From Pedobacter duraquae (lineage in GTDB: Bacteria > Bacteroidota > Bacteroidia > Sphingobacteriales > Sphingobacteriaceae), in the NCBI RefSeq assembly GCF_004362245.1, contig NZ_SNWM01000001.1, forward strand, positions 806,001 through 870,000: DNA of 64,000 nt, in the 5' to 3' direction. Below, piece after piece: positions 1 to 64,000 of the stretch (its first letter is position 1; every line of letters begins with the position of its first letter). Made by a program: the position numbers and the translations under genes. Under the pieces are notes generated by a model that saw nothing but the letters and a program-made list of their open reading frames with translations, made no database searches and was not told the origin of the DNA.

Positions 1-420
1 GGCCTCGTGGCTCAGCTCCTGCATTTCGCCATACGCCGGGTCCATAACCTCAATAGTCGTTTTATTGAGTTTATAGATAACGATGTAATGAGCCATGTTA
101 TGCGCTACAACATGAGCGATAACAGGCAACGGCACGGTATGTAGTTGGTCAAAGGTTCCTTTTAATCCTTTCGCACTGAAACCAATCTTCACCGATGCTT
201 CAATCAAACCCAAAACATTCGTCCCCTTCGTGTCGGTTGACGCATATTGCCGGATCCGCGCAATAGGAAGATCAAGATCGTAATAGGCCGCTACCGAAGC
301 AATACATGCGGCACCGCAATCGGTAACATCATGCTGCTTAACACTGATACGTTTTTGTTTTCTGCGCCCGGCAAAGCGCCTCTTCAGTCGCTCTTTAAAA
401 TTATCAATAGCTTTCATCAT
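1..420 (-). CDS. C39-peptidase ABC exporter (PCAT), 5' part only
   Basis: This is the N-terminal 140 codons of a peptidase-containing ABC transporter; the membrane and ATPase domains lie beyond the left edge. Such proteins clip the leader from double-glycine peptides on the cytosolic side and export the core. The C39 fold is clear: Gln29 and Cys35 in a QHDVTDCGAAC motif (oxyanion Gln five residues before the catalytic Cys), a histidine in AHYIVIY and an aspartate in VMDPAYG complete the triad. The ATG at 420 overlaps the TGA of the upstream adaptor gene (ATGA), so the two are translationally coupled; a second in-frame ATG follows at once (417). The GG-leader peptide gene two genes upstream is the expected substrate. 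Family assignment is firm; the type of cargo is not. Confidence 0.9.
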   Translation of the reverse strand, partial: MMKAIDNFKERLKRRFAGRRKQKRISVKQHDVTDCGAACIASVAAYYDLDLPIARIRQYASTDTKGTNVLGLIEASVKIGFSAKGLKGTFDQLHTVPLPVIAHVVAHNMAHYIVIYKLNKTTIEVMDPAYGEMQELSHEA

Positions 421-1616
421 GCCGCATTATCTTTATCTCCAACTGCTTTAACATTGGGATTGAGCCAGTCATCTGCCTTATCGTATAAGAGCTGAAATAA
501 CGTTCTCCGTGTTACAAAAAATCTGGCCTGCAGTGTCATTCCTTTTTTAATTTTTCCTATATATCCGTTTTTCAGGCTCAACTGGTGCTTATCCAGCATA
601 CACCTGACCTTAAAATAAGGCTGGTTGCCCTTATCCATAAAAATATCGCTCGATATGGAGATTACCTTTCCTTCAACCATCCCCCATTGGTTGTAGTTGT
701 AGGCGTCGATCTGGAACTTGGCTTTTGTACCGTTGCGTAATAAGCCGATATCTTTTGGCAGAACGTAAGTCTCGGCAATCAAACCTGAGTCGGGAGATAT
801 TTCTCCCAGCAACTCATTTGCACTAACAAGACTTCCCGCCTGAAGACTCTTCAATTGCTGTACCGATCCCGTAACTGTTGCCTTCAAGGTATAAAATCCT
901 TTATCTTCTTCGTACTGCTCATCCTGCGCACTCAATTCCCGATATTGCATATTCAGCGCGTTAAGTTCAGTTTGCCATTTACTTCCCTGTGTTTCTGCTA
1001 TCAGGCCCAATTCATTCTTGATGTTGTCGAGCTTTAGTTTTACTTCGTCATATTCTGCCGCAGAAACAGCCTTTTTCCTATACAGGTATAAAAAGCGATC
1101 GTAATTCTTTGCAGCCAGTTGCAAGCGCGATCGCGCCTCTACGATACGCTGCATAAATAAACTGTACTGCTGACTATATAATCCTGATTCAAGTTCCAGC
1201 TTTTTAGACCAATCGTTGATCTTGTAAGCATGGATAAGCTGACCTAGGTCGGCCAGCTGAGCATTCACATCTGCCTGCTGCAGATTAACCAAACTGTTCT
1301 TACTTTCTAACGATTCTCTCTTGATGGTGAGTAGTACCTGCCCGGCTTTCACATGGCTATTCTCTTTGATAAAAACGGAGTCAACGCGGCCGCTAATCAA
1401 TGGCTTGATATCGGTGCGTTCCTGTATCGGTCTGAAAAGACCCGTACTCTGTACATTTACGTCGACCTTGACAAAAAATATGGCTAGCAAAGCGCAGGTC
1501 AGAAAAAGCAAAATCAGCTGATAAATAATGAGTGTCGTTGAGCGGTTCCGCTGGAAATGGTATTCTGCTGTATTTTCTACAATTTCCTGTGGAAAGATAT
1601 AGTGCTGGTGTTCCAT
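417..1616 (-). CDS. HlyD-family secretion adaptor (membrane fusion protein)
   Basis: Periplasmic adaptor that links the inner-membrane ABC exporter downstream to an outer-membrane channel. It has 399 residues: a short cytoplasmic N-terminus, one membrane segment at about 29-49, a split lipoyl-like domain (ISGRVDSVFIKENSHVKAG at about 75-93 and TVTGSVQQL near 250), a long helical hairpin between them, and a beta-barrel C-terminal part. It lacks a signal peptide, as expected for HlyD adaptors anchored by an N-terminal helix. It overlaps the exporter gene by 4 nt. Upstream lies a hairpin terminator that separates it from the peptide gene, so it is probably expressed by read-through. No TolC-like gene is visible in the window. 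Confidence 0.9.
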   Translation of the reverse strand: MEHQHYIFPQEIVENTAEYHFQRNRSTTLIIYQLILLFLTCALLAIFFVKVDVNVQSTGLFRPIQERTDIKPLISGRVDSVFIKENSHVKAGQVLLTIKRESLESKNSLVNLQQADVNAQLADLGQLIHAYKINDWSKKLELESGLYSQQYSLFMQRIVEARSRLQLAAKNYDRFLYLYRKKAVSAAEYDEVKLKLDNIKNELGLIAETQGSKWQTELNALNMQYRELSAQDEQYEEDKGFYTLKATVTGSVQQLKSLQAGSLVSANELLGEISPDSGLIAETYVLPKDIGLLRNGTKAKFQIDAYNYNQWGMVEGKVISISSDIFMDKGNQPYFKVRCMLDKHQLSLKNGYIGKIKKGMTLQARFFVTRRTLFQLLYDKADDWLNPNVKAVGDKDNAA

Positions 1617-1664
1617 AATGATGAATCAAGGATAAACCGGATGAAAAATTGGAGCGTGTTTTTT

Positions 1665-1704
1665 CAAAAAAAGGGAGCACCGGTTAAGTGCTCCCTTTTA
1701 TTTG
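1665..1704 (-). terminator. Terminator/attenuator between peptide gene and exporter genes
   Basis: An 8-bp perfect GC-rich stem (GGGAGCAC at 1673-1680, GTGCTCCC at 1688-1695) with a 7-base loop is followed, on the minus strand, by a run of seven T. It sits between the stop of the GG-peptide gene (1722) and the start of the HlyD gene (1616). It would let the small precursor be made in excess while some transcripts read through into the exporter genes. The other strand also has a T-rich tail (TTTTATTT), but no plus-strand gene needs it. Confidence 0.8.
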
Positions 1705-1721
1705 TAATTAAAATTTGTTTC

Positions 1722-1955
1722 TTAGCTTGACAAGCTGTTAAACAATCCGCCCAGGTCTAGGTTGATACCGTTACCTACAGAGAATGATGAGCTAGAGCTT
1801 TCATCTCCGTCTTGGGTCGAACTTGAAAATGATAATAAATTACCAATTCCAATGTTCCCTAACAATCCTCCAGTACTTGATGAATCATTGTTACCAAATA
1901 ATCCACCACCATTGATTTCTGTCATTTCGTTCTGATTTAACTCTTGGAAATTCAT
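1722..1955 (-). CDS. Double-glycine leader precursor peptide (bacteriocin-type)
   Basis: A 77-residue precursor, the likely cargo of the adaptor/PCAT pair downstream. The leader MNFQELNQNEMTEINGG fits the double-glycine pattern exactly: Gly-Gly at -2/-1, Ile at -4, Met at -7, Glu at -8 and Leu at -12. Cleavage after Gly17 would release a 60-residue core of roughly 16 Ser and 12 Gly with no cysteine. The core carries related motifs GLFGNN, GGLLGN and GGLFNS at its start, middle and end. No modification enzyme (LanM, radical SAM, YcaO) is near, so the product may be unmodified. Whether it is a bacteriocin, a signal or a surface peptide cannot be told from sequence; the leader type is well supported. 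Confidence 0.85.
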   Translation of the reverse strand: MNFQELNQNEMTEINGGGLFGNNDSSSTGGLLGNIGIGNLLSFSSSTQDGDESSSSSFSVGNGINLDLGGLFNSLSS

Positions 1956-2351
1956 AATACAAAATTTAATAATGCCTACTCTTTTAAAGGTTTTCAGCGA
2001 TCCCTTAACAAGAACCTCAGTTGCCTGCGGCGATCTTGTACTGGAATTAACGAAAGAAATATCCGATGAGTTTTTTTAATCGAACAACCCAACAGAGTGC
2101 TTTAGTAGCTAATGGTGTACGAATCGAAAAACAAAAAAAAGAGCAAGTTGTTTAACGCGCAGTCTCCGCTAAAAGACAATCAAAACACTGATTTTAAGAT
2201 ATTTAAAATAATTATTAAATTCTAAAATTTGTGTTTTACTGACATCCAGAGATGCTTACCCAAGAAATTTAAACTGAATTATCACCGCTTAAAAACTGAA
2301 AATTTATTGATTTTTTTCCACGTGCGGTATCCTGATGATGGTTCACCATTG
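1956..2351. other. 396-bp intergenic region upstream of the peptide gene
   Basis: AT-rich region between the GG-peptide gene and the DUF2490 gene, both on the minus strand. It must hold the promoter of the secretion cassette, but I found no convincing minus-strand TAnnTTTG with a -33 element. I see no open reading frame, RNA gene or strong hairpin here. Confidence 0.5.
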
Positions 2352-3056
2352 TTAAAACTTGGTATATACTGCAAATTGCAAGATGTTATTTGAGGTATTC
2401 GATATTAAACCTTTACTCGCCTGATTCATATAACCAAGCTCAACATCCAGATGTTTATTAAACCGATATCCTCCTGCAACATAAGCCCTGTTTTGATCAA
2501 ATAGTTTACCATTGAGCTGATCTTTGCTTTGTACATTGAAGAACAGCTCATTTTGCAACGCGGCAAATACACCCTTGTCGAAGTTTTGCTTCCCCTGCTC
2601 TAATGGCAAGATAAATCTGAAGAAATAACGAAGTCGTTGCGCAAACAGATCATCTTTTCCATTACGCTCGATAAAGCGCTGCTCCATCCTAAACCGGTGT
2701 GCTACGCTGATCGTACTGATCTTGTGTTTGAACACGTATTGCTCCCAGATTCTATGTTCTGTCAGCATATTATCGGCAGAACCGATATTGTGGGTAAAAG
2801 TTTGATTTAACAGGTAACCCAATGTGATTTCGTTTTTGCTATTCGCGTAATAAGTCACCCCGGGTCTGAACAGGAAGTTCCTTACGTTTTCCCACTTATC
2901 TGAAGAGCGGATTTGCATATCGGCATAGGCACCCCATTTTTCTGCGATCTTTGTATTGTTAAGCAAAAACAACCAGCCACTGCTTTGCTGCTGGGTTTGC
3001 GCACCGGCAGCTAGGTGTATTAAAAGTAAGGCAGCTAAAATAGAAAAAAAACGCAT
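2352..3056 (-). CDS. DUF2490-family outer-membrane protein
   Basis: Predicted beta-barrel protein of 234 residues. The ATG at 3056 is chosen because it gives a clean signal peptide (MRFFSILAALLLIHLAAGAQ); an earlier in-frame ATG at 3110 would add an unlikely 18-residue leader. The mature part has many amphipathic aromatic strands (WENVRNFLFRPGVTYY, EITLGYLLNQT) and ends in an aromatic residue (YTKF), as outer-membrane barrels do. DUF2490 members have no known function. Two inverted repeats lie just upstream (TTTGGT-5-ACCAAA at 3068-3084 and TGGTAA-1-TTACCA at 3097-3109) and could be operators. It follows the thiamine operon on the same strand with a 67-bp gap. Confidence 0.75.
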   Translation of the reverse strand: MRFFSILAALLLIHLAAGAQTQQQSSGWLFLLNNTKIAEKWGAYADMQIRSSDKWENVRNFLFRPGVTYYANSKNEITLGYLLNQTFTHNIGSADNMLTEHRIWEQYVFKHKISTISVAHRFRMEQRFIERNGKDDLFAQRLRYFFRFILPLEQGKQNFDKGVFAALQNELFFNVQSKDQLNGKLFDQNRAYVAGGYRFNKHLDVELGYMNQASKGLISNTSNNILQFAVYTKF

Positions 3057-3123
3057 TGTGCTTGTTATTTGGTTGACCACCAAAATACAACATCCCTGGT
3101 AAATTACCACGATTTTGTTTGAA

Positions 3124-4164
3124 TTAGCCAGAAAATCTTCCGCTTAAGTAGTATAGCTCTGCCGACAGCATCGGGCGTAATAATTGAACAGCCATTTTAC
3201 TCCTTTGTCCTGTTTCGCAAATGAAAACCAGTTTCTTGTCTAACGGTAAAGTCGCAATTTGTTCCCGCAATTCATAAAGCGGAATATTTATACCTCCGAT
3301 ATTCTCGGCTTCAAATTCATAATTTTCGCGTACATCAACTAAAAATATATTTTCTGAAACATCATCCTGCAACGCCCTGAATCTGACTATATCGATTTCG
3401 CAATCCTGGAATTTCACAGAGGCTTTCGATTCCGACTGCGTGCTCTTGCTGCCTATGGTAAAAATATGCTGCTGATGATTCAGCATATTCAGGATCAAAA
3501 GTTTACCAGACAAGATTACGCCAAACCCGCAGATGATCTTGATCGCTTCGGCAGCCATATATGTTCCGATAACCCCCGGTAAAGCTCCGACTACGCCGAT
3601 CTCCGTGCAGTTGGGCGATTCACCTTCGTCCGGCGCCTCCGTAAAAACGTCGCGATAATTAGGTCCGCCCTTATAGTTAAAAACGGAAATCTGCCCTTCA
3701 AATCCTAAAATAGATCCGAAAACAAGCGGTATGCCAGCAGCAACACAGCTGTCGTTGACAAGATAGCGCGTTGGGAAATTATCTGAACCATCAATTACCA
3801 GGTCATACCTACCGATCAAGGTCATCGCATTTTCCGCAACGAGCTTTTCTGGATAAGCCTCAATCATGACAAACGGGTTAAGCAGCTCTAGTTTCCTTTT
3901 TGCAGTCAATGCTTTTGATAAGCCTATATCAGTATCATTATATAGGATCTGCCGCTGCAGATTACTTAGATCAACAATATCGTGGTCTATAATACCAATC
4001 CTGCCAACTCCAGCACTAACCAGATATTGCAAAACCGGACAACCAAGTCCTCCGGCACCAATAACAAATACGCTGGCCGATCTTAATTTCTCCTGCCCTG
4101 CAATGCCGATCTCTGGCAATAGCATCTGCCGGCTGTATCTTCCCAATTCTTCCCTGCTCAGCAT
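3124..4164 (-). CDS. thiF: ThiS adenylyltransferase ThiF with C-terminal rhodanese domain
   Basis: Activates the C-terminal glycine of ThiS by adenylation for sulfur transfer in thiazole synthesis. The E1-like domain (about 1-240) has the nucleotide-binding GAGGLG (36-41), the LSNLQRQ substrate loop and a conserved Cys186 in SPNCTEIGVVGALPG. A rhodanese domain (about 255-346) has an active-site Cys316 in CETGQRS. The CxxC zinc ligands seen in many MoeB/ThiF proteins are absent (NYRDVF instead). The start at 4164 lies 5 nt after the thiH stop and begins MLSREELGRYSRQ, the usual family start; an ATG at 4194 would overlap thiH by 25 nt. Last gene of the thi operon. MoeB activity is a less likely alternative given the context. 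Confidence 0.9.
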   Translation of the reverse strand: MLSREELGRYSRQMLLPEIGIAGQEKLRSASVFVIGAGGLGCPVLQYLVSAGVGRIGIIDHDIVDLSNLQRQILYNDTDIGLSKALTAKRKLELLNPFVMIEAYPEKLVAENAMTLIGRYDLVIDGSDNFPTRYLVNDSCVAAGIPLVFGSILGFEGQISVFNYKGGPNYRDVFTEAPDEGESPNCTEIGVVGALPGVIGTYMAAEAIKIICGFGVILSGKLLILNMLNHQQHIFTIGSKSTQSESKASVKFQDCEIDIVRFRALQDDVSENIFLVDVRENYEFEAENIGGINIPLYELREQIATLPLDKKLVFICETGQRSKMAVQLLRPMLSAELYYLSGRFSG

Positions 4165-4169
4165 ATTTT

Positions 4170-5285
4170 TTAATGTGTTAAACAATTGTCCCAATCTTTC
4201 CAGATAGGCTCATATCCCTGAGCGCTGATCATTGCAGCAATCTCCGCAGCACTACGCTCATCAGATATCTCAAATTGCTCCAATGATTCTGGAGCCACTG
4301 CATAGCCTCCGGGGTTCGTTTTAGATCCCGCACTCATGGCCGTTATACCCAGATTAATAATATGGTTCCGGAATTCTGGTGTCTCCCGCGTAGAGATAGA
4401 TAGTTCCACTTCTTCATTAAATAAACGATAGGCACAAATCAGCTGTACCAACTCCCGATCGCTCATCTCTACCTTCGGCTCCATTCCACCACTAAATGGC
4501 CGCAACCGCGGAAAGGATATGCTGTACCTGCTCTGCCAATAGCGCTTCTCCAGATAGTCAAGATGAAGCGCAGTGAAGAAACAATCCGTCCGCCAGTCTT
4601 CCAAACCAATCAAAACTCCCAAACCCATCTTATGAATTTCCGATGCACCTAACCGATCAGGAGTATCCAGCCGGTACCCGAAGTTGGATTTCTTTCCTTT
4701 GGGATGGTGTTTCTTGTAATCCTCCCGGTGGTAGGTCTCCTGATAGACCAATACCGTATTCAGTCCATAGGGTTTCAGTTGCTCGTAATCTGCGGTATCT
4801 AATGGCTGCACCTCTATAGAAATATGCGAAAAATATGGCCGGATTAATTCGAGTACCATTTTAAAATAATCGACATGAACATGTTGATTATCCTCTCCCG
4901 TTACCAGCAGCACATGGTCAAAACCCATTGCTTTGATTACCATTACTTCCTGCATGATCTCTATCGCAGATAGTGTTTTACGCCTTACTTTATTATCGTA
5001 GCTAAATCCGCAATAGGTGCATATATTATTACATTCATTAGAAAGATAAAGCGGCACATACATTTGTATAACCTTGCCAAACCGTTTTCGGGTTAGCTGC
5101 TGACTAATTTGCGCCATCTTTTCCAGATATGGTGATGCCGCAGGCGATATCAGGGATTTAAAATCTTCTAATGTACGCTTGTCAGACGCCAGCGCCCGTT
5201 CCACATCTGCCGAAGTTTTAGCGTAAATGCTTTTTTTGGTTTGATCCCAATCATACTGATCAAATATATGAGCAAAGTTATGCAT
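4170..5285 (-). CDS. thiH: 2-iminoacetate synthase ThiH (radical SAM tyrosine lyase)
   Basis: Cleaves tyrosine by a 5'-deoxyadenosyl radical to give dehydroglycine for the thiazole ring, with p-cresol as by-product. The protein has 371 residues, the normal ThiH length. The radical SAM cluster motif is Cys85-x3-Cys89-x2-Cys92 (CNNICTYC). A typical substrate-side region follows ([16 protein letters not shown]). The start overlaps thiG by 8 nt, so translation is coupled. Having ThiH rather than the glycine oxidase ThiO means this thiazole route does not need oxygen at that step. Confidence 0.95.
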
Positions 5286-6045
5286 CGAGAAAGGAAGTTA
5301 AAGGGCTGCTTGCAACCGCATGTGGAGATGATTGTGCCAATTTGGCTTCAAAGGCCGTCCTTCCCGCTTCTACAGCCATCTTGAAAGCTGCTGCCATCAG
5401 CACCGGATTTGCGGAAACAGCAATTGCGGTATTTACCAATACTGCATCAGCACCGATCTCCATTGCCCAGGCGGCATCCGACGGAGCACCAATGCCGGCA
5501 TCTATAATAACAGGTACGGTACTCTGACTTATTATGATCTCCAGAAAATCTATAGTCTTTAAGCCTTTGTTACTGCCTATTGGAGATCCCAAAGGCATTA
5601 CCGCAGCGGTTCCAGCATCCTCCAGTCTTTTACACAACACCGGATCGGCATGGATATAGGGCAACACAACGAAACCAAGCTTGGCAAGTTCTTCTGTGGC
5701 TTTCAACGTCTCTATCGGATCGGGCATGAGGTATTTTGGATCAGGATGAATTTCTAATTTGATCCAGTTGGTTTCCAATGCTTCACGGGCCAGCTGGGCG
5801 GCAAATACAGCTTCCTTAGCCGTCCTGACACCCGATGTGTTAGGCAATAAATTGAGGTGTGGAAACGCCAGATGCCGCAATAGATTATCTGATTCGTTAT
5901 TTTTAAAATCAACTCTTTTTAGTGCTACTGTAACAAGCTCGGAGCCCGAGGCCAGCAATGCCTCTTCCATCAGGCTGGCTGAACTAAATTTACCTGTACC
6001 AGTAAATAATCTGGACTGAAAGGTCTTATCTGCTATTTTTAACAT
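5278..6045 (-). CDS. thiG: Thiazole synthase ThiG
   Basis: Condenses deoxyxylulose 5-phosphate, dehydroglycine and ThiS-thiocarboxylate into the thiazole phosphate moiety. It is 255 residues long, a TIM barrel with the Schiff-base lysine at Lys96 (WIKLEIHPD), the same number as in the Bacillus subtilis enzyme. It also has the conserved [28 protein letters not shown] and [11 protein letters not shown] phosphate-binding loops. It starts 6 nt after the thiE stop and overlaps thiH at its end. Confidence 0.96.
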
Positions 6046-6051
6046 TTTATG

Positions 6052-6711
6052 TTAGCTGTTCGTGAATGATATTTGATCTAATTGTTTATGTAAGCGGTCA
6101 ACCTCATCCATTGGTTCGGTAAACTGCGTTATTGCCCCAGACATTGCCACACCGAAAACACCCGCATCAAGAAGTTCCGGTACGTCTGCCGCGGTAATTC
6201 CACCAATAGCAATAATAGGAGTAGCAATGCCCGCCATCTGAACCTGTTTCATGATCGTCCTGAAACCTGAAATGCCCAAAATAGGACTTAGATTTTCCTT
6301 TGTCCTGGTAAAGCGGAATGGTCCCAGACCAATGTAATCAACCCCTTCTGCTACCCGTCGGCAAACATGATCAAAGGTGTTCGCAGTACCTCCAATCACA
6401 AGTTTAGTGCCTACGATCAGCCGCGCCTGAGCAACAGGCATATCCAAAAGGCCCAGATGTAATCCATGCGCATTTACCTGCAGCGCAACTTCAGGATAAT
6501 CATTAATGATAAGCTGCGCACTGTACTCCTTACATAGATCCCGGACTTCGAAAGCGAGTTTTAAAACCTCCTCTTCTGCACGGTTCTTAACCCGTAGCTG
6601 AATCCATTTACAACCCGCCCTCAGGGCAGTAAGTATCGCAGCAATATGTGTTTTATCTGCAGACTCCTGAGATATATAATGCAGTCTGCTAATCTGTTTG
6701 TCCAAATTCAT
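6052..6711 (-). CDS. thiE: Thiamine-phosphate synthase ThiE
   Basis: Joins the pyrimidine pyrophosphate and thiazole phosphate to make thiamine phosphate. It has 219 residues and the full ThiE motif set: QLRVK (38-42), INDYPEVA with Asn70/Asp71, HLGLLD ending at Asp90, GGTAN, and YIGLGPFRFTRTKENLSPILG-type substrate loop, then AIGGITAADV. Of the two ThiE-family genes in this operon this one keeps the complete active site, so it is the likely true synthase. It overlaps the upstream ThiE/TenI-like gene by 23 nt. Confidence 0.93.
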   Translation of the reverse strand: MNLDKQISRLHYISQESADKTHIAAILTALRAGCKWIQLRVKNRAEEEVLKLAFEVRDLCKEYSAQLIINDYPEVALQVNAHGLHLGLLDMPVAQARLIVGTKLVIGGTANTFDHVCRRVAEGVDYIGLGPFRFTRTKENLSPILGISGFRTIMKQVQMAGIATPIIAIGGITAADVPELLDAGVFGVAMSGAITQFTEPMDEVDRLHKQLDQISFTNS

Positions 6712-7305
6712 ATCGTAATTTAGTTTGTAGTCGTTTAAATCTTTCCAGCGCCTTTTCAGGTTCCATCCAAAGGTGTCCTAATACGGCAACGCCATCAAAG
6801 CCAATTTCCAAAGCCCCGCTAAGGTTATCCAGATTGATACCTCCAAGGGCTATGATTTCAGGCCCCTGCCCTTTAGGGAGGTCTTTTACGGCTTCGATAG
6901 GCAAGGCATTGTAATCCGACTTGGATATACTGTTGAACACCGGACCAAAAAAAACATAGTCAAATGCGCTTGTATCCGCCAGTGAAGTGATGTTATGGAT
7001 CGACGTACTGACAGTTAGCCCTTGTTTCCTATGTTCAGAAATAAGCGCTGGCGGAGTTTTCAACCGCTGATATTCCGGATAGTGAACCCCTTTCAACTTC
7101 AATTCATCAACCAGTACATGATGCTGGTGTAAAACAATATATTGATAAAAGGCCGGCGTTACATCCCGCAGCAGTTTATCAAACTGATCTACATTCCAGT
7201 TTGGCTTGCGGAGATGTAAACAAGACATTCCGGCATCAAATAGCGCGTTGATCAGTTGTGCTTCTTGCGCTACAACCCAGGGTGCCGTAATGACAATTAG
7301 CTTCA

Positions 7306-7306
<1 letters not shown>
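6689..7306 (-). CDS. ThiE/TenI-family protein (second paralogue in the operon)
   Basis: A 205-residue TIM-barrel protein of the thiamine monophosphate synthase/TenI family. It shows HLRKPNW, a short VHYPEYQRL in place of the ThiE aspartate-rich loop, STSIHNITSL with a histidine as in TenI thiazole tautomerases, YVFFGPVFNSISKSDY and ALGGINLDNL. The acidic metal-binding residues of ThiE are poorly kept, so a thiazole tautomerase role is plausible, but a divergent ThiE cannot be excluded. Its start overlaps the thiC stop by one base (TAATG). Similar thi operons often carry thiD around this position; no thiD is present here. Confidence 0.75.
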
Positions 7307-9410
<2,104 letters not shown>

Positions 9411-9452
9411 TCTGTAGCTAAAAAAATAATCTTTAGGAATGGCCCCGTATGG

Positions 9453-9490
9453 AGGAAAGAAAAAACAACGCGCACGACGACACCGTTGTT
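9453..9490 (-). terminator. Riboswitch expression platform: intrinsic terminator
   Basis: On the minus strand AACAACG (9490-9484) can pair with CGTTGTT (9470-9464) around a 13-base loop, followed by a T-rich tract (TTTTTTCTTT, 9468-9459 including the last stem bases). It lies between the aptamer and thiS, just 3' of the aptamer P1 stem. TPP binding would favour this hairpin and stop transcription before thiS. A competing pairing of the 5' flank AGCAAC of the aptamer with the GTTGTT arm is possible but not tested. Confidence 0.65.
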
Positions 9491-9573
9491 GTCACTTTTC
9501 CCTTCGGCAGTACTAACTGCATCAGGTTCAAAGGGTATTATCTCAGTCCATATGTGGACACCCCTAAAGTTGC
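9488..9573 (-). promoter_or_regulatory. TPP riboswitch (THI element)
   Basis: The minus strand carries the full THI-box consensus in order: AGGGGTGTCC, CTGAGATAATACCCTTTGAA-type core, ACCTGATGCAGTTAG and ACTGCCGAAGGGAAAAGT. The closing P1 stem pairs ACTTT (9569-9565) with AAAGT (9498-9494). It sits at the head of the thiS-thiC operon, where it senses thiamine pyrophosphate and turns the pathway off. A weak -7-like TAAATTTA lies at 9583-9576, so transcription may begin right at the aptamer. Identification by conserved core is secure. Confidence 0.97.
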
Positions 9574-9705
9574 TGTAAATTTATAAAAATTATTTAAACT
9601 CCTAATTTTATTTCAACCTAATCATGATTATCCGGAATAATGGCAAATCCACCTGATAATTAAATCTATAATGCTTTTTTAATAAGCTAAATTGTTTGTG
9701 ACAAT

Positions 9706-9724
9706 TTGAAATTAATCTAAATTA
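9706..9724 (+). promoter_or_regulatory. 19-bp operator-like element (copy A)
   Basis: TTGAAATTAATCTAAATTA here matches TTAGAATTAGTCTAAATAA at 49070-49088 in 15 of 19 positions. Both end just upstream of the -33 position of a promoter (3 nt here, 1 nt there). The copy at 49070 contains TTAGA-5-TCTAA, a Fur-box-like inverted repeat. A shared regulator for the two operons is inferred; its identity is not known. Confidence 0.45.
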
Positions 9725-9727
9725 GGC

Positions 9728-9758
9728 TTCTTATTTAAAATCATTCTTATTAGATTTG
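9728..9758 (+). promoter_or_regulatory. Promoter of the ankyrin/DUF2271/PepSY operon
   Basis: A perfect Bacteroidota -7 element TAGATTTG (9751-9758) lies 20 bases after a TTC at 9728-9730, close to the usual TTG at -33. Transcription would start near 9765, leaving a leader of about 60 nt before the ATG at 9824. Confidence 0.6.
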
Positions 9759-9823
9759 CCCCTATCTAAGATTCTGCATAAGCAAATCGATAAAATATTA
9801 ACTCCTACTCCTATAACCGAATT

Positions 9824-11296
9824 ATGAAAAAACTTTTCATTGCCGCATTCGTTCTATGTGCTTTTGGTGCTCAGGCTCAAAAAAATGCATTATTAGACCA
9901 GTCATTCTGGAAAAACCAACCCAATGTTGCTGCTGTCCAGGCAGAAATAGCTAAAGGCGCCAATCCTGCCGAAACTACCAGTAACATGTTTGACCCTGTG
10001 GTATATGCCATCAACTCACAAGCTCCAACAGAATCCATCAAATTTTTATTGGATCAAAAAGGAAACGATGCCAATAAAATTACGCACGACAGCAGAACTT
10101 ATATTTTCTGGGCGGCTATGCGTGGCAATACCGACGTTATGGAATACCTGATCAGCAAAGGGGCAAAAACAAATATCATGGATAGCCATGGTGCTACCCC
10201 GCTAACTTTCGCTGCAGGTAGTCAGGCCAACACCAAAGTATACGACATCCTGATTAAAAATGGCGTCAATGTTAAAAAAGACGTAAACAGTGATGGTGCC
10301 AATGCATTAATGCTTTCTGTCGCTAATGATAAAGACTTTGCATTAATGAACTACTTTGTTTCCAAAGGACTCGACATCAATGCTGTTGATGCAAACGGTA
10401 ATACCGCCTTTGCTTATGCAACCAGAACAGGAAATATAGAGCTATTGAAAGCACTGGTACAAAAAGGGGTAAAATATAACGACAACGCATTTTTATTAGC
10501 CGCACAGGGAGCACGTGGTGCCGCAGGAGGATCACTTGAAACATTTCAATACCTGGAAAGCCTGAACCTCAAACCTACGGTAATTGGTAAAAATGGAGAA
10601 AACGTACTGCACGCTATTGCACGCAGACCGAAACAAGCTGAATTGATTAACCACTTCATTGCCAAGGGTGTCGATGTGAACAAAGCCGATAATGATGGTA
10701 ATACACCTTTTATGCTGGCTGCTGCATCTAACACAGACCCTGTAGTGATCGAATTATTAGGTACTAAGATAAAAGACATCAACATTGCCAACAAAAAAGG
10801 ACTTACTGCATTAGCTATGGCCGTACGCAGCAACAGCCCTGAAGTTGTTAGCTTACTGATTGCTAAAGGTGCAAACGTGAATGCTGTTGATGCAGCTGGC
10901 GATAACCTGGGCTATTATGTAATTCAATCTTACAGCCCACAACGTGCTGAAGCATTTGAAGCTAAAGTAAAAATTCTGCAGGACAAAGGTCTGGATATGG
11001 CCGCTCCTCAAAAAAACGGCAATACTGTTTATCACCTTGCCGTAGCGAAAGATGATATGGCGCTGATCAAACGTGTTGGATCATTCAACGCAGATATCAA
11101 CGGTAAAAACAAAGAAGGCATGACAGCACTGCATAAAGCAGCTCTGATTGCCCATGACGATACCGTGTTGAAATATCTGATCGCTTCTGGTGCAAAAAAA
11201 GACGTTCTTACAGACCTTAAAGAAAGTCCTTTTGATCTGGCCAGCGAAAATGAATACCTGACTAAAAAGAATGTATCTGTTAATTTCCTAAAATAA
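9824..11296 (+). CDS. Secreted ankyrin-repeat protein
   Basis: A 490-residue protein with a clear signal peptide (MKKLFIAAFVLCAFGAQAQ) and then ankyrin repeats over nearly its whole length, from about residue 55 to 480. Recognisable repeat units include DSHGATPLTFAAGSQ, DANGNTAFAYATRTGNIELL, DNDGNTPFMLAA, NKKGLTALAMAVRSNSPEVV and NKEGMTALHKAALIAHDDTV. Ankyrin stacks bind proteins; periplasmic ones are often linked to redox or metal proteins. It is the first gene of an operon with a DUF2271 protein 4 nt downstream and a PepSY reductase after that, which suggests it scaffolds or protects that periplasmic redox system. The exact role is unknown. Confidence 0.85.
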   Translation: MKKLFIAAFVLCAFGAQAQKNALLDQSFWKNQPNVAAVQAEIAKGANPAETTSNMFDPVVYAINSQAPTESIKFLLDQKGNDANKITHDSRTYIFWAAMRGNTDVMEYLISKGAKTNIMDSHGATPLTFAAGSQANTKVYDILIKNGVNVKKDVNSDGANALMLSVANDKDFALMNYFVSKGLDINAVDANGNTAFAYATRTGNIELLKALVQKGVKYNDNAFLLAAQGARGAAGGSLETFQYLESLNLKPTVIGKNGENVLHAIARRPKQAELINHFIAKGVDVNKADNDGNTPFMLAAASNTDPVVIELLGTKIKDINIANKKGLTALAMAVRSNSPEVVSLLIAKGANVNAVDAAGDNLGYYVIQSYSPQRAEAFEAKVKILQDKGLDMAAPQKNGNTVYHLAVAKDDMALIKRVGSFNADINGKNKEGMTALHKAALIAHDDTVLKYLIASGAKKDVLTDLKESPFDLASENEYLTKKNVSVNFLK

Positions 11297-11300
11297 TATC

Positions 11301-11792
11301 ATGCGCAATTTCTATAAAATCTGCTTTTCCCTACTTTTAGTACTTTGTTTACCCCGCATTTCAAATGCACAGACTGCCGGAACCACAAAATACAAATGCC
11401 TGGTTCAAATGACCAATTACCTCGGTGAAGGTGCTTACATCGCCGTTTCTCTGATCAACCCTAAAGGGGCTTATGAGAAAACCCTTTACGTAATGGGTTC
11501 TGATAAAAAATGGTACAAAGACATCAAAGAATGGCATAAATTTTATTCAAAAAAACCAAGTAACATCAGCGCGATTACCGGTGCGTCAATCACTGGTGGA
11601 GATAGAAGTGTAACCGTATTGGAGATTGAAAACTCCAAACTGAACGCAGGTTACTCTATCCGCTTTGAAGCTGCTGTTGAAGATAAAGAATATCATGTTA
11701 AAGACATCGAAGTGCCTTTGAGTACTGAAGGTCTTTCAGGGAAAACAGAAGGTAAAGGCTATATCCGCTACGTACGCTTAAGTTCGATATAA
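11301..11792 (+). CDS. DUF2271 periplasmic protein, possible flavinylated carrier
   Basis: A 163-residue secreted protein of the DUF2271 family (signal peptide ending NAQ at about residue 24). DUF2271 proteins are commonly encoded with PepSY membrane reductases and ApbE flavin transferases, as they are here. Residues 90-96 read SAITGAS, close to the ApbE target motif Dxx(S/T)GA(S/T), with Ser96 in the FMN-acceptor position and the leading Asp replaced by Ser. FMN attachment is therefore possible but not proven. It is 4 nt after the ankyrin gene and 12 nt before the PepSY gene. Family call is good; redox role is inference from neighbours. Confidence 0.75.
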   Translation: MRNFYKICFSLLLVLCLPRISNAQTAGTTKYKCLVQMTNYLGEGAYIAVSLINPKGAYEKTLYVMGSDKKWYKDIKEWHKFYSKKPSNISAITGASITGGDRSVTVLEIENSKLNAGYSIRFEAAVEDKEYHVKDIEVPLSTEGLSGKTEGKGYIRYVRLSSI

Positions 11793-11804
11793 GCCTGTAA
11801 ATCT

Positions 11805-14000
11805 ATGACAATTTCGATATGGAGATATAGCCACCTAGTATTGGCTATATCTTCTTTTCTGTTGCTTACACTCGCATCTGTAAGTGGTATCATTCTTTCT
11901 TTCGATCCTGTTCTTCAAAAAACACAACCCTACCGCGTCGCTAATTTTGATCAAATCAGTCTGGCAGAAACCCTGCCCGTACTCAAAAAAGAGTATCTCG
12001 AAATAAGTGAACTCTCTGTTGACGCAAATCAGTTTGTCACCCTCAAGGGTACAGATATGGATGGCAAGAACGTTTCAGCCTATATCGACCCGCTAACGGC
12101 AAAAGTACTGGGGAAACCAGAGAAAAAAACCGCTTTTTTCCAATGGGTAACTACACTGCACCGATCATTGTTCCTGCACGAAACAGGTAGGTTTTTTATC
12201 GGCATCACTGCATTTTTGTTATTTCTTATTGCAACATCGGGCACCGTCCTGATCTTGCAACGCCAGCGAGGCATCAAGCACTTTTTTAAGAAAATTGTTA
12301 AAGAAAGTTTCGCCCAATACTATCATGTTGTTCTTGGCCGCCTTCTATTAATCCCCATCCTGATCATTTCCTGCAGTGGAACCTACCTATCCCTTGTTCG
12401 CTTCAATGTGATCCATGAAAAAAAGATCAGTCATAAAATAGACTTCGATAGCTTAAAAGAAGCGCCTGAAGTCAAACTGACGGATTTCAGCATTTTCAAA
12501 AAAACAAAGCTATCTGACGTCCAGTCTGTAGAATTCCCTTTTTCAGAAGATGTAGAAGATTATTTCCTGCTGAAATTAAAGGATAGGGAAATTGTTGTAA
12601 ATCAGTTTACCGGCGAGGTTATCGATGAAATCCCCTACCCACTAACTACAATGATGGCCACGCTGAGTCTGGATCTCCATACCGGGCGTACCAACATCCT
12701 TTGGGCACTTGTCCTGGCGCTTGCCTCTGCCAACATATTGTTCTTCATTTATTCTGGATTTGCCATCACGCTAAACCGCAGAAAAAACAGGATTAAAAAT
12801 AAGTTCAAGAGCGACAAGTCCCAGTACATCATTTTGATCGGATCAGAAAACGGCAGTACGTTCAAATATGCGAACGCCCTTCATGAGCAGATCCTTAAAA
12901 GCGGTGCCACATCCTATGTTGGCGAACTTAACACGTATACCGTTTATCCCAAAGCAGAGCATATCATCATCCTTACCGCTACATACGGCCTTGGTAATCC
13001 ACCTACTAATGCAGGTAAGTTCCTGGCACTTTTGGAAAAGAAACCGCAGCTTCAGCCCGTTAATTTCTCAGTATTGGGTTTTGGCTCACATGCTTATCCC
13101 GACTTCTGCAAGTTTGCCTACGAAGTTAACAATCACCTTTCTTTACAGAAATGGGCTGTACCATTAACAGAAATCCATACTGTAAATGATAAATCTCCTG
13201 ATGATTTTAAGCTTTGGCTGGATGTATGGTCACAAAAATCTGGACTACCAATCAACATTGCCCCGGAACTGCTTGCGTCAAAACCAAAACGCTTAAAACA
13301 ACTTTCAGTCATTTCAAAAACAGAGATCAGCCATGAAGACGGTGCTTTCCTGATTCGATTAAAACCCGCTGGGAGAACAACTTTTACTTCGGGTGATTTG
13401 CTGGCCATTTATCCGGCAAATGACTACCGGGAGCGCCAGTATTCTATCGGCCGCGTCGCTCAGGATGTACAGCTCAGCGTGAAGCTGCATAATAACGGAC
13501 TGGGATCAGGATTTCTATATAACCTGCAGCCTGGAGATACCATTAAAGCACGTATTATCGGCAATAGCCACTTCCATTTCCCTAAGAAAGCTTCAGCGGT
13601 TATCATGATATCTAACGGGACGGGCATCGCGCCATTTCTCGGGATGATCGCTCAAAACACCAGAAACGTACCTTGCCATTTATATTGTGGATTCCGTGGA
13701 GCCTCATCTTTTGAATTATATCAGAAAGGGATGGATAGCCATATTGCTCAGCAACGACTCACTAAGCTCAACGTCGCTTATTCCAGGGAACAGGAAAAAC
13801 AATATGTGAAGGATCTTTTACACCGCGACGGATTCTTCATTGCGAAGACATTAAAAGAAAATGGAGTCATCATGATCTGCGGATCGCTTGCCATGCAGCA
13901 GAATGTAACCGAATTCCTGGAAACGATCTGCCAGTCCGAAAATGATAAAAGCCTCAGCTTTTACCAGTCGCACAACCAGGTATTGATGGATTGCTATTAA
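11805..14000 (+). CDS. PepSY-TM / flavodoxin / FAD-NAD(P) reductase fusion
   Basis: A 731-residue inner-membrane flavoreductase that could move electrons from cytosolic NAD(P)H to the periplasm. The N-terminal half is PepSY-TM: membrane segments at about 9-31, 127-150, 178-200 and 300-325. A flavodoxin domain starts near 343 with the FMN phosphate loop GSENGST. A ferredoxin-NADP-reductase part follows, with the FAD motif RQYSIGR, SNGTGIAPFLG for the nucleotide, and a C-terminal aromatic residue (DCY). The architecture resembles sulfite-reductase flavoproteins joined to a membrane anchor and is seen with iron-siderophore reduction in other bacteria. The DUF2271 protein upstream and ApbE downstream (convergent, 4-nt overlap) are the probable partners. 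Confidence 0.88.
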   Translation: MTISIWRYSHLVLAISSFLLLTLASVSGIILSFDPVLQKTQPYRVANFDQISLAETLPVLKKEYLEISELSVDANQFVTLKGTDMDGKNVSAYIDPLTAKVLGKPEKKTAFFQWVTTLHRSLFLHETGRFFIGITAFLLFLIATSGTVLILQRQRGIKHFFKKIVKESFAQYYHVVLGRLLLIPILIISCSGTYLSLVRFNVIHEKKISHKIDFDSLKEAPEVKLTDFSIFKKTKLSDVQSVEFPFSEDVEDYFLLKLKDREIVVNQFTGEVIDEIPYPLTTMMATLSLDLHTGRTNILWALVLALASANILFFIYSGFAITLNRRKNRIKNKFKSDKSQYIILIGSENGSTFKYANALHEQILKSGATSYVGELNTYTVYPKAEHIIILTATYGLGNPPTNAGKFLALLEKKPQLQPVNFSVLGFGSHAYPDFCKFAYEVNNHLSLQKWAVPLTEIHTVNDKSPDDFKLWLDVWSQKSGLPINIAPELLASKPKRLKQLSVISKTEISHEDGAFLIRLKPAGRTTFTSGDLLAIYPANDYRERQYSIGRVAQDVQLSVKLHNNGLGSGFLYNLQPGDTIKARIIGNSHFHFPKKASAVIMISNGTGIAPFLGMIAQNTRNVPCHLYCGFRGASSFELYQKGMDSHIAQQRLTKLNVAYSREQEKQYVKDLLHRDGFFIAKTLKENGVIMICGSLAMQQNVTEFLETICQSENDKSLSFYQSHNQVLMDCY

Positions 14001-14992
14001 CTTCTAGCAGGCTTGAATTTTTTCAAATCCAGATTATCAGAAGAGAAAAAATGCCCATCATCAGTAATTAAGATGCAGGATAACTCAGGATAGTTTTTAA
14101 TGAGCCTGAGACCTGCTTCTTTTCCAAGAACCATGATCGACGTGCTAAAGCCATTTGCCATTTCCGCACTCGGCCCAAATACGGTAACGCTGCATAATCC
14201 CGTGGCAGGATATCCTGTATGCGGATTGATGATATGCGCATACCGCTTACCATTAAACTCTACAAATTTCTCATAGCTGCCAGAAGTTACCACCGCACCC
14301 TGACGCAATGGAACAACAGCAACCAGCTGATGGTCATCAAAAGGATTGGTGATTCCGATGTTCCATGGCTTTCCGTTAGGTTGTTTCCCCCAGGTCGCCA
14401 TATCACCAGAGCCGTTAACAATTCCCGCACGAATGCCTTTCCGCAACATCATCTCCCGGCATTTGTCGGCCGCGTAGCCCTCCCCTAAAGCGCCGAAACC
14501 AATTTTCATTCCCGGCAACTTTAAAAATATAGTAGATTGCTCCCTATCGACAATAATATTCTTGTAGCCCACTCTGGCCACAGAGTTCTTAATTGCTTCT
14601 TCAGAGGGCATTTCTGTCATCGACCCATCAAACTTCCATATCCTGTCCATAGAAGCGAAACTCACGTCGAAAGCCCCACCGGTAATTTCAGAAAGTTTAA
14701 GCGCCCGCTCGGTTAGCTCAATAACTTCGCGGTCCACTTTTACAGGAGCTATTCCGGCATTTTTATTTACCTGAGATACTTGCGATGCAGGGATCCAGTC
14801 TGAAATGAGATTTTCAATACGCGTTATTTCTGCAATTACGGTATCTATATTGCGCTCAGCAGCAGCAGTATCTTTCGCAACAATGCTAATATCAAAACGT
14901 GCTCCCATCAGCTTCGCCGTTCTCGTGCGCAAAGACTGCGCAGAACAGGTCGAACAAAGCAGGAACAGCGCTATAGCAGGAAGAAATTTCAT
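13997..14992 (-). CDS. apbE: FAD:protein FMN transferase (ApbE)
   Basis: Transfers FMN from FAD onto Ser/Thr of periplasmic proteins. The 331-residue protein has a signal peptide (MKFLPAIALFLLCSTCSAQ) and the ApbE motifs GARFDISI, SFASMDRIWKFDG, FGALGEGYAADKC, IVNGSGDMATWG and the signature HIINPHTGYPA. It is convergent with the PepSY reductase gene and overlaps it by 4 nt. The DUF2271 protein with its SAITGAS motif is the nearest candidate substrate. Function is well supported; the substrate is inferred. Confidence 0.92.
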   Translation of the reverse strand: MKFLPAIALFLLCSTCSAQSLRTRTAKLMGARFDISIVAKDTAAAERNIDTVIAEITRIENLISDWIPASQVSQVNKNAGIAPVKVDREVIELTERALKLSEITGGAFDVSFASMDRIWKFDGSMTEMPSEEAIKNSVARVGYKNIIVDREQSTIFLKLPGMKIGFGALGEGYAADKCREMMLRKGIRAGIVNGSGDMATWGKQPNGKPWNIGITNPFDDHQLVAVVPLRQGAVVTSGSYEKFVEFNGKRYAHIINPHTGYPATGLCSVTVFGPSAEMANGFSTSIMVLGKEAGLRLIKNYPELSCILITDDGHFFSSDNLDLKKFKPARS

Positions 14993-15046
14993 AGTCCAAT
15001 TTTAACTATTTCTATCGGTAATAGGAGGAATAAAATGTCATTTGAC

Positions 15047-15080
15047 ACAAAAAAGCTGTCAGGTTTTTACACCCAACAGC
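15047..15080 (-). terminator. Terminator of the yceI-like gene
   Basis: On the minus strand GCTGT (15080-15076) pairs with ACAGC (15059-15055), with GGG/CC pairs possible inside, followed by six T. It lies 23 nt after the YceI stop codon. Confidence 0.65.
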
Positions 15081-15102
15081 CCTCTCATTCTAACCAGTAA
15101 AA

Positions 15103-15675
15103 TTATTTAGCCTGTACAAACTCCAGGTTCAAGGTAATTTTAACGTCTTTAGCTACACCCATTCCGGTTGGGTCGTATTTGATATTGTAATCTAACCTGT
15201 TGATGGTTGTTGTCGCGTTAAAACCAGCCTTAACATTTGACTGTTGATCTTTAGCAGTACCGCCATAAACAACATTGAAAACAACATCTTTCGTTACATC
15301 ACGTATTGTAAGTTTGCCGCTCAGCGCGTAGTTACCATCTTTAACTTTCTTGAAAGAAGTACTAACAAAAGTCATCGTTGGAAATTTTGCAGCATTGAAA
15401 AAATCATCCGTTTTCAGGTGGTTATTTCTAGGTTCAACGTCTGTATTGATACTGTTTACATCAACAGTAAAATTAATTTTTGCATCGGTAAGGTCTGCCT
15501 TTGCTGCATCAATTGTACCTTCAAATTTCTTGAAAGAACCATCAACAAAAGAAATACCCATGTGCTTCACTTCGAAAGTAACGAATGAATGCATTGGATC
15601 TACTGACCATTTAGTTTGTGCAAAGGATGCTGCGCTTATAGAAAGGGCAAGCATGAATAAAAAAATCTTTTTCAT
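15103..15675 (-). CDS. YceI-family periplasmic protein
   Basis: A 190-residue secreted lipocalin-like protein (signal peptide MKKIFLFMLALSISAASFAQ). YceI proteins bind isoprenoid or other lipophilic molecules in the periplasm. The family pattern is clear: WSVDPMHSFVTFEVKHMGIS at the N-terminus, the central FFNAAKFPTMTFVSTSF and the C-terminal INRLDYNIKYDP. The gene stands alone with its own promoter and terminator. Ligand unknown. Confidence 0.92.
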   Translation of the reverse strand: MKKIFLFMLALSISAASFAQTKWSVDPMHSFVTFEVKHMGISFVDGSFKKFEGTIDAAKADLTDAKINFTVDVNSINTDVEPRNNHLKTDDFFNAAKFPTMTFVSTSFKKVKDGNYALSGKLTIRDVTKDVVFNVVYGGTAKDQQSNVKAGFNATTTINRLDYNIKYDPTGMGVAKDVKITLNLEFVQAK

Positions 15676-15699
15676 AATATCTGTCTTGATTTATAAAAG

Positions 15700-15707
15700 C
15701 AAAATTA
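15700..15707 (-). promoter_or_regulatory. -7 promoter element of the yceI-like gene
   Basis: The minus strand reads TAATTTTG (15707-15700), a perfect TAnnTTTG, 25 nt upstream of the YceI ATG. A TTG lies 17 bases further upstream (15727-15725). Confidence 0.5.
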
Positions 15708-15766
15708 AACCTATTTACTTCCACCAAGATTGATGTAGGATAAGAAATACACTTTTCGAATTTTAG

Positions 15767-16492
15767 CTAGCGCAGCGGTTCATAAACTGCAATTTTATGT
15801 ACCCCCGGATAAAAATGAACCTCATAACGTACATTTTGATTATCCCTCTTGATCAGACTGCGCACATGACGCTCTGTGTAATCATGGACCTCTATCGTAT
15901 TTCCTTTTTTAAGATAACCATTATTGATCATTTCGTCAATTTCCAATGGACGAACATGAATACAGCCATGAGACTCACCTAGCTGAAAAGGAACCTTCCT
16001 TGTCGTGCTTACCTCATCGTATGGGGTAGTATGTATAAAATCACCCATAATCCGTTCTTTTCCATTCATACGTCTGTCATTGTTCAGATCCTTGTAATAT
16101 TTAACCGAGATATGCCCAAAATCATTAAATATCCATCGTTCCGGAAAGCCACCACCTGGCTGCAGATCCTGGTAATATCTCGTAATCAGATCGACAACAG
16201 CCTTTTGGTTTTTCTTATATTTCCCCCACTCAGCATTTACATCAGTAAGTTTTGTCCATACACCGCGGTATTTCACAGAAACCACATCACCGGTTTTTTT
16301 TAGCTCTGATCCCCACGCAATGCCAGACCACATCACATACTTACCTCCACTGATATGCTTTTCTATAACACCGATAACATACCGCCCAGCCCTGGTAGGA
16401 TCCTGGGAATGGCCGTCGGCCCCCATTATTTTTTGAGTCGGACCTCCGTGGGCATCAAATTCCTTAATTTTAATGAGTGATTTTTCAGGCAT
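15767..16492 (-). CDS. L,D-transpeptidase (YkuD)-domain protein without signal peptide
   Basis: A 241-residue protein with the YkuD active-site motif: His154 in GDFIHTTP, then Ser174-His175-Gly176-Cys177 in ESHGCIHVRP, where Cys177 would be the nucleophile. L,D-transpeptidases cross-link or modify peptidoglycan outside the cytoplasm, yet this protein starts MPEKSLIKIKEFDAHGG with no signal peptide or membrane helix. The lipoprotein gene stop is only 10 nt upstream, so no longer start is possible. A calcium-loop-like stretch (DLNNDRRMNGKE, about 135-146) precedes the active site. It may act in the cytosol on another substrate, or be exported in an unusual way. The catalytic family is supported; location and substrate are open. 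Confidence 0.75.
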   Translation of the reverse strand: MPEKSLIKIKEFDAHGGPTQKIMGADGHSQDPTRAGRYVIGVIEKHISGGKYVMWSGIAWGSELKKTGDVVSVKYRGVWTKLTDVNAEWGKYKKNQKAVVDLITRYYQDLQPGGGFPERWIFNDFGHISVKYYKDLNNDRRMNGKERIMGDFIHTTPYDEVSTTRKVPFQLGESHGCIHVRPLEIDEMINNGYLKKGNTIEVHDYTERHVRSLIKRDNQNVRYEVHFYPGVHKIAVYEPLR

Positions 16493-16502
16493 TTTTTCGA
16501 AT

Positions 16503-17063
16503 CTATTTTTTCTTTAAAATAACTATTGTTTCAACACGTGCTGAAGCTTCCTGGTTTGCTCCCGACCGTATCGTAAGCTCCGTTTGTTTATCAAACTGCG
16601 TAAAACGTAACGGCAATGGATCTTTAGGCATTGGGAAATCTTTTGGTAACGAGTCGGGCTTACCAAAATTCTTGATGATCGTGCCAACAGTCGGCCTGGC
16701 AGCTGATGCGGGTGGAAGTAATAGTATAAGTTCTGCCGGCCCTTTATCGCTGCCTGCTGTGACAGAAACCTGGATTGAGTCTGGTCGCTCATGTTGCCCG
16801 TCATAAAGTGCAAGCGGCAATTCAGCAGCATATTGTCTGTTAATTGACTTGATGTGTTCAGTATTAAATTCATTCATGCTCAAGCCTACCACCTGTTTCA
16901 GGTAATCCATAAATGGATCACTGTGTTTAGACACAACAACCTTTTCAGCAGACAAAGGCTGCTCAGCCGCTGTATTTCCATTGCATGCAATAGCCAACAG
17001 GACTATGCTAAATAGCAACATGCTAAGGCAATAACGTCTGGATGAGAGAATAATAGAGTTCAT
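16503..17063 (-). CDS. Hypothetical lipoprotein
   Basis: A 186-residue predicted lipoprotein: a basic N-terminus, a hydrophobic stretch and the lipobox LLAIAC with the modified Cys at about residue 27. The mature part has no domain I recognise; it shows an acidic/hydrophobic mix with LILLLPPASAA in the middle and a lysine-rich end. It precedes the L,D-transpeptidase-domain gene by 10 nt and is surely cotranscribed with it, so the two probably act together at the envelope. Function unknown. Confidence 0.6.
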   Translation of the reverse strand: MNSIILSSRRYCLSMLLFSIVLLAIACNGNTAAEQPLSAEKVVVSKHSDPFMDYLKQVVGLSMNEFNTEHIKSINRQYAAELPLALYDGQHERPDSIQVSVTAGSDKGPAELILLLPPASAARPTVGTIIKNFGKPDSLPKDFPMPKDPLPLRFTQFDKQTELTIRSGANQEASARVETIVILKKK

Positions 17064-17118
17064 ACCAACATGGGCTCAAAAACCAAACCATATTTAAAAA
17101 GATTGTTAAAAACCCCGA

Positions 17119-17150
17119 TTTGCTTTTCGACCACGCACTTTCTATATTTA
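17119..17150 (+). promoter_or_regulatory. Promoter of the PAS histidine kinase gene
   Basis: TTTG at 17119-17122, a 20-base spacer and TATATTTA at 17143-17150 (7/8 of TAnnTTTG) give a well-formed Bacteroidota promoter. Transcription would start near 17157, so the kinase must begin at the ATG at 17175. Confidence 0.65.
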
Positions 17151-17174
17151 TCCCTTCATAAAAAACACTACTTA

Positions 17175-19493
17175 ATGAAGTCCCAGTCCCACCGGTTTAC
17201 CAATGAAAAATTATTGGAGATTCTCTCACTGTCACAAAATGCGACAGCAATTTACACTGGCGAAGAGAGTATTATACAGAGTGCCAATGATGTAATGATC
17301 GGCTTTTGGGGTAAAGATCGGAGTGTGATTGGGAAACCGCTGGGAGAAGCTGTTCCAGAACTCGCAGGCCAACCTTTTCTTGACTTGTTAAAACAGGTTT
17401 GGCTAACGGGAGTTACCCACGAAAGTAAAGATGCAGTAACCCAACTACTGGTTGATGGCAAATTGCAAACGTTTTATTTCGATTTCATATACCGTGCGAT
17501 AAAAGATCAGAATGGAGAAATCGACTGCATCTTACATACCGCTACTGATGTTACTGAGCTCAATCTTGGCCGCAATATGATCGCGCACGCGAAAGAACAA
17601 CAGGAGGCATTAAACCGTGAACAAGTACTTAATGAAGAACTGGGTGCTGCAAATGAGGAGCTTGCTGCAGCCCTGGAAGAATTAAGTGCTACCAATGAAG
17701 AACTTCAGCAAACACAGGAAAGTCTGCAAGTACTCAACAGGGATTTGGAAATTCGTGTGGAAGAGCGTACTAAAAAAATCATTGATCTTAACCAGGAGCT
17801 GGAAGCATTTAACGAAGAATTAAGGGCATCAAATGAAGAGCTTGTTTCGACAAATGAAGAGTTATCTGAAAGCAGAATGCATCTGGAACGATCCCTGGAT
17901 GCATTAGCCGCCAGCAATTACAGGACACAGTCTATCATCGAAAGTGCTCCTTTTCCAATTGGCGTTTACACTGGTCGTAACATGCGGATCACGTTCGTAA
18001 ACAAATCAATCATGGATGTTTGGGGTAAAGGCTATAACGTTGTTGGTAAATTATATTCCGAAGTCTTGCCTGAATTGGATAATCAGGAGGTTTATGCGCA
18101 ATTGGATGCTGTATTTACGACAGGGATTTCCTTTGAAGCCAGAAATCAACGGATAGATTTAGTTGTAAATGGAAAAATGACAATTTTCTATTTCAACTAC
18201 AACTTTACCGCACTGAGAAATGAATCCGGAGAGATTTATGGTGTGATGAATACTGCCGCGGATGTTACTGATGTTGTCTTATCTAAATTACAACTGGAAA
18301 AATCAGCTACTGAATTGGACCTGTTAAATAAGGAATTTGCAAACATCAATGAAGAGCTGGCAGCAGTAAACGAAGAGCTTACAGCTTCAAACGAAGAACA
18401 GGCCTTAATCAATGATCAGCTTACAATATTGAATGACAAATTAAAAGTTAGTCAGGATGAACTAAATTTGGCGATAGATGCTGCAGGAATGGCTACATTT
18501 GACCTTAATCCCATAACGGGAAAATTCAAGGGAAATGACCTCATCAAATCCTGGTTCGGACTGCAGCCTGAGGATGAGATTGAATTACAAAAAGCTACAG
18601 ATGTAATAGCTGAGGCTGACCGCGATAGGGTTGTCGCAGCGATACAAAATGCGCTAAATGCTGATTCCGGTGGTAACTACGACAGCCATTATTCTATCGT
18701 AAATCCACATACGCAGGAAGTCAAAACTGTCAGGGCAAAAGGTAAAGCCCTGTTTAATGATAAGCAGGAAGCAGTTCGTCTTAGCGGTGTGCTACAAGAT
18801 GTTACTGAACAGATGAAAGACGAACAGCGGAAAAACGACTTTATCGCCATGGTTAGCCATGAACTGAAAACACCGCTCACTTCGTTAACAGCCTACATAC
18901 AAATTCTACAGGCCAAAGCAAAATCTAATGGGGATAATTTTGCCGCAGGAGCGCTGGAAAAAGCCAGCAACCAGACGAAAAAGATGACCACTATGATCAA
19001 CGGTTTCCTCAACGTATCCAGACTGGAATCCGGCAAAATACATATTGAAAATCAACATTTTGACATGGCACTTCTCGTGGCAGAAATTGAAGGAGAAACC
19101 ATTCTTACAGTGAGCAGTCACACGGTAATATTCGCTCCTGTGGAGGAAACTTTTGTGAATGCCGACAGGGATAAAATTGGTCAGGTGATCAATAATTTTC
19201 TAAGCAACGCCGTTAAATATTCACCTGCCGGAAGTACTATCAATGTAGCCTGCACAACAGTAAACAATCAGGCGCAAATTTCTGTGCGTGATCAAGGTAA
19301 CGGCATTAAGCCAGAAGATCAGCAAAAACTGTTCGAGCGCTACTACCGTGTCAAAGACCAACCGGTCAACATTGCTGGCTTCGGAATAGGATTATATCTC
19401 TGTGCAGAAGTTATTCAGAGACATCACGGAAAAATCTGGGTGGAAAGTAAAATTGGGGAGGGCTCAACATTCTCTTTCAGCCTCCCCATGTAA
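17175..19493 (+). CDS. Multi-PAS sensor histidine kinase
   Basis: A 772-residue kinase with no membrane segment, so probably cytosolic. Order: PAS 1 (about 12-130), a Glu/Asn-rich coiled coil (135-245), PAS 2 (248-370), a second coiled coil (375-428), PAS 3 (430-545), HisKA with phospho-acceptor His562 in FIAMVSHELKTPL, and HATPase with N-box NNFLSNAVKYSP (about 670) and G-box DQGNGIKPED (about 703). No response regulator gene is adjacent, so it is an orphan kinase here. The start at 17175 is preferred over an in-frame ATG at 17070 because the promoter lies between them. Signal unknown; PAS domains suggest a small molecule, redox or light cue. Confidence 0.92.
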   Translation: MKSQSHRFTNEKLLEILSLSQNATAIYTGEESIIQSANDVMIGFWGKDRSVIGKPLGEAVPELAGQPFLDLLKQVWLTGVTHESKDAVTQLLVDGKLQTFYFDFIYRAIKDQNGEIDCILHTATDVTELNLGRNMIAHAKEQQEALNREQVLNEELGAANEELAAALEELSATNEELQQTQESLQVLNRDLEIRVEERTKKIIDLNQELEAFNEELRASNEELVSTNEELSESRMHLERSLDALAASNYRTQSIIESAPFPIGVYTGRNMRITFVNKSIMDVWGKGYNVVGKLYSEVLPELDNQEVYAQLDAVFTTGISFEARNQRIDLVVNGKMTIFYFNYNFTALRNESGEIYGVMNTAADVTDVVLSKLQLEKSATELDLLNKEFANINEELAAVNEELTASNEEQALINDQLTILNDKLKVSQDELNLAIDAAGMATFDLNPITGKFKGNDLIKSWFGLQPEDEIELQKATDVIAEADRDRVVAAIQNALNADSGGNYDSHYSIVNPHTQEVKTVRAKGKALFNDKQEAVRLSGVLQDVTEQMKDEQRKNDFIAMVSHELKTPLTSLTAYIQILQAKAKSNGDNFAAGALEKASNQTKKMTTMINGFLNVSRLESGKIHIENQHFDMALLVAEIEGETILTVSSHTVIFAPVEETFVNADRDKIGQVINNFLSNAVKYSPAGSTINVACTTVNNQAQISVRDQGNGIKPEDQQKLFERYYRVKDQPVNIAGFGIGLYLCAEVIQRHHGKIWVESKIGEGSTFSFSLPM

Positions 19494-20523
19494 CTGCTAA
19501 CGCTTTTCTTACTGCAGGAGCAATCTCTTTACCAAAGACTTCTATAGACTTCATCATGTCTTCATGTGAAGGATCACCTACGTCCATGTGTCCGAGAAAC
19601 CGGGTGATTCCAAACAATTCATGCATATATAGAATTTTTTCTGTTACCTCGGATGCATTGCCGATAAACAATGCACCGTCTTTTGCACGGCCGGCATTGT
19701 ACTGCATTTTTGTGTACGGAGCCCAACCACGTGAGGCTCCCACCCTGTCCATTTGCGAGGCATAGTTCTTAAAATACCCATCGGTAACTGCCATCTCATT
19801 ACTTACAAAGCTGTGCGAATGTATCCCGATCTGCATGTTAGACACGTCATGCCCATTTTTAATATATTCCTGTTTGTAAAATTCGACCAAGGGCTGGAAT
19901 TGCTCCGGCATGCCACCAATGATGGCCACGATTAAAGGCAAGCCTAACCTGGCCGCCCGCAGTACCGATGCCGGTGTTCCCCCAACTGCGATCCAGATAG
20001 GTAACCTTCCATCGTTTGTAGCCCTTGGCAGCACTGTTTGATTGATCAGCGGCGCACGCAGCTGCCCCCTCCAATTCACAACTTCGTTGTTATTAATAGC
20101 CAATAATAAATCTAGTTTCTCTTCAAATAACTGATCGTAATCTTTCAAGTTGTATCCATACAGGGGAAAAGACTCAATAAAACTTCCACGCCCCACAGCA
20201 ATCTCTGCTCGTCCGTTGGAAATTAAATCCAGCGTAGCAAAATCCTGATAAACTTTAACTGGCTCCGCAGAACTTAACACGGTAACGGTACTCGTTAACT
20301 TTATATTTTTGGTGATGCTTGCCGCCGCCGCCAGCATAATCTCTGGCGATGAAACAGCATAATCAGGCCTATGGTGTTCGCCAAGACCGAATACATCCAA
20401 TCCAACCTCATCAGCAAGCTTGATCTGCTCCAGAATCTCCTGCAGCTTTAATTTTGCTGACCGCGGTTTTCCTGTCGCAGCATCAAAAGATAAATCGCCA
20501 AACATACCTATACCTAATTCCAT
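19477..20523 (-). CDS. LLM-class flavin-dependent oxidoreductase
   Basis: A 348-residue bacterial luciferase-like monooxygenase. It begins MELGIGMFGDLSFDAATGKP and has VGLDVFGLGEHHRPDYAVSS, LTSTVTVLSSAEPVKVYQ, FATLDLISNGRAEIAVGRGS and PIWIAVGGTPASVLRAARLG, which are the family flavin and substrate motifs. Members use FMNH2 or F420H2; Bacteroidota ones are FMN type. The gene is convergent with the histidine kinase, overlapping by 17 nt, and has its own promoter. Substrate unknown. Confidence 0.9.
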   Translation of the reverse strand: MELGIGMFGDLSFDAATGKPRSAKLKLQEILEQIKLADEVGLDVFGLGEHHRPDYAVSSPEIMLAAAASITKNIKLTSTVTVLSSAEPVKVYQDFATLDLISNGRAEIAVGRGSFIESFPLYGYNLKDYDQLFEEKLDLLLAINNNEVVNWRGQLRAPLINQTVLPRATNDGRLPIWIAVGGTPASVLRAARLGLPLIVAIIGGMPEQFQPLVEFYKQEYIKNGHDVSNMQIGIHSHSFVSNEMAVTDGYFKNYASQMDRVGASRGWAPYTKMQYNAGRAKDGALFIGNASEVTEKILYMHELFGITRFLGHMDVGDPSHEDMMKSIEVFGKEIAPAVRKALAVTWGG

Positions 20524-20546
20524 AATTTATGTGTTTTTATATGTTA

Positions 20547-20574
20547 CAAAAATAAATCTTTCAAAAACCGCAAA
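20547..20574 (-). promoter_or_regulatory. Promoter of the LLM oxidoreductase gene
   Basis: Minus-strand TATTTTTG (20554-20547) is a perfect TAnnTTTG; TTTG (20574-20571) lies 16 bases upstream, a little close for -33. The ATG at 20523 is 24 nt downstream. Confidence 0.5.
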
Positions 20575-20602
20575 CCTTGATGTATGATAATTAATGTGGA
20601 TG

Positions 20603-20633
20603 TTGTGTCTGTCAGGTGAAAGATGTAGCTTTA
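20603..20633 (+). promoter_or_regulatory. Promoter of the PQQ-type sugar dehydrogenase gene
   Basis: TTG (20603-20605), 20 bases, then TAGCTTTA (20626-20633, 7/8 of TAnnTTTG), 23 bases before the ATG. Confidence 0.5.
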
Positions 20634-20655
20634 ATTTATCAAACAACCAACCTTC

Positions 20656-21879
20656 ATGCAACTAGCTATATTCAAAAGAAACCAAGTGCTTTGCCTTGCG
20701 TTCTTGACCTCCACTGTATTTGCCTTTAACACCAGTCAGGCTCAAACGGCCTACCCTCCTGTAGAAACAAAGCCTGCAAACACGACATACAAACCTGCTT
20801 TTGCCGGACAAACGCGTATTGGTGGCGTAAAAACAAAAACCCCACTCAATTTTACCCTAATCAATAAGTCTTTGGATCACCCTTGGGGAATCTGCTTGTT
20901 ACCCGATGGGCGTTTCCTGATCTCTGAAAAGATGGGAACCATGGCAATTGTGACAGCAGATGGTAAAACAGTAAAAAAGATCACCGGTTTGCCGGCAGTG
21001 GTACCCGCCGGTCAGGGTGGACTGCTTGACGTAAATATTGATCCGCAATTTACCACAAATAGAATGGTATACTGGGATTACTCAGAACAAACTCCGGAAG
21101 GTACGCTGTTAGCGGTAGCCAAAGGTAAACTCGCTGCCGACGAAAGTAAAATCGAGAACATCCAGGTTATCTACCGTGCTACCCCTGCTTATAAAGGAAC
21201 ACTCCAGTTTGGATCAAGAATCGTATTTGATAAGCGTGGAAACCTCTTCATAACTACTGGTGAGCGCTCGGGAATGGATATCCGTATGCAAGCTCAGGAT
21301 CTGAAATCCGCATTGGGCAAAGTTATCCATATCACCAAAACAGGTAAGGCTGTTGCCGGAGGCCCTTTCGCTAAAACTCCCGGAGCAAGACCCGAAATTT
21401 ATGCCTACGGCCTGCGTAGCCCCGAAGGTCTCGCGATTAATCCCGCCACCGGCGAATTATGGGAATCGGAATTCGGTCCCAGAGGAGGCGACGAAATCAA
21501 TATTATCCGTGCGGGAAAAAATTATGGCTGGCCTGTAGTAACCTATGGAATTGAATATAGCGGACAAAAAGTTGGCGATGCCATCCAACAGAAAGACGGT
21601 GTTCAACAGCCAGTATATTACTGGGATCCGGTAGTTTCACCAGCGGGAATAGTGTTTTATAACAGCAACGTTATCCCCGAGTGGAAAGGTAATCTTTTTG
21701 TGGGTGGATTAAGCAGCACGCATATCGCCCGACTCGTACTTAAAGGCAATAAGGTTGTTGGCGAAGAACGACTGCTTCAGGATGAAAAAGAACGCTTCCG
21801 TGCCCTCGCAGTAGGTAAAGATGGTGCCCTATATGCAATTACCGACAGCGGTAAATTTTACAGGATCTCAAAAAAATAA
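20656..21879 (+). CDS. PQQ-dependent sugar dehydrogenase (YliI-like)
   Basis: A 407-residue secreted six-bladed beta-propeller of the glucose/sorbosone dehydrogenase family. The signal peptide ends SQAQ near residue 30. Family motifs are present: LDHPWGICLLPDGRFLISEK, GGLLDVNIDPQF, LFITTGERSG, SPEGLAINPATGELWESEFG and GDEINIIRAGKNYGWP. Relatives oxidise aldose sugars in the periplasm using PQQ. No PQQ synthesis genes are in the window, so the cofactor may be scavenged or made elsewhere. The gene is a single unit, convergent with the next. Confidence 0.9.
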   Translation: MQLAIFKRNQVLCLAFLTSTVFAFNTSQAQTAYPPVETKPANTTYKPAFAGQTRIGGVKTKTPLNFTLINKSLDHPWGICLLPDGRFLISEKMGTMAIVTADGKTVKKITGLPAVVPAGQGGLLDVNIDPQFTTNRMVYWDYSEQTPEGTLLAVAKGKLAADESKIENIQVIYRATPAYKGTLQFGSRIVFDKRGNLFITTGERSGMDIRMQAQDLKSALGKVIHITKTGKAVAGGPFAKTPGARPEIYAYGLRSPEGLAINPATGELWESEFGPRGGDEINIIRAGKNYGWPVVTYGIEYSGQKVGDAIQQKDGVQQPVYYWDPVVSPAGIVFYNSNVIPEWKGNLFVGGLSSTHIARLVLKGNKVVGEERLLQDEKERFRALAVGKDGALYAITDSGKFYRISKK

Positions 21880-21885
21880 AATGGA

Positions 21886-22440
21886 CTAAAAGCTGCATCC
21901 TGCAGCAGGCCTGATTCCTTCAGCATCCTTACTCAGCACGGGTTTACCCGTGCTGAATGAGACGATCCACATGCTGTCGTAATCATTATCCAACCACGTT
22001 AAAGACCCTGTTTTCTTCATTCCCAGCTTCTTCAACATCGGCTGGATGGAATTATGATCCCATACAATAATCACTATACCGGCCTCTTTCAATAGGGCAT
22101 CGCCCATAGCGCCGGGATCCTCCTCAGTATATTTAGAATTGATTGCCAGGTTATATTTAACGGCAAAGGGCGTAATCGTCTGCAGCATGCGCATACGTTT
22201 AGTGGTCTTCCCGAGATTCAGCGCCGGAACGTAAATGGCAGAAGGCTTGCCAAACTTCTTCATCAACACAGCTGGCAGTTGAAGCGAACGGTTTAAACCC
22301 TGACAACTTAAATTATCACCGTCGGCAGGCTTTTCGGCATGCCTGATGAAGACTAATTTAAGGTCTTTACTTTGCGCCAGACCAGCATTTGAGCTGATCG
22401 CAAGTGCAATTAATAAAATCGCTGTGCATATCTTGTTCAT
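21886..22440 (-). CDS. Secreted histidine phosphatase-family protein
   Basis: A 184-residue protein with a signal peptide ending GLAQ (about 23) and the histidine phosphatase motif Arg33-His34 in FIRHAEKP. A second histidine, His129 in VWDHNS, fits the distal catalytic position, and Arg in KRMRMLQT is conserved. Phosphoglycerate-mutase-like phosphatases of this short secreted form have unknown substrates. It ends 7 nt from the convergent sugar dehydrogenase stop. Confidence 0.75.
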   Translation of the reverse strand: MNKICTAILLIALAISSNAGLAQSKDLKLVFIRHAEKPADGDNLSCQGLNRSLQLPAVLMKKFGKPSAIYVPALNLGKTTKRMRMLQTITPFAVKYNLAINSKYTEEDPGAMGDALLKEAGIVIIVWDHNSIQPMLKKLGMKKTGSLTWLDNDYDSMWIVSFSTGKPVLSKDAEGIRPAAGCSF

Positions 22441-22548
22441 GAATGATTAACGTAAATACTGGTTAAAGGTTCTTTTTAAACCCTAAACATATCAAAAAAC
22501 GCCTTGCAGTTATGAAAACCACAAAACGCCTTTTAAAAGAACGAATTA

Positions 22549-24990
22549 TTATTTTGCTTTCAGCTCATTAACAGGGCTGGTCAATGCAAACGATTTATGT
22601 ACCTTCTCAACTTCTGTTTCCTTGGCTAAAGAAAATACAGCTGTTTTTTTGATATCTAAAGAAGATGCACCAATAGCTACAGTATAACTACCGGCCTCAG
22701 CCACCCATGCACTCCTGCTCTCCATAAACGACGCCAGGTCTTTAGGGCTCAGTGTTAAATTGATCGTTTCAGATTCCCCCGGTTTCAACAGCTTCGTTTT
22801 CGCAAATGCCTTAAGCTCCGATGCTGGCTTATCCAATTTTTCATGCGGTGCAGAAAGGTATAGCCCAACAACTTCTTTTCCTGCAACCTTACCAGTGTTC
22901 TTGATCGTTACCGTAGCACTAAGCTTTCCATTAAAAACGGTACTACTTAACTTAAGATCTGAATAGGCAAAACTGGTGTAAGAACCTCCAAATCCAAATT
23001 CATAAGAAGGCTTAACTTTGAAGGTGTTAAAGTAACGATATCCCACATAAACACCTTCAGCATAAGTCACATTTTCTGGATTCGCTGCTGGGGTACCCAA
23101 CCAGTTTTTAGCTGATGGCGTGTCTTCATATTTCACCGGGAAAGTCATCGTCAATTTTCCCGAAGGGTTTACCTTACCAGAGAAAATATCCGCTACTGAA
23201 TTTCCACCTTCCTGACCCGGCTGCCATGATAATAAAATCGCATCTACTTTGTCCTTCCAGCTCGCCGTTTCGATCACTCCTCCTATGTTCAAAATAACAA
23301 CAACCTTTTTGCCCTTAGCATGAAATGCTGCACTAACTTTGTCAATCAGTGACACTTCGTCTGCTGCCAGATTAAAATCATTAGCAACATTCCGATCACC
23401 TCCTTCGCCAGAATTTCTACCCACAGTAAGTATCGCAAGTGCCGATGAAGCCGCCTTTTGGTCGATCAGCTCCTTGCTTAGTTCCAATTCCGGTAATCTT
23501 TCCGGCAAAGCCAGGATCCCGCGTTTCTTCCGGCTTTCCAACTCAGCAGCTTTTTCTTTGGCAACAAATGGCGTGTACATGGTTTTTAACTCCTGATCAA
23601 CAGTGTAGCCAGCATTGGTGAGTCCATCGATTAAAGAAACAGTATATGCCTCATTAACATCGCCACTCCCTGTTCCTCCGGCAATGAAATCGTAAGATGT
23701 TACACCAAATGCGGCGATGTCTTTCCCTTTAACTGTATATGGCAATAAGTTATTGCTGTTTTTCAACAGCACCATTCCTTCTGCTGCCGCTGCACGTGTT
23801 ACCGCAGCGTTCCTTTTCAGGTCCGGCTGATCGGTATACTTATATTTCAGCGCAAGCGGCGATTTAAATACCAGCTCTAAAATGCGGGTCAGGTTACGGT
23901 CTACTACTGCTTTAGAAAGTTTGCCGCTTTTCATACTTTCAAGAATCGCTTTTTTCTGTGCAGGCAAGCCTGGCATCAGCAAGTCGTTTCCTGCATCAAG
24001 TTGTTCAACAACATTGCTGGTACCGTTGGCAAGGGAATTAAATCCCGCATATCCACCAAACCAGTCTGTCATCACTATTCCCTTAAAACCCCATTCATCG
24101 CGAAGAATATCTGTTAAGAGATCTTTTCTAGCCGATGTATATGTACCGTTGATCAGGTTATAAGATGACATCACTGTCCAGGGTTGTGATTCCTTAACCG
24201 CAATCTCAAAACCTTTCAGGTAAAGTTCACGCATCGTTCTTTCTGTAATATGCTCATTGATAGACAAACGGTTTGTTTCCTGATTGTTCGCAGCAAAATG
24301 CTTGATAGACGTACCAACGCCGTTAGACTGGATGCCATTCACCATAGCAGCGGCTATTTTCCCGGCAATCAGTGGATCCTCAGAGTAATACTCAAAATTC
24401 CTTCCACAAAGGGGATTTCTCTGGATATTAAGCGCAGGTGCCAACAATACATCTACGCCGTATTCCTTAACTTCATTACCCATCGCTTTACCAACACTTT
24501 CTATCAACTCAGTATTCCAGCTCGAAGCCAAAGCAGTACCAACAGGAAAAGCCGTGCAATAATAAGTACGTTTATCGTTATCCCGGATAGGCTTAATCCG
24601 TAAACCTGCAGGCCCGTCAGCCAGGATAATTCCCGGAATTCCTAATCTGTCTACCTGATAAGTGATTCCTGCTGCTCCCGGAACACGCCCTTCTACCGCA
24701 CCAACTACGGGCGTTAAACCATCAAAACCTGGCATCCCGGTACCCATCAACATCGACGCTTTTTCTTCATCCGTCATCTTACTGATCAGATCAACAATGC
24801 GGTCTGCCAGCGGCAAGCGTGTATCTTCGTATTTATCTAATTTGCCATTTCCGTTAAGGTCTATAAACTGCAGACCGTCAACAACTAAATTCTGGCCCGT
24901 CGCTTTAACAGCCGACTTCCAGCTCGACAAAGAGAGAACCATCGCACCCGATAGTAGCACGGCCGCGGTTTTTTTAATGTGCTTTTTCAT
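22549..24990 (-). CDS. Glycoside hydrolase family 3 beta-glucosidase-like enzyme
   Basis: An 813-residue exo-acting glycosidase. The start at 24990 (MKKHIKKTAAVLLSGAMVLS) gives a signal peptide; an ATG 24 nt upstream would spoil it. An EF-hand-like loop (DLNGNGKLDKYEDTR) follows, then the GH3 (alpha/beta)8 barrel with KHFAANNQE and the nucleophile Asp in GIVMTDWFGG, the second alpha/beta domain (AILTVGRNSGEGGDR), and a C-terminal FnIII-like domain (TIKNTGKVAGKEVVGLYLS). It is the last gene of a four-gene operon with GH42, GH30 and a TonB receptor, where it would release monosaccharides from imported or periplasmic oligosaccharides. Confidence 0.93.
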   Translation of the reverse strand: MKKHIKKTAAVLLSGAMVLSLSSWKSAVKATGQNLVVDGLQFIDLNGNGKLDKYEDTRLPLADRIVDLISKMTDEEKASMLMGTGMPGFDGLTPVVGAVEGRVPGAAGITYQVDRLGIPGIILADGPAGLRIKPIRDNDKRTYYCTAFPVGTALASSWNTELIESVGKAMGNEVKEYGVDVLLAPALNIQRNPLCGRNFEYYSEDPLIAGKIAAAMVNGIQSNGVGTSIKHFAANNQETNRLSINEHITERTMRELYLKGFEIAVKESQPWTVMSSYNLINGTYTSARKDLLTDILRDEWGFKGIVMTDWFGGYAGFNSLANGTSNVVEQLDAGNDLLMPGLPAQKKAILESMKSGKLSKAVVDRNLTRILELVFKSPLALKYKYTDQPDLKRNAAVTRAAAAEGMVLLKNSNNLLPYTVKGKDIAAFGVTSYDFIAGGTGSGDVNEAYTVSLIDGLTNAGYTVDQELKTMYTPFVAKEKAAELESRKKRGILALPERLPELELSKELIDQKAASSALAILTVGRNSGEGGDRNVANDFNLAADEVSLIDKVSAAFHAKGKKVVVILNIGGVIETASWKDKVDAILLSWQPGQEGGNSVADIFSGKVNPSGKLTMTFPVKYEDTPSAKNWLGTPAANPENVTYAEGVYVGYRYFNTFKVKPSYEFGFGGSYTSFAYSDLKLSSTVFNGKLSATVTIKNTGKVAGKEVVGLYLSAPHEKLDKPASELKAFAKTKLLKPGESETINLTLSPKDLASFMESRSAWVAEAGSYTVAIGASSLDIKKTAVFSLAKETEVEKVHKSFALTSPVNELKAK

Positions 24991-25027
24991 TTTATTATTG
25001 GTTAAAGGCGACAAACGCCATCATATA

Positions 25028-27139
25028 TTAATTAACTGTAGCTTTTTCTTCAATAATCTTTAAACCCCAGGGCTCCAGGGATACTCCCGCCCCTTTTGGA
25101 GTTTGTTGCCCGGAAATCAGTTCTTTCCCATTGCCATGCGGATAATCAAAAGATTGTTTCGCCGCCGAATAGTTGAAATAATAATGGATAACTTTTCCTT
25201 GTTGATTGATTCCTTTTTTTGTGATCAATGGAAAAGATAATTGTTGATCTGCCGACCATAGTCCTGCCGACTTAAGCGCTTGCTCCATAATCTTGTCTAA
25301 CAACTTAGCGCCAGGCATAAACCCCACATAGGTGGCCGTACCCTTACCAAAATTGTTCTGCGTAATCGCAGCATATTTTCCCCAAACTGGATGCTCATAA
25401 CCCGCAAGCACCTTCGCCGTTCCCGGTGTAATCAGCTCCATCCACTTTTGTGGTTTGTTGTTTTCCTGTCCCACCTGATAAGGATCCCCCTTCAAACTAA
25501 CGTTCTCCGGAAAGGTGAATTGACTGTAGCTTATGCCGCAGGCTTCATTAATTAATCCAGGCTGTTTGCCAGATCGCACTTTTACATTTTCATCTGAAAA
25601 ACCACTTTTAAAAGTATAAACGATGTTACCTCCTGCCTTAACATATGCATTTAAGCGATGTAGCAAACTGTCGGATGCCGCATACAATGCAGGCACCACT
25701 AGCAACTTGTATTTCGAAAGGTCTTTTACTGAAGGATCCACAAAGTCCACCCCAGTATTTGTCCGGTATAAAGCGTCATAGAAGGGACGTAAAATATCAT
25801 TGTAATTTTCCGTTCTACCCCAGCCAAAAGAAAAAGCATTAAAAGCAGTGAGCGCCTCATTGCTAAATAAGATTGCCACCTGATTATCGATCTTTAGGTT
25901 CAGCAATTCCGGACTAAGTTTCTTAAAATCCGCACCAATAGTTTTTGCTTCCTCATAGGTGGGATTAGGTTCAAAATCGTGACTCAGCAAACCCTTCCAA
26001 TAGGTTTCGGCCGAATTGTGAATAGAAGACCAATGCCAGTATTCCAGCATTGAGGCACCTGATGCAAGATGGCTAAATGCCTGCAACCTTAACTGTCCAG
26101 GATACGGTGTCCACTGAGGAAAACCCTGAGCCTCAGTTTCTAAAACAAAATAAGGAAGCCCCCCTTTCATAGACCGGCCCATATCGCCGCCAAAAGAAAT
26201 CTCATTCCCAGTAAGTTTGTCTTGTGTAGGGTGATAAATATCTACCCCTGCAACGTCCATTGCTCTGGCTGCAGCAAAATGATCTACATCCGGCTGTATT
26301 CCATACGAAAAATTACGCCATTCAAAATCAAAGTTCTGCGTTACAAACTGATCCTTACGCTTATATTCCCGCACAATTGCAGCCTGCCAGGCTAAATAAT
26401 CCGTAACTTCTTTCCGCTGAAATTTGGCAAACTCCGCATTCAGGCTAGCATTGATACTCTGATTCGCAGTGCCATTTACAGGTGGAAAATCCTCCCAGCT
26501 GTTGATCCTGTTGCTCCAGTAATCCAATCCGAATTTCTTATTAAGGCTATCCAGATTAGGATACTTCTTTTTCATGTAAGCCACAAATAACTTCTGCACG
26601 CCTGGCCCACTGGTTCTATATGCTTTGGTCTCGTTATCCACCTGATAGCCAATGATGGCAGGATGGTTTTTAACATGCTCCATAATTTTACGGATTACCG
26701 TCTCAGCATGACTCCTGAAATCCACATTAGTGATATCCATATTCTGACGTGCACCATATTGGTTCTGTCCTTGTGGTGTAACGGCGAGTATTGCCGGGTA
26801 TTTCTTAATCAGCCACGTAGGAACAGCGTAGGTTGGTGTTCCTATCACCACCTTGATCCCGTTTTTATGCATCGCATTCAGTACGCGGTCAATATGCGAG
26901 AAATCGTACACTCCTTCTTTCGGCTCCAGTGTACTCCAGGTCGACTCCGCAATCCGAACAACATTGATGTTCGCATCCTTCATCATTTTGATATCCTGAT
27001 CTAAACGATCATATGGCAAGTACTCTTCGTAATACGCGACGCCAAAAAGCAGCCGATCTGCCTTATAGGTTTGCGCTGATAAACTGCTGTAGCCAAGCAT
27101 CAGCACAGCTGCAACCCTTAAACTTGAAATCCAGTTCAT
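25028..27139 (-). CDS. Glycoside hydrolase family 42 beta-galactosidase-like enzyme
   Basis: A 703-residue secreted enzyme (signal ending SLSAQ near 23). The GH42 barrel is evident: FGVAYYEEYLPYDRLDQDI, NVVRIAESTWSTLEPKEG, IGTPTYAVPTWL, acid/base Glu in GYQVDNETKAY and nucleophile Glu in FVLETEAQGFPQW. A trimerisation-like domain (KLLVVPALYAASDSLL) follows and a short C-terminal beta domain ends the protein. GH42 enzymes remove terminal beta-galactose. It lies 37 nt upstream of the GH3 gene start and 17 nt after GH30. Its presence argues that the operon target contains galactose. Confidence 0.9.
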   Translation of the reverse strand: MNWISSLRVAAVLMLGYSSLSAQTYKADRLLFGVAYYEEYLPYDRLDQDIKMMKDANINVVRIAESTWSTLEPKEGVYDFSHIDRVLNAMHKNGIKVVIGTPTYAVPTWLIKKYPAILAVTPQGQNQYGARQNMDITNVDFRSHAETVIRKIMEHVKNHPAIIGYQVDNETKAYRTSGPGVQKLFVAYMKKKYPNLDSLNKKFGLDYWSNRINSWEDFPPVNGTANQSINASLNAEFAKFQRKEVTDYLAWQAAIVREYKRKDQFVTQNFDFEWRNFSYGIQPDVDHFAAARAMDVAGVDIYHPTQDKLTGNEISFGGDMGRSMKGGLPYFVLETEAQGFPQWTPYPGQLRLQAFSHLASGASMLEYWHWSSIHNSAETYWKGLLSHDFEPNPTYEEAKTIGADFKKLSPELLNLKIDNQVAILFSNEALTAFNAFSFGWGRTENYNDILRPFYDALYRTNTGVDFVDPSVKDLSKYKLLVVPALYAASDSLLHRLNAYVKAGGNIVYTFKSGFSDENVKVRSGKQPGLINEACGISYSQFTFPENVSLKGDPYQVGQENNKPQKWMELITPGTAKVLAGYEHPVWGKYAAITQNNFGKGTATYVGFMPGAKLLDKIMEQALKSAGLWSADQQLSFPLITKKGINQQGKVIHYYFNYSAAKQSFDYPHGNGKELISGQQTPKGAGVSLEPWGLKIIEEKATVN

Positions 27140-27156
27140 ATTTCCTTGTTTATTTG

Positions 27157-28626
27157 TTAGCCTTTAATAAGTAATGTGTTAAAAGAATCACCTTTCAAGG
27201 TTGCTGAAACAGAAAATCCACCGATTTTAATGTTCACCTTACGGTCAGTAGCGGCTTCATTATGTACAAGCACTACAACGCTCTTGTCAGGATTCCGGAA
27301 AGCAATAATATTTTTGTCCAGTCCACTAGTCTCCAGATATTTCGCTCCCGCTTTCACATAATGACTAAAATGCTTCATCAGGTAATACTCGTAATTGTAA
27401 GTGTATGTCTTTGCTTTTTCGTCAACTGTAATTAATGAATTCTGATACCATCCCCAGGTGCTTTTTCCGCCTACCGGTAAAGACAGATTCCAGTATTCGT
27501 AGGTCTTTACTCCATTATTGAGATATTGCTGTAATAGCGTCCAGGAGTACTTAGCGTATGCCCAGTCGTTCAGCCCATTGCCACATTCATGCTCCGTTTG
27601 ATACAACGGCAATTCCGGATAGCGCGAATGGATATCTCCAATGGCCATTTTACCATCCCATTGAAAACCAGCACCCTTGATAAAGCCACCACTTTTTTCA
27701 GTCGTTAATACCGTATCTACTAATGCAGGGTTACCCTTTTCTACAGTTCCCATAAAGATGTCAACGCCAAGTTTATTCATCTCCGGGCCCAGATAACTCA
27801 CAAAATCCGAAAGTCCTTTAGCGGTCCATGTTGCACTTGGAAAGGTTTGTGGCGAATTAAATTCATTCTGCGGCATCACCATAGCGATCTTAATACCCTC
27901 ATTTTTATAAGCCTGTATAAATTTCGAGAAGTAACGGGCGTACGCCTCGAAATACTGGGGTTCCTGAATGAACATATTGGTTCCTGCCTTCCCTACTTGA
28001 TTTGGCTGAATGCCATTGTCAAGCCCGGCAAAATTAAAACGTAAGTCCCTCCAGGCAGTCACCCCGTTTTTAGGAAATGCCGCACCAGCATAATGTTTGT
28101 TGTATTTCATCCATTGCGGCGGAGACCAGGGAGATGCCCAAAGTTTTAACTCCGGATTATATTTCAAAGCAGACTTGATAAATGGAATCAGGGTTTCTTT
28201 ATCGTTATCAATACTGAAATTCTTCATTTCAAAATCACCGGCCGTCTCATTATACGAATACCATTGACGCGAAAAATCATTTGCGCCAATTGGCATTCTG
28301 AAGACTGTAAAATTTGCGCCAACACCAGGTGCAAACAGTTCTTTGAATATGCTGCTCCTGTCGGTTGCCGAAAGTGCACTCAACGATGTCCAGCCCAATT
28401 CATTAAAACAAGCGCCAAATCCCTCTATCGTTTGCCTCGGCTTTTCTGTAAATACAGTCGCATCAGCAACACCGTCCCTGGAAATTTTCGAATCTTTCTG
28501 AACTTCCCATTTTGCAGTGGCAGTTGTGCTTACCCATTCCACTTTCTGGGCTTTGGAGGTTAGAGAGCCTGCAACAGAAATAGCTAATGCTATAACCAGG
28601 CTGGCACGTGTGTAATTTGATCTCAT
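27157..28626 (-). CDS. Glycoside hydrolase family 30 enzyme
   Basis: A 489-residue secreted enzyme (signal ending SKAQ near 26). GH30 marks: QTIEGFGACFNELGWTSLS, FRMPIGANDFS, LWASPWSPPQWMK, acid/base Glu in VMPQNEFNS and nucleophile Glu in YQTEHECGNG, then a C-terminal beta-sandwich (NIIAFRNPDKSVVVLVHNE). GH30 includes endo-beta-1,6-glucanases, endo-beta-1,6-galactanases and glucosylceramidases; sequence alone does not settle which. It follows the TonB receptor by 12 nt and is likely the endo-acting enzyme of the operon. Confidence 0.92.
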   Translation of the reverse strand: MRSNYTRASLVIALAISVAGSLTSKAQKVEWVSTTATAKWEVQKDSKISRDGVADATVFTEKPRQTIEGFGACFNELGWTSLSALSATDRSSIFKELFAPGVGANFTVFRMPIGANDFSRQWYSYNETAGDFEMKNFSIDNDKETLIPFIKSALKYNPELKLWASPWSPPQWMKYNKHYAGAAFPKNGVTAWRDLRFNFAGLDNGIQPNQVGKAGTNMFIQEPQYFEAYARYFSKFIQAYKNEGIKIAMVMPQNEFNSPQTFPSATWTAKGLSDFVSYLGPEMNKLGVDIFMGTVEKGNPALVDTVLTTEKSGGFIKGAGFQWDGKMAIGDIHSRYPELPLYQTEHECGNGLNDWAYAKYSWTLLQQYLNNGVKTYEYWNLSLPVGGKSTWGWYQNSLITVDEKAKTYTYNYEYYLMKHFSHYVKAGAKYLETSGLDKNIIAFRNPDKSVVVLVHNEAATDRKVNIKIGGFSVSATLKGDSFNTLLIKG

Positions 28627-28638
28627 ATTTATATTTGG

Positions 28639-30876
28639 TTAGAAATGGAAATTTAAGGTTCCTTCAACAGTGAAAGGTCTAATATAAGAACCATTTAGGA
28701 TGGTATTATAATAAGATGAAGGATCTGTAATCAGTTCAGCACCAGAGATAGTGCCTGAAGCGCCGCGCTGATTTAATGGATTTACCACAGTAACCCCAAA
28801 ATCGAAGTTTTTATTGATTTTATAAGTCGTGCCGGCAAAAGTTTCCCAACGACTTTTAAAATAAAGTACATTGGTCAGATTGGCAAACTGCTTACTATAA
28901 TATCTTAAGCTTGCCCAAAACCTGAACTTGTTCATGGTATAGCTCGGATCGATTTCCATTAATGTTTTAGAGATACCCAATACATTTTTACCATTGTAAT
29001 CATAGTTGTTGCCAAAGGCCCCGAAAGTATAGTTCTGGTAAATCGGATTCTGCAGCGTGATCAGATAATGAAGGCTAAAGTTTTTGAATGGTGTTGTTAC
29101 AACATCAGTTGTCCAGCCAATGGTTTTGATGCCATAATAAACTGTTGTTGAGGTAGCCTGACTACTATTAGCTGGGTTTACCAGGTTTAAACGCGTTAGG
29201 TTGTTGTTTTGTGTGAGATAGTTTACGGACGACACAAGACTGAATTTATCGCCATTGAGGTATAATCCAAAGCTACCATACGGCATTTTTGTTTTAGCCA
29301 GATTAGGTACAACAGCACCAGAATAACTTTCTAATTGTCCATTCTTCTCGGTATAAAGCAACTCGGCAATCAGACCGAACTTAGGTGTTATTTTGTACAC
29401 CGCATTTACATCTAACGAAGTGTGAAACCAGTCGTGGTTTAACGGCGTCGTAGGATAATTACCCAACACAACGCCATCGGTCCGGTCTTGTGTACTGTAA
29501 TTACCATTTATCTTGTGATAGCGCAGATTTAGTCCATAGGTAACAGATAGCCGGTCAGACACTGTCCAGTCGTCAGAAAAGAATGCAGCAAGTTTATTCT
29601 CATAACCGTCATGGTATTCACTGCCCACATTATAATAATAAAATCCGGCAGCATCGGTATTTGAAGCACCACCGCCAGGGGTATTCCTAAACAGCTGAGC
29701 AGGATTAGGCCCTACTTCCTGATAATAAAACGTTCTGTTTGAAGTGAATTTGTCAACATTATAATAAGATTCTGTTAACCCAACCCGCCAATTATGCCGC
29801 GCTGTTTTATTTACTAAATCCACCCTCGCCATTGCTGTTTGAGTGGGTACATTTGGACTGTGCATACCCAAAACAGATTGTACATCGCCTGTATATTTCG
29901 ATCCGTTTGCATACGTAAACTGATCATTTGCAGCCTGGCTCAGCGTGGCTAATGGAATAGTATATAACTGCGTCGCCTTTGCGCCATGGTAGCGGGCATT
30001 AAAATTAAGTTTCCAACGGTCACTCACCTGGTAGTTCCCGGTAATGTCGATAGTATTTGTTGTGGTATAAGCATCATCTGCCAGACTTACATTTTTGTAA
30101 TCTCCAGTCAACACATCTTTAAACCTCAGCATTCCACTATTGATAAAATAAGAATCCCGGCCAATTCTGAAGTTGGCCAGCTCTTCTGCATTTCCACCTT
30201 CCTGATAATTGAAAATACTATAATTGGTTAAAGACGCAGATTTTGTATGCTTATATAAAAGATTAACTTCCCCTTTTTTAAAGTGTTTGCTAATCCCTGC
30301 CCTGTAAATTTGTGTTTTGTCTACATATTTAGCAAAACCGAGGTCGTATGTAGAAGGATCAAAATTTTCATATACTCCAGCTGTATAATACCAGCCATCT
30401 GAAATCTTTCCAGATACACTCAAATCACCTTTTAACCAGCCAAATTGATTCGAGGAAAGTGTACCAAAAACCTCAGTTTTATCGGACCCGGCCCTGCTAT
30501 AAGAATTAACTGCAAATCCAAGTGCACCTTGAGTAATAGCAACTTCTCCAAGTTTTAATAAACCTGTTTGTCCCAGACTTACACTTTGTCTCCAGCTTGA
30601 TGTGGGTAGTTCAGGCCAGAAGAAATGTACAACGGGCATGTTATTTTCCAGAATTGTTATTCCACCCACGCTGGAAGGCAGGCCGATATTTACCTCCCTG
30701 GGGCCGGTATTATTGGCGGCATTTAACATCACATTTCTGTTTTGCTCCTCTTTGTTTGAAGATTTAGCAGGCTTGACTTTAACGGTGTCAGCAGTGTTTT
30801 TTTTGTCTTGGGCACGAACGCTCATGGTAAAGCATCCAGAAGCCCCAAGTAAGAGGACGAGTAGTTTCTTGTTCAT
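28639..30876 (-). CDS. TonB-dependent outer-membrane receptor (no SusD partner)
   Basis: A 745-residue receptor-like barrel with signal peptide (ending VRAQ near 23). It lacks the N-terminal carboxypeptidase-regulatory-like domain of SusC proteins. A plug-like part (VGGITILENNMPVVHFFWPE, VAITQGALGFAVNSYSR) is followed by many aromatic-edged beta strands and a terminal FHF. It is the first gene of an operon with GH30, GH42 and GH3 and no SusD gene, so glycan uptake would work through this single receptor. The short, atypical plug makes a TonB box hard to place. The divergent Nudix-type regulator likely controls it. Confidence 0.82.
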   Translation of the reverse strand: MNKKLLVLLLGASGCFTMSVRAQDKKNTADTVKVKPAKSSNKEEQNRNVMLNAANNTGPREVNIGLPSSVGGITILENNMPVVHFFWPELPTSSWRQSVSLGQTGLLKLGEVAITQGALGFAVNSYSRAGSDKTEVFGTLSSNQFGWLKGDLSVSGKISDGWYYTAGVYENFDPSTYDLGFAKYVDKTQIYRAGISKHFKKGEVNLLYKHTKSASLTNYSIFNYQEGGNAEELANFRIGRDSYFINSGMLRFKDVLTGDYKNVSLADDAYTTTNTIDITGNYQVSDRWKLNFNARYHGAKATQLYTIPLATLSQAANDQFTYANGSKYTGDVQSVLGMHSPNVPTQTAMARVDLVNKTARHNWRVGLTESYYNVDKFTSNRTFYYQEVGPNPAQLFRNTPGGGASNTDAAGFYYYNVGSEYHDGYENKLAAFFSDDWTVSDRLSVTYGLNLRYHKINGNYSTQDRTDGVVLGNYPTTPLNHDWFHTSLDVNAVYKITPKFGLIAELLYTEKNGQLESYSGAVVPNLAKTKMPYGSFGLYLNGDKFSLVSSVNYLTQNNNLTRLNLVNPANSSQATSTTVYYGIKTIGWTTDVVTTPFKNFSLHYLITLQNPIYQNYTFGAFGNNYDYNGKNVLGISKTLMEIDPSYTMNKFRFWASLRYYSKQFANLTNVLYFKSRWETFAGTTYKINKNFDFGVTVVNPLNQRGASGTISGAELITDPSSYYNTILNGSYIRPFTVEGTLNFHF

Positions 30877-30926
30877 AACAGCAATTTCAATATCTGGCTT
30901 AGAAAAGTAAAAGACCTTTACTTTCT

Positions 30927-30949
30927 CATTGTTTCATTATGAATCAATA
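30927..30949. promoter_or_regulatory. 23-bp inverted repeat, candidate operator
   Basis: CATTGTTTCAT, one central base, ATGAATCAATA: 9 of 11 positions pair. It lies 51 nt upstream of the TonB receptor start and 146 nt from the divergent Nudix regulator, so it is a candidate site for that regulator. Confidence 0.45.
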
Positions 30950-31009
30950 GTATTATATTTTATTTACACTTGCAAATAATTATTTTAGTCCTATTATTGC
31001 TAACTCTAG

Positions 31010-31021
31010 GCAACCGGTTGC
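31010..31021. promoter_or_regulatory. Perfect palindrome GCAACCGGTTGC
   Basis: A 12-bp perfect palindrome with a central CCGG between the two divergent transcripts. Its form resembles LacI-type half-sites, but no LacI protein is encoded nearby. It could be a second operator of the glycan operon. Confidence 0.4.
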
Positions 31022-31094
31022 AGAAACAGTGTTTAAACAATTAAAAAGAGGCATTATGTGGTCAGAATAGTCCACATAAAAAAATAAGAGTTTG

Positions 31095-31832
31095 ATGAAA
31101 AAAGACGATAGGATTATAGAACTAAGCAAGATATTCTGGGAAAAAGCTGTTCCGAGTGTATCGATAGATTGCGTGGTATTTGGATTTCACAACGATTCCT
31201 TAAATGTACTATTGTTAAGAATGAAAGGAGAAGAAGCATGGATGTTACCGGGGGGGTATCTATTCAAAGACGAGTCTATGGAAGACGCCGCGCGACGGAT
31301 TCTTTATGAACGAAGTGGCGCAGAACGAATCTTCCTCCATGCCTTCGGCATCTTCGGAGGACTAAACAGATCTGAATCTTTTTTCGATGCCTACGATGAT
31401 ACCCTTTGGCACAAGCAGCGTTTTGTTACTGCCGGTTATTATGCACTGGTAGATCAAACTGCCGTGACACCGGCAATAGATGAATTTTCTGATCGTTGTG
31501 AGTGGCTTCCTGTTGATCAGCTTCCGGCTATGTTAATGGACCATGGATTAATCGTACAAACCGCTTTAACAAGTTTGCGCGAGCAACTCAGCCATAAACC
31601 TATCGGCTATAATCTTTTGCCGGAAACATTTACCATGCCTGAGCTCCAATCGCTCTATGAAACTATTTTGGGAGAACAGCTTAATCGTGGTAACTTTTAC
31701 AGAAAAATCATGAGGTACAATATACTGATCAAGCTGGATGAACCGCGTAAGGGCGGTGCACATAAAGCACCTAACTTATATCGCTTCGATGAAGAACAAT
31801 ATAAAAAAGCGCTAAGTCAGGTATATTGGTAA
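31095..31832 (+). CDS. Nudix-domain transcriptional regulator (NrtR/AraR-like)
   Basis: A 245-residue protein with an N-terminal Nudix fold (about 15-150) and a C-terminal winged helix (about 165-240: FTMPELQSLYETILGEQLNRGNFYRKIM). The Nudix box reads G-x5-E-x7-R-I-L-Y-E-R-S-G, with two of the usual catalytic glutamates replaced, so it is probably a ligand sensor and not an enzyme. Relatives in Bacteroidota (AraR, NrtR types) sense sugars or ADP-ribose derivatives. It is divergent from the GH30/42/3 operon, its likely target. The ATG at 31095 is used; an in-frame TTG lies directly before it. Confidence 0.85.
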   Translation: MKKDDRIIELSKIFWEKAVPSVSIDCVVFGFHNDSLNVLLLRMKGEEAWMLPGGYLFKDESMEDAARRILYERSGAERIFLHAFGIFGGLNRSESFFDAYDDTLWHKQRFVTAGYYALVDQTAVTPAIDEFSDRCEWLPVDQLPAMLMDHGLIVQTALTSLREQLSHKPIGYNLLPETFTMPELQSLYETILGEQLNRGNFYRKIMRYNILIKLDEPRKGGAHKAPNLYRFDEEQYKKALSQVYW

Positions 31833-31834
31833 TC

Positions 31835-32800
31835 TTAGTTAAACTTCCCAGGTGTAAAGTCCATCATGTCTTCAACTTCGGCATCTTTCATTGATAAAAA
31901 ACGAATGACAGCACTGTTGAAATCGTCTGGGATCTCGACAGGAGCATAGTGCGTTGCTCCCTTAAAAATCAACAATTTGCCATTTGTAATCTCCTTCGCT
32001 ATGTAGCGGGTATGTTTCTCCAGAATCATATCTTGCTCTCCCGCCATCACAAGCACCGGTGCCTGAATATGATGCAGGTCATCTGTAGTGACATGTGGCT
32101 CTTGTAAAATCATAGTATAAAGTCTGACCGTCGTCTTAGCCTTTGGATCAGATGATTTTTTCAGCTGATCCAATTGCTTTGCAACCTCATCGAGGATATG
32201 CCTCGGCAACGCCTGTTCGGTAGGCTCCGTATTGGCTCCCATGGTAGCAAGCCTGTGTACATAAGACGGGTATTTATAAGCCATAATCAATCCGGTATTC
32301 CCACCATCGCTCCAGCCTAAAATATTTACTTTAGGAATGTGCAGACTATCAAGCAGCGTTTTCATGTCCTCTGCAAAAAGATCGTACGACAGTGCGCCAG
32401 TGCTGGTATCTGTACTTTTACCTTGTCCACGTGTATCAACAGCGATAACCTTATATTTTTCCGAAAATACTTTAATTTGTTTCTTGAACGCTTTGATGGA
32501 TTGATTGTTGCCATGCAATAAGAGCAATGGGGCGCCTTTTCCATATAGCTCATAATAAATACTTGCATCCTTTACAGATACCCTCCCACTTGCCAAAGCA
32601 TTGTTTCCATAAGGGATGGATGGTTTAAGTTCTGGGTCCCAATCATTCTTTAATCCCACTTCACTAATTGGCTTTCCATCAATTTTACCTGTCAATACTT
32701 TTTCAAAATCAAGGTTGTAAAGCGTATCAGGATACAGCGATTTATTTTGTGAGGATGCAGTTCCCACCCCACACAGCAGGATAAATAGTAATAAGCGCAT
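31835..32800 (-). CDS. Secreted alpha/beta hydrolase
   Basis: A 321-residue hydrolase with signal peptide (MRLLLFILLCGVGTASSQ); this start is chosen over an ATG 42 nt upstream that would precede it with a polar stretch. The fold motifs are LLLLHGNNQS (oxyanion hole), nucleophile Ser in GWSDGG, Asp in AGEQDMI and His in GATHYAP. It is convergent with the Nudix regulator, 2 nt apart. The catalytic half closely resembles the C-terminal half of the fusion protein at 45451-47148 (shared KVIAVDTRGQGKSTD-type and GWSDGGNT segments), so the two are paralogues. Substrate unknown. Confidence 0.9.
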   Translation of the reverse strand: MRLLLFILLCGVGTASSQNKSLYPDTLYNLDFEKVLTGKIDGKPISEVGLKNDWDPELKPSIPYGNNALASGRVSVKDASIYYELYGKGAPLLLLHGNNQSIKAFKKQIKVFSEKYKVIAVDTRGQGKSTDTSTGALSYDLFAEDMKTLLDSLHIPKVNILGWSDGGNTGLIMAYKYPSYVHRLATMGANTEPTEQALPRHILDEVAKQLDQLKKSSDPKAKTTVRLYTMILQEPHVTTDDLHHIQAPVLVMAGEQDMILEKHTRYIAKEITNGKLLIFKGATHYAPVEIPDDFNSAVIRFLSMKDAEVEDMMDFTPGKFN

Positions 32801-32879
32801 GGTCGTTAAGTTTTCGTCTAAACTAATACTAACGGTACTCACTATTTTTTATTTAACAGATTTTAACGCAACCGCAAAG

Positions 32880-34073
32880 CTATAAATAACTTAACCACCA
32901 CTGCTGATGCGATTTCTTATACTTGCTAAACCATCGGCAGGGAAAATATAAGATCCCGATCACCAACAACCAGATCAGATACACACCCGATAGATTAACG
33001 CCAAATTGTTCGGGACGAAACAGCATAATCGAATCCTTCGTCACAATGTCAGAAACACCATATCCCTGAATAAAGAAGAGTACAATATTCAACACCCTGA
33101 GCAGGTAAAAATGGAGCACATAATAAAAAAATGGTACACTCCCATAAAGAGCCAGCATACGGGTAAATGCATTTTCAACTTTTTCTACTGCAGATAAGAA
33201 TATTAACCCCGGACCGATAGTCATGCATAAATACATCAATGACGGCGGGTATTTACTGACGTTAAAAAATGAAATAACCGATAAGGCTGTGGTACTTTGA
33301 ATTTTCCAGGGTGCAGGGTCCCCATAGATATTAAACGTTCTGAGTAGCAAAAATAATAACGTTAGCGTAATACCTGAAGTCAAAACTATTTGCTTTCGTT
33401 TTTTAAGATCAAAAGTTGGTCGGTAAACCTCTCCCAGCACATAACCAAGAAGCATCACTCCTGTCCAAGGAAGAATAGCATAAAGTATAATAAGTGCATG
33501 TGTCTTATTCATTTCTATAAAAGCACCAAAGGCTGTAAAAAACAATTTCCAGAGAAATCCACTCACCCCGTTGAGCGGTAAGTTCATGCCAGTAATCAGG
33601 TCATGCCCAAAGAATAACAGTATACCTATGCCTGCTATGACAGGCAGGGGCAGCCAAATCAGTAAGGCCAGTAAAATCATACTTACACCGATAACCCAAA
33701 TCACCTGAAAAATGAGTAAATGATAAAGTGGATCAAGTGTAATAGCAAAAGTAATAAACACAAATTCTACGGCAATCAGCCAAAGTCCACGCTTGAGCAA
33801 AAAGATGCTCAACTGTTTTTTAGACCTGCGGACACTGCTTAGATTCACCGATACACCACTCAAGAAAACAAATATAGCAGCACAAAAATGTGTAATCCAA
33901 CGTGTAAAAAACAGGATTGGTGTTGTTGTAGCCAGATTGGTTGGGTCGGTACCAAACAAATGAAAAAAGTCACGGGTATGATCCAGCGCCATAATGATCA
34001 TGATCAACCCACGCAGGATATCTATTGATTCGATGCGGAACTTGGTTTCCGGAATCGCTGACGCTGTAAGCAT
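32880..34073 (-). CDS. DUF1624/HGSNAT-like membrane protein
   Basis: A 397-residue integral membrane protein with about ten helices. It opens with the family motif RIESIDILRGLIMIIMALDH (residues about 13-32), with an Asp/His pair as in acetyl-CoA:heparan-alpha-glucosaminide acetyltransferases. Such proteins may move an acetyl group across the membrane onto a sugar, but bacterial members are mostly uncharacterised. No polysaccharide genes adjoin it. It is followed 79 nt later by the alpha/beta hydrolase on the same strand. Confidence 0.85.
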   Translation of the reverse strand: MLTASAIPETKFRIESIDILRGLIMIIMALDHTRDFFHLFGTDPTNLATTTPILFFTRWITHFCAAIFVFLSGVSVNLSSVRRSKKQLSIFLLKRGLWLIAVEFVFITFAITLDPLYHLLIFQVIWVIGVSMILLALLIWLPLPVIAGIGILLFFGHDLITGMNLPLNGVSGFLWKLFFTAFGAFIEMNKTHALIILYAILPWTGVMLLGYVLGEVYRPTFDLKKRKQIVLTSGITLTLLFLLLRTFNIYGDPAPWKIQSTTALSVISFFNVSKYPPSLMYLCMTIGPGLIFLSAVEKVENAFTRMLALYGSVPFFYYVLHFYLLRVLNIVLFFIQGYGVSDIVTKDSIMLFRPEQFGVNLSGVYLIWLLVIGILYFPCRWFSKYKKSHQQWWLSYL

Positions 34074-34246
34074 AGAAATGTAATTTTATAATGACTGACC
34101 TTACCGAGGCAGAATGCAAACCACTGAAACAATACGGATTACATATTTATAAGCCTTTAGCTAACATACAAATAAATCAATGACCGAACAAAAAACAACT
34201 GTACAAATCAGTTCGGATTCATTTTTTTTCTATTTTAGGCCACCCT

Positions 34247-34795
34247 ATGTTAAAGCCGATCCACTTTGAAACAGATAATTTTGTGATCCACCCTTTTGGT
34301 GCGGAAGAGTTTGAACGCCTGGATCAATTAGCCGAAGAAATCTTTGCTATCTTATCTGATGAAAAAACACTCACCTTTATTCCAAGCAAGCGGCTTAATA
34401 ATCTGGAAGAAACCAAAGCTTTCCTCAGAATATCGTTGGTAAATTTTCACACCGGCCGCAATTTCCTCCATTTTATCACAAGCAAACAGGAACATAAAGT
34501 AGTCGGAATTATAGATTTGATTTCTCCAGCTGTAGCTAAAGAGCATTATAAAATTGACCGCTACCCCTATTTCATAGAATTCTATTTAAGCAGTTTCGCC
34601 AGTGGCTGTTATATTATGACCCAGCTCCTGCCAGTGGTTGTAGAAAGTATTCTCGACCAAGGCATACCAACACTCGCAGCGGTAGTTAACAGGCAGAATA
34701 CTGCCGCTAAAAAAGTACTGCAAAAAGCGAAGTTTAAACTTAAAAACAGATTCGACATCGTTCAGGATTATTACGAAACACATACGCATAACTAG
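34247..34795 (+). CDS. GNAT-family N-acetyltransferase
   Basis: A 182-residue acetyltransferase-like protein. It has the RimJ/RimL-type layout: an N-terminal strand FVIHPF, LEETKAFLRISL, the central KVVGIIDLIS strand, and the late VVNRQNTAAKKVLQKAKFKL helix-turn that usually contacts CoA. The acetyl-CoA loop (R/QxxGxG/A) is degenerate (SSFASGCYI), so activity is not certain. Single gene; substrate unknown. Confidence 0.75.
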   Translation: MLKPIHFETDNFVIHPFGAEEFERLDQLAEEIFAILSDEKTLTFIPSKRLNNLEETKAFLRISLVNFHTGRNFLHFITSKQEHKVVGIIDLISPAVAKEHYKIDRYPYFIEFYLSSFASGCYIMTQLLPVVVESILDQGIPTLAAVVNRQNTAAKKVLQKAKFKLKNRFDIVQDYYETHTHN

Positions 34796-34887
34796 TCCTC
34801 ACCGGTAACGCAGACAGGATAGGTTTATGAGGTTTAGTAATACTTCCTTTATCTACAAAGAACATTTTAGCAAAAACCCTACAAAAC

Positions 34888-34905
34888 ATTTCAAACGATT
34901 GAAAT
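34888..34905. promoter_or_regulatory. 18-bp palindrome upstream of the 7TM/zinc-ribbon gene
   Basis: ATTTCAA, four bases, TTGAAAT: seven perfect pairs, 98 nt upstream of the start at 35003. Candidate operator; regulator unknown. Confidence 0.4.
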
Positions 34906-35002
34906 CAGCCTAAACACAATATTCGTTTCCCAAACACTTGATTTTGGTTCCGCAGCATGAAATTATCAGTATACTCATGTTGAATTCTAACCAAATGTAT
35001 TC

Positions 35003-36898
35003 ATGTCAGAAATTACCGCGGAACGCCCCGCTCACTTTGCAAAAAGATGGGCTACTCTTAAAAGAACAATCTATTTTCTGTTTCCAGCGATATTTCTGCT
35101 GAGCCACGCACTAGCACAGGTTCCTGTTTTGATTGCCGACGATGCTTCAAACCATATCTTCACTTTCAACCAACTCGACATACTTGAGGATCCTTCAGGC
35201 AATCTGAATATAGGGCAAATACTGACAAAGACTTACCAGGAAAAATTCGTCCCGAATTCAAACAGAATACCAAAAAATGTAAATACAAAATCTGTTTATT
35301 GGTATAGGTTTAGGATCGGCCATAACGCATCTTCTTCCAAACGCTGGATCCTGGAGTTTTTTGATCAGTCTATTGCCGACTTACAGCTCTTCGTACCAGA
35401 CGGATTCAATAGTTATGAAGTCAATAACTTTGGCACAAATTATGGGTTTGGCAAACGCGTATACGAACATAAAAATTTCACCTACGATTTAAACAACAAG
35501 TCAGACAAGCTCCTCACCTATTACATTCGGTTAAAATCACCTAATCCCGTCAGCGCAATCGTTGTACTTCGCGATCTGCGTTGGTTTCTGGGGTATGCAC
35601 TGAGTGAATATTTTATTTTCGGCCTTTTTTATGGGATGATCCTCGTATTTTGCCTGTACAATCTCCTCATGTACTTTGCGATAAAAGGGAAACAATACCT
35701 TTTTTATGTACTTTACAACCTCAGTATAGGTCTTTATGAGATGTGCAATGATGGAATTGCGTTCCAATACTTATGGCCCTCCTACCCGCAATTAAATTCA
35801 TACGGTTTCGGTATCGCCCTCTTTCTCAGCAGCATCTTTGGCATACTGTTTACCGTTAATTTCCTTTACTTGAAATTTAAAGCACCGAAGTTTTACAAGG
35901 CTATGCTCCTCATGGTAGTGCTAAGATCGATTTTCTTTATCGCCTGCTTTTTTGACACCACGCTTTTTGACCTGAAGGTGATCGAATTTTTTCCACTGTT
36001 GCTCGTTTTCGCCGCAGCAATTTATGTATACAGAAAAGGTTATAAACCTGCTGGTTTTCTTGTACTTGGTTACGGTTTTTTAGTAGCAGGGTTCACGATT
36101 AAAATCCTGCTGCAATTGCAATGGATTCCTTATGGAGTACTAAACTATTACAGTCTAAGCATGTGTTTTCTTGTCGAAATGGTCGTGGTCTCATTTGCTA
36201 TCGGTAATAGCATCAGATCGCTCAGGAAAAAGAAAAACAGAGCACAAAAAAGAATCATCCAGCAACTTCAGATTAATGAACAGCTAAATCAGCAACTCAA
36301 TGCAGAGCTTACAGAACTCGTTGAGCAACGAACAGTTGAGATCAGAGCCAAAGCGGCAATTATTGAAAAGCAAAATCTGGATATCTCCATCATGAACTCC
36401 ATGCTCAAAAAAGATAATAAGGAGTTAAATTTAAACATTGAACGTGTTACAAAGGCGAGAATGACCTCCAAGATCGTCGATTTCGAAGAATTCAGCAGGG
36501 TTTATCCAGACAAGGAGCATTGCCTCAAATATCTGTCTGACCTGAAGTGGAATAAAGGATATGCCTGCAAAAAATGTACAAATACGCATTATTTATCCGG
36601 ACAAACACTCTATGGCAGAAGATGTACCAAATGCGGATACGATGAATCCGTTATAGCCAACACCGTTTTTCAAAATAGCAGAATTCCGATCAACAAAGCG
36701 CTTTATATGCTTTTTCTGGTCTACAACTCTAAAGGAACAATTTCGTCTTACAAACTCTCCCAGATCCTGACCATCAGACAAAGTACCTGCTGGACCTATA
36801 ATTCAAAAATGCAGAAGCTGTATCATGAGCGAAAAGATGAACTGCTCAAAGCAGGTGAAGAGGGCTGGAGCAAAATGGCACTGGGCAATCCGTTTTGA
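35003..36898 (+). CDS. 7TMR-DISM sensor fused to IS1595-type zinc ribbon/HTH
   Basis: A 631-residue membrane sensor. A signal/anchor segment (about 20-38) is followed by a periplasmic 7TMR-DISMED2-like sensory domain (about 45-190), seven membrane helices (about 200-400), a cytosolic coiled coil (405-500), and then a zinc ribbon with Cys522-x2-Cys525 and Cys541-x2-Cys544 followed by a helix-turn-helix-like part (about 560-605). The last section matches the N-terminal DNA-binding part of IS1595/ISXO2 transposases; no DDE catalytic domain follows. Normal 7TMR-DISM proteins end in a kinase, cyclase or LytTR domain. The protein therefore looks like a membrane-held DNA-binding regulator, with the SusC/SusD operon 256 bp downstream as a natural target. 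Domain calls are from motifs; the role is inference. Confidence 0.82.
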   Translation: MSEITAERPAHFAKRWATLKRTIYFLFPAIFLLSHALAQVPVLIADDASNHIFTFNQLDILEDPSGNLNIGQILTKTYQEKFVPNSNRIPKNVNTKSVYWYRFRIGHNASSSKRWILEFFDQSIADLQLFVPDGFNSYEVNNFGTNYGFGKRVYEHKNFTYDLNNKSDKLLTYYIRLKSPNPVSAIVVLRDLRWFLGYALSEYFIFGLFYGMILVFCLYNLLMYFAIKGKQYLFYVLYNLSIGLYEMCNDGIAFQYLWPSYPQLNSYGFGIALFLSSIFGILFTVNFLYLKFKAPKFYKAMLLMVVLRSIFFIACFFDTTLFDLKVIEFFPLLLVFAAAIYVYRKGYKPAGFLVLGYGFLVAGFTIKILLQLQWIPYGVLNYYSLSMCFLVEMVVVSFAIGNSIRSLRKKKNRAQKRIIQQLQINEQLNQQLNAELTELVEQRTVEIRAKAAIIEKQNLDISIMNSMLKKDNKELNLNIERVTKARMTSKIVDFEEFSRVYPDKEHCLKYLSDLKWNKGYACKKCTNTHYLSGQTLYGRRCTKCGYDESVIANTVFQNSRIPINKALYMLFLVYNSKGTISSYKLSQILTIRQSTCWTYNSKMQKLYHERKDELLKAGEEGWSKMALGNPF

Positions 36899-36950
36899 TG
36901 CGCCAGTAAATCATAACGGTAGCTGGACATCAGATTTTTTAAAAAAAATC

Positions 36951-36970
36951 AATGCTTACGAAGCGTATTA
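36951..36970 (+). promoter_or_regulatory. 20-bp repeat element upstream of susC-like gene, copy 1
   Basis: AATGCTTACGAAGCGTATTA matches copy 2 at 37028-37047 in 17 of 20 positions, same orientation, starts 77 bp apart. It contains the inverted TACG-3-CGTA. Candidate activator or repressor site. Confidence 0.55.
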
Positions 36971-37027
36971 GTCAATAAAACTGAAAGCCCCCTTAAACAT
37001 TTTCAAGGCCTGTTTTCCATTTTACCT

Positions 37028-37047
37028 AATGCGTATGAAACGTATTA
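37028..37047 (+). promoter_or_regulatory. 20-bp repeat element upstream of susC-like gene, copy 2
   Basis: AATGCGTATGAAACGTATTA, with one base added on the left, forms an imperfect palindrome TAATGCGT-5-ACGTATTA (7 of 8 pairs). It ends 48 bp upstream of the -33 element of the susC-like promoter. Confidence 0.55.
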
Positions 37048-37095
37048 CTATTTAACACAACTAACTATATACTAGATATTTACAAATAAATTTGC

Positions 37096-37126
37096 TTGCA
37101 TTTTGGTGATAATAAGGATAGGTTTG
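37096..37126 (+). promoter_or_regulatory. Promoter of the SusC/SusD operon
   Basis: TTG (37096-37098), a 20-base spacer and a perfect TAGGTTTG (37119-37126). Transcription would start near 37133, about 22 nt before the ATG at 37155. A second -7-like TAAATTTG lies at 37087-37094 without a -33 partner. Confidence 0.65.
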
Positions 37127-37154
37127 TGCTTAACCATTATAAACCAGATTGAAC

Positions 37155-40100
37155 ATGAGAAGAAAATTTACCCTACTTATTACTTTGGTTTGCCTTGCCT
37201 TTAACTTTTGCTTTGCGCAAAACATAAATGTCAGGGGAACCATTAAAGACAAAAACGGAACAGCCATACCAGGGATTTCTGTTAAGGTTAAAAACACCCG
37301 TACCGCTGTCTCATCAGGGCCAGACGGAAGTTTTTCCATTACTGCCCCCTCAAATGGAACACTTGTATTTTCAGCAGTTGGCTTTTCAACCCAGGAGGTC
37401 GCTTTAAATCAGCGTACAAACATTACCATTACCCTATTGGAAGAAGTACAGGCGATGAACGAAGTAGTCGTGATCGGCTATGGAACATCTACCAAAAGAG
37501 ACGCTACAGGTGCAATCTCGAGCGTTAAGGCCACACAACTTGAAAATGAAAATCCACAGAGCATCGCTGATGTCCTTAAAGGAAACATTCCAGGCCTATC
37601 AGTAGGGCTCAGCTCTAGTGCCAAAGGTGGTGGCGATTTATTGGTTAGGGGGAAATCTACCTTAAGTGCCGGTACCTCGCCATTGATCGTCCTGGATGGT
37701 ATCATCTACAACGGACAACTGGCAGATATCAACCCCAATGATATCGATGCCATCGATGTATTGAAAGATGCCAGTTCACTCGCTGTTTACGGTGCAAAAG
37801 CCGCAACAGGAGTTATTGCTATAACGACCAAAAGAGGAAAAGGTGATGCTCCAACGATTACCTTCAATACCAATATAGGTCTGGCGCAATTGGCAAAAAA
37901 TATGAGGCCTTACGATGGTGAAGGCTTTCTGGCCTGGCGTGGCGATGTACTACGAAGTGGTGCGACAACCCCTGAATACCTTTATAACGACCCAAGAAAC
38001 CTGCCTGCAGGAGTCTCCATTACACAGTGGCTCAATGGTCAGAGTGGGGATCCGGTAGACCTGTGGTTAAACAGATTAGGCCTGGTAGCCAATGAAAAAG
38101 TCAACTACCTAGCCGGAAAAACAACAAACTGGTATGATGATATCTTCAGAACTGGCTTCAGACAAGATCATACATTAAGTCTTGGTGGCAAAAAGCAAGA
38201 GATCACCTATTACATGTCCCTAAATTACCAGAAAAACCAGAACGTTATTGAAGGCGGTGATTATACTGCTGTTAGGGGAAGGATTAATCTTGAGGGTGAG
38301 GCAGGAAAGTTTCTTACCCTGGGCGCCAACGTTCAGTTTGCTGATCGTGACGAAGCCAGAACAGGAGATGGATCTACTGAGGCCGACTGGAATCAGTTAA
38401 CCAGCTTATCTCCTTACGGCGATAAGTATGAAGCTAACGGTCAATTGAGAAGAATCCCTACAGATGACAGCGGACTGAATGCGAGAAATCCATTTTTAAG
38501 TATGACCTACAACGGTCGGATGAATAAGCAAAATACCATTTTTGCCAGTCTATATGGAAAAGTAAAATTACCCTTTGGAATTACTTATCAACTGAACTTT
38601 AGTCCTGGATTAGACTTCTACAGGACTTTCGATTGGAAGAACTCCAAAAACCCTGATGTGGTAACCCCTGGAGGTTCTGCAACCCGTGCCACAGAAACCC
38701 GATACAACTGGCAGGTAGATAACCTGATCAAGTGGAATAAAACGTTTGCAAATATCCATGCGATAGACGTTACCCTCCTTGCTAATGCTGAGAAATACCA
38801 AACCTGGTGGACACAAGCTGGTAATGAAGGATTCGTACCCGGAGATGTATTGGGATATCATAACCTTTCCAGCGGCATTAAACCAACAACGAATAGTGAA
38901 GATAAGGTCTACACAGGTGATGCGCTGATGGCAAGATTAAACTACAGCCTGTTATCAAGATACATTCTGACACTTTCGCTACGTAGAGATGGATATTCCG
39001 TGTTCGGCGTAAACTTTAAACGGGCAACATTCCCGGCCGCTGCCCTTGCATGGATCTTTACAGATGAATCATTCATGAAATCCCAAACCTGGTTAAACTA
39101 TGGAAAACTGAGGGTTTCTTATGGGGTAAACGGAAACCGCGATTTGCGCAATCCTGACAACGGTACAGTAGATCCTTATGCTGCATTGGCACAATTGGCA
39201 AGTGGCAAATACCAGACTGTCAATTCAAGCGGAAGCGCGTCTGACGTAAATACCGTTCAGATCGGATCAAAAATGGCAAACTCTGACCTAAAATGGGAAG
39301 AAACTACCGCCATGAATATTGGTCTTGATTTTTCTATTTTCAACGACAGAATCAGCGGCTCAATTGAGGCTTACAACAAGAAAACCAGTGATTTGCTTGT
39401 TAGGCAGACCTTACCCAATGTGAGTGGTTATGCTAACGTATATTCTAACCTTGCCCGTATCAACAATAAAGGTGGCGAATTCAGTCTGACTACAAAAAAC
39501 CTGGTGTCTGGCAATATCAAGTGGAATACCAACTTCAACTTCTCCTTAAACAGGAATAAGATCGTTGCCCTTGCGTTGCCAACAGACGACCCTGGTAACG
39601 GTTGGTTTATTGGTAAAGACATTGACGTAATTTGGGATTATAATATCCAGGGCGTTTGGCAGGAAAACGAAATGACCGAAGCAGCAAAGTTTACCAAAGC
39701 AGCTATTAAGCCAGGTGATTTTAAACTGGAGGACATCAATGGCGATTATGCCTACTCTGACGCCGATAAAAAATTCCTGGGTTATAAAACTCCGCGATAT
39801 TTTCTGGCGATGCGCAATGAGTTTAACATCTTCAAGAACTTCGACTTCTCTTTCCAATTATTGGCGAACTGGGGACAGTTAAAGCAATACAATTCTGCTA
39901 AAAATCAACCTGGAAGTGTTGGCTTCGCCCGCTCATCTTCTTATGTGCTTCCATATTGGACACCAAGTAACCCGATTAACGATTACGCGAGACTAAATTC
40001 AGGATCCAGTGGAACAAGCTATAATGTATACTGGGACAACTCATTTATTAGATTAAATACCGTTGCCCTATCCTACACACTTCCTTCCAACCTAATGACC

Positions 40101-40241
40101 AAACTGCGTGTAAAAAGTGCTAAAATTTATGCAAACGTAAATAATGCCGGTTATTACGCGCCTAAATGGACCTATTGGGATCCACAAAATAATGGACCTA
40201 CACCTAGATATTACACTTTGGGCCTAAACATCAACTTATAA
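37155..40241 (+). CDS. SusC/RagA-family TonB-linked outer-membrane transporter
   Basis: A 1028-residue importer of oligosaccharides or peptides. Signal peptide MRRKFTLLITLVCLAFNFCFAQ, then a carboxypeptidase-regulatory-like domain (VRGTIKDKNGTAIPGISVKV), the TonB-box region EVVVIGYGTSTKRDATGAIS, a plug with NIPGLSVG and DVLKDASSLAVYGAKAATGV, and the 22-strand barrel. The ATG at 37155 is preferred to an in-frame TTG at 37149. SusD follows 11 nt downstream. No ECF sigma/anti-sigma or hybrid two-component regulator is adjacent; the 7TM/zinc-ribbon protein is the only candidate regulator nearby. Confidence 0.95.
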   Translation: MRRKFTLLITLVCLAFNFCFAQNINVRGTIKDKNGTAIPGISVKVKNTRTAVSSGPDGSFSITAPSNGTLVFSAVGFSTQEVALNQRTNITITLLEEVQAMNEVVVIGYGTSTKRDATGAISSVKATQLENENPQSIADVLKGNIPGLSVGLSSSAKGGGDLLVRGKSTLSAGTSPLIVLDGIIYNGQLADINPNDIDAIDVLKDASSLAVYGAKAATGVIAITTKRGKGDAPTITFNTNIGLAQLAKNMRPYDGEGFLAWRGDVLRSGATTPEYLYNDPRNLPAGVSITQWLNGQSGDPVDLWLNRLGLVANEKVNYLAGKTTNWYDDIFRTGFRQDHTLSLGGKKQEITYYMSLNYQKNQNVIEGGDYTAVRGRINLEGEAGKFLTLGANVQFADRDEARTGDGSTEADWNQLTSLSPYGDKYEANGQLRRIPTDDSGLNARNPFLSMTYNGRMNKQNTIFASLYGKVKLPFGITYQLNFSPGLDFYRTFDWKNSKNPDVVTPGGSATRATETRYNWQVDNLIKWNKTFANIHAIDVTLLANAEKYQTWWTQAGNEGFVPGDVLGYHNLSSGIKPTTNSEDKVYTGDALMARLNYSLLSRYILTLSLRRDGYSVFGVNFKRATFPAAALAWIFTDESFMKSQTWLNYGKLRVSYGVNGNRDLRNPDNGTVDPYAALAQLASGKYQTVNSSGSASDVNTVQIGSKMANSDLKWEETTAMNIGLDFSIFNDRISGSIEAYNKKTSDLLVRQTLPNVSGYANVYSNLARINNKGGEFSLTTKNLVSGNIKWNTNFNFSLNRNKIVALALPTDDPGNGWFIGKDIDVIWDYNIQGVWQENEMTEAAKFTKAAIKPGDFKLEDINGDYAYSDADKKFLGYKTPRYFLAMRNEFNIFKNFDFSFQLLANWGQLKQYNSAKNQPGSVGFARSSSYVLPYWTPSNPINDYARLNSGSSGTSYNVYWDNSFIRLNTVALSYTLPSNLMTKLRVKSAKIYANVNNAGYYAPKWTYWDPQNNGPTPRYYTLGLNINL

Positions 40242-40252
40242 GTCAAAAGAAA

Positions 40253-42127
40253 ATGAAAAAGCTAAATCAAAATATAATCGTATTGCTTGCATTCCTCTCC
40301 CTGGTTTCGGCCGCAGGATGTAAGAAAAGCTACCTGGATTCTGAACAGCTTTCCAGCTATGCACCAGAAAACCTAAACAACCTTGTGGCTATGAAAGCCG
40401 CGTTGAATGGACTTGGCTTGGCCACAAGAAGGGAATTCTTTGGCGACTCAGCACCTCTGCTAACGGAATCAATATTTTCCGACGTCGCCGTAGATGGTAC
40501 CACTGATAAAAATACGCCGGCACAGGACCTTATTTCCAGAATCACGCCTGACGCAAATTTAAATAGCGACGATTTCAATAAAATCGGTTGGTATTGGGAC
40601 AATGAATTTGTTGCCGTAAGACAGGCAAATACAATCATCACAAATATCGACAGACCGACCTATGCCTCAGAATCTGAAAAAAATCAAATCCTCGGGGCAG
40701 CCTATTTTTTCAGAGCTTATAATTATTACCGACTGGTTCATCAATTTGGCGACGTTCCACTCCTGCTAAAAGACCTGGAAAATCCGAAAGCCGATTTCTA
40801 CTCCACCAAAAGAGAGGTCATTCTCGCAAAAATGAAATCAGACCTTGAATTTGCACAAACCTGGGTTTTAGATGGCGGAAATAAAGGCGAAGTAACTAAA
40901 GGTGCCGTAAGTCACCTGTTAACAAAAGTCAACTTAGCACTCGGTAAATTTGATGACGCTATTGCATCAGCAACCAATGTAATTGGCAGTGGAAAGTATG
41001 GTATGATGACAGCCCGTTTTGGTAGTACTGCTACGGATCTTACAAAGAATGTGGTTTGGGATTTACATCGGATGGACAATAAATCCATTGCATCAAACCG
41101 CGAAGCCTTGTTTCTGGTGATAGATAGAGAAGCCTTCGCCGGATTTACCGCTCTTGGGTCTCAGCTCATGAGAAATACTGTTCCTGCCTGGCATTTCGCC
41201 AATGTGAAAACGCCATCTGGTGCAACTGCAATCGTTGATGCCGTAACAGCGGAAATTCCACTTACCAGAATGTATGGAAGAGGCATTGGCCGCTACCGCG
41301 GAACACCGTACAGTACTAAATACATCTGGACAGATAATACGGATTACCGCCATGCAAAAGGTATGTGGATGGAAATGACTGACCTGGTATACAATAACCC
41401 TGCATTAAAAACATCAACCAATGCCGCCGATCGTGCTCTATACGGTCAGCCACTTCAGGAATACTCATCTGCTAACATCAAACAACGATTTACAAATGGT
41501 GCTTTAGATACTATCAGACATTGGTTTGGATGGCCGCACTACAAAGTGTTTATCAACTCTACAAATGCGCTGGCGAACGACCCGTATTGGACGCCGCCAC
41601 GCGGTACCAATACCGATTGGTACGTTTTCAGATTGGCTGAAACTTATTTATTAAGGGCCGAAGCATATTACTGGAAGGGTGACCTGGCACTCGCTATGGC
41701 CGACATCAATGTAGTTAGAAGTCGTGCAAATGCTACCTTGCTCACAAACGCAAGTCAGATTACCATCGGTACGATCCTCGATGAAAGAGCCCGCGAGCTG
41801 TATTGGGAAGAACCACGTAAAACTGAGCTAGCCCGCATAGCCTACATCTTCGCGCAAACAGGAAAACCAGCATACAATGGCAAGACCTATACCGTTGCTG
41901 CCTTCTCAGATAATAATTTTATGTACGACAGAATTATAGAAAAAAATGATTTCTATAAAAATCAAGTACCAACCTTACAAGGTGTAAACTATAAAATCGC
42001 TCCTTACCATGTATTATGGCCTGTTCCAGCAAGCGCCCAAAGATTTAATACAGAAGGGCGAATCAATCAGAATAAAGGCTATGCTGGTTACGAACTCAAC
42101 GTACCCGCTCTCGACAAATTGCCTTAG
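40253..42127 (+). CDS. SusD/RagB-family nutrient-binding lipoprotein
   Basis: A 624-residue surface lipoprotein that caps the SusC channel and binds substrate. Lipobox VSAAGC puts the lipidated Cys near residue 23. TPR-type helices and the family segment FFRAYNYYRLVHQFGDVPLLL are clear, as is the C-terminal RARELYWEEPRKTELARI. It is paired with the SusC gene upstream. A hairpin follows the stop codon; a PL14-like lipoprotein gene lies 211 bp further on. Confidence 0.94.
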   Translation: MKKLNQNIIVLLAFLSLVSAAGCKKSYLDSEQLSSYAPENLNNLVAMKAALNGLGLATRREFFGDSAPLLTESIFSDVAVDGTTDKNTPAQDLISRITPDANLNSDDFNKIGWYWDNEFVAVRQANTIITNIDRPTYASESEKNQILGAAYFFRAYNYYRLVHQFGDVPLLLKDLENPKADFYSTKREVILAKMKSDLEFAQTWVLDGGNKGEVTKGAVSHLLTKVNLALGKFDDAIASATNVIGSGKYGMMTARFGSTATDLTKNVVWDLHRMDNKSIASNREALFLVIDREAFAGFTALGSQLMRNTVPAWHFANVKTPSGATAIVDAVTAEIPLTRMYGRGIGRYRGTPYSTKYIWTDNTDYRHAKGMWMEMTDLVYNNPALKTSTNAADRALYGQPLQEYSSANIKQRFTNGALDTIRHWFGWPHYKVFINSTNALANDPYWTPPRGTNTDWYVFRLAETYLLRAEAYYWKGDLALAMADINVVRSRANATLLTNASQITIGTILDERARELYWEEPRKTELARIAYIFAQTGKPAYNGKTYTVAAFSDNNFMYDRIIEKNDFYKNQVPTLQGVNYKIAPYHVLWPVPASAQRFNTEGRINQNKGYAGYELNVPALDKLP

Positions 42128-42149
42128 TTTTTATACGCCTCGGTTTTTA

Positions 42150-42176
42150 AAGCAGTCCCTTTTACAGGGACTGCTT
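42150..42176. terminator. Hairpin after the susD-like gene
   Basis: A 10-bp perfect stem, AAGCAGTCCC (42150-42159) with GGGACTGCTT (42167-42176) and a 7-base loop, 22 nt after the SusD stop. The T-run is weak, so it may be a partial terminator or an RNA 3'-end stabiliser. Confidence 0.55.
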
Positions 42177-42338
42177 ATTCAGCAACAATACTTTGCCGCT
42201 TTTAACACTCAATTAACACATCTATTATCTTAAAAAATTCCAGCAACCAGAAATTTAACCGTCGTTTTGCAGCATCGTGTCCAGGACATCAACTGCGCAG
42301 TATTAGCTAACCAAATATTAAATTAAACCGAAATTAAA

Positions 42339-43223
42339 ATGAGCAAAAAAACTAAATCATCCAGATTAGCAGGCATAGCTTTGTTAATTTTTTCATTTGC
42401 AATTGCTGGCTGTTCTAAAGATGCCGCAGAATCAAATCAGGTTCCCACACCTACCGAAAAGCGACCAGGAAATGAAAGTATGGCTGTTGCTGCAGCACAA
42501 GCATACCCAAGTAATATCAATACGCAGTTTAATCATCCCGACGGATCCTTCTCCTATAGTGAGGCAAGCGGCGATTTCGGCGGTGCCTCATTGACCGGCT
42601 GGAATGAAGACCGCGCTTACATTTCTAGTGGATGGGCCCGGGCAACGCTGGCGCCAAACTCCGTTTCTAACGGATTGATTGCTGGGGCCGACATCTCTGA
42701 TGGGTCTGCCTACGAAGCAACATTCAAAGTACGTTTTCATAGCCAGTTTGACTGGAGCAGAGGTGGTAAAGTAGGCTTTGGCTTCCTCATTGGTGAAGGT
42801 AATACTGGCTGCGACATTGCGACAGACGGAAATGGTGGCAGTCTGCGACTGATGTGGTACAACTCTGGTTCCAGAGTATACTTCCAGCCTTATGTATACC
42901 ATAGAGATATGGCCGGCCCTTGCGGAGATACCTTCGGAAAAACGTATCCTACATCCGGCAGCCTGGTTAAAGGAAATACCTATACCGTGCATCTATACGT
43001 AAAAAGTAACACAGGATCCAGCAAAAATGGCTGGGTACAAGTGCTCATCAACGGTACAACGGTATTGGATCAGTCGATCCGTTGGACAACAAACGATGCA
43101 CAAAGGCTCATCAACAGGTTATCCTTCCACAATTTCAGAGGCGGAAAAGATGTTGCCGTTTGGGGCTCAAGCCAAACCAGTTACATCTATTTCGACGACC
43201 TGATCGTTAATAAAATTCAATAA
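42339..43223 (+). CDS. PL14-like polysaccharide lyase lipoprotein
   Basis: A 294-residue lipoprotein (lipobox AIAGC, Cys near 25), so probably at the cell surface. The main domain (about 60-294) is a beta-jelly-roll resembling polysaccharide lyase family 14: SGWARATLAPNS, the core GGKVGFGFLIGEGNTGCD, GGSLRLMWYNSGSRVYFQPY, NGWVQVLINGTTVLDQ and the ending NRLSFHNFRGG...SYIYFDDLIV. PL14 members cleave alginate or glucuronan. The nearby SusC/SusD pair suggests it makes fragments of a uronic-acid glycan for import. The fold call is moderate; the substrate is unknown. A lectin-like role without catalysis is an alternative. Confidence 0.65.
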   Translation: MSKKTKSSRLAGIALLIFSFAIAGCSKDAAESNQVPTPTEKRPGNESMAVAAAQAYPSNINTQFNHPDGSFSYSEASGDFGGASLTGWNEDRAYISSGWARATLAPNSVSNGLIAGADISDGSAYEATFKVRFHSQFDWSRGGKVGFGFLIGEGNTGCDIATDGNGGSLRLMWYNSGSRVYFQPYVYHRDMAGPCGDTFGKTYPTSGSLVKGNTYTVHLYVKSNTGSSKNGWVQVLINGTTVLDQSIRWTTNDAQRLINRLSFHNFRGGKDVAVWGSSQTSYIYFDDLIVNKIQ

Positions 43224-43229
43224 TTTTCA

Positions 43230-43265
43230 TTGTTAAGGAGCGAGCGCCCGTTCGCTTCTTAACAA
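43230..43265. terminator. Hairpin after the PL14-like gene
   Basis: A 14-bp stem, TTGTTAAGGAGCGA with TCGCTTCTTAACAA, one G-T pair, 8-base loop, 7 nt after the stop codon. No T-run follows, but its place and length fit a transcript end. Confidence 0.6.
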
Positions 43266-43356
43266 TACCTGTGATTTGTCCACCTATTCATGTTATTTGA
43301 GTACTTCAGGCACGCCTTCAACTACTAATTTTGCTGGCAAACTAATACCAATCATC

Positions 43357-43572
43357 ATGGATGTATTCATATTTAAGACTACTATTGGTCAGCAAGGCGA
43401 TGTTAACGTGATCAGCCGTTTTTTTATATCAGAGCCTTACATTCTCGATTGGAATGTCGATGTAGAAGATGTAGACAACATTTTACGTATAGAATCAGAA
43501 AATCTCAGTCCCGAAAGTATCGAACAACTGGTTAAAAAAGCGGGTTACGACTGTTTGCACCTGGAATACTGA
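43357..43572 (+). CDS. Small HMA-fold-like protein (71 aa)
   Basis: A 71-residue acidic cytosolic protein starting MDVFIFKTTIGQQGDVNVIS. The pattern of a first strand, a helix, DWNVDVEDVDNILRIES and a last IEQLVKKAGYDCLHL resembles heavy-metal-associated (ferredoxin-like) domains, but the metal-binding CxxC is missing. The ATG at 43357 is chosen because residues before it in the longer frame are polar and unlike the family. It is probably an independent unit ahead of the drug exporter. Function unknown. Confidence 0.55.
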   Translation: MDVFIFKTTIGQQGDVNVISRFFISEPYILDWNVDVEDVDNILRIESENLSPESIEQLVKKAGYDCLHLEY

Positions 43573-43618
43573 TCAAATTACTGTCACGATTCAATTTCTT
43601 TTCCAAGAATTGAAAAAT

Positions 43619-43632
43619 ATACCAAATGGTAT
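43619..43632. promoter_or_regulatory. TetR-type operator-like palindrome, site 1
   Basis: ATACCA-AA-TGGTAT, with further A/T symmetry outside. It shares the ATACC-4-GGTAT skeleton with site 2 about 110 bp downstream. Confidence 0.55.
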
Positions 43633-43727
43633 TTTTACATTTGCTGCCACAAACGGATTGTTGTACTAATAATTACAAATTTCTTTGTACGCTTCCATGC
43701 CTTTTAATGGCATTTTTTTTAACCATA

Positions 43728-43747
43728 AATATACCGAACGGTATATT
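43728..43747. promoter_or_regulatory. TetR-type operator-like palindrome, site 2
   Basis: AATATACCG-AA-CGGTATATT, nine perfect pairs, 16 nt upstream of the exporter ATG at 43763. Binding here would block expression of the exporter. The form is typical of TetR/AcrR operators. Confidence 0.65.
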
Positions 43748-43762
43748 AAAGTAATACAAACT

Positions 43763-45316
43763 ATGTCACCACTTAGACGACAATTACTCATTCTTACCGT
43801 ATTACTGGCAGCGGTAATGGAACTTATAGATATTTCTATTGTGAATGTTGCCCTGTCTCATATGAGTGGGAACCTTGGTGCAACGCTGGAGGATACCTCC
43901 TGGGTCATCACCGCATATGCGATCGCTAATGTGATTATCATTCCGATGACTGGTTTTCTAACTGCTCAACTTGGACGCAGAAACTACTATATCGGCTCAA
44001 TTATACTTTTTACTTTTTGTTCTTTCATGTGTGGGCAGGCAGAAAACATCTGGGTGCTCGTGCTTTTCCGTTTCCTTCAGGGAATAGGCGGTGGCGCATT
44101 GATTTCTGTTTCACAAGCCGTAATATTTGAGAACTTCCCAAAGGAAAAACATGGTACCGCAGCCGCTTTATTTGGAATCGGCGTATTTATCGGCCCAACT
44201 ATTGGCCCGACCCTCGGCGGATACATTACTGAAAATTTTTCCTGGCCATGGATTTTTTACATCAATGTTCCCATCGGTATTGCTGCTGCCATTTCATGCT
44301 ATTTCCTGCTGACTGAGCCTGCAGAAAAACCAATGCTTAGAAAAATTGATTGGACGGGCATAGGTTTACTGGCAATAGGAGTTGGCACACTCCAGACAGT
44401 TCTGGAACGTGGCGAAACTGAAGATTGGTTTGCTGCACCCTACATTATTTGTTTTACAGTGATTTCAGTTTTATCGTTGGTAGCCTTCGTAATCTGGGAA
44501 TTGAGGGTCGAATTTCCAGTTGTAAACCTCAGGGTCCTCAAAAGTAGAACACTAAGTATCGCTGCTGTGCTCACCTTTATCACCGGTATAGGCATGTTCA
44601 CTTCAGTATACATCACCCCAGTGCTGGCACAGCGCCTACTTGGATTTACACCCACACAATCAGGTGAGCTGCTACTGCCTGGTGCCATCATTGCTATCTT
44701 TGTGTTGATTTTATGTGGCAGGCTGATGCAACGTGGTGTGCCCACAGTCGTACTGGTAGGCACCGGACTGCTTAGCTTTGCTTATTTCAACTGGAGAATG
44801 ACAGGCATTACATTGGACACTTCGGCTACCGAGATCACAGTCTGCCTGATCTTCAGAGCAATAGGCATGGCTTTTCTTACAGTTCCACTCACAGCACTTG
44901 CCGTTTCGTCACTCGAACCTGCTCATATTCCACAAGGTGCAGCCTTAAATAATATGATGCGACAGCTAGGCGGGTCTTTTGGGATTTCAATTATCAATAC
45001 CTATTCATTCAGGATGACCGCACAGCACCGCAGCGATCTGCTAACACACATTACCCCTACCAATCCGGCCTTCATCAGCCGTTTGGATTCCTACACAAAA
45101 TACTTTCAACAGAAAGGTTCAGGCTACCTTGATGCCAGACAAAGAGCGATGAGCTTAATCGATCTTGCGGTAATCAAACAATCTACCCTGATGAGCTATA
45201 TCGATTCTTTTAGTCTCATTGGATCTATGTTTATTGTCGTCCTGCCTTTATTGATATTCGTATTTAAAAAGCGTTCAGACAAACCGCGCGAGCAAGTGAT
45301 TATTTCCGATCATTAA
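43763..45316 (+). CDS. DHA2-family MFS multidrug exporter (EmrB/QacA-like)
   Basis: A 517-residue transporter with about 14 membrane helices. It starts MSPLRRQLLILTVLLAAVMELIDISIVNVAL, the DHA2 helix-1 pattern, and has motif C (GVFIGPTIGPTLGGYI) and LGRRNYY in motif A. The chosen ATG lies just after the second operator; an ATG at 43685 would place the operators inside the gene. EmrB proteins usually work with an EmrA adaptor and TolC in one operon with a TetR gene, but none of these is adjacent. Substrate unknown. Confidence 0.92.
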   Translation: MSPLRRQLLILTVLLAAVMELIDISIVNVALSHMSGNLGATLEDTSWVITAYAIANVIIIPMTGFLTAQLGRRNYYIGSIILFTFCSFMCGQAENIWVLVLFRFLQGIGGGALISVSQAVIFENFPKEKHGTAAALFGIGVFIGPTIGPTLGGYITENFSWPWIFYINVPIGIAAAISCYFLLTEPAEKPMLRKIDWTGIGLLAIGVGTLQTVLERGETEDWFAAPYIICFTVISVLSLVAFVIWELRVEFPVVNLRVLKSRTLSIAAVLTFITGIGMFTSVYITPVLAQRLLGFTPTQSGELLLPGAIIAIFVLILCGRLMQRGVPTVVLVGTGLLSFAYFNWRMTGITLDTSATEITVCLIFRAIGMAFLTVPLTALAVSSLEPAHIPQGAALNNMMRQLGGSFGISIINTYSFRMTAQHRSDLLTHITPTNPAFISRLDSYTKYFQQKGSGYLDARQRAMSLIDLAVIKQSTLMSYIDSFSLIGSMFIVVLPLLIFVFKKRSDKPREQVIISDH

Positions 45317-45329
45317 TTAGGATCAATCC

Positions 45330-45358
45330 CCAACTTAAGCGTCATGTTGGCCTTTTTT
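45330..45358 (+). terminator. Probable terminator of the exporter gene
   Basis: CCAAC (45330-45334) pairs with GTTGG (45346-45350), 11-base loop, followed by CCTTTTTT. Short stem but a good T-run, 14 nt after the stop codon. Confidence 0.5.
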
Positions 45359-45450
45359 GGACAGACTTTAACATTCTTTAACTTCTGAGCGTTCGAGCTA
45401 TAACATGTATATCCTTAGTTTAGCGGTGATTCAAAAACCATAACAACTAC

Positions 45451-47148
45451 ATGAAATTTAAACTTGCTTTCCTCATCATAGTATGTGTTTCCAGCCAAAT
45501 CGCCTTCGCCCAAACGCTAACTGTAGCCGGTGTTGTCAATGATGCGAAAACGAATCAGCCAGTCCCCTTTGCTACGTTAGGAATAAAGGGCAAAGGCATT
45601 GGTACGGTAGCAAACGAAAATGGAATTTTCAGCTTTAAGATTGACCCATCGGCTATCAGTGCCGATGAACAACTCGTTATTTCCAGCATAGGGTATAAAC
45701 CTGGCAACATTTCAGTCGAAAAACTCAAACAAGGTAAACAAACCATTAACCTGACCCCGCTGGATGCACTCTTACAAACTGTAACAGTTAAGCCCGAAAA
45801 ATACAAAACAAAAGTTTTTGGCAGAACCGGCGCCAATACCATCATGACGGCTAATATGTTTACTGAGTCAAATCTGATCAGCGATAACCTTGGTAGGGAA
45901 CAAGCGTCTATCTTCTCCATCGATAAACACAGTTTTATCAAGGATTTCAATATGTGGGTAACCTTCAACCGTTTTGAAAGCGTGAAATTCAGACTCAATT
46001 TTTATAGCGTTAAAAACGGCCTTCCAGATCAGCTGATTGTTGATAAGGACATTCTTTTTGACGTTACGAAAAAATTAGGGTGGGTTAAGGTTGATCTAAC
46101 CAGCTACAATATTTATCTGGAAGGATATAAAGAGATTGCCGTGGCCATTCAATGGATAAAAAGCGTAAAGACAGATACTGCAGCGCGCTCGGCCTTTGGT
46201 GTATCTGTTTTCCCGACACCCTTCCACTCGGTCTTTTTCAGAAAAAAAAGTCAGGCAAACTGGGAAAAGATCTCACCAGCGCATGTCGCATTTAACATCA
46301 CTGCGAATAGCTATAAACCGAATAAAGAAAAAGAAGAGGACGCAGCAATTGAAGAAAAAGAAAGCATAACTGATAGTCTTAAAGAGATGCTCGCTTACAG
46401 CAAGTATGCAGCGGAAGCTGCTGCATCCGGCTACGGCAACAGCAGCAAAACTGGAAAATACCTGCATTTACCCGACGGCGAACTCTATTATGAAACTTAT
46501 GGCTCAGGTACTCCACTCCTTTTATTACATGGAAACGGATCTTCACTAGCTGCCTTTTACCAGCAAATTCCCGTATTGGCCAAGTCATACCAGGTGATTG
46601 CTGTTGATACACGTGCGCAAGGAAAGAGTACAGACAAAACCAGCGCCCCCTTCACCTATGAAAAGTTCGCGGCAGATATGAAAATACTGCTGGATGAGCT
46701 GCAGATCAAAAAAACAGCGCTTCTGGGCTGGAGTGATGGCGGCAACACCGCGTTAATCATGGCTTCAAAATATCCGGAACTAGTTAGTAAAGTAGTAACT
46801 GTTGGTGCCGTACGCTCCCCAGATGGCGTCGAAACTAAATTATTAAACAAATTTCAGGCTGATTTTGAGCGTGAGAAAACAAAGACTGAACCCAATAACA
46901 ACGGTCAGCGTTTGCTCAAATTACTCCTCACAGAACCGCACATCACCGAAAGTGATTTAAAGCAGATTACAGTGCCTGTGCTGGTTATAGCAGGTGAAAA
47001 AGATATTGTCAAGCCAGCGCATACCCAACAAATTGCCAATCAGATTAAAAATGGCAAATTGTTGGTTGTTAAAGATGCCGGCCACTATGTACCTCAGGAA
47101 AAGCCAGTACTATTTAACAAGGCAGTACTAGACTTTCTACACCAATAA
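45451..47148 (+). CDS. Carboxypeptidase-regulatory-like domain fused to alpha/beta hydrolase
   Basis: A 565-residue secreted protein (signal ending AFAQ near 21). Residues about 23-110 form a CarboxypepD_reg-like/CNA-B type domain (VAGVVNDAKTNQPVPFATLG) as found at the front of SusC proteins; 125-300 is an uncharacterised beta-rich part (MWVTFNRFESVKFRLNFY); a charged linker (KEKEEDAAIEEKE) leads to an alpha/beta hydrolase (about 345-565) with LLLLHGNGSS, nucleophile Ser in GWSDGG, Asp in AGEKDIV and His in DAGHYVP. The hydrolase half is a paralogue of the gene at 31835-32800. The whole may be anchored at the outer membrane. Substrate unknown. Confidence 0.85.
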   Translation: MKFKLAFLIIVCVSSQIAFAQTLTVAGVVNDAKTNQPVPFATLGIKGKGIGTVANENGIFSFKIDPSAISADEQLVISSIGYKPGNISVEKLKQGKQTINLTPLDALLQTVTVKPEKYKTKVFGRTGANTIMTANMFTESNLISDNLGREQASIFSIDKHSFIKDFNMWVTFNRFESVKFRLNFYSVKNGLPDQLIVDKDILFDVTKKLGWVKVDLTSYNIYLEGYKEIAVAIQWIKSVKTDTAARSAFGVSVFPTPFHSVFFRKKSQANWEKISPAHVAFNITANSYKPNKEKEEDAAIEEKESITDSLKEMLAYSKYAAEAAASGYGNSSKTGKYLHLPDGELYYETYGSGTPLLLLHGNGSSLAAFYQQIPVLAKSYQVIAVDTRAQGKSTDKTSAPFTYEKFAADMKILLDELQIKKTALLGWSDGGNTALIMASKYPELVSKVVTVGAVRSPDGVETKLLNKFQADFEREKTKTEPNNNGQRLLKLLLTEPHITESDLKQITVPVLVIAGEKDIVKPAHTQQIANQIKNGKLLVVKDAGHYVPQEKPVLFNKAVLDFLHQ

Positions 47149-47208
47149 TTTTCCAATTAAGATGCAACTTAATAGAAAAAGATCTGTCTATTTACAAAAA
47201 AAACCTAA

Positions 47209-48459
47209 ATGCGTCAGCTCAACATTGTAAACAGATCCAGAAATTGGAATTTTTTTCTCCTCTCAATTACCCTACTTTTGATGTCTTTTTGTGCAAGCGC
47301 ACAGGAAAACAGTCCTTTTAACACAGGCTTTGAGGAAACGATTCCCTCGAAGGTACTTGCTAAAAACCGGAAAGTCTGGATCCATATTCCAATCAGTAAC
47401 GGTGGAAATAAAATTAAAGACAGAGGCCGTTATCCGGTAATTTATCTGTTGGACGGAAGTGAAAATTTCAATACTGTTGTGAGCATTACAGAACACATGG
47501 CCGAATCAAGCCTCTGTCCGCCAACAATTGTAGTCGGGATAGTTCAGGAAAACAGACTGGCAGAATTAACAACTGGCGCAGATAAAGAATTTCCCGGCCA
47601 GGTTGGCATGGGCAATGAGTTCATGTCTTTTATAGAGAAAGATCTTATTCCCTACATCAATACGAATTACCCTACTACCAGTTATAAAACGCTCATTGGT
47701 CACTCCGTAGGAGGCCTCACGGTTATCAATACATTCCTGCACAAACCCGAATTATTTAATGCATACGTTTCCCTTGACGGTGCCTTATGGTGGGATAATC
47801 AAAAAGTCGTAAAAGAAGCGCGCCTGATTTTACCTAATCATAATTACAAGGGTAAATCATTATTTATGGCCATGGCCAACCGACTGGAAAGGGGTGTTGA
47901 TACTTTGAGCGTATTAAAAGACACCAGTAGTTCAACATCACTCATCCGTAGCAATCTAGCATTTATCAAAACACTGTCCAAAAATAACAAGAGCAGTCTA
48001 CATTTCAAATCCAGGTTTTATAAAGATGATAATCATCCCTCGGTAAGGCTGATTGGCGAATACGATGCGCTTCGGTTTGTGTTTGACTTCTACAAACTCA
48101 AAGTCTACGATAGTGAACTGACAAACAAAGACTTCAAGTTGGACGCACTGCTGACTTCACACTTCAACAATGTTTCTGAGAAAATGGGCTATCTGATTAA
48201 GCCCGACGAAAGTTTAGTCAACAATTTCGGTTATCAAATGATTGCTACAAAACAATTCAAGAAAGCAGAGACCTTGTTCAAGCTTAATGTAGTCAACTAT
48301 CCCGAAAGCGCAAACTGCTATGATTCCTTAGGAGATTTCTATCTGGCAACCGACAATAAAACCGAGGCTATCAAAAGTTTCGAAAAAGCACTATCGCTGA
48401 CTACCATCCCTGAAACCAAAGAAAAACTGGACAGGCTGTTAAAAGAGCGACAAAAATAA
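47209..48459 (+). CDS. Secreted esterase (PF00756-type) with C-terminal TPR
   Basis: A 416-residue protein with signal ending ASAQ (about 32). The esterase domain (about 40-290) of the enterochelin-esterase/esterase D type has YPVIYLLDGSENF, nucleophile Ser in IGHSVGGLT, and a late His in KDDNHPSVR. The C-terminal 90 residues have a TPR-like repeat (YDSLGDFYLATDNKTEAIKSFEKAL). It follows the fusion hydrolase by 60 bp on the same strand and could be cotranscribed. Relatives act on siderophore esters, feruloyl or acetyl esters; none can be chosen from sequence. Confidence 0.85.
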   Translation: MRQLNIVNRSRNWNFFLLSITLLLMSFCASAQENSPFNTGFEETIPSKVLAKNRKVWIHIPISNGGNKIKDRGRYPVIYLLDGSENFNTVVSITEHMAESSLCPPTIVVGIVQENRLAELTTGADKEFPGQVGMGNEFMSFIEKDLIPYINTNYPTTSYKTLIGHSVGGLTVINTFLHKPELFNAYVSLDGALWWDNQKVVKEARLILPNHNYKGKSLFMAMANRLERGVDTLSVLKDTSSSTSLIRSNLAFIKTLSKNNKSSLHFKSRFYKDDNHPSVRLIGEYDALRFVFDFYKLKVYDSELTNKDFKLDALLTSHFNNVSEKMGYLIKPDESLVNNFGYQMIATKQFKKAETLFKLNVVNYPESANCYDSLGDFYLATDNKTEAIKSFEKALSLTTIPETKEKLDRLLKERQK

Positions 48460-48964
48460 ATGCACGATCAGCTTTGTACGCAAGCAAGTAAATGTATTCT
48501 TCTATTTCCATCTGTCTTGCAGATGCAAAACCCCGGTCAGTACCTATTTTTTTAAAGCCACATCGCTCCAGCACTTTTTGTGATCCGATATTATCAAAGG
48601 CAGTCCGACCATAAATTGGTCTTGTAGCTTCAAGGATAAGGAACAATTCGAGGGCCTTGCTTCCCACCCCCATTCCCCAATACTTCCTATCTATCCAATA
48701 CGTTATTTCTGCATTTCCCTCTGTTTCATATTTCGCTATACTTCCGACTATCGTCTCTCCTATCATTATGGTTTTCATAAATATTGAAGGATCAGAAAGG
48801 AATTTTGTGTATTTATCAATGTATGCTGCTTTATCGGAAGCATTCTTAGGCATAAAAGCAGCCAGATATTGTCCTTCACCATCGAGCTGGAACTCGAACA
48901 GCGTAGCCAAATCAGCTACACAAGTTGTCCTGATCGTAATTTCGTGAACACTATTTGCTTCCAT
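48401..48964 (-). CDS. GNAT-family N-acetyltransferase
   Basis: A 187-residue RimJ/RimL-type acetyltransferase: TTCVADLATLFEFQLD at the start, VGSIAKYETEGNAEITYWID, the CoA-binding RKYWGMGVGSKALELFL and the late FDNIGSQKVLERCGFKKIG. The last roughly 20 residues (FIFVALLTACPVFLWFQGW) are hydrophobic, unlike the family, and are encoded opposite the end of the convergent esterase gene (59-nt overlap). They look like a C-terminal extension gained by loss of an earlier stop. Substrate unknown. Confidence 0.88.
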   Translation of the reverse strand: MEANSVHEITIRTTCVADLATLFEFQLDGEGQYLAAFMPKNASDKAAYIDKYTKFLSDPSIFMKTIMIGETIVGSIAKYETEGNAEITYWIDRKYWGMGVGSKALELFLILEATRPIYGRTAFDNIGSQKVLERCGFKKIGTDRGFASARQMEIEEYIYLLAYKADRAFIFVALLTACPVFLWFQGW

Positions 48965-49069
48965 TCAGATTTATATATGCCTGGTTTTTCAGAACCAATT
49001 TAGCAATTATTAAAATCATTTCATCTTAATTTGAAACAGTATCAATTCTGCTACAAATCAACCAACTGA

Positions 49070-49088
49070 TTAGAATTAGTCTAAATAA
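49070..49088 (+). promoter_or_regulatory. 19-bp operator-like element (copy B)
   Basis: TTAGAATTAGTCTAAATAA, with the inverted repeat TTAGA-5-TCTAA, matches copy A at 9706-9724 in 15 of 19 positions and ends directly upstream of -33. It looks Fur-box-like; the regulator is not known. Confidence 0.5.
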
Positions 49089-49089
49089 C

Positions 49090-49120
49090 TTGCGATAATG
49101 TTCAAAATTTAACACCTTTG
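49090..49120 (+). promoter_or_regulatory. Promoter of the TonB/DUF4876/DUF6850/peroxidase operon
   Basis: TTG (49090-49092), 20 bases, then CACCTTTG (49113-49120, 7/8 of TAnnTTTG). Transcription would start near 49127, giving a leader of about 17 nt and supporting the TTG start at 49144. Confidence 0.5.
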
Positions 49121-49143
49121 ACGCCGTTAAGAATAATTCTAAA

Positions 49144-51843
49144 TTGAGATACTTTTTACTTACTTCCTTCCTTTTACTTTCTTTTTCTCTTGTTCGAGGG
49201 CAGACAATACTTAAAGGTACTGTTTACGATGAGCACTCAAAACCGATTGAATATGCAACGGTAACGTTAAAAAACATTGACGCCATTACCTTCACAGACA
49301 GTGCTGGTAGATTCAGTTTCAAGGTGGGCAAAAAATTGGCTTTACCAACCTACGACCTGCGAATTGCTGTGGTAGGAAAACGGACTATTGAACGACCAAT
49401 TAGCCTTAAAACACTTACTGAAGGGGCTATCTTTAACATGGTCGACCTCAGCCTAACCCTCAACGAAATAGAAATCAACCAGGTTAGGCGATCACAAAAC
49501 TCTAATTCTTCAATCATCTTTGACCGCCAGGCATTAGAACAAACTCAGGCTTTTAGTCTTGGCGATGTTCTAAATAACCTTCCGGGCAAAAAATTCGCAC
49601 CCCCTGCTTTACAAAATGTACAGAACATTACGCTGCGTTCTGAAGCAGATGGCCTGCAATCAATGAACAATTCTTTTGGCGTCGCCATTATCATTGACGA
49701 CATACAACAATCCAACAATGCCAATATGCAAAACAGGAGTGTTGGAAAATGGGGCGTCAATTCGTCCGCAATATCAGCTACCACCTACGGCCGCTTTGAT
49801 GTGCCATTTTCTGGTTTAGACATTCGGGAGATACCAGTAGACAATATCGAAAGTGTGGAGGTTATCACTGGTGTGGCTCCGGCAAAATATGGCGACCTCA
49901 CTTCAGGAGCAGTCATCGTGAACAGACAGGCCGGAAAAACTCCTTATCAGTTTTCAACCAGGATCAATGGCGCATCCACCAATTTCTCACTTTCCAAAGG
50001 CTACATCCTTGATAAAAAATGGGGTGCAATCAATTATGGGCTGAATTATTTGTACGCCAACCCAGATCCTAGTGATAAGGTAAAGATTTATGAACGCGTT
50101 AGTGCTAACCTGATGTGGACGAGCTATTTATTCAAGAACTTTAAAAATACGATTTCGTTGGATTATGGTACACGTACAGATGATGTGCGAATTGATCCAG
50201 ATGACGACCAGGCCATAAGAACATTTGCAAAAAGCAGAAACCTCAGTGTTAGTAATAGAAGTTCTTTAACGGTCGAAAGTAATCTGCTAAAGCGCATAGA
50301 TTTTAGTCTTAGCTACTCGAATAATTACAGCGAGACCTATAACCAGCGGTTTTTTAACGGTGAAGTAAAAGGAATGGCTGATAAGGATACTGACAATGAA
50401 ATTTATCAGGGATATTATATTCCTGGCACCTATCTCTCTGTAGAGCACATCAAGGGTAACCCTGTCAATATGAATGGTAACCTAAGCTTGTCCAATGATG
50501 TTTATACCGGCAAGATTTTACATAAACTTAGCCTGGGTACAAATTTGTATTATGCTCAAAATCACGGTCAGGGCGTAATTGTTGATCCGACAAAACCACG
50601 CTGGGCAAATCAAAATTATCAAAATGAAAGACCCTATAGCTATGAAAGCTTACCGGATATTTTGAACTATGGTATCTATCTGCAAGATAATTTCAAAGTC
50701 AATCTTTTTAAAAAGCCACTAACGTTCAATCCCGGTGTTCGTTACGATGTACAGAATGCCAAAGGCTATGTTCAGCCCAGAGTAAATATGTCCTATGCGC
50801 TTAACGACAATATCAACTTCAACGCAGCATATGGACTTTCTGTTAAAGGACCATCGTTGGCACACCGGTATCCGGCGCCCAGTTACGTCGATTTGGTACT
50901 GTTAAATAACTTCACCGGATATGTAAATGAAAGTGTTTTCCTGGTTTACACCGATAAAATTGTTGCTGATAATTCCAAATTGAAATCCAGCAAATCTAAC
51001 CAGCTGGAGCTTGGGTTAAATTATAAGAAAGACAACTTTACAACATCGTTGTTTGGTTACTACAAACGTGATTTAGATGGCTTCAGCAATTTGACAAGCT
51101 ATAATACCTACACCCTCCCTGAGTTTGATTACACCTATGTTAAGGGTGGACCTCCAATAGTTACCCCAAATGGCAAATACAGAAATCGGTATGTGGCTGT
51201 CAATAACGTAGCAAACGATCTGAACTCTAAAAATTACGGTCTCGAATGGAGTATTTCCGTTCCAAAGATCAGGGCTATAGAAACGTCCATTAACCTGAAC
51301 AATTCCTTTAGTTACAGTGATTTCAAAAACGCGACTGAACGTGTGCTCCCTGCAGAGCAGGTTTATATAGACCTTGGCAGAAAAGCATGGTTTGGTGTTT
51401 ATCCACCAACTGCATATACCAATTGGAACTTAATGACAAAAATCAGTACAACAACGCATATACCTAAACTTGGATTCGTGGTCAATTTCCTGGCTGATGT
51501 TACCTGGCAAACGGAAACTAAAACACAGCTGACCAATGTAATACCTACTGCTTATTTAGATGAAAAGCTTACGCGTTATGAAATTCCAGTTTTTGACGCA
51601 ACTAATCCCGACTATGGATTCCTGAAAATGAGCAGCGATGCCAATACCAAAACAAGTTTGCCTTTTCCTGTTGCAAACCTCTCGGTCAGAATTTCGAAAG
51701 AAATCAGACAAAAGATCCGGTTCTCAGTAAACGCCTATAACTTTTTAAATATAAAAACCCAATACCTGAACCCCAATACGGGCTCGAAAATTACCTACTC
51801 TACACCCACAAGCGTAGGGGCAGAATTATCAATTAAATTTTAA
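49144..51843 (+). CDS. TonB-dependent receptor with carboxypeptidase-like domain
   Basis: An 899-residue outer-membrane importer. It begins with a TTG codon giving the signal peptide MRYFLLTSFLLLSFSLVRGQ; an in-frame stop lies 48 nt upstream and no ATG occurs in between, so TTG is the only good start. A regulatory-like domain (LKGTVYDEHSKPIEYATVTL) is followed by a plug (QALEQTQAFSLGDVLNNLPG, GVAPAKYGDLTSGAVIVNRQ) and the barrel. It heads an operon with a DUF4876 lipoprotein (5 nt away), a DUF6850-like barrel and a di-haem peroxidase, with no SusD. A metal or metal-chelate cargo is plausible from the neighbours and the Fur-like box, but unproven. Confidence 0.9.
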   Translation: MRYFLLTSFLLLSFSLVRGQTILKGTVYDEHSKPIEYATVTLKNIDAITFTDSAGRFSFKVGKKLALPTYDLRIAVVGKRTIERPISLKTLTEGAIFNMVDLSLTLNEIEINQVRRSQNSNSSIIFDRQALEQTQAFSLGDVLNNLPGKKFAPPALQNVQNITLRSEADGLQSMNNSFGVAIIIDDIQQSNNANMQNRSVGKWGVNSSAISATTYGRFDVPFSGLDIREIPVDNIESVEVITGVAPAKYGDLTSGAVIVNRQAGKTPYQFSTRINGASTNFSLSKGYILDKKWGAINYGLNYLYANPDPSDKVKIYERVSANLMWTSYLFKNFKNTISLDYGTRTDDVRIDPDDDQAIRTFAKSRNLSVSNRSSLTVESNLLKRIDFSLSYSNNYSETYNQRFFNGEVKGMADKDTDNEIYQGYYIPGTYLSVEHIKGNPVNMNGNLSLSNDVYTGKILHKLSLGTNLYYAQNHGQGVIVDPTKPRWANQNYQNERPYSYESLPDILNYGIYLQDNFKVNLFKKPLTFNPGVRYDVQNAKGYVQPRVNMSYALNDNINFNAAYGLSVKGPSLAHRYPAPSYVDLVLLNNFTGYVNESVFLVYTDKIVADNSKLKSSKSNQLELGLNYKKDNFTTSLFGYYKRDLDGFSNLTSYNTYTLPEFDYTYVKGGPPIVTPNGKYRNRYVAVNNVANDLNSKNYGLEWSISVPKIRAIETSINLNNSFSYSDFKNATERVLPAEQVYIDLGRKAWFGVYPPTAYTNWNLMTKISTTTHIPKLGFVVNFLADVTWQTETKTQLTNVIPTAYLDEKLTRYEIPVFDATNPDYGFLKMSSDANTKTSLPFPVANLSVRISKEIRQKIRFSVNAYNFLNIKTQYLNPNTGSKITYSTPTSVGAELSIKF

Positions 51844-51848
51844 TCATT

Positions 51849-53186
51849 ATGAAAAAACAACTACTGTTACTGAGCGCATTTTTGGTGCTTTTTATTGTCT
51901 CCTGTAAAAAAGATGTACTAGAAGAAGCTCAGCCGGTTTCGCAATCATTCCAGCTAAGCTTTGCTACAGAAAGTGCAGACCTTGGACTGCCATTTGCCAA
52001 TACGGAACTTACGCTTACCAATAAGGCCAACGGACTTGTGCTTAAAGCGAAGGCCGACGCTAAAGGTCTAGTAAATTTTAGTAGCGTAACTCCCGGTAAC
52101 TATAGTATTGTAGCCAGTTTACTCGTTACCGCAGCCGAATACAGCCAGATCTCGGGCGCCTATACCGCAGAAGACGTAAGTTTCAATGCGAGTCTGGAAG
52201 CAAACATCGTATCTGGAACCGCAGTTCTGCCACTAACTTTGAAATCAGGCAGATTGGGTAACTGGGTAATCAAACAAATCTATTACGGAGGATCCAGCAC
52301 AACTCAAGCCGCGCTATTCAGAGACCAGTTCGTAGAATTGTTTAACAATTCTAATGAAGTCCTTTACGCCGACGGACTTTGTATTTCTCAGGTGCACGGT
52401 AAAAACACGCGGACGTCGAGTGTAGACATCACAAAACCATACTATCTTCCAAACGGTCAATTTAACTGGCTTAAAGCCATTGGTATGACTGGTACTACTG
52501 CCAATACGGATTATGTTTACGGAGTAACGTTATTTAAAATCCCCGGAAGCGGAACTCAATATCCAGTACAACCCGGATCAAGCATCATCATTGCGCAAAA
52601 CGCACAAAACCATAAATCCGCCTATGTAGGCGCAGATGGCGCAGCTATCTCTGTAAGGGATCCTAGCTTAACGATCGATCTTAGTAAGGCTGACTTTGAA
52701 GTCTACTACGGAAATATTGCTGGTGTAAATCCTTTATCATCTGATGTCGATAATCCAACCATTCCCAACGTTAATGTTTTATTAACAGGATATATCAGGG
52801 ATATGATTTTGAATAACAATGGATATGAGGCGCTTGTCATATACAAACCTGCTACAGATCCATTGGCCTGGCCAAAATTCCCTGACCCTGAAGAAGTAAC
52901 ATTAACCAGCGCCAGTAAATTATATTTACAGATTCCCACATCAGCTATCATTGATGGAGTTGATCTCATGCACACCGTTGCGTCAAGCAGAGCAGCCAAA
53001 CGTTTACCAGATGCTATTGACGCCGGTTTCACCTTCACCGCAGCTGGGGCATATTCGTCACAGTCTGTAATCCGCAAAACCAGTAAAACGCTTGCCGGTA
53101 GAAAAGTACTTAAAGATACCAATAACTCTACGCAAGATTTTGATTACCTGACATTAGCAGACGCAACTAAAACTGTATTTAAATAA
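51849..53186 (+). CDS. DUF4876-family lipoprotein
   Basis: A 445-residue lipoprotein with lipobox LFIVSC (Cys at about 19). The N-terminal part (about 30-135) is a beta-sandwich of the carboxypeptidase-regulatory or transthyretin type (LPFANTELTLTNKANGLVL, VTPGNYSIVASL); the rest (WVIKQIYYGGSSTTQAALFRDQFVELFNNSNEVL) resembles a lamin-tail-like domain seen in DUF4876 proteins. It probably sits at the surface next to the TonB receptor as substrate-binding partner in place of SusD. Ligand unknown. Confidence 0.75.
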   Translation: MKKQLLLLSAFLVLFIVSCKKDVLEEAQPVSQSFQLSFATESADLGLPFANTELTLTNKANGLVLKAKADAKGLVNFSSVTPGNYSIVASLLVTAAEYSQISGAYTAEDVSFNASLEANIVSGTAVLPLTLKSGRLGNWVIKQIYYGGSSTTQAALFRDQFVELFNNSNEVLYADGLCISQVHGKNTRTSSVDITKPYYLPNGQFNWLKAIGMTGTTANTDYVYGVTLFKIPGSGTQYPVQPGSSIIIAQNAQNHKSAYVGADGAAISVRDPSLTIDLSKADFEVYYGNIAGVNPLSSDVDNPTIPNVNVLLTGYIRDMILNNNGYEALVIYKPATDPLAWPKFPDPEEVTLTSASKLYLQIPTSAIIDGVDLMHTVASSRAAKRLPDAIDAGFTFTAAGAYSSQSVIRKTSKTLAGRKVLKDTNNSTQDFDYLTLADATKTVFK

Positions 53187-53190
53187 ATTG

Positions 53191-54729
53191 ATGTTAAAAA
53201 GACTGATAATAGTCCTCATTTTAGGATTACCGGTTGCCTGCCTCGCTCAAGCCGAGGCGGCAGCTGATAGTTTGTACAGCTATACGCAAAGCAATAACAT
53301 TTTACAGTTTATCAGACTTAGTGCTACGCAACTTCAAAGTTCAACCTTGCAGAAAGCTGGCGTTGCGGGTATCTCCTACAGGCAGGCAACCGGTTCCTAC
53401 AGAGTGGCTCAGGAAGCCCAAAAATCCACTTCGACCAGTTTCAATACAGATGGTTTAAATACTCTTGGACGATTCAAGCTGCACGGATTTTTTAACTTTT
53501 CCAGGACTAAGGATGACAGTCTTTCTTTCAATATGAAGGGAATCAAGGATTCTCCACAGCCCCTATATTTTATGGCCAAGAAAGCTTCGAACTACGAGCG
53601 CCAGACTTATAACGGTGGCGGGATTATTTCTTATGCATTATTGAAGGACAAAATGTTTCTATCTACCGGAGTGGATTACTTTTACAACTCAAGTGCCGGA
53701 TCAGTAGATCCAAGAGCAATAGTCTATACCTACCGCATCAAATTCAGTCCCGAGTTAACTTATAAGTTAGGGTCGAATTTTCTCGGCTTAGGATTACTTA
53801 CTGGTTATGGAGACGAGGACGTGCAAAAAATGAAGTTTAAAAATGAAAACTACGCTGGCCTACCCACGGATGCCTTAAGAATCCCCTATATCAATTATGG
53901 ATATGGTTTTTATCAGATTTCAACAACTGCTTTTAAACGTAAAAACAAGTTTTCTGGCTTAAACGCAAGTTATGCCGGTATGTTAAAATCCTGGTCTGTA
54001 AATGCTAAATTAGCCTATGAAGTTAATGAAGAGTCAAATCAGAACGAACTTGATAAAAATGTAAACAATACCACGATTAGTGTATTCCAACTGGAAACAA
54101 CGCGTTTTGATTTATTGCTGACCAAACGTGGAACCTTTGGCTCACATCAACTAAAAGTACAATTTGAACAACAATCTGGTAATGACAACCTGAATCAGCA
54201 ACGCGCAAGGAATTTCACATATGAGAGTCGCAATGGAGTAATCTTCTACAGTTGGCTAAACAACAAGGCCGTTAACCACCAATTTGATTGGTCTGCCGGA
54301 CTAAATTACCTATACAACAGTAAGCGTGATGCTACGTCAAGTCACCAACTGGTTTACAATACGCTGGAGCCACAATTAGGACACAGCCAGTACTGGCATA
54401 ACCATGCTAAAGATTTAATTTCCGCAGGACTTCAGTTTTCTGCCAGAATTCCTTTCGATATGCAGCTTAACGTCCCTCCAACTCAGGTGACAGTTTTTTC
54501 AAAAGGTGTTGTATTCCCCGATTACCTGTATTGGTCTGCAAAGGCTGCCAGAGCATCTTTCAGGTTTAATTACGTGACAGAGCGTGTGGTAAAAAAATTC
54601 AAGACAGGTTTTGGGTTGGAAAGTAGCTACCTGAAGCCCTTGAATACCGTAGCTGATGTTTATAATGCTACATTTGTGCCCAAGCAGGGTTATCTGGATT
54701 TAAAATTATCCCTCAACCTATATTTATAG
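53191..54729 (+). CDS. DUF6850-like outer-membrane beta-barrel protein
   Basis: A 512-residue secreted protein (signal ending CLAQ near 20) rich in amphipathic strands with aromatic ends (FKLHGFFNFSRTKDDSLSF, LMLS-type repeats, final LSLNLYL), typical of an outer-membrane barrel. The family is always found beside TonB receptor/DUF4876 genes as far as I recall, and it is so here: 4 nt after DUF4876 and 4 nt before the peroxidase. The ATG at 53191 is used, not the TTG directly before it. Function unknown. Confidence 0.7.
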   Translation: MLKRLIIVLILGLPVACLAQAEAAADSLYSYTQSNNILQFIRLSATQLQSSTLQKAGVAGISYRQATGSYRVAQEAQKSTSTSFNTDGLNTLGRFKLHGFFNFSRTKDDSLSFNMKGIKDSPQPLYFMAKKASNYERQTYNGGGIISYALLKDKMFLSTGVDYFYNSSAGSVDPRAIVYTYRIKFSPELTYKLGSNFLGLGLLTGYGDEDVQKMKFKNENYAGLPTDALRIPYINYGYGFYQISTTAFKRKNKFSGLNASYAGMLKSWSVNAKLAYEVNEESNQNELDKNVNNTTISVFQLETTRFDLLLTKRGTFGSHQLKVQFEQQSGNDNLNQQRARNFTYESRNGVIFYSWLNNKAVNHQFDWSAGLNYLYNSKRDATSSHQLVYNTLEPQLGHSQYWHNHAKDLISAGLQFSARIPFDMQLNVPPTQVTVFSKGVVFPDYLYWSAKAARASFRFNYVTERVVKKFKTGFGLESSYLKPLNTVADVYNATFVPKQGYLDLKLSLNLYL

Positions 54730-54733
54730 CTTT

Positions 54734-55873
54734 ATGAAAAATGTATTCCTTACACTGTCAGGCGTCATGGCAGTTTTGGTTTTCTTGTCCTTTCGCTCAT
54801 ATGATTTCCATCCAGGTGACGAGTTATCTATCGACTCATTACGTACGGTATATACAAAAAACCCGTTGAACTGGCCTAAAGCTACCATCGATTCTGGCGT
54901 CACATTTTCTGAATTGGGTGTATTGCCATCTTCGCCTGTCGACCTAAAAGATCCCCAAACAAGAAATAAAGTCGCGCTCGGAAGAATCTTATTTTTTGAT
55001 CCCAGGCTTTCTGAATCCAACCAGATCAGTTGCTCAAGTTGTCATGCGCCCGATCTGAACTATACAGACGGCCGTGAAGTTTCCGTAGGCCATGATCATG
55101 CCAATACAAGCAGAAATGCACCTTCACTGGAAAATGTATGGTTCTTCAAGAAATTATTCTGGGATGGCAGGGCCGAAAGTCTGGAACAACAGGCAGAAGG
55201 GCCTGTGGCATCGGTTACAGAAATGCATCAGGACATGAAACAGCTGCCTAAAAAGTTAAAAAAGATCCAGGGCTACCATCCACTTTTTACTGCTGCATTT
55301 GGGGATGATAAAATCGATACCAAAAGAATATTTGAAAGTCTGGCGGTTTTCCAGCGAACAATAGTAAGTCGCAAAACCCCATTTGACCGCTTCCTGGAAG
55401 GCAACAAAAAGGCACTCACCGATCAGCAGGTACTAGGTTTACATCTTTTCAGAACCAAAGCCAGGTGTATGAACTGCCATAATGGGCCATTGTTTACCGA
55501 CAACGAATTCCACAACGCCGGGCTCACCTATTATGGACGGAAATATGAAGATCTGGGCAGATATAACGTCACTAAAAAGATTGAAGATGTGGGTAAATTC
55601 AAAACACCAGGACTACGTGATGTGATGCGGACAGCCCCCTGGTTCCACAACGGCCTGTTCGGTAACATGGAAGGTGTGATGAACATGTACAATGCAGGGA
55701 TGCCAGAGCAAAAACGAAAACCAGAACAACTTAACGATCCGAAGTATCCAGTGAAAGATAAATTACTTAAAGGATTGAATCTGTCTAAAGATGAACGCTC
55801 GGCAGTAATCGCATTTCTGGAATCTATCAGTACCGAAGCCTGGAAAGACCGGTCACCGGTGTTGCCGATTTAG
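54734..55873 (+). CDS. Di-haem cytochrome c peroxidase (MauG/CcpA family)
   Basis: A 379-residue periplasmic protein with an N-terminal hydrophobic anchor (about 5-20). Two c-type haem sites are present, CSSCH near residue 98 and CMNCH near 246, plus the family segments LGRILFFDPRLSESNQISCS, WDGRAESLEQQA and TAPWFHNGLFGNMEGVMNMYN. Such enzymes reduce hydrogen peroxide or oxidise protein and metal substrates. It closes the TonB/DUF4876/DUF6850 operon, so it may change the redox state of the imported ligand or of a surface partner. Confidence 0.93.
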   Translation: MKNVFLTLSGVMAVLVFLSFRSYDFHPGDELSIDSLRTVYTKNPLNWPKATIDSGVTFSELGVLPSSPVDLKDPQTRNKVALGRILFFDPRLSESNQISCSSCHAPDLNYTDGREVSVGHDHANTSRNAPSLENVWFFKKLFWDGRAESLEQQAEGPVASVTEMHQDMKQLPKKLKKIQGYHPLFTAAFGDDKIDTKRIFESLAVFQRTIVSRKTPFDRFLEGNKKALTDQQVLGLHLFRTKARCMNCHNGPLFTDNEFHNAGLTYYGRKYEDLGRYNVTKKIEDVGKFKTPGLRDVMRTAPWFHNGLFGNMEGVMNMYNAGMPEQKRKPEQLNDPKYPVKDKLLKGLNLSKDERSAVIAFLESISTEAWKDRSPVLPI

Positions 55874-56070
55874 CCAGATCAAGAAGCATCTTGAATCAGC
55901 AATGGTACAATGGAGGAAGGTCAGTATAATAGCATCTTGCATCAATCCCAATCAACTCAATAAAAATCAAATTGTGTATAAAGAATAAATTCATTGACTT
56001 AACTTTATAGTAACACTGAGGTTGTTTTAGGTAAATATAAGACCTTTACTTTTCGCCCTTATTTTATATC

Positions 56071-58509
56071 ATGAAAGCATACCATTTAGTTTTAGGGTTA
56101 TTATGCAGTGTACAATTTGCTAGTGCCCAATTACCTGGAAAGATTAAACATACGGAACAAATTCTTTTACCTAACGGATGGAAGCTAAGTCCGGCGGGAC
56201 ATTCCATTAATCTTGGCGATTTACCGTTAAATATGCAAATCAGCGCTGCTGGGAAATATGTGGCTATTACGAACAACGGACAAAGTACACAATCTGTTCA
56301 GCTGATCAATCCAAAAACTGAAAGAATTATTGCAGAAAAGAACTTAGGTAAATCCTGGTATGGGCTTGCCTTTAGTAAAGACCAGGAGCATTTATATGTT
56401 TCGGGAGGAAACGACAACTGGATTTTAAATTTCAACTTAGCCAATTACGACTTAAACACCTGTGATACGATTAAATTAGGACCTGTTTGGCCTAAAGGAA
56501 AAATCAGCCCCGCAGGGATAGCCGTAAATAAAGATAACACACGGCTTTACACAGTTACAAAAGAAGACAGCACACTATACATCATCAACCCCTCAGACAA
56601 AAAAATCCTTAAAAAACTTCAATTGCCGGCTATCGCCTACAGCTGTGTCCTCGCTCCCGACGGTGAGCAATTATTCATCTCCCTTTGGGGAGGACATACT
56701 GTAGCTGTGATCAATCTACTCACCGAATCTCTGGAGCGATTGATTCCTGTGGGCGATCATCCAAACGAATTGTTACTGAATAAAAAGGGAAACTTCCTAT
56801 TTGTGGCCAATGCCAATGATAACACCGTATCGGTAATTAACACTTTGACCGATAAGGTTGTGGAGACCATTGCAACTACCCTCTATCCCACCCAACTAAC
56901 CGGCTCTACTACCAATGGATTAGCATTAAGTCAGGATGAAAAAACATTATATATTGCCAATGCAGATAACAATTGTCTTGCGGTTTTTGATGTAACAAAG
57001 CCTGGATACAGTGAGAGCCGAGGTTTCATTCCCGTAGGCTGGTATCCTACCAGTGTCAAAGTATTGGGATCGAAAATTCTGGTGACAAATGGAAAGGGAA
57101 ACACTTCCATGGCTAACCCCCAGGGTCCACAGCCAATATCCCCTGCCGATAATAGTGGTTATCAAATGGGAAGCACCTCGAACAGCAGATTGCAATATAT
57201 AGCAGGTTTATTTAAGGGCACATTGTCTTTTATTGACACGCCAAAACCAGAACTACAAAAAGTATATACCAAACAGGTATATGCAAATACGCCGTTTACT
57301 GGCGATCAATCATCTTTTGCTGCAAGAGACGCTGACAATCCTATTCCAAGCAAACAAGGCGAAAAATCACCTATTAAGCACGTTTTCTACATCATTAAAG
57401 AAAATAGAACCTATGATCAAGTACTAGGTGATGTTGAAAAAGGGAATGGTGATCCCTCGCTATGTCTTTTCGGGGAAAAAATAACGCCTAACCAGCACGC
57501 CCTGGCACAAGATTATGTGTTGCTGGATAACTTTTATGTTGATGCCGAAGTAAGTGCCGACGGACATAACTGGAGTATGGCTGCGTATGCGACAGATGTT
57601 GTAGAAAAAACATGGCCGACGAGTTATGGATCCCGCGGTGGAACAACAAATTTTGAAGGTGGGCGCCCTGTTACCTATCCTAAAGACGGTTTTATATGGG
57701 ACTATTGCCAGCGAGCAGGTGTTACCTACAGAAGTTATGGTGAATTTGGCGAATATGATAAGGCACATATCAAGTCCCTAAAGGGACATATGTCGCCGCA
57801 TTCTTCAGGATTTGATATGGATATCACGGACCAGGTACGGGCCGACGCCTGGACACATGATTTTGACTCATTGCTACGTGCTGATGCAGTCCCGCAGTTT
57901 AGTACCCTACGGATTTCCAACGACCATACCAGTGGTCAGAAGAAAGGCAAAGTTTCGCCTCAGGCAGCTGTAGCAGATAATGATTTGGCAGTCGGCAGAA
58001 TTATAGAACATTTGTCGAACTCCCCAATATGGAAAGAATCTGTTGTCTTTATCCTGGAAGACGATGCCCAAAATGGTCCCGATCACGTAGATGCGCATCG
58101 TTCCCCGGCTTATGTTATTGGCCCACATGTTAAAAGAAATACTGTTATACACACGATGTATTCAACTTCTGGCTTTCTCAGAACAATGGAATTAATTCTC
58201 GGACTGCCCCCAATGAGCCAGTATGATGCCGCTGCCGTTCCACTGTTCGAATGCTTTACCAATAAAACTGATCTTAGGACATTCATTGTTAAGCAGCCAC
58301 AGATCAACCTTGACAATAGAAATGTAGCAATCAACGAAAGCAGCAGACGTTCGGAGTTATTCGACTTCAGCAAAGAGGACGCAGCACCCGACCTTGATCT
58401 AAACGAAGTAATCTGGAAATCGATAAAAGGCGAGCATGCTATCATGCCTGCTCCTAAAAGAAGTGCATTCGTAATTCTGCAAAAAAAGAAAAAGGACGAC
58501 GACGATTAA
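56071..58509 (+). CDS. YncE-type beta-propeller / phosphoesterase fusion
   Basis: An 812-residue secreted protein (signal ending ASAQ near 20). The first half is a seven-bladed propeller of YVTN/YncE repeats (AYSCVLAPDGEQLFISLWGG, PNELLLNKKGNFLFVANAND, NGLALSQDEKTLYIANADNN). The second half is a PF04185/alkaline-phosphatase-superfamily domain with KHVFYIIKENRTYDQVLGD, a DGHNWSMAAYATD segment and the metal site EDDAQNGPDHVDAHR. It likely hydrolyses phosphodiesters or phospholipids outside the cytoplasm. The tail is a charged QKKKKDDDD. It stands 197 bp after the peroxidase, with its own probable promoter, and overlaps the convergent EamA gene by 4 nt. Confidence 0.88.
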   Translation: MKAYHLVLGLLCSVQFASAQLPGKIKHTEQILLPNGWKLSPAGHSINLGDLPLNMQISAAGKYVAITNNGQSTQSVQLINPKTERIIAEKNLGKSWYGLAFSKDQEHLYVSGGNDNWILNFNLANYDLNTCDTIKLGPVWPKGKISPAGIAVNKDNTRLYTVTKEDSTLYIINPSDKKILKKLQLPAIAYSCVLAPDGEQLFISLWGGHTVAVINLLTESLERLIPVGDHPNELLLNKKGNFLFVANANDNTVSVINTLTDKVVETIATTLYPTQLTGSTTNGLALSQDEKTLYIANADNNCLAVFDVTKPGYSESRGFIPVGWYPTSVKVLGSKILVTNGKGNTSMANPQGPQPISPADNSGYQMGSTSNSRLQYIAGLFKGTLSFIDTPKPELQKVYTKQVYANTPFTGDQSSFAARDADNPIPSKQGEKSPIKHVFYIIKENRTYDQVLGDVEKGNGDPSLCLFGEKITPNQHALAQDYVLLDNFYVDAEVSADGHNWSMAAYATDVVEKTWPTSYGSRGGTTNFEGGRPVTYPKDGFIWDYCQRAGVTYRSYGEFGEYDKAHIKSLKGHMSPHSSGFDMDITDQVRADAWTHDFDSLLRADAVPQFSTLRISNDHTSGQKKGKVSPQAAVADNDLAVGRIIEHLSNSPIWKESVVFILEDDAQNGPDHVDAHRSPAYVIGPHVKRNTVIHTMYSTSGFLRTMELILGLPPMSQYDAAAVPLFECFTNKTDLRTFIVKQPQINLDNRNVAINESSRRSELFDFSKEDAAPDLDLNEVIWKSIKGEHAIMPAPKRSAFVILQKKKKDDDD

Positions 58510-59471
58510 ATCGCGCTGCCGCAGTCGGTAGTTAATCGGTCCTTCGCTGAACGACCTGGTTGCTGAGGCGATTTCGCTTTACTTATGTTTAAATATGCTA
58601 TCGACAGCAGGATAACGGATATGCCAAAGACCTGAGCAATAGCAATATCCTCACCAAGGATTAAATGCGCACAAAACACTGCAGCCGGGAGTTCCAATGT
58701 TAACAATATCGAACTTAAACCCGGACCGATCTTCGGCATACCTGCATTAAAGCAGATTGGTGGGATCACAGTGCCAAACAAAGCTAACGCAGAACCCCAT
58801 TTAAATAGTCCCACATCGATATGGGTACTCAGTGCAAGAGATTTAAAATTGACCAGTGCAATAACAAGTGCCGAACCCGTAGTCATCATGGCACCTTTTT
58901 CAAAGCTCGGGATGTCCTTATCCAGGTTACTGGTCAGCATTACGAACAGGGTATACAACATGGCCGAGATCAACCCAAGGGCTATCCCGATAGGGGAAAA
59001 ATTCAGACTTTTGACATCCAATAGGTTTGCAGCAAAAATTGTCCCAAGGAGAATAAGAATTGCTGTGGTTACCGCTACCCTATCCGGCTTTTTTCCAAAA
59101 AACAAGGATTCGGCAACAATACTCATCCAGGTCATTTGCATCAGTAATACGATTGCCAATGAAGCTGGTATATACGCTAAAGACAGGTAATAAGTATATG
59201 CAGAGATACCCATACAAGCACCAATGGCAAATAACTTCCAATTTGCTTTAATCCGGTATGTCTTGTTGTTAAATTTCTTAAAAAACACCATTGCCCAAAG
59301 AATTACAGCACCTAATACCGCCTGTGCGAATGTGATTTCCCCTGCGGTATAACCTTGTGCGTAGGCCAATTTTGCGAATGACGACAATACACCAAAACTA
59401 AGTGCTCCTATTGCCACTATTGCTGAATATCTAAACATAGGATTGTGATTTATAGGCGCAAAACTATCCAT
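58506..59471 (-). CDS. EamA-family (DMT) transporter
   Basis: A 321-residue membrane protein with ten helices in two EamA repeats (GVLSSFAKLAYAQGYTAGEI at the start; GTVIPPICFNAGMPKIGPGLSSILLTLE in the second). Such exporters move amino acids or other metabolites. An Lrp/AsnC regulator is divergent 118 bp away, a common pairing for amino-acid exporters, so an amino acid is the most likely substrate. An internal ATG at residue 12 is an alternative start. Confidence 0.9.
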   Translation of the reverse strand: MDSFAPINHNPMFRYSAIVAIGALSFGVLSSFAKLAYAQGYTAGEITFAQAVLGAVILWAMVFFKKFNNKTYRIKANWKLFAIGACMGISAYTYYLSLAYIPASLAIVLLMQMTWMSIVAESLFFGKKPDRVAVTTAILILLGTIFAANLLDVKSLNFSPIGIALGLISAMLYTLFVMLTSNLDKDIPSFEKGAMMTTGSALVIALVNFKSLALSTHIDVGLFKWGSALALFGTVIPPICFNAGMPKIGPGLSSILLTLELPAAVFCAHLILGEDIAIAQVFGISVILLSIAYLNISKAKSPQQPGRSAKDRLTTDCGSAI

Positions 59472-59567
59472 TACAGTATTCAGTTCACCTATTTATTTCC
59501 AAATACGAACATCAGTCAGATTTAAGACTACTACAACGTATTTCATCCGAAAACAAACTTTATAACC

Positions 59568-59575
59568 TACCTTTG
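59568..59575 (+). promoter_or_regulatory. -7 promoter element of the lrp-like gene
   Basis: Perfect TACCTTTG, 14 bases before the ATG, so the leader is very short. No TTG at -33. Confidence 0.5.
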
Positions 59576-59589
59576 CCGGAAATAATCCG

Positions 59590-60051
59590 ATGGAACAATT
59601 AAGTAAGCAGGAAATTGAGTTGCTGAGGATACTGCAACATAACTCTCGATTTGAAATTTCAGAATTAACCGATAAGCTCCATATGTCAAGGACATCGGTA
59701 TACGATAAAATAAAAAAACTCGAAACAGAGGGCTATATTAAAGGCTACATTGCATTGATTGATCAAAAAATGGTAGGCTTAAATTTTACTGTGATTATCA
59801 ATGTATCTCTGGAAAGCCAAAGGCTTGAATATGTAGATGAATTTCTGGAACGCATATCTGTTCTTGAGGAGGTTATGGAGGCTTATGTAATCGGTGGCCT
59901 TTTTGACCTTGTCTTAAAAGTAATTGTAAAAGATCATGAAGCCTATGCAGATTTTATCGCACAAAAACTGTCTGCAATACCGCATATCAGTAAAATTCAA
60001 AGTTCCTTTGTAATGCGCTGCATTAAGCAACAATCTGCCTTACCATTTTAA
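59590..60051 (+). CDS. Lrp/AsnC-family transcriptional regulator
   Basis: A 153-residue regulator: winged helix-turn-helix (ISELTDKLHMSRTSVYDKIKKLETEGYIKGY, about 20-50) and a C-terminal RAM ligand-binding domain (VMEAYVIGGLFDLVLKVIVKDHEAYADFI). It probably senses an amino acid and controls the divergent EamA exporter. Length and layout are typical. Confidence 0.93.
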   Translation: MEQLSKQEIELLRILQHNSRFEISELTDKLHMSRTSVYDKIKKLETEGYIKGYIALIDQKMVGLNFTVIINVSLESQRLEYVDEFLERISVLEEVMEAYVIGGLFDLVLKVIVKDHEAYADFIAQKLSAIPHISKIQSSFVMRCIKQQSALPF

Positions 60052-60096
60052 GCCGTTATTTATGATAATGGCGTTTTAGTATAACGATAACCTATA

Positions 60097-62610
60097 ATGT
60101 ATAAAATACAGCTCAGTGTTCTGTTGCTACTGATATCCATGGTTTCATATGGGCAGGGAAACAACCGAAATACACTATCCGTACCCAAACCTGCAGAGTT
60201 TAAACCTGGCCTGCTCCGGGACAGCCTCTCGCGCTCCCAACAGGATACTGGAAGGGTATGGTTGCTCAATAAACTTGCAGCATCTTATTGGTGGCGGCAA
60301 TCTGCCGGATCAAAGGATTTAGACAGTGCCCTGTATTATGCCCGTGAGGGTACAGCTTTAAGCCGAAGATTAAGTTATAAACTTGGAGAACAAGAATCTG
60401 TATTTATCACCGTAAAGACCCTTTTAGATCTCAACAAGGTCAAAGCTGCAGAAGAATTGACCAATATTGCACGCGGAGAACAGCAGGCAAGATTGAGTCT
60501 GGTCTTGGCCGAACACTTTCACAATAGGCCAAATGACAAGAAATCTAATCTTGAAAGGAGCTATGCTTATTTAAGTAAAGCACTGCAAGTAAGCTATGCG
60601 ATAAAATCCAGCCGATGGGAAATAGAGAGTAAAATAGCCTTGGGTAAGTTTTATTTTAGCAGCGATAACGTTGACAAAGGGATCTCCTACTTCATGGAAG
60701 TGATAAAAAGCTGTCAGAAAAACGGAGATCTCAGCGCTGAAGCGCATTGGTGGTCGGATCTTGCTGCATACCTTCCGGCAGGCAGCCGAAAAAATGCAGT
60801 TCTGCAACTGAAATATTTAAAAAATGCGTTTCGTATTTATAGAAGCATCAACAACATCGGACAAATGGCTTCCTGTGCTTTAGAAATAAGCTTTACCTTT
60901 CATTATGAGCTTTTTGAGATCGACAGCGCCAGATACTATGCACAATCGGCCATTCAGCTGCGAAAAGAGTCTGGAAACAGAAAACTCTACAAGTACTATT
61001 GCAACCTATCCAATGTTTATTATGACCAGGGAAACTTTCACCAAGCCCTATCGTACGCCATACTTGCAGTCAACAATCTAGAGGAATTTCCAGACTTTAG
61101 ATGGAAAAGTGAAATATACATTGGATTGGGAGATATTTATTATAGTCTGGGTGACTATGCAAATAGTCTGAAATATTACAAGGATATCATCAATGTTTTG
61201 GCCAATGTTGATGCTGCTGATGGTTATTATATTGCACGTAGAATAATAGATAACATGGTTGCATTGAATAGAATGAAGGATGCAAAGAACTTTTTATCGT
61301 CGTTCGAAAAGACCAATTCTACAACTGATCCCCGGTTGTTACAACATCTTTTCGCCGCTAAAGGTGAATATTATGCAAGTGTTGGCAACATGAATGCCGC
61401 GGAGCTTTATTATAAAAAAATGATTGGCATGGATCCCGCAGCAATTGCTTATGCCGACTTCAACAGGCGCAACACCATAGCTGGCGCAAAGGCACATTAT
61501 CTGATGGCCAGATTTTATATCGACAAAAAAGATTACCGTTCAGCAGCATCGCTGTTGAATAAATTCGAGACCCTACCAAATACCACCTCCCTGATTTTAA
61601 AGGATGTCGCTTTACTAAGATTCAAAATTGATTCCGCATCTGGAAACTATCATTCTGCAATCCGCAATTACCAAATCTATACTGCGTACAAAGACTCAAT
61701 GTACAACATTGCCAATACCGGGCGGATTGCCGATATGCAGATCAAGTATGAGACCAACCAAAAGGTCAAGGACATCAAATTGCTGCAGCAAGAATCCCTT
61801 ATTCAAAAAAGGAAGATCTCCCAATCTACCCAATCAAGGAGATTTGCTTATGCAGCAATAGTCATGTTCGTCATCATCATTGGGATTGGCTACAATAGAT
61901 ACAGGCTGAAGCAAAACAGCTATAAAATGCTGGAGGAAAAACAGCACAAAATCAACGAACAAAATGAATCGCTCAACAGCCTGAACCTGGAACAGGAGAA
62001 GCTTATTAAAGAAAAAGAATGGCTGATTAAAGAGATCCATCACAGGGTAAAAAATAACATGCAGATGATGCAGAGCTTACTTAAATCCCAGGGTTATTAC
62101 AACGGGAATGAAGACGCCAGTCTGGCGATAAAAACCAGTCAGCATCGTCTGCAAGCGATGTCTCTAGTACACCAAAAGTTATATCTGGATGAGAGCACAG
62201 ATCAAATAGAAATGTCGGGTTATGCACACGAATTAATTGAATATCTTAAAAATAGTTTTGACGTTAAAGGTCAGATCAACTACAATTTACGAGCAGACAA
62301 TTTTATGTTAGATATTGCCAGAGCCGTTCCTGTTGGACTGATTATTAATGAACTTGTCACCAATGCAATCAAGTATGCATTTCCCGACAATAAGACCGGT
62401 ACTATAGAAGTAATTTTAACAAAGGTCGAACAATTGATTACGCTTACAATATCAGATAATGGCATCGGAATGCAGTCAGAAGCACTTGATGATCTGAAAG
62501 ATTCCTTCGGAATCACCCTCATCAAGGGGCTGGTTGCACAATTAGACGGCGAGATCATGTTCAATAGCAGTATTGGAACAAGTGCAACAGTGACTTTTAG
62601 TAAAACCTAA
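60097..62610 (+). CDS. TPR-containing sensor histidine kinase (HisKA_2 type)
   Basis: An 837-residue membrane kinase. Signal peptide (ending SYG near 18), a periplasmic tetratricopeptide region (about 60-560, e.g. NVYYDQGNFHQALSYAILAV and GDIYYSLGDYANSLKYYKDI), one membrane helix at about 583-602, a coiled coil, then HisKA_2 with EIHHRVKNNMQMMQ (phospho-acceptor most likely His649) and an HATPase (NELVTNAIKYAFPD near 750; SDNGIGMQSE near 787). No response regulator gene is beside it; the AraC-type gene 29 nt downstream may be cotranscribed. Signal unknown. Confidence 0.92.
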   Translation: MYKIQLSVLLLLISMVSYGQGNNRNTLSVPKPAEFKPGLLRDSLSRSQQDTGRVWLLNKLAASYWWRQSAGSKDLDSALYYAREGTALSRRLSYKLGEQESVFITVKTLLDLNKVKAAEELTNIARGEQQARLSLVLAEHFHNRPNDKKSNLERSYAYLSKALQVSYAIKSSRWEIESKIALGKFYFSSDNVDKGISYFMEVIKSCQKNGDLSAEAHWWSDLAAYLPAGSRKNAVLQLKYLKNAFRIYRSINNIGQMASCALEISFTFHYELFEIDSARYYAQSAIQLRKESGNRKLYKYYCNLSNVYYDQGNFHQALSYAILAVNNLEEFPDFRWKSEIYIGLGDIYYSLGDYANSLKYYKDIINVLANVDAADGYYIARRIIDNMVALNRMKDAKNFLSSFEKTNSTTDPRLLQHLFAAKGEYYASVGNMNAAELYYKKMIGMDPAAIAYADFNRRNTIAGAKAHYLMARFYIDKKDYRSAASLLNKFETLPNTTSLILKDVALLRFKIDSASGNYHSAIRNYQIYTAYKDSMYNIANTGRIADMQIKYETNQKVKDIKLLQQESLIQKRKISQSTQSRRFAYAAIVMFVIIIGIGYNRYRLKQNSYKMLEEKQHKINEQNESLNSLNLEQEKLIKEKEWLIKEIHHRVKNNMQMMQSLLKSQGYYNGNEDASLAIKTSQHRLQAMSLVHQKLYLDESTDQIEMSGYAHELIEYLKNSFDVKGQINYNLRADNFMLDIARAVPVGLIINELVTNAIKYAFPDNKTGTIEVILTKVEQLITLTISDNGIGMQSEALDDLKDSFGITLIKGLVAQLDGEIMFNSSIGTSATVTFSKT

Positions 62611-62639
62611 TGTACATTTGAACAACTCAATTACAGAAA

Positions 62640-63566
62640 ATGGCAACTTTAAATAAGTCGGTGCTACAATCAGATTACACCAGCAGCGTAAACAAAGCGC
62701 TGGAGTTCATAGATCAAAATCTCGATACCAATTTGTCTCTGGAAGAAGTTTCAAAAATAGCCTGTTTTTCACCCTTCCATTTTCACAGAATATTTAAGAC
62801 GATAACCAGTGAAACTTTAAATGCTTACATCAACAGGAAAAGAATTGAAAAGGTAGCAGCTGTCCTGATGCGCAAACCGGAAGTTACCATTACCGAATTA
62901 TCAATGTCATTTGGATTTACCAGTAACTCATCCCTCACCAGAGCATTCAAAAAATATTATCAGTTAACACCATCCGAGTTTCGTAAACAGAGTGGCAACA
63001 GATTTAGCAAGATCAGTAAAATTCAAAGCAAGATTGGACAAGTACACACTACATTTGAGGCATACATTTGCAGCATAGATCACCTTAAAAACTGGATCAA
63101 AATGAATGCTAAAATTGAAATCAAAGAGATAGCCGACATGGATTTGGCTTATGTAACTTGCATTGGTGTACATGCCATCACGTCTTCCTATGACACCCTT
63201 ATGAGGTGGGCTACACCGTTGGAGTTGTTAAACAATGCAGACACAAAAATGGTAACCATTTACCATGACAGCTTTAAAACAACGGCCCCACATCAAGTTC
63301 GGATCAGCACCTGTATCACGCTGGCAGAACCTCTAAAAGTGTCTGGCAACATTGGGCTAAGAACAATACAAAAAGGGAAATTTATTGTTGGAAGCTTCTC
63401 GATTGGATTGAGTGAATTTGAAAAATCATGGAATGGTCTGTTTGCCTGGATGGCCGAAAACGGCTATAGAAAAGCGGACAGAGATCCCTTTGAGCTCTAT
63501 CATAATGACTACAGAACACATCCTGAGAAAAAATGTATTGTCGATTATTACATCCCGATTTTATAA
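62640..63566 (+). CDS. AraC-family regulator with GyrI-like ligand domain
   Basis: A 308-residue regulator. The N-terminal AraC DNA-binding domain (about 15-118) has two helix-turn-helix motifs (LSLEEVSKIACFSPFHFHRI and ITELSMSFGFTSNSSLTRAF ... YYQLTPSEFRK). The C-terminal part (about 155-308) is a GyrI/SOUL-like ligand-binding domain (IEIKEIADMDLAYVTCIGVH, GSFSIGLSEFEKSWNGLFAW). This layout is that of Rob/MarA-like drug-sensing regulators. It overlaps the convergent MarR gene by 6 nt. Confidence 0.92.
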   Translation: MATLNKSVLQSDYTSSVNKALEFIDQNLDTNLSLEEVSKIACFSPFHFHRIFKTITSETLNAYINRKRIEKVAAVLMRKPEVTITELSMSFGFTSNSSLTRAFKKYYQLTPSEFRKQSGNRFSKISKIQSKIGQVHTTFEAYICSIDHLKNWIKMNAKIEIKEIADMDLAYVTCIGVHAITSSYDTLMRWATPLELLNNADTKMVTIYHDSFKTTAPHQVRISTCITLAEPLKVSGNIGLRTIQKGKFIVGSFSIGLSEFEKSWNGLFAWMAENGYRKADRDPFELYHNDYRTHPEKKCIVDYYIPIL

Positions 63567-64000
63567 TACGTCTTTATTCTGGTCGATCAGATTAACCATC
63601 ATCTTATTTAAAGCAGGCATCTCAAACGTAGGGTTATTGAAGAACTCAAGATCTGCTGCCTCGATAGCCTTTAAAGCTTTTTGGAGTACAGATTCGCCTA
63701 ATGAGGTAAGTGTAATTACTTTAGCACGTGTATCCACTTTGTGCTCAGACCTGGTTATAAACTGCTTTTCTTCTAATGTGCGAAGCACTTTTGAAACCAT
63801 CATTCTATCGGCGTTACCCTGGTTGGCAATATCAACCTGGGTAACGGCGTCACTTTCCCTCGAAAGCCAGGCTAAGGCACAGAGCAACACAAATTGAGTC
63901 TGTGTTAAATCCAATGGATCCAACACACGCTTCTGTTTTCTTTGCCACAGTATGGTAAGTTGGCCGAGGAGGTAGCCCGGACTGTCTTCAGGGCTGTTGA
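63561..64000 (-). CDS. MarR-family transcriptional regulator, N-terminus cut by window edge
   Basis: About 146 residues are visible; the reading frame continues past the right edge (...NSPEDSPGYLLGQLTILWQR at the visible start), so a few N-terminal codons are missing. The winged-helix core is clear: VTQVDIANQGNADRMMVSKV and TRSEHKVDTRAKVITLTSLG (the wing). An internal GTG at 63926 would give a shorter protein lacking the first dimerisation helix and is not the true start. Ligand and targets unknown. Confidence 0.88.
   Translation of the reverse strand, partial: NSPEDSPGYLLGQLTILWQRKQKRVLDPLDLTQTQFVLLCALAWLSRESDAVTQVDIANQGNADRMMVSKVLRTLEEKQFITRSEHKVDTRAKVITLTSLGESVLQKALKAIEAADLEFFNNPTFEMPALNKMMVNLIDQNKDVL

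Follow-up and report, generated by a model that had tools for sequence, protein, structure and literature searches.

What does a membrane receptor do with the DNA-binding front of a transposase at its C-terminus? The question is raised by a gene in a 64,000-nucleotide stretch of the Pedobacter duraquae genome (the window), whose product the original prediction read as a one-component, membrane-bound transcription factor made with a domesticated transposase module. This reading is supported by the position of the module in a phylogenetic tree, by the genes that adjoin the regulator, and by operator-like repeats, although DNA binding itself is inferred. Our analysis indicates that the protein is very probably a membrane-bound one-component regulator of a glycan-use (SusC/SusD) locus; the ligand and the activating role are likewise inferred. 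Beyond what had been predicted, the analysis adds the susCD and CAZyme targets, an operator, swaps of the sensor, and the antiquity of the fusion. The features of the locus are collected in Table 1.

Table 1. Regulator gene, encoded domains, putative control elements, and downstream genes, in window coordinates.
Feature	Coordinates	Strand	Basis or remark
Regulator gene, 631 aa (DISMED2, 7TM, coiled coil, IS1595-type zinc ribbon/HTH)	35003..36898	+	
7TMR-DISMED2 periplasmic sensor domain, residues 57-189	35171..35569	+	Pfam PF07696, E 2e-28
7TMR-DISM_7TM membrane domain, residues 202-401	35606..36205	+	PF07695, E 1.3e-40; hydropathy segments
Long helix/coiled-coil linker, residues 433-489	36299..36469	+	AlphaFold2 helix; conserved
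IS1595-type zinc ribbon, residues 503-546, Cys 522/525/541/544	36509..36640	+	Pfam PF12760
Helix-turn-helix (HTH) helices, ~residues 582-609	36746..36829	+	AlphaFold2 helices; NCBIfam IS1595 match 558-613
Operator-like repeat 1, TGCTTACGAAGCGTATTA	36953..36970	+	
Operator-like repeat 2, TGCGTATGAAACGTATTA	37030..37047	+	77 bp from repeat 1
Promoter match TTG-N20-TAGGTTTG before susC	37096..37126	+	Sequence match
susC-like TonB-dependent transporter, predicted target	37155..40241	+	TTG start at 37149 also possible
susD-position gene straight after susC, predicted target	40253..42127	+	
Polysaccharide lyase 14-type gene	42339..43220	+	Pfam PF21294, E 1.1e-15

The window protein satisfies the criteria for a 7TMR-DISM receptor, a 7TM membrane domain plus a DISMED extracellular domain, and carries the IS1595 zinc ribbon and HTH at the C-terminal end, whereas in transposases they are N-terminal. 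The zinc ribbon scores below the 25.4-bit cut-off in hmmscan (E 6.6e-5, 23.2 bits) and above it in a six-frame search of the window (28 bits). The NCBIfam model of the IS1595 transposase (NF033547) aligns with its positions 1-57 of 215 (E 0.0018), a match that scores far under the model's own cut-off. The four zinc ribbon cysteines were confirmed and are invariant across 16 aligned family members. The receptor and the IS1595-type C-terminus of the original prediction are confirmed. The last 150 residues are rich in basic residues (24 K+R versus 13 D+E). A catalytic transposase domain and terminal repeats had been said to be missing, and indeed no DDE domain (DDE_Tnp_IS1595) was found by Pfam at E values up to 1, nor any inverted repeats of at least 14 nt within 34796-37154, round the regulator gene. 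At the same Pfam threshold, the protein has no histidine kinase, receiver, AraC-type HTH, or DUF6377.

Two AlphaFold2 models cover the C-terminal part. The linker helix is residues 2-58 of a 200-residue construct beginning at residue 432 (residues 432-631; 41 aligned rows, pLDDT 84.8, pTM 0.64), and the HTH helices are residues 99-106 and 110-126 of a 148-residue construct beginning at residue 484 (residues 484-631; 37 rows, pLDDT 87.1, pTM 0.80). Neither model gave a Foldseek match against the PDB at E ≤ 0.001, and a phmmer search of PDB sequences returned nothing useful for the window protein. In VIA-align, the top Z scores were 5.2 and 4.7; the tied rows included homeodomains, RptR, and the IstA transposase HTH (Z 4.6 and 4.3). 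The modelled fold is a common trihelical arrangement, and structural likeness of this kind proves nothing.

A fusion confined to this genome, by recent insertion or assembly join, would have undone the original prediction. Among the matches listed in the search for its spread, 43 rows in 31 of 99 relatives (own genome included) run from the N-terminal domain to at least residue 611, with identities of 37-70% when the window gene itself is excluded, and the P. duraquae genome holds a paralogue 49% identical to the window protein. Chance and an assembly join are ruled out by these full-length relatives and the paralogue, and the fusion is widespread. A profile of the last 150 residues of the family (A1), which includes one row from L045, a protein running off its contig end, matched 111 of the 301 genomes of the taxonomic family at E ≤ 1e-60; at E ≤ 0.001 it matched 134, a count that takes in transposases. 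Counting any match, again with transposases, 101 of 395 genomes were hit at class level and 57 of 395 at phylum level. In named genomes, a derived peptide pattern matched 479 stretches, 472 of which encode relatives. The complete 7TM fusion is present in five families or more (f1, f12, f15, f36, and f44). In L192, two regulators of this family stand in tandem at a contig end (3875-5788 and 5876-7789, +).

The same output module is also found behind other sensors. In a 1,078-residue protein (L191:11112-14345, -), seven Reg_prop repeats and a Y_Y_Y domain lead into this coiled coil and zinc ribbon/HTH; neither a kinase nor a receiver nor an AraC domain was found in it, and the same 16-kb stretch also encodes a 7TM-type regulator. 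Two PAS domains are joined to the module in L043:2941-4383 (-), where no transmembrane domain appeared among the Pfam matches and a glycan locus has not been shown. In L042 and L044, short membrane segments precede the coiled coil and zinc ribbon/HTH. A stand-alone zinc ribbon/HTH protein of 137 residues is encoded at L196:1197-1607 (-); its W-x-x-[IL] tail resembles that of the fused regulators. Two other candidates for stand-alone modules, in L045 (158 aa) and L048 (173 aa), were dropped, as both proteins run off contig ends.

To place the module, a tree of 67 rows chosen by hand was examined. The 37 sensor-fused rows (7TM, Reg_prop/Y_Y_Y, PAS, and short TM) and the one solo protein form a single clade (support 96/88), nested in a larger clade (100/98) that includes IS1595-type transposases. 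The nearest rows are the transposase of L217 and eight catalytically altered copies in genome G256, joined at a weaker node (95/79). Seven end branches are long, the PAS and solo rows among them, and their placement is unsure. On sequence evidence, the zinc ribbon and HTH are derived from an IS1595-family transposase whose catalytic domain was lost, and the simplest reading of the tree would be one domestication followed by sensor exchange. The eight G256 genes (L144, L194, L195, and L211-L215) form a clade of their own (100/97), and all are altered in the same way at the first two of the catalytic Asp positions present in their relatives. In the pairs compared they are ~70-80% identical, and no common ends outside the gene were found among the eight copies inspected. 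They are possibly a second domesticated, multi-copy family.

The genes around the regulator point to glycan use. The susD name of the second predicted target comes from its position and from its use as a query, which found other susD-like genes, without a domain scan; the polysaccharide lyase gene possibly belongs to the same locus. For comparison we took the best 80 of the peptide-pattern stretches, a set of 79 loci. With L107 excluded (no focal gene there), susC follows the regulator as the next gene on the same strand in 36 of 78 loci. The corresponding figures are 6 of 729 for the other genes of those loci and 2 of 260 for genes from 20 stretches of the P. duraquae genome; in L062 and L063, a small opposite-strand ORF comes first, then susC. 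Within three genes, susC or a relative of one of 14 CAZyme queries lies beside the regulator in 76 of the 79 loci, versus 12 of the 260 control genes. Of the 79, 40 have susC, 36 have CAZyme relatives without susC, and 3 lack both (L076, L087, and L110). This second comparison is generous, as the CAZyme queries come mostly from the same loci and the controls from one genome; the susC comparison is independent of the choice of queries. Scans of the loci found CAZymes that include GH2, GH3, GH5, GH16, GH30, GH88-type, PL14, and alginate-lyase-type enzymes.

Fourteen further loci (L197-L210), for more distant families, were inspected. The next same-strand gene is susC in six of them (L201, L204, L205, L206, L208, and L210), and in L209 susC is divergent and adjoins the regulator. 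It lies farther along in four, behind GH2/GH5 genes (L200), GH3 genes (L202 and L203), or two unscanned genes (L207). L199 has a GH81 gene upstream of the regulator and a GH16 gene downstream, a layout that L197 and L198 resemble, their genes being unscanned. As judged by these comparisons, the predicted regulator gene stays beside susC or CAZyme genes across several families.

If the module binds DNA, its sites might be sought between regulator and target. In the window, both repeats and the promoter match sit in the regulator-susC gap (36899-37154). The promoter match follows TTG-N20-TAnnTTTG, which we take to be the Bacteroidota-type consensus (-33/-7). Both repeats precede the -33 element, the nearer one ending 48 bp ahead of it. 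The -7 region of that promoter (37115-37128) recurs upstream of the regulator as AGGATAGGTTTATG at 34816-34829, where it possibly marks a promoter of the regulator itself. In an alignment of seven orthologues, the repeats are conserved against diverged flanking sequence. The site can be written TG-N6-AARCGTATYR; it is strand-specific in regulator-target gaps and often occurs as two direct repeats 76-92 bp apart.

Of 77 loci, the window included, 51 have the core AARCGTATY in the gap in sense orientation. The 34.5 kb of these gaps hold 83 sense-strand sites versus 7 antisense; elsewhere, counting both strands, there are 33 in 76.6 kb of other gaps, some of which lie in the same glycan loci, and 88 in the remaining 1.23 Mb. 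Over 87 sites, G stands at -7 in 94% and T at -8 in 75%, neither being part of the search pattern, and 32 of 34 successive spacings fall within 76-92 bp. A position weight matrix (PWM) found a site in 59 of 73 gaps, two or more in 52, and none in 14; in controls, 9 of 73 antisense gaps had a site, and 20 shuffles gave a mean of 1.45. As the matrix was trained on the same gaps, the 59 of 73 is partly circular; pattern and matrix come from partly identical loci, which are not independent by descent.

The site is not uniform across the loci. Some regulator-target gaps carry a single site, and none was found in L192. In family f15, the core is absent from the gap in all five loci and no repeat pair could be resolved there; the f15 HTH differs from the Pedobacter type in its second helix, a change that would fit an altered site. 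In family f44, AAGCGTATA occurs in L201 and L203, both with TG at -8/-7, and L202 has AAGTGTATA at the aligned place, a variant of the site (AAGTGTAT). One site lies on either side of the Reg_prop fusion of L191. Where susC is divergent from the regulator (L209 and L042), the site shares its strand with susC and does not run along the regulator.

Searches that start from the site are less bound to the training loci. In the whole P. duraquae genome, TG-N6-AARCGTATYR occurs 11 times and the reversed pattern 8 times, so a single site means little. Three of the 11 fall in two regulator-target gaps, two in the window and one in the gap of the paralogue, where it precedes a GH30-type gene that shares 77% identity with the L079 GH30. 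A protein-blind search for paired sites in 151 genomes of the family found 35 places in 27 genomes, versus 1 for the reversed pattern, several of these genomes being of the same species as training loci. We inspected 30 places, the other five having no locus. At 16 of them, the window among these, the pair stands shortly after the end of a regulator gene. The gene directly after the pair is susC at 18 places and a CAZyme gene (GH5, GH30, GH3, and one lyase) at 8 more; four places (L238, L258, L260, and L261) look like chance matches. At 10 of the 26 susC or CAZyme places, there is no regulator within the ~3 kb fetched, so the regulon may extend past the adjoining gene.

The operator could itself be old. 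AARCGTATYR might be a relic of ancestral IS1595-type ends, captured jointly with the module, scattered ends having wired early glycan loci. A search of 14 loci for AARCGTA in the ends of related transposases gave no consistent pattern. In a related transposon of genome G1013 (L218 ~888 and L219 ~2109), AAACGTA lies ~22 bp inside a boundary shared by two copies; this may be an echo of the operator core, or chance. That element is the sole hint of joint capture, an idea that we regard as quite unlikely.

How might the protein work? In the mechanism that we propose, the DISMED2 domain, which faces the periplasm, where SusC/SusD deliver oligosaccharides, would sense a saccharide or breakdown product, an inferred ligand. 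From there the signal would cross the 7TM domain and run down the coiled coil, which would hold the zinc ribbon/HTH together as a dimer; the signalling helices that join receptors to outputs offer a likeness, as described in the available part of one study (PMC1592074). Its binding sites would be direct repeats separated by ~7 to 9 helical turns, an arrangement also proposed for SusR; from these sites, upstream of the -33/-7 promoter, the dimer would turn on susCD and the degradative genes.

On the sign of this control there is a competing view, in which the protein represses and, upon sugar binding, comes off the DNA or frees the promoter. Position alone cannot fix the sign, and the single sites of several gaps could block upstream elements. 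However, the place of both window repeats, ahead of the -33 element, suggests activation over repression, and SusR and similar membrane-bound regulators of glycan loci are activators, as far as the accessible part of the literature source goes (PMC3878776); we hold a repressor to be unlikely. It might also be argued that the repeats are bound by another regulator, such as a soluble factor of the same loci, while the transposase-derived domain acts otherwise, for example by binding protein. There are no direct binding data for the zinc ribbon/HTH to set against this, and the f15 regulators adjoin susC without the site, although their different second helix fits a changed one. Yet the protein-blind pairs so often have a regulator ending just upstream, a separate site stands in the gap that follows the paralogue, before a GH30-type gene, and the site accompanies the module in family f44 and around the L191 fusion, which together leave another binder very unlikely. 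A C-terminal domain that binds protein instead of DNA would have refuted the original prediction, and it is unlikely given the operator.

That the module is no more than a decaying transposase fragment, accidentally fused and functionless, would account for its descent and for the loss of the catalytic domain. This is practically untenable: the frames are open over their full length, the cysteines and HTH residues are invariant, many genomes carry the gene, and its context and sites are conserved, so that conservation already refutes it. A membrane-bound activator of the adjoining glycan genes remains the preferred reading.

Control of glycan loci in Bacteroidota has been ascribed to SusR-like proteins, hybrid two-component systems (HTCS), and ECF sigma/anti-sigma pairs, in what could be consulted of PMC3878776. 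The family described here is probably a new regulator class for such loci with a readable operator, its DNA binding being inferred. If true, glycan loci outside Bacteroides would have one more class of regulator, which arose from a single domestication of a transposase DNA-binding domain and has interchangeable sensors and an operator readable from sequence. Its regulons would be open to test at beta-glucan, alginate-type, and further loci of Pedobacter, Mucilaginibacter, and their relatives, and it would provide an example, from bacteria, of a transposon DNA-binding domain turned sensory regulator.

No description of a 7TMR-DISM/IS1595 fusion, or of such a regulator class, was found in the open-access library searched, subscription papers and preprints being excluded. 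The combination of a 7TM receptor with a DNA-binding domain is not itself new, as a ChiS-family DNA-binding domain fused to 7TMR-DISM in Proteobacteria has been published, a precedent for a C-terminal DNA-binding output. In the portion of that source at hand, the ChiS-family domain differs in being a helix-sheet-helix variant from proteobacterial genomes (PMC8092284). With IS1595-family transposases, the window protein shares the zinc ribbon, the helices that follow, and its place in the tree; unlike them, it lacks DDE and terminal inverted repeats, and its module is fused behind a sensor. HTCS proteins are also regulators of glycan loci, and the L191 relative even has an HTCS-type sensor (Reg_prop plus Y_Y_Y), but both it and the window protein lack the histidine kinase, receiver, and AraC domain. 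HTCS direct repeats are 21 bp apart on average, by the part of the account available (PMC3878776).

The closest likeness in layout is to the SusR-like regulators of Bacteroides, described in the sections of PMC3878776 open to us as membrane proteins of glycan loci that sense in the periplasm and bind DNA through a C-terminal part in the cytoplasm. The predicted SusR sites, by the same partial source, are direct repeats spaced 67 or 77 bp apart (PMC3878776). These spacings led us to consider membership in the SusR group, which was set aside in favour of an apparently different family, as the two SusR-type proteins compared are DUF6377 proteins without the zinc ribbon. Two SusR-type genes were compared (L282:4623-6224, -, and L277:6902-8569, -), identified by position beside susCD and SusE/SusF-type loci and not from the B. 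thetaiotaomicron sequence. Both encode DUF6377, one with weak TPR matches, neither has a zinc ribbon by Pfam, and the window-family profile matches them only at E 0.02-0.04 with filters off; going by these sequence scores, a remote HTH relation cannot be excluded. DUF6377 is a Pfam family of unknown function, for which these two genes suggest a SusR-type role. A membrane regulator beside susCD with long-spaced direct repeats is common to SusR and the window family, a likeness of working and not of membership.
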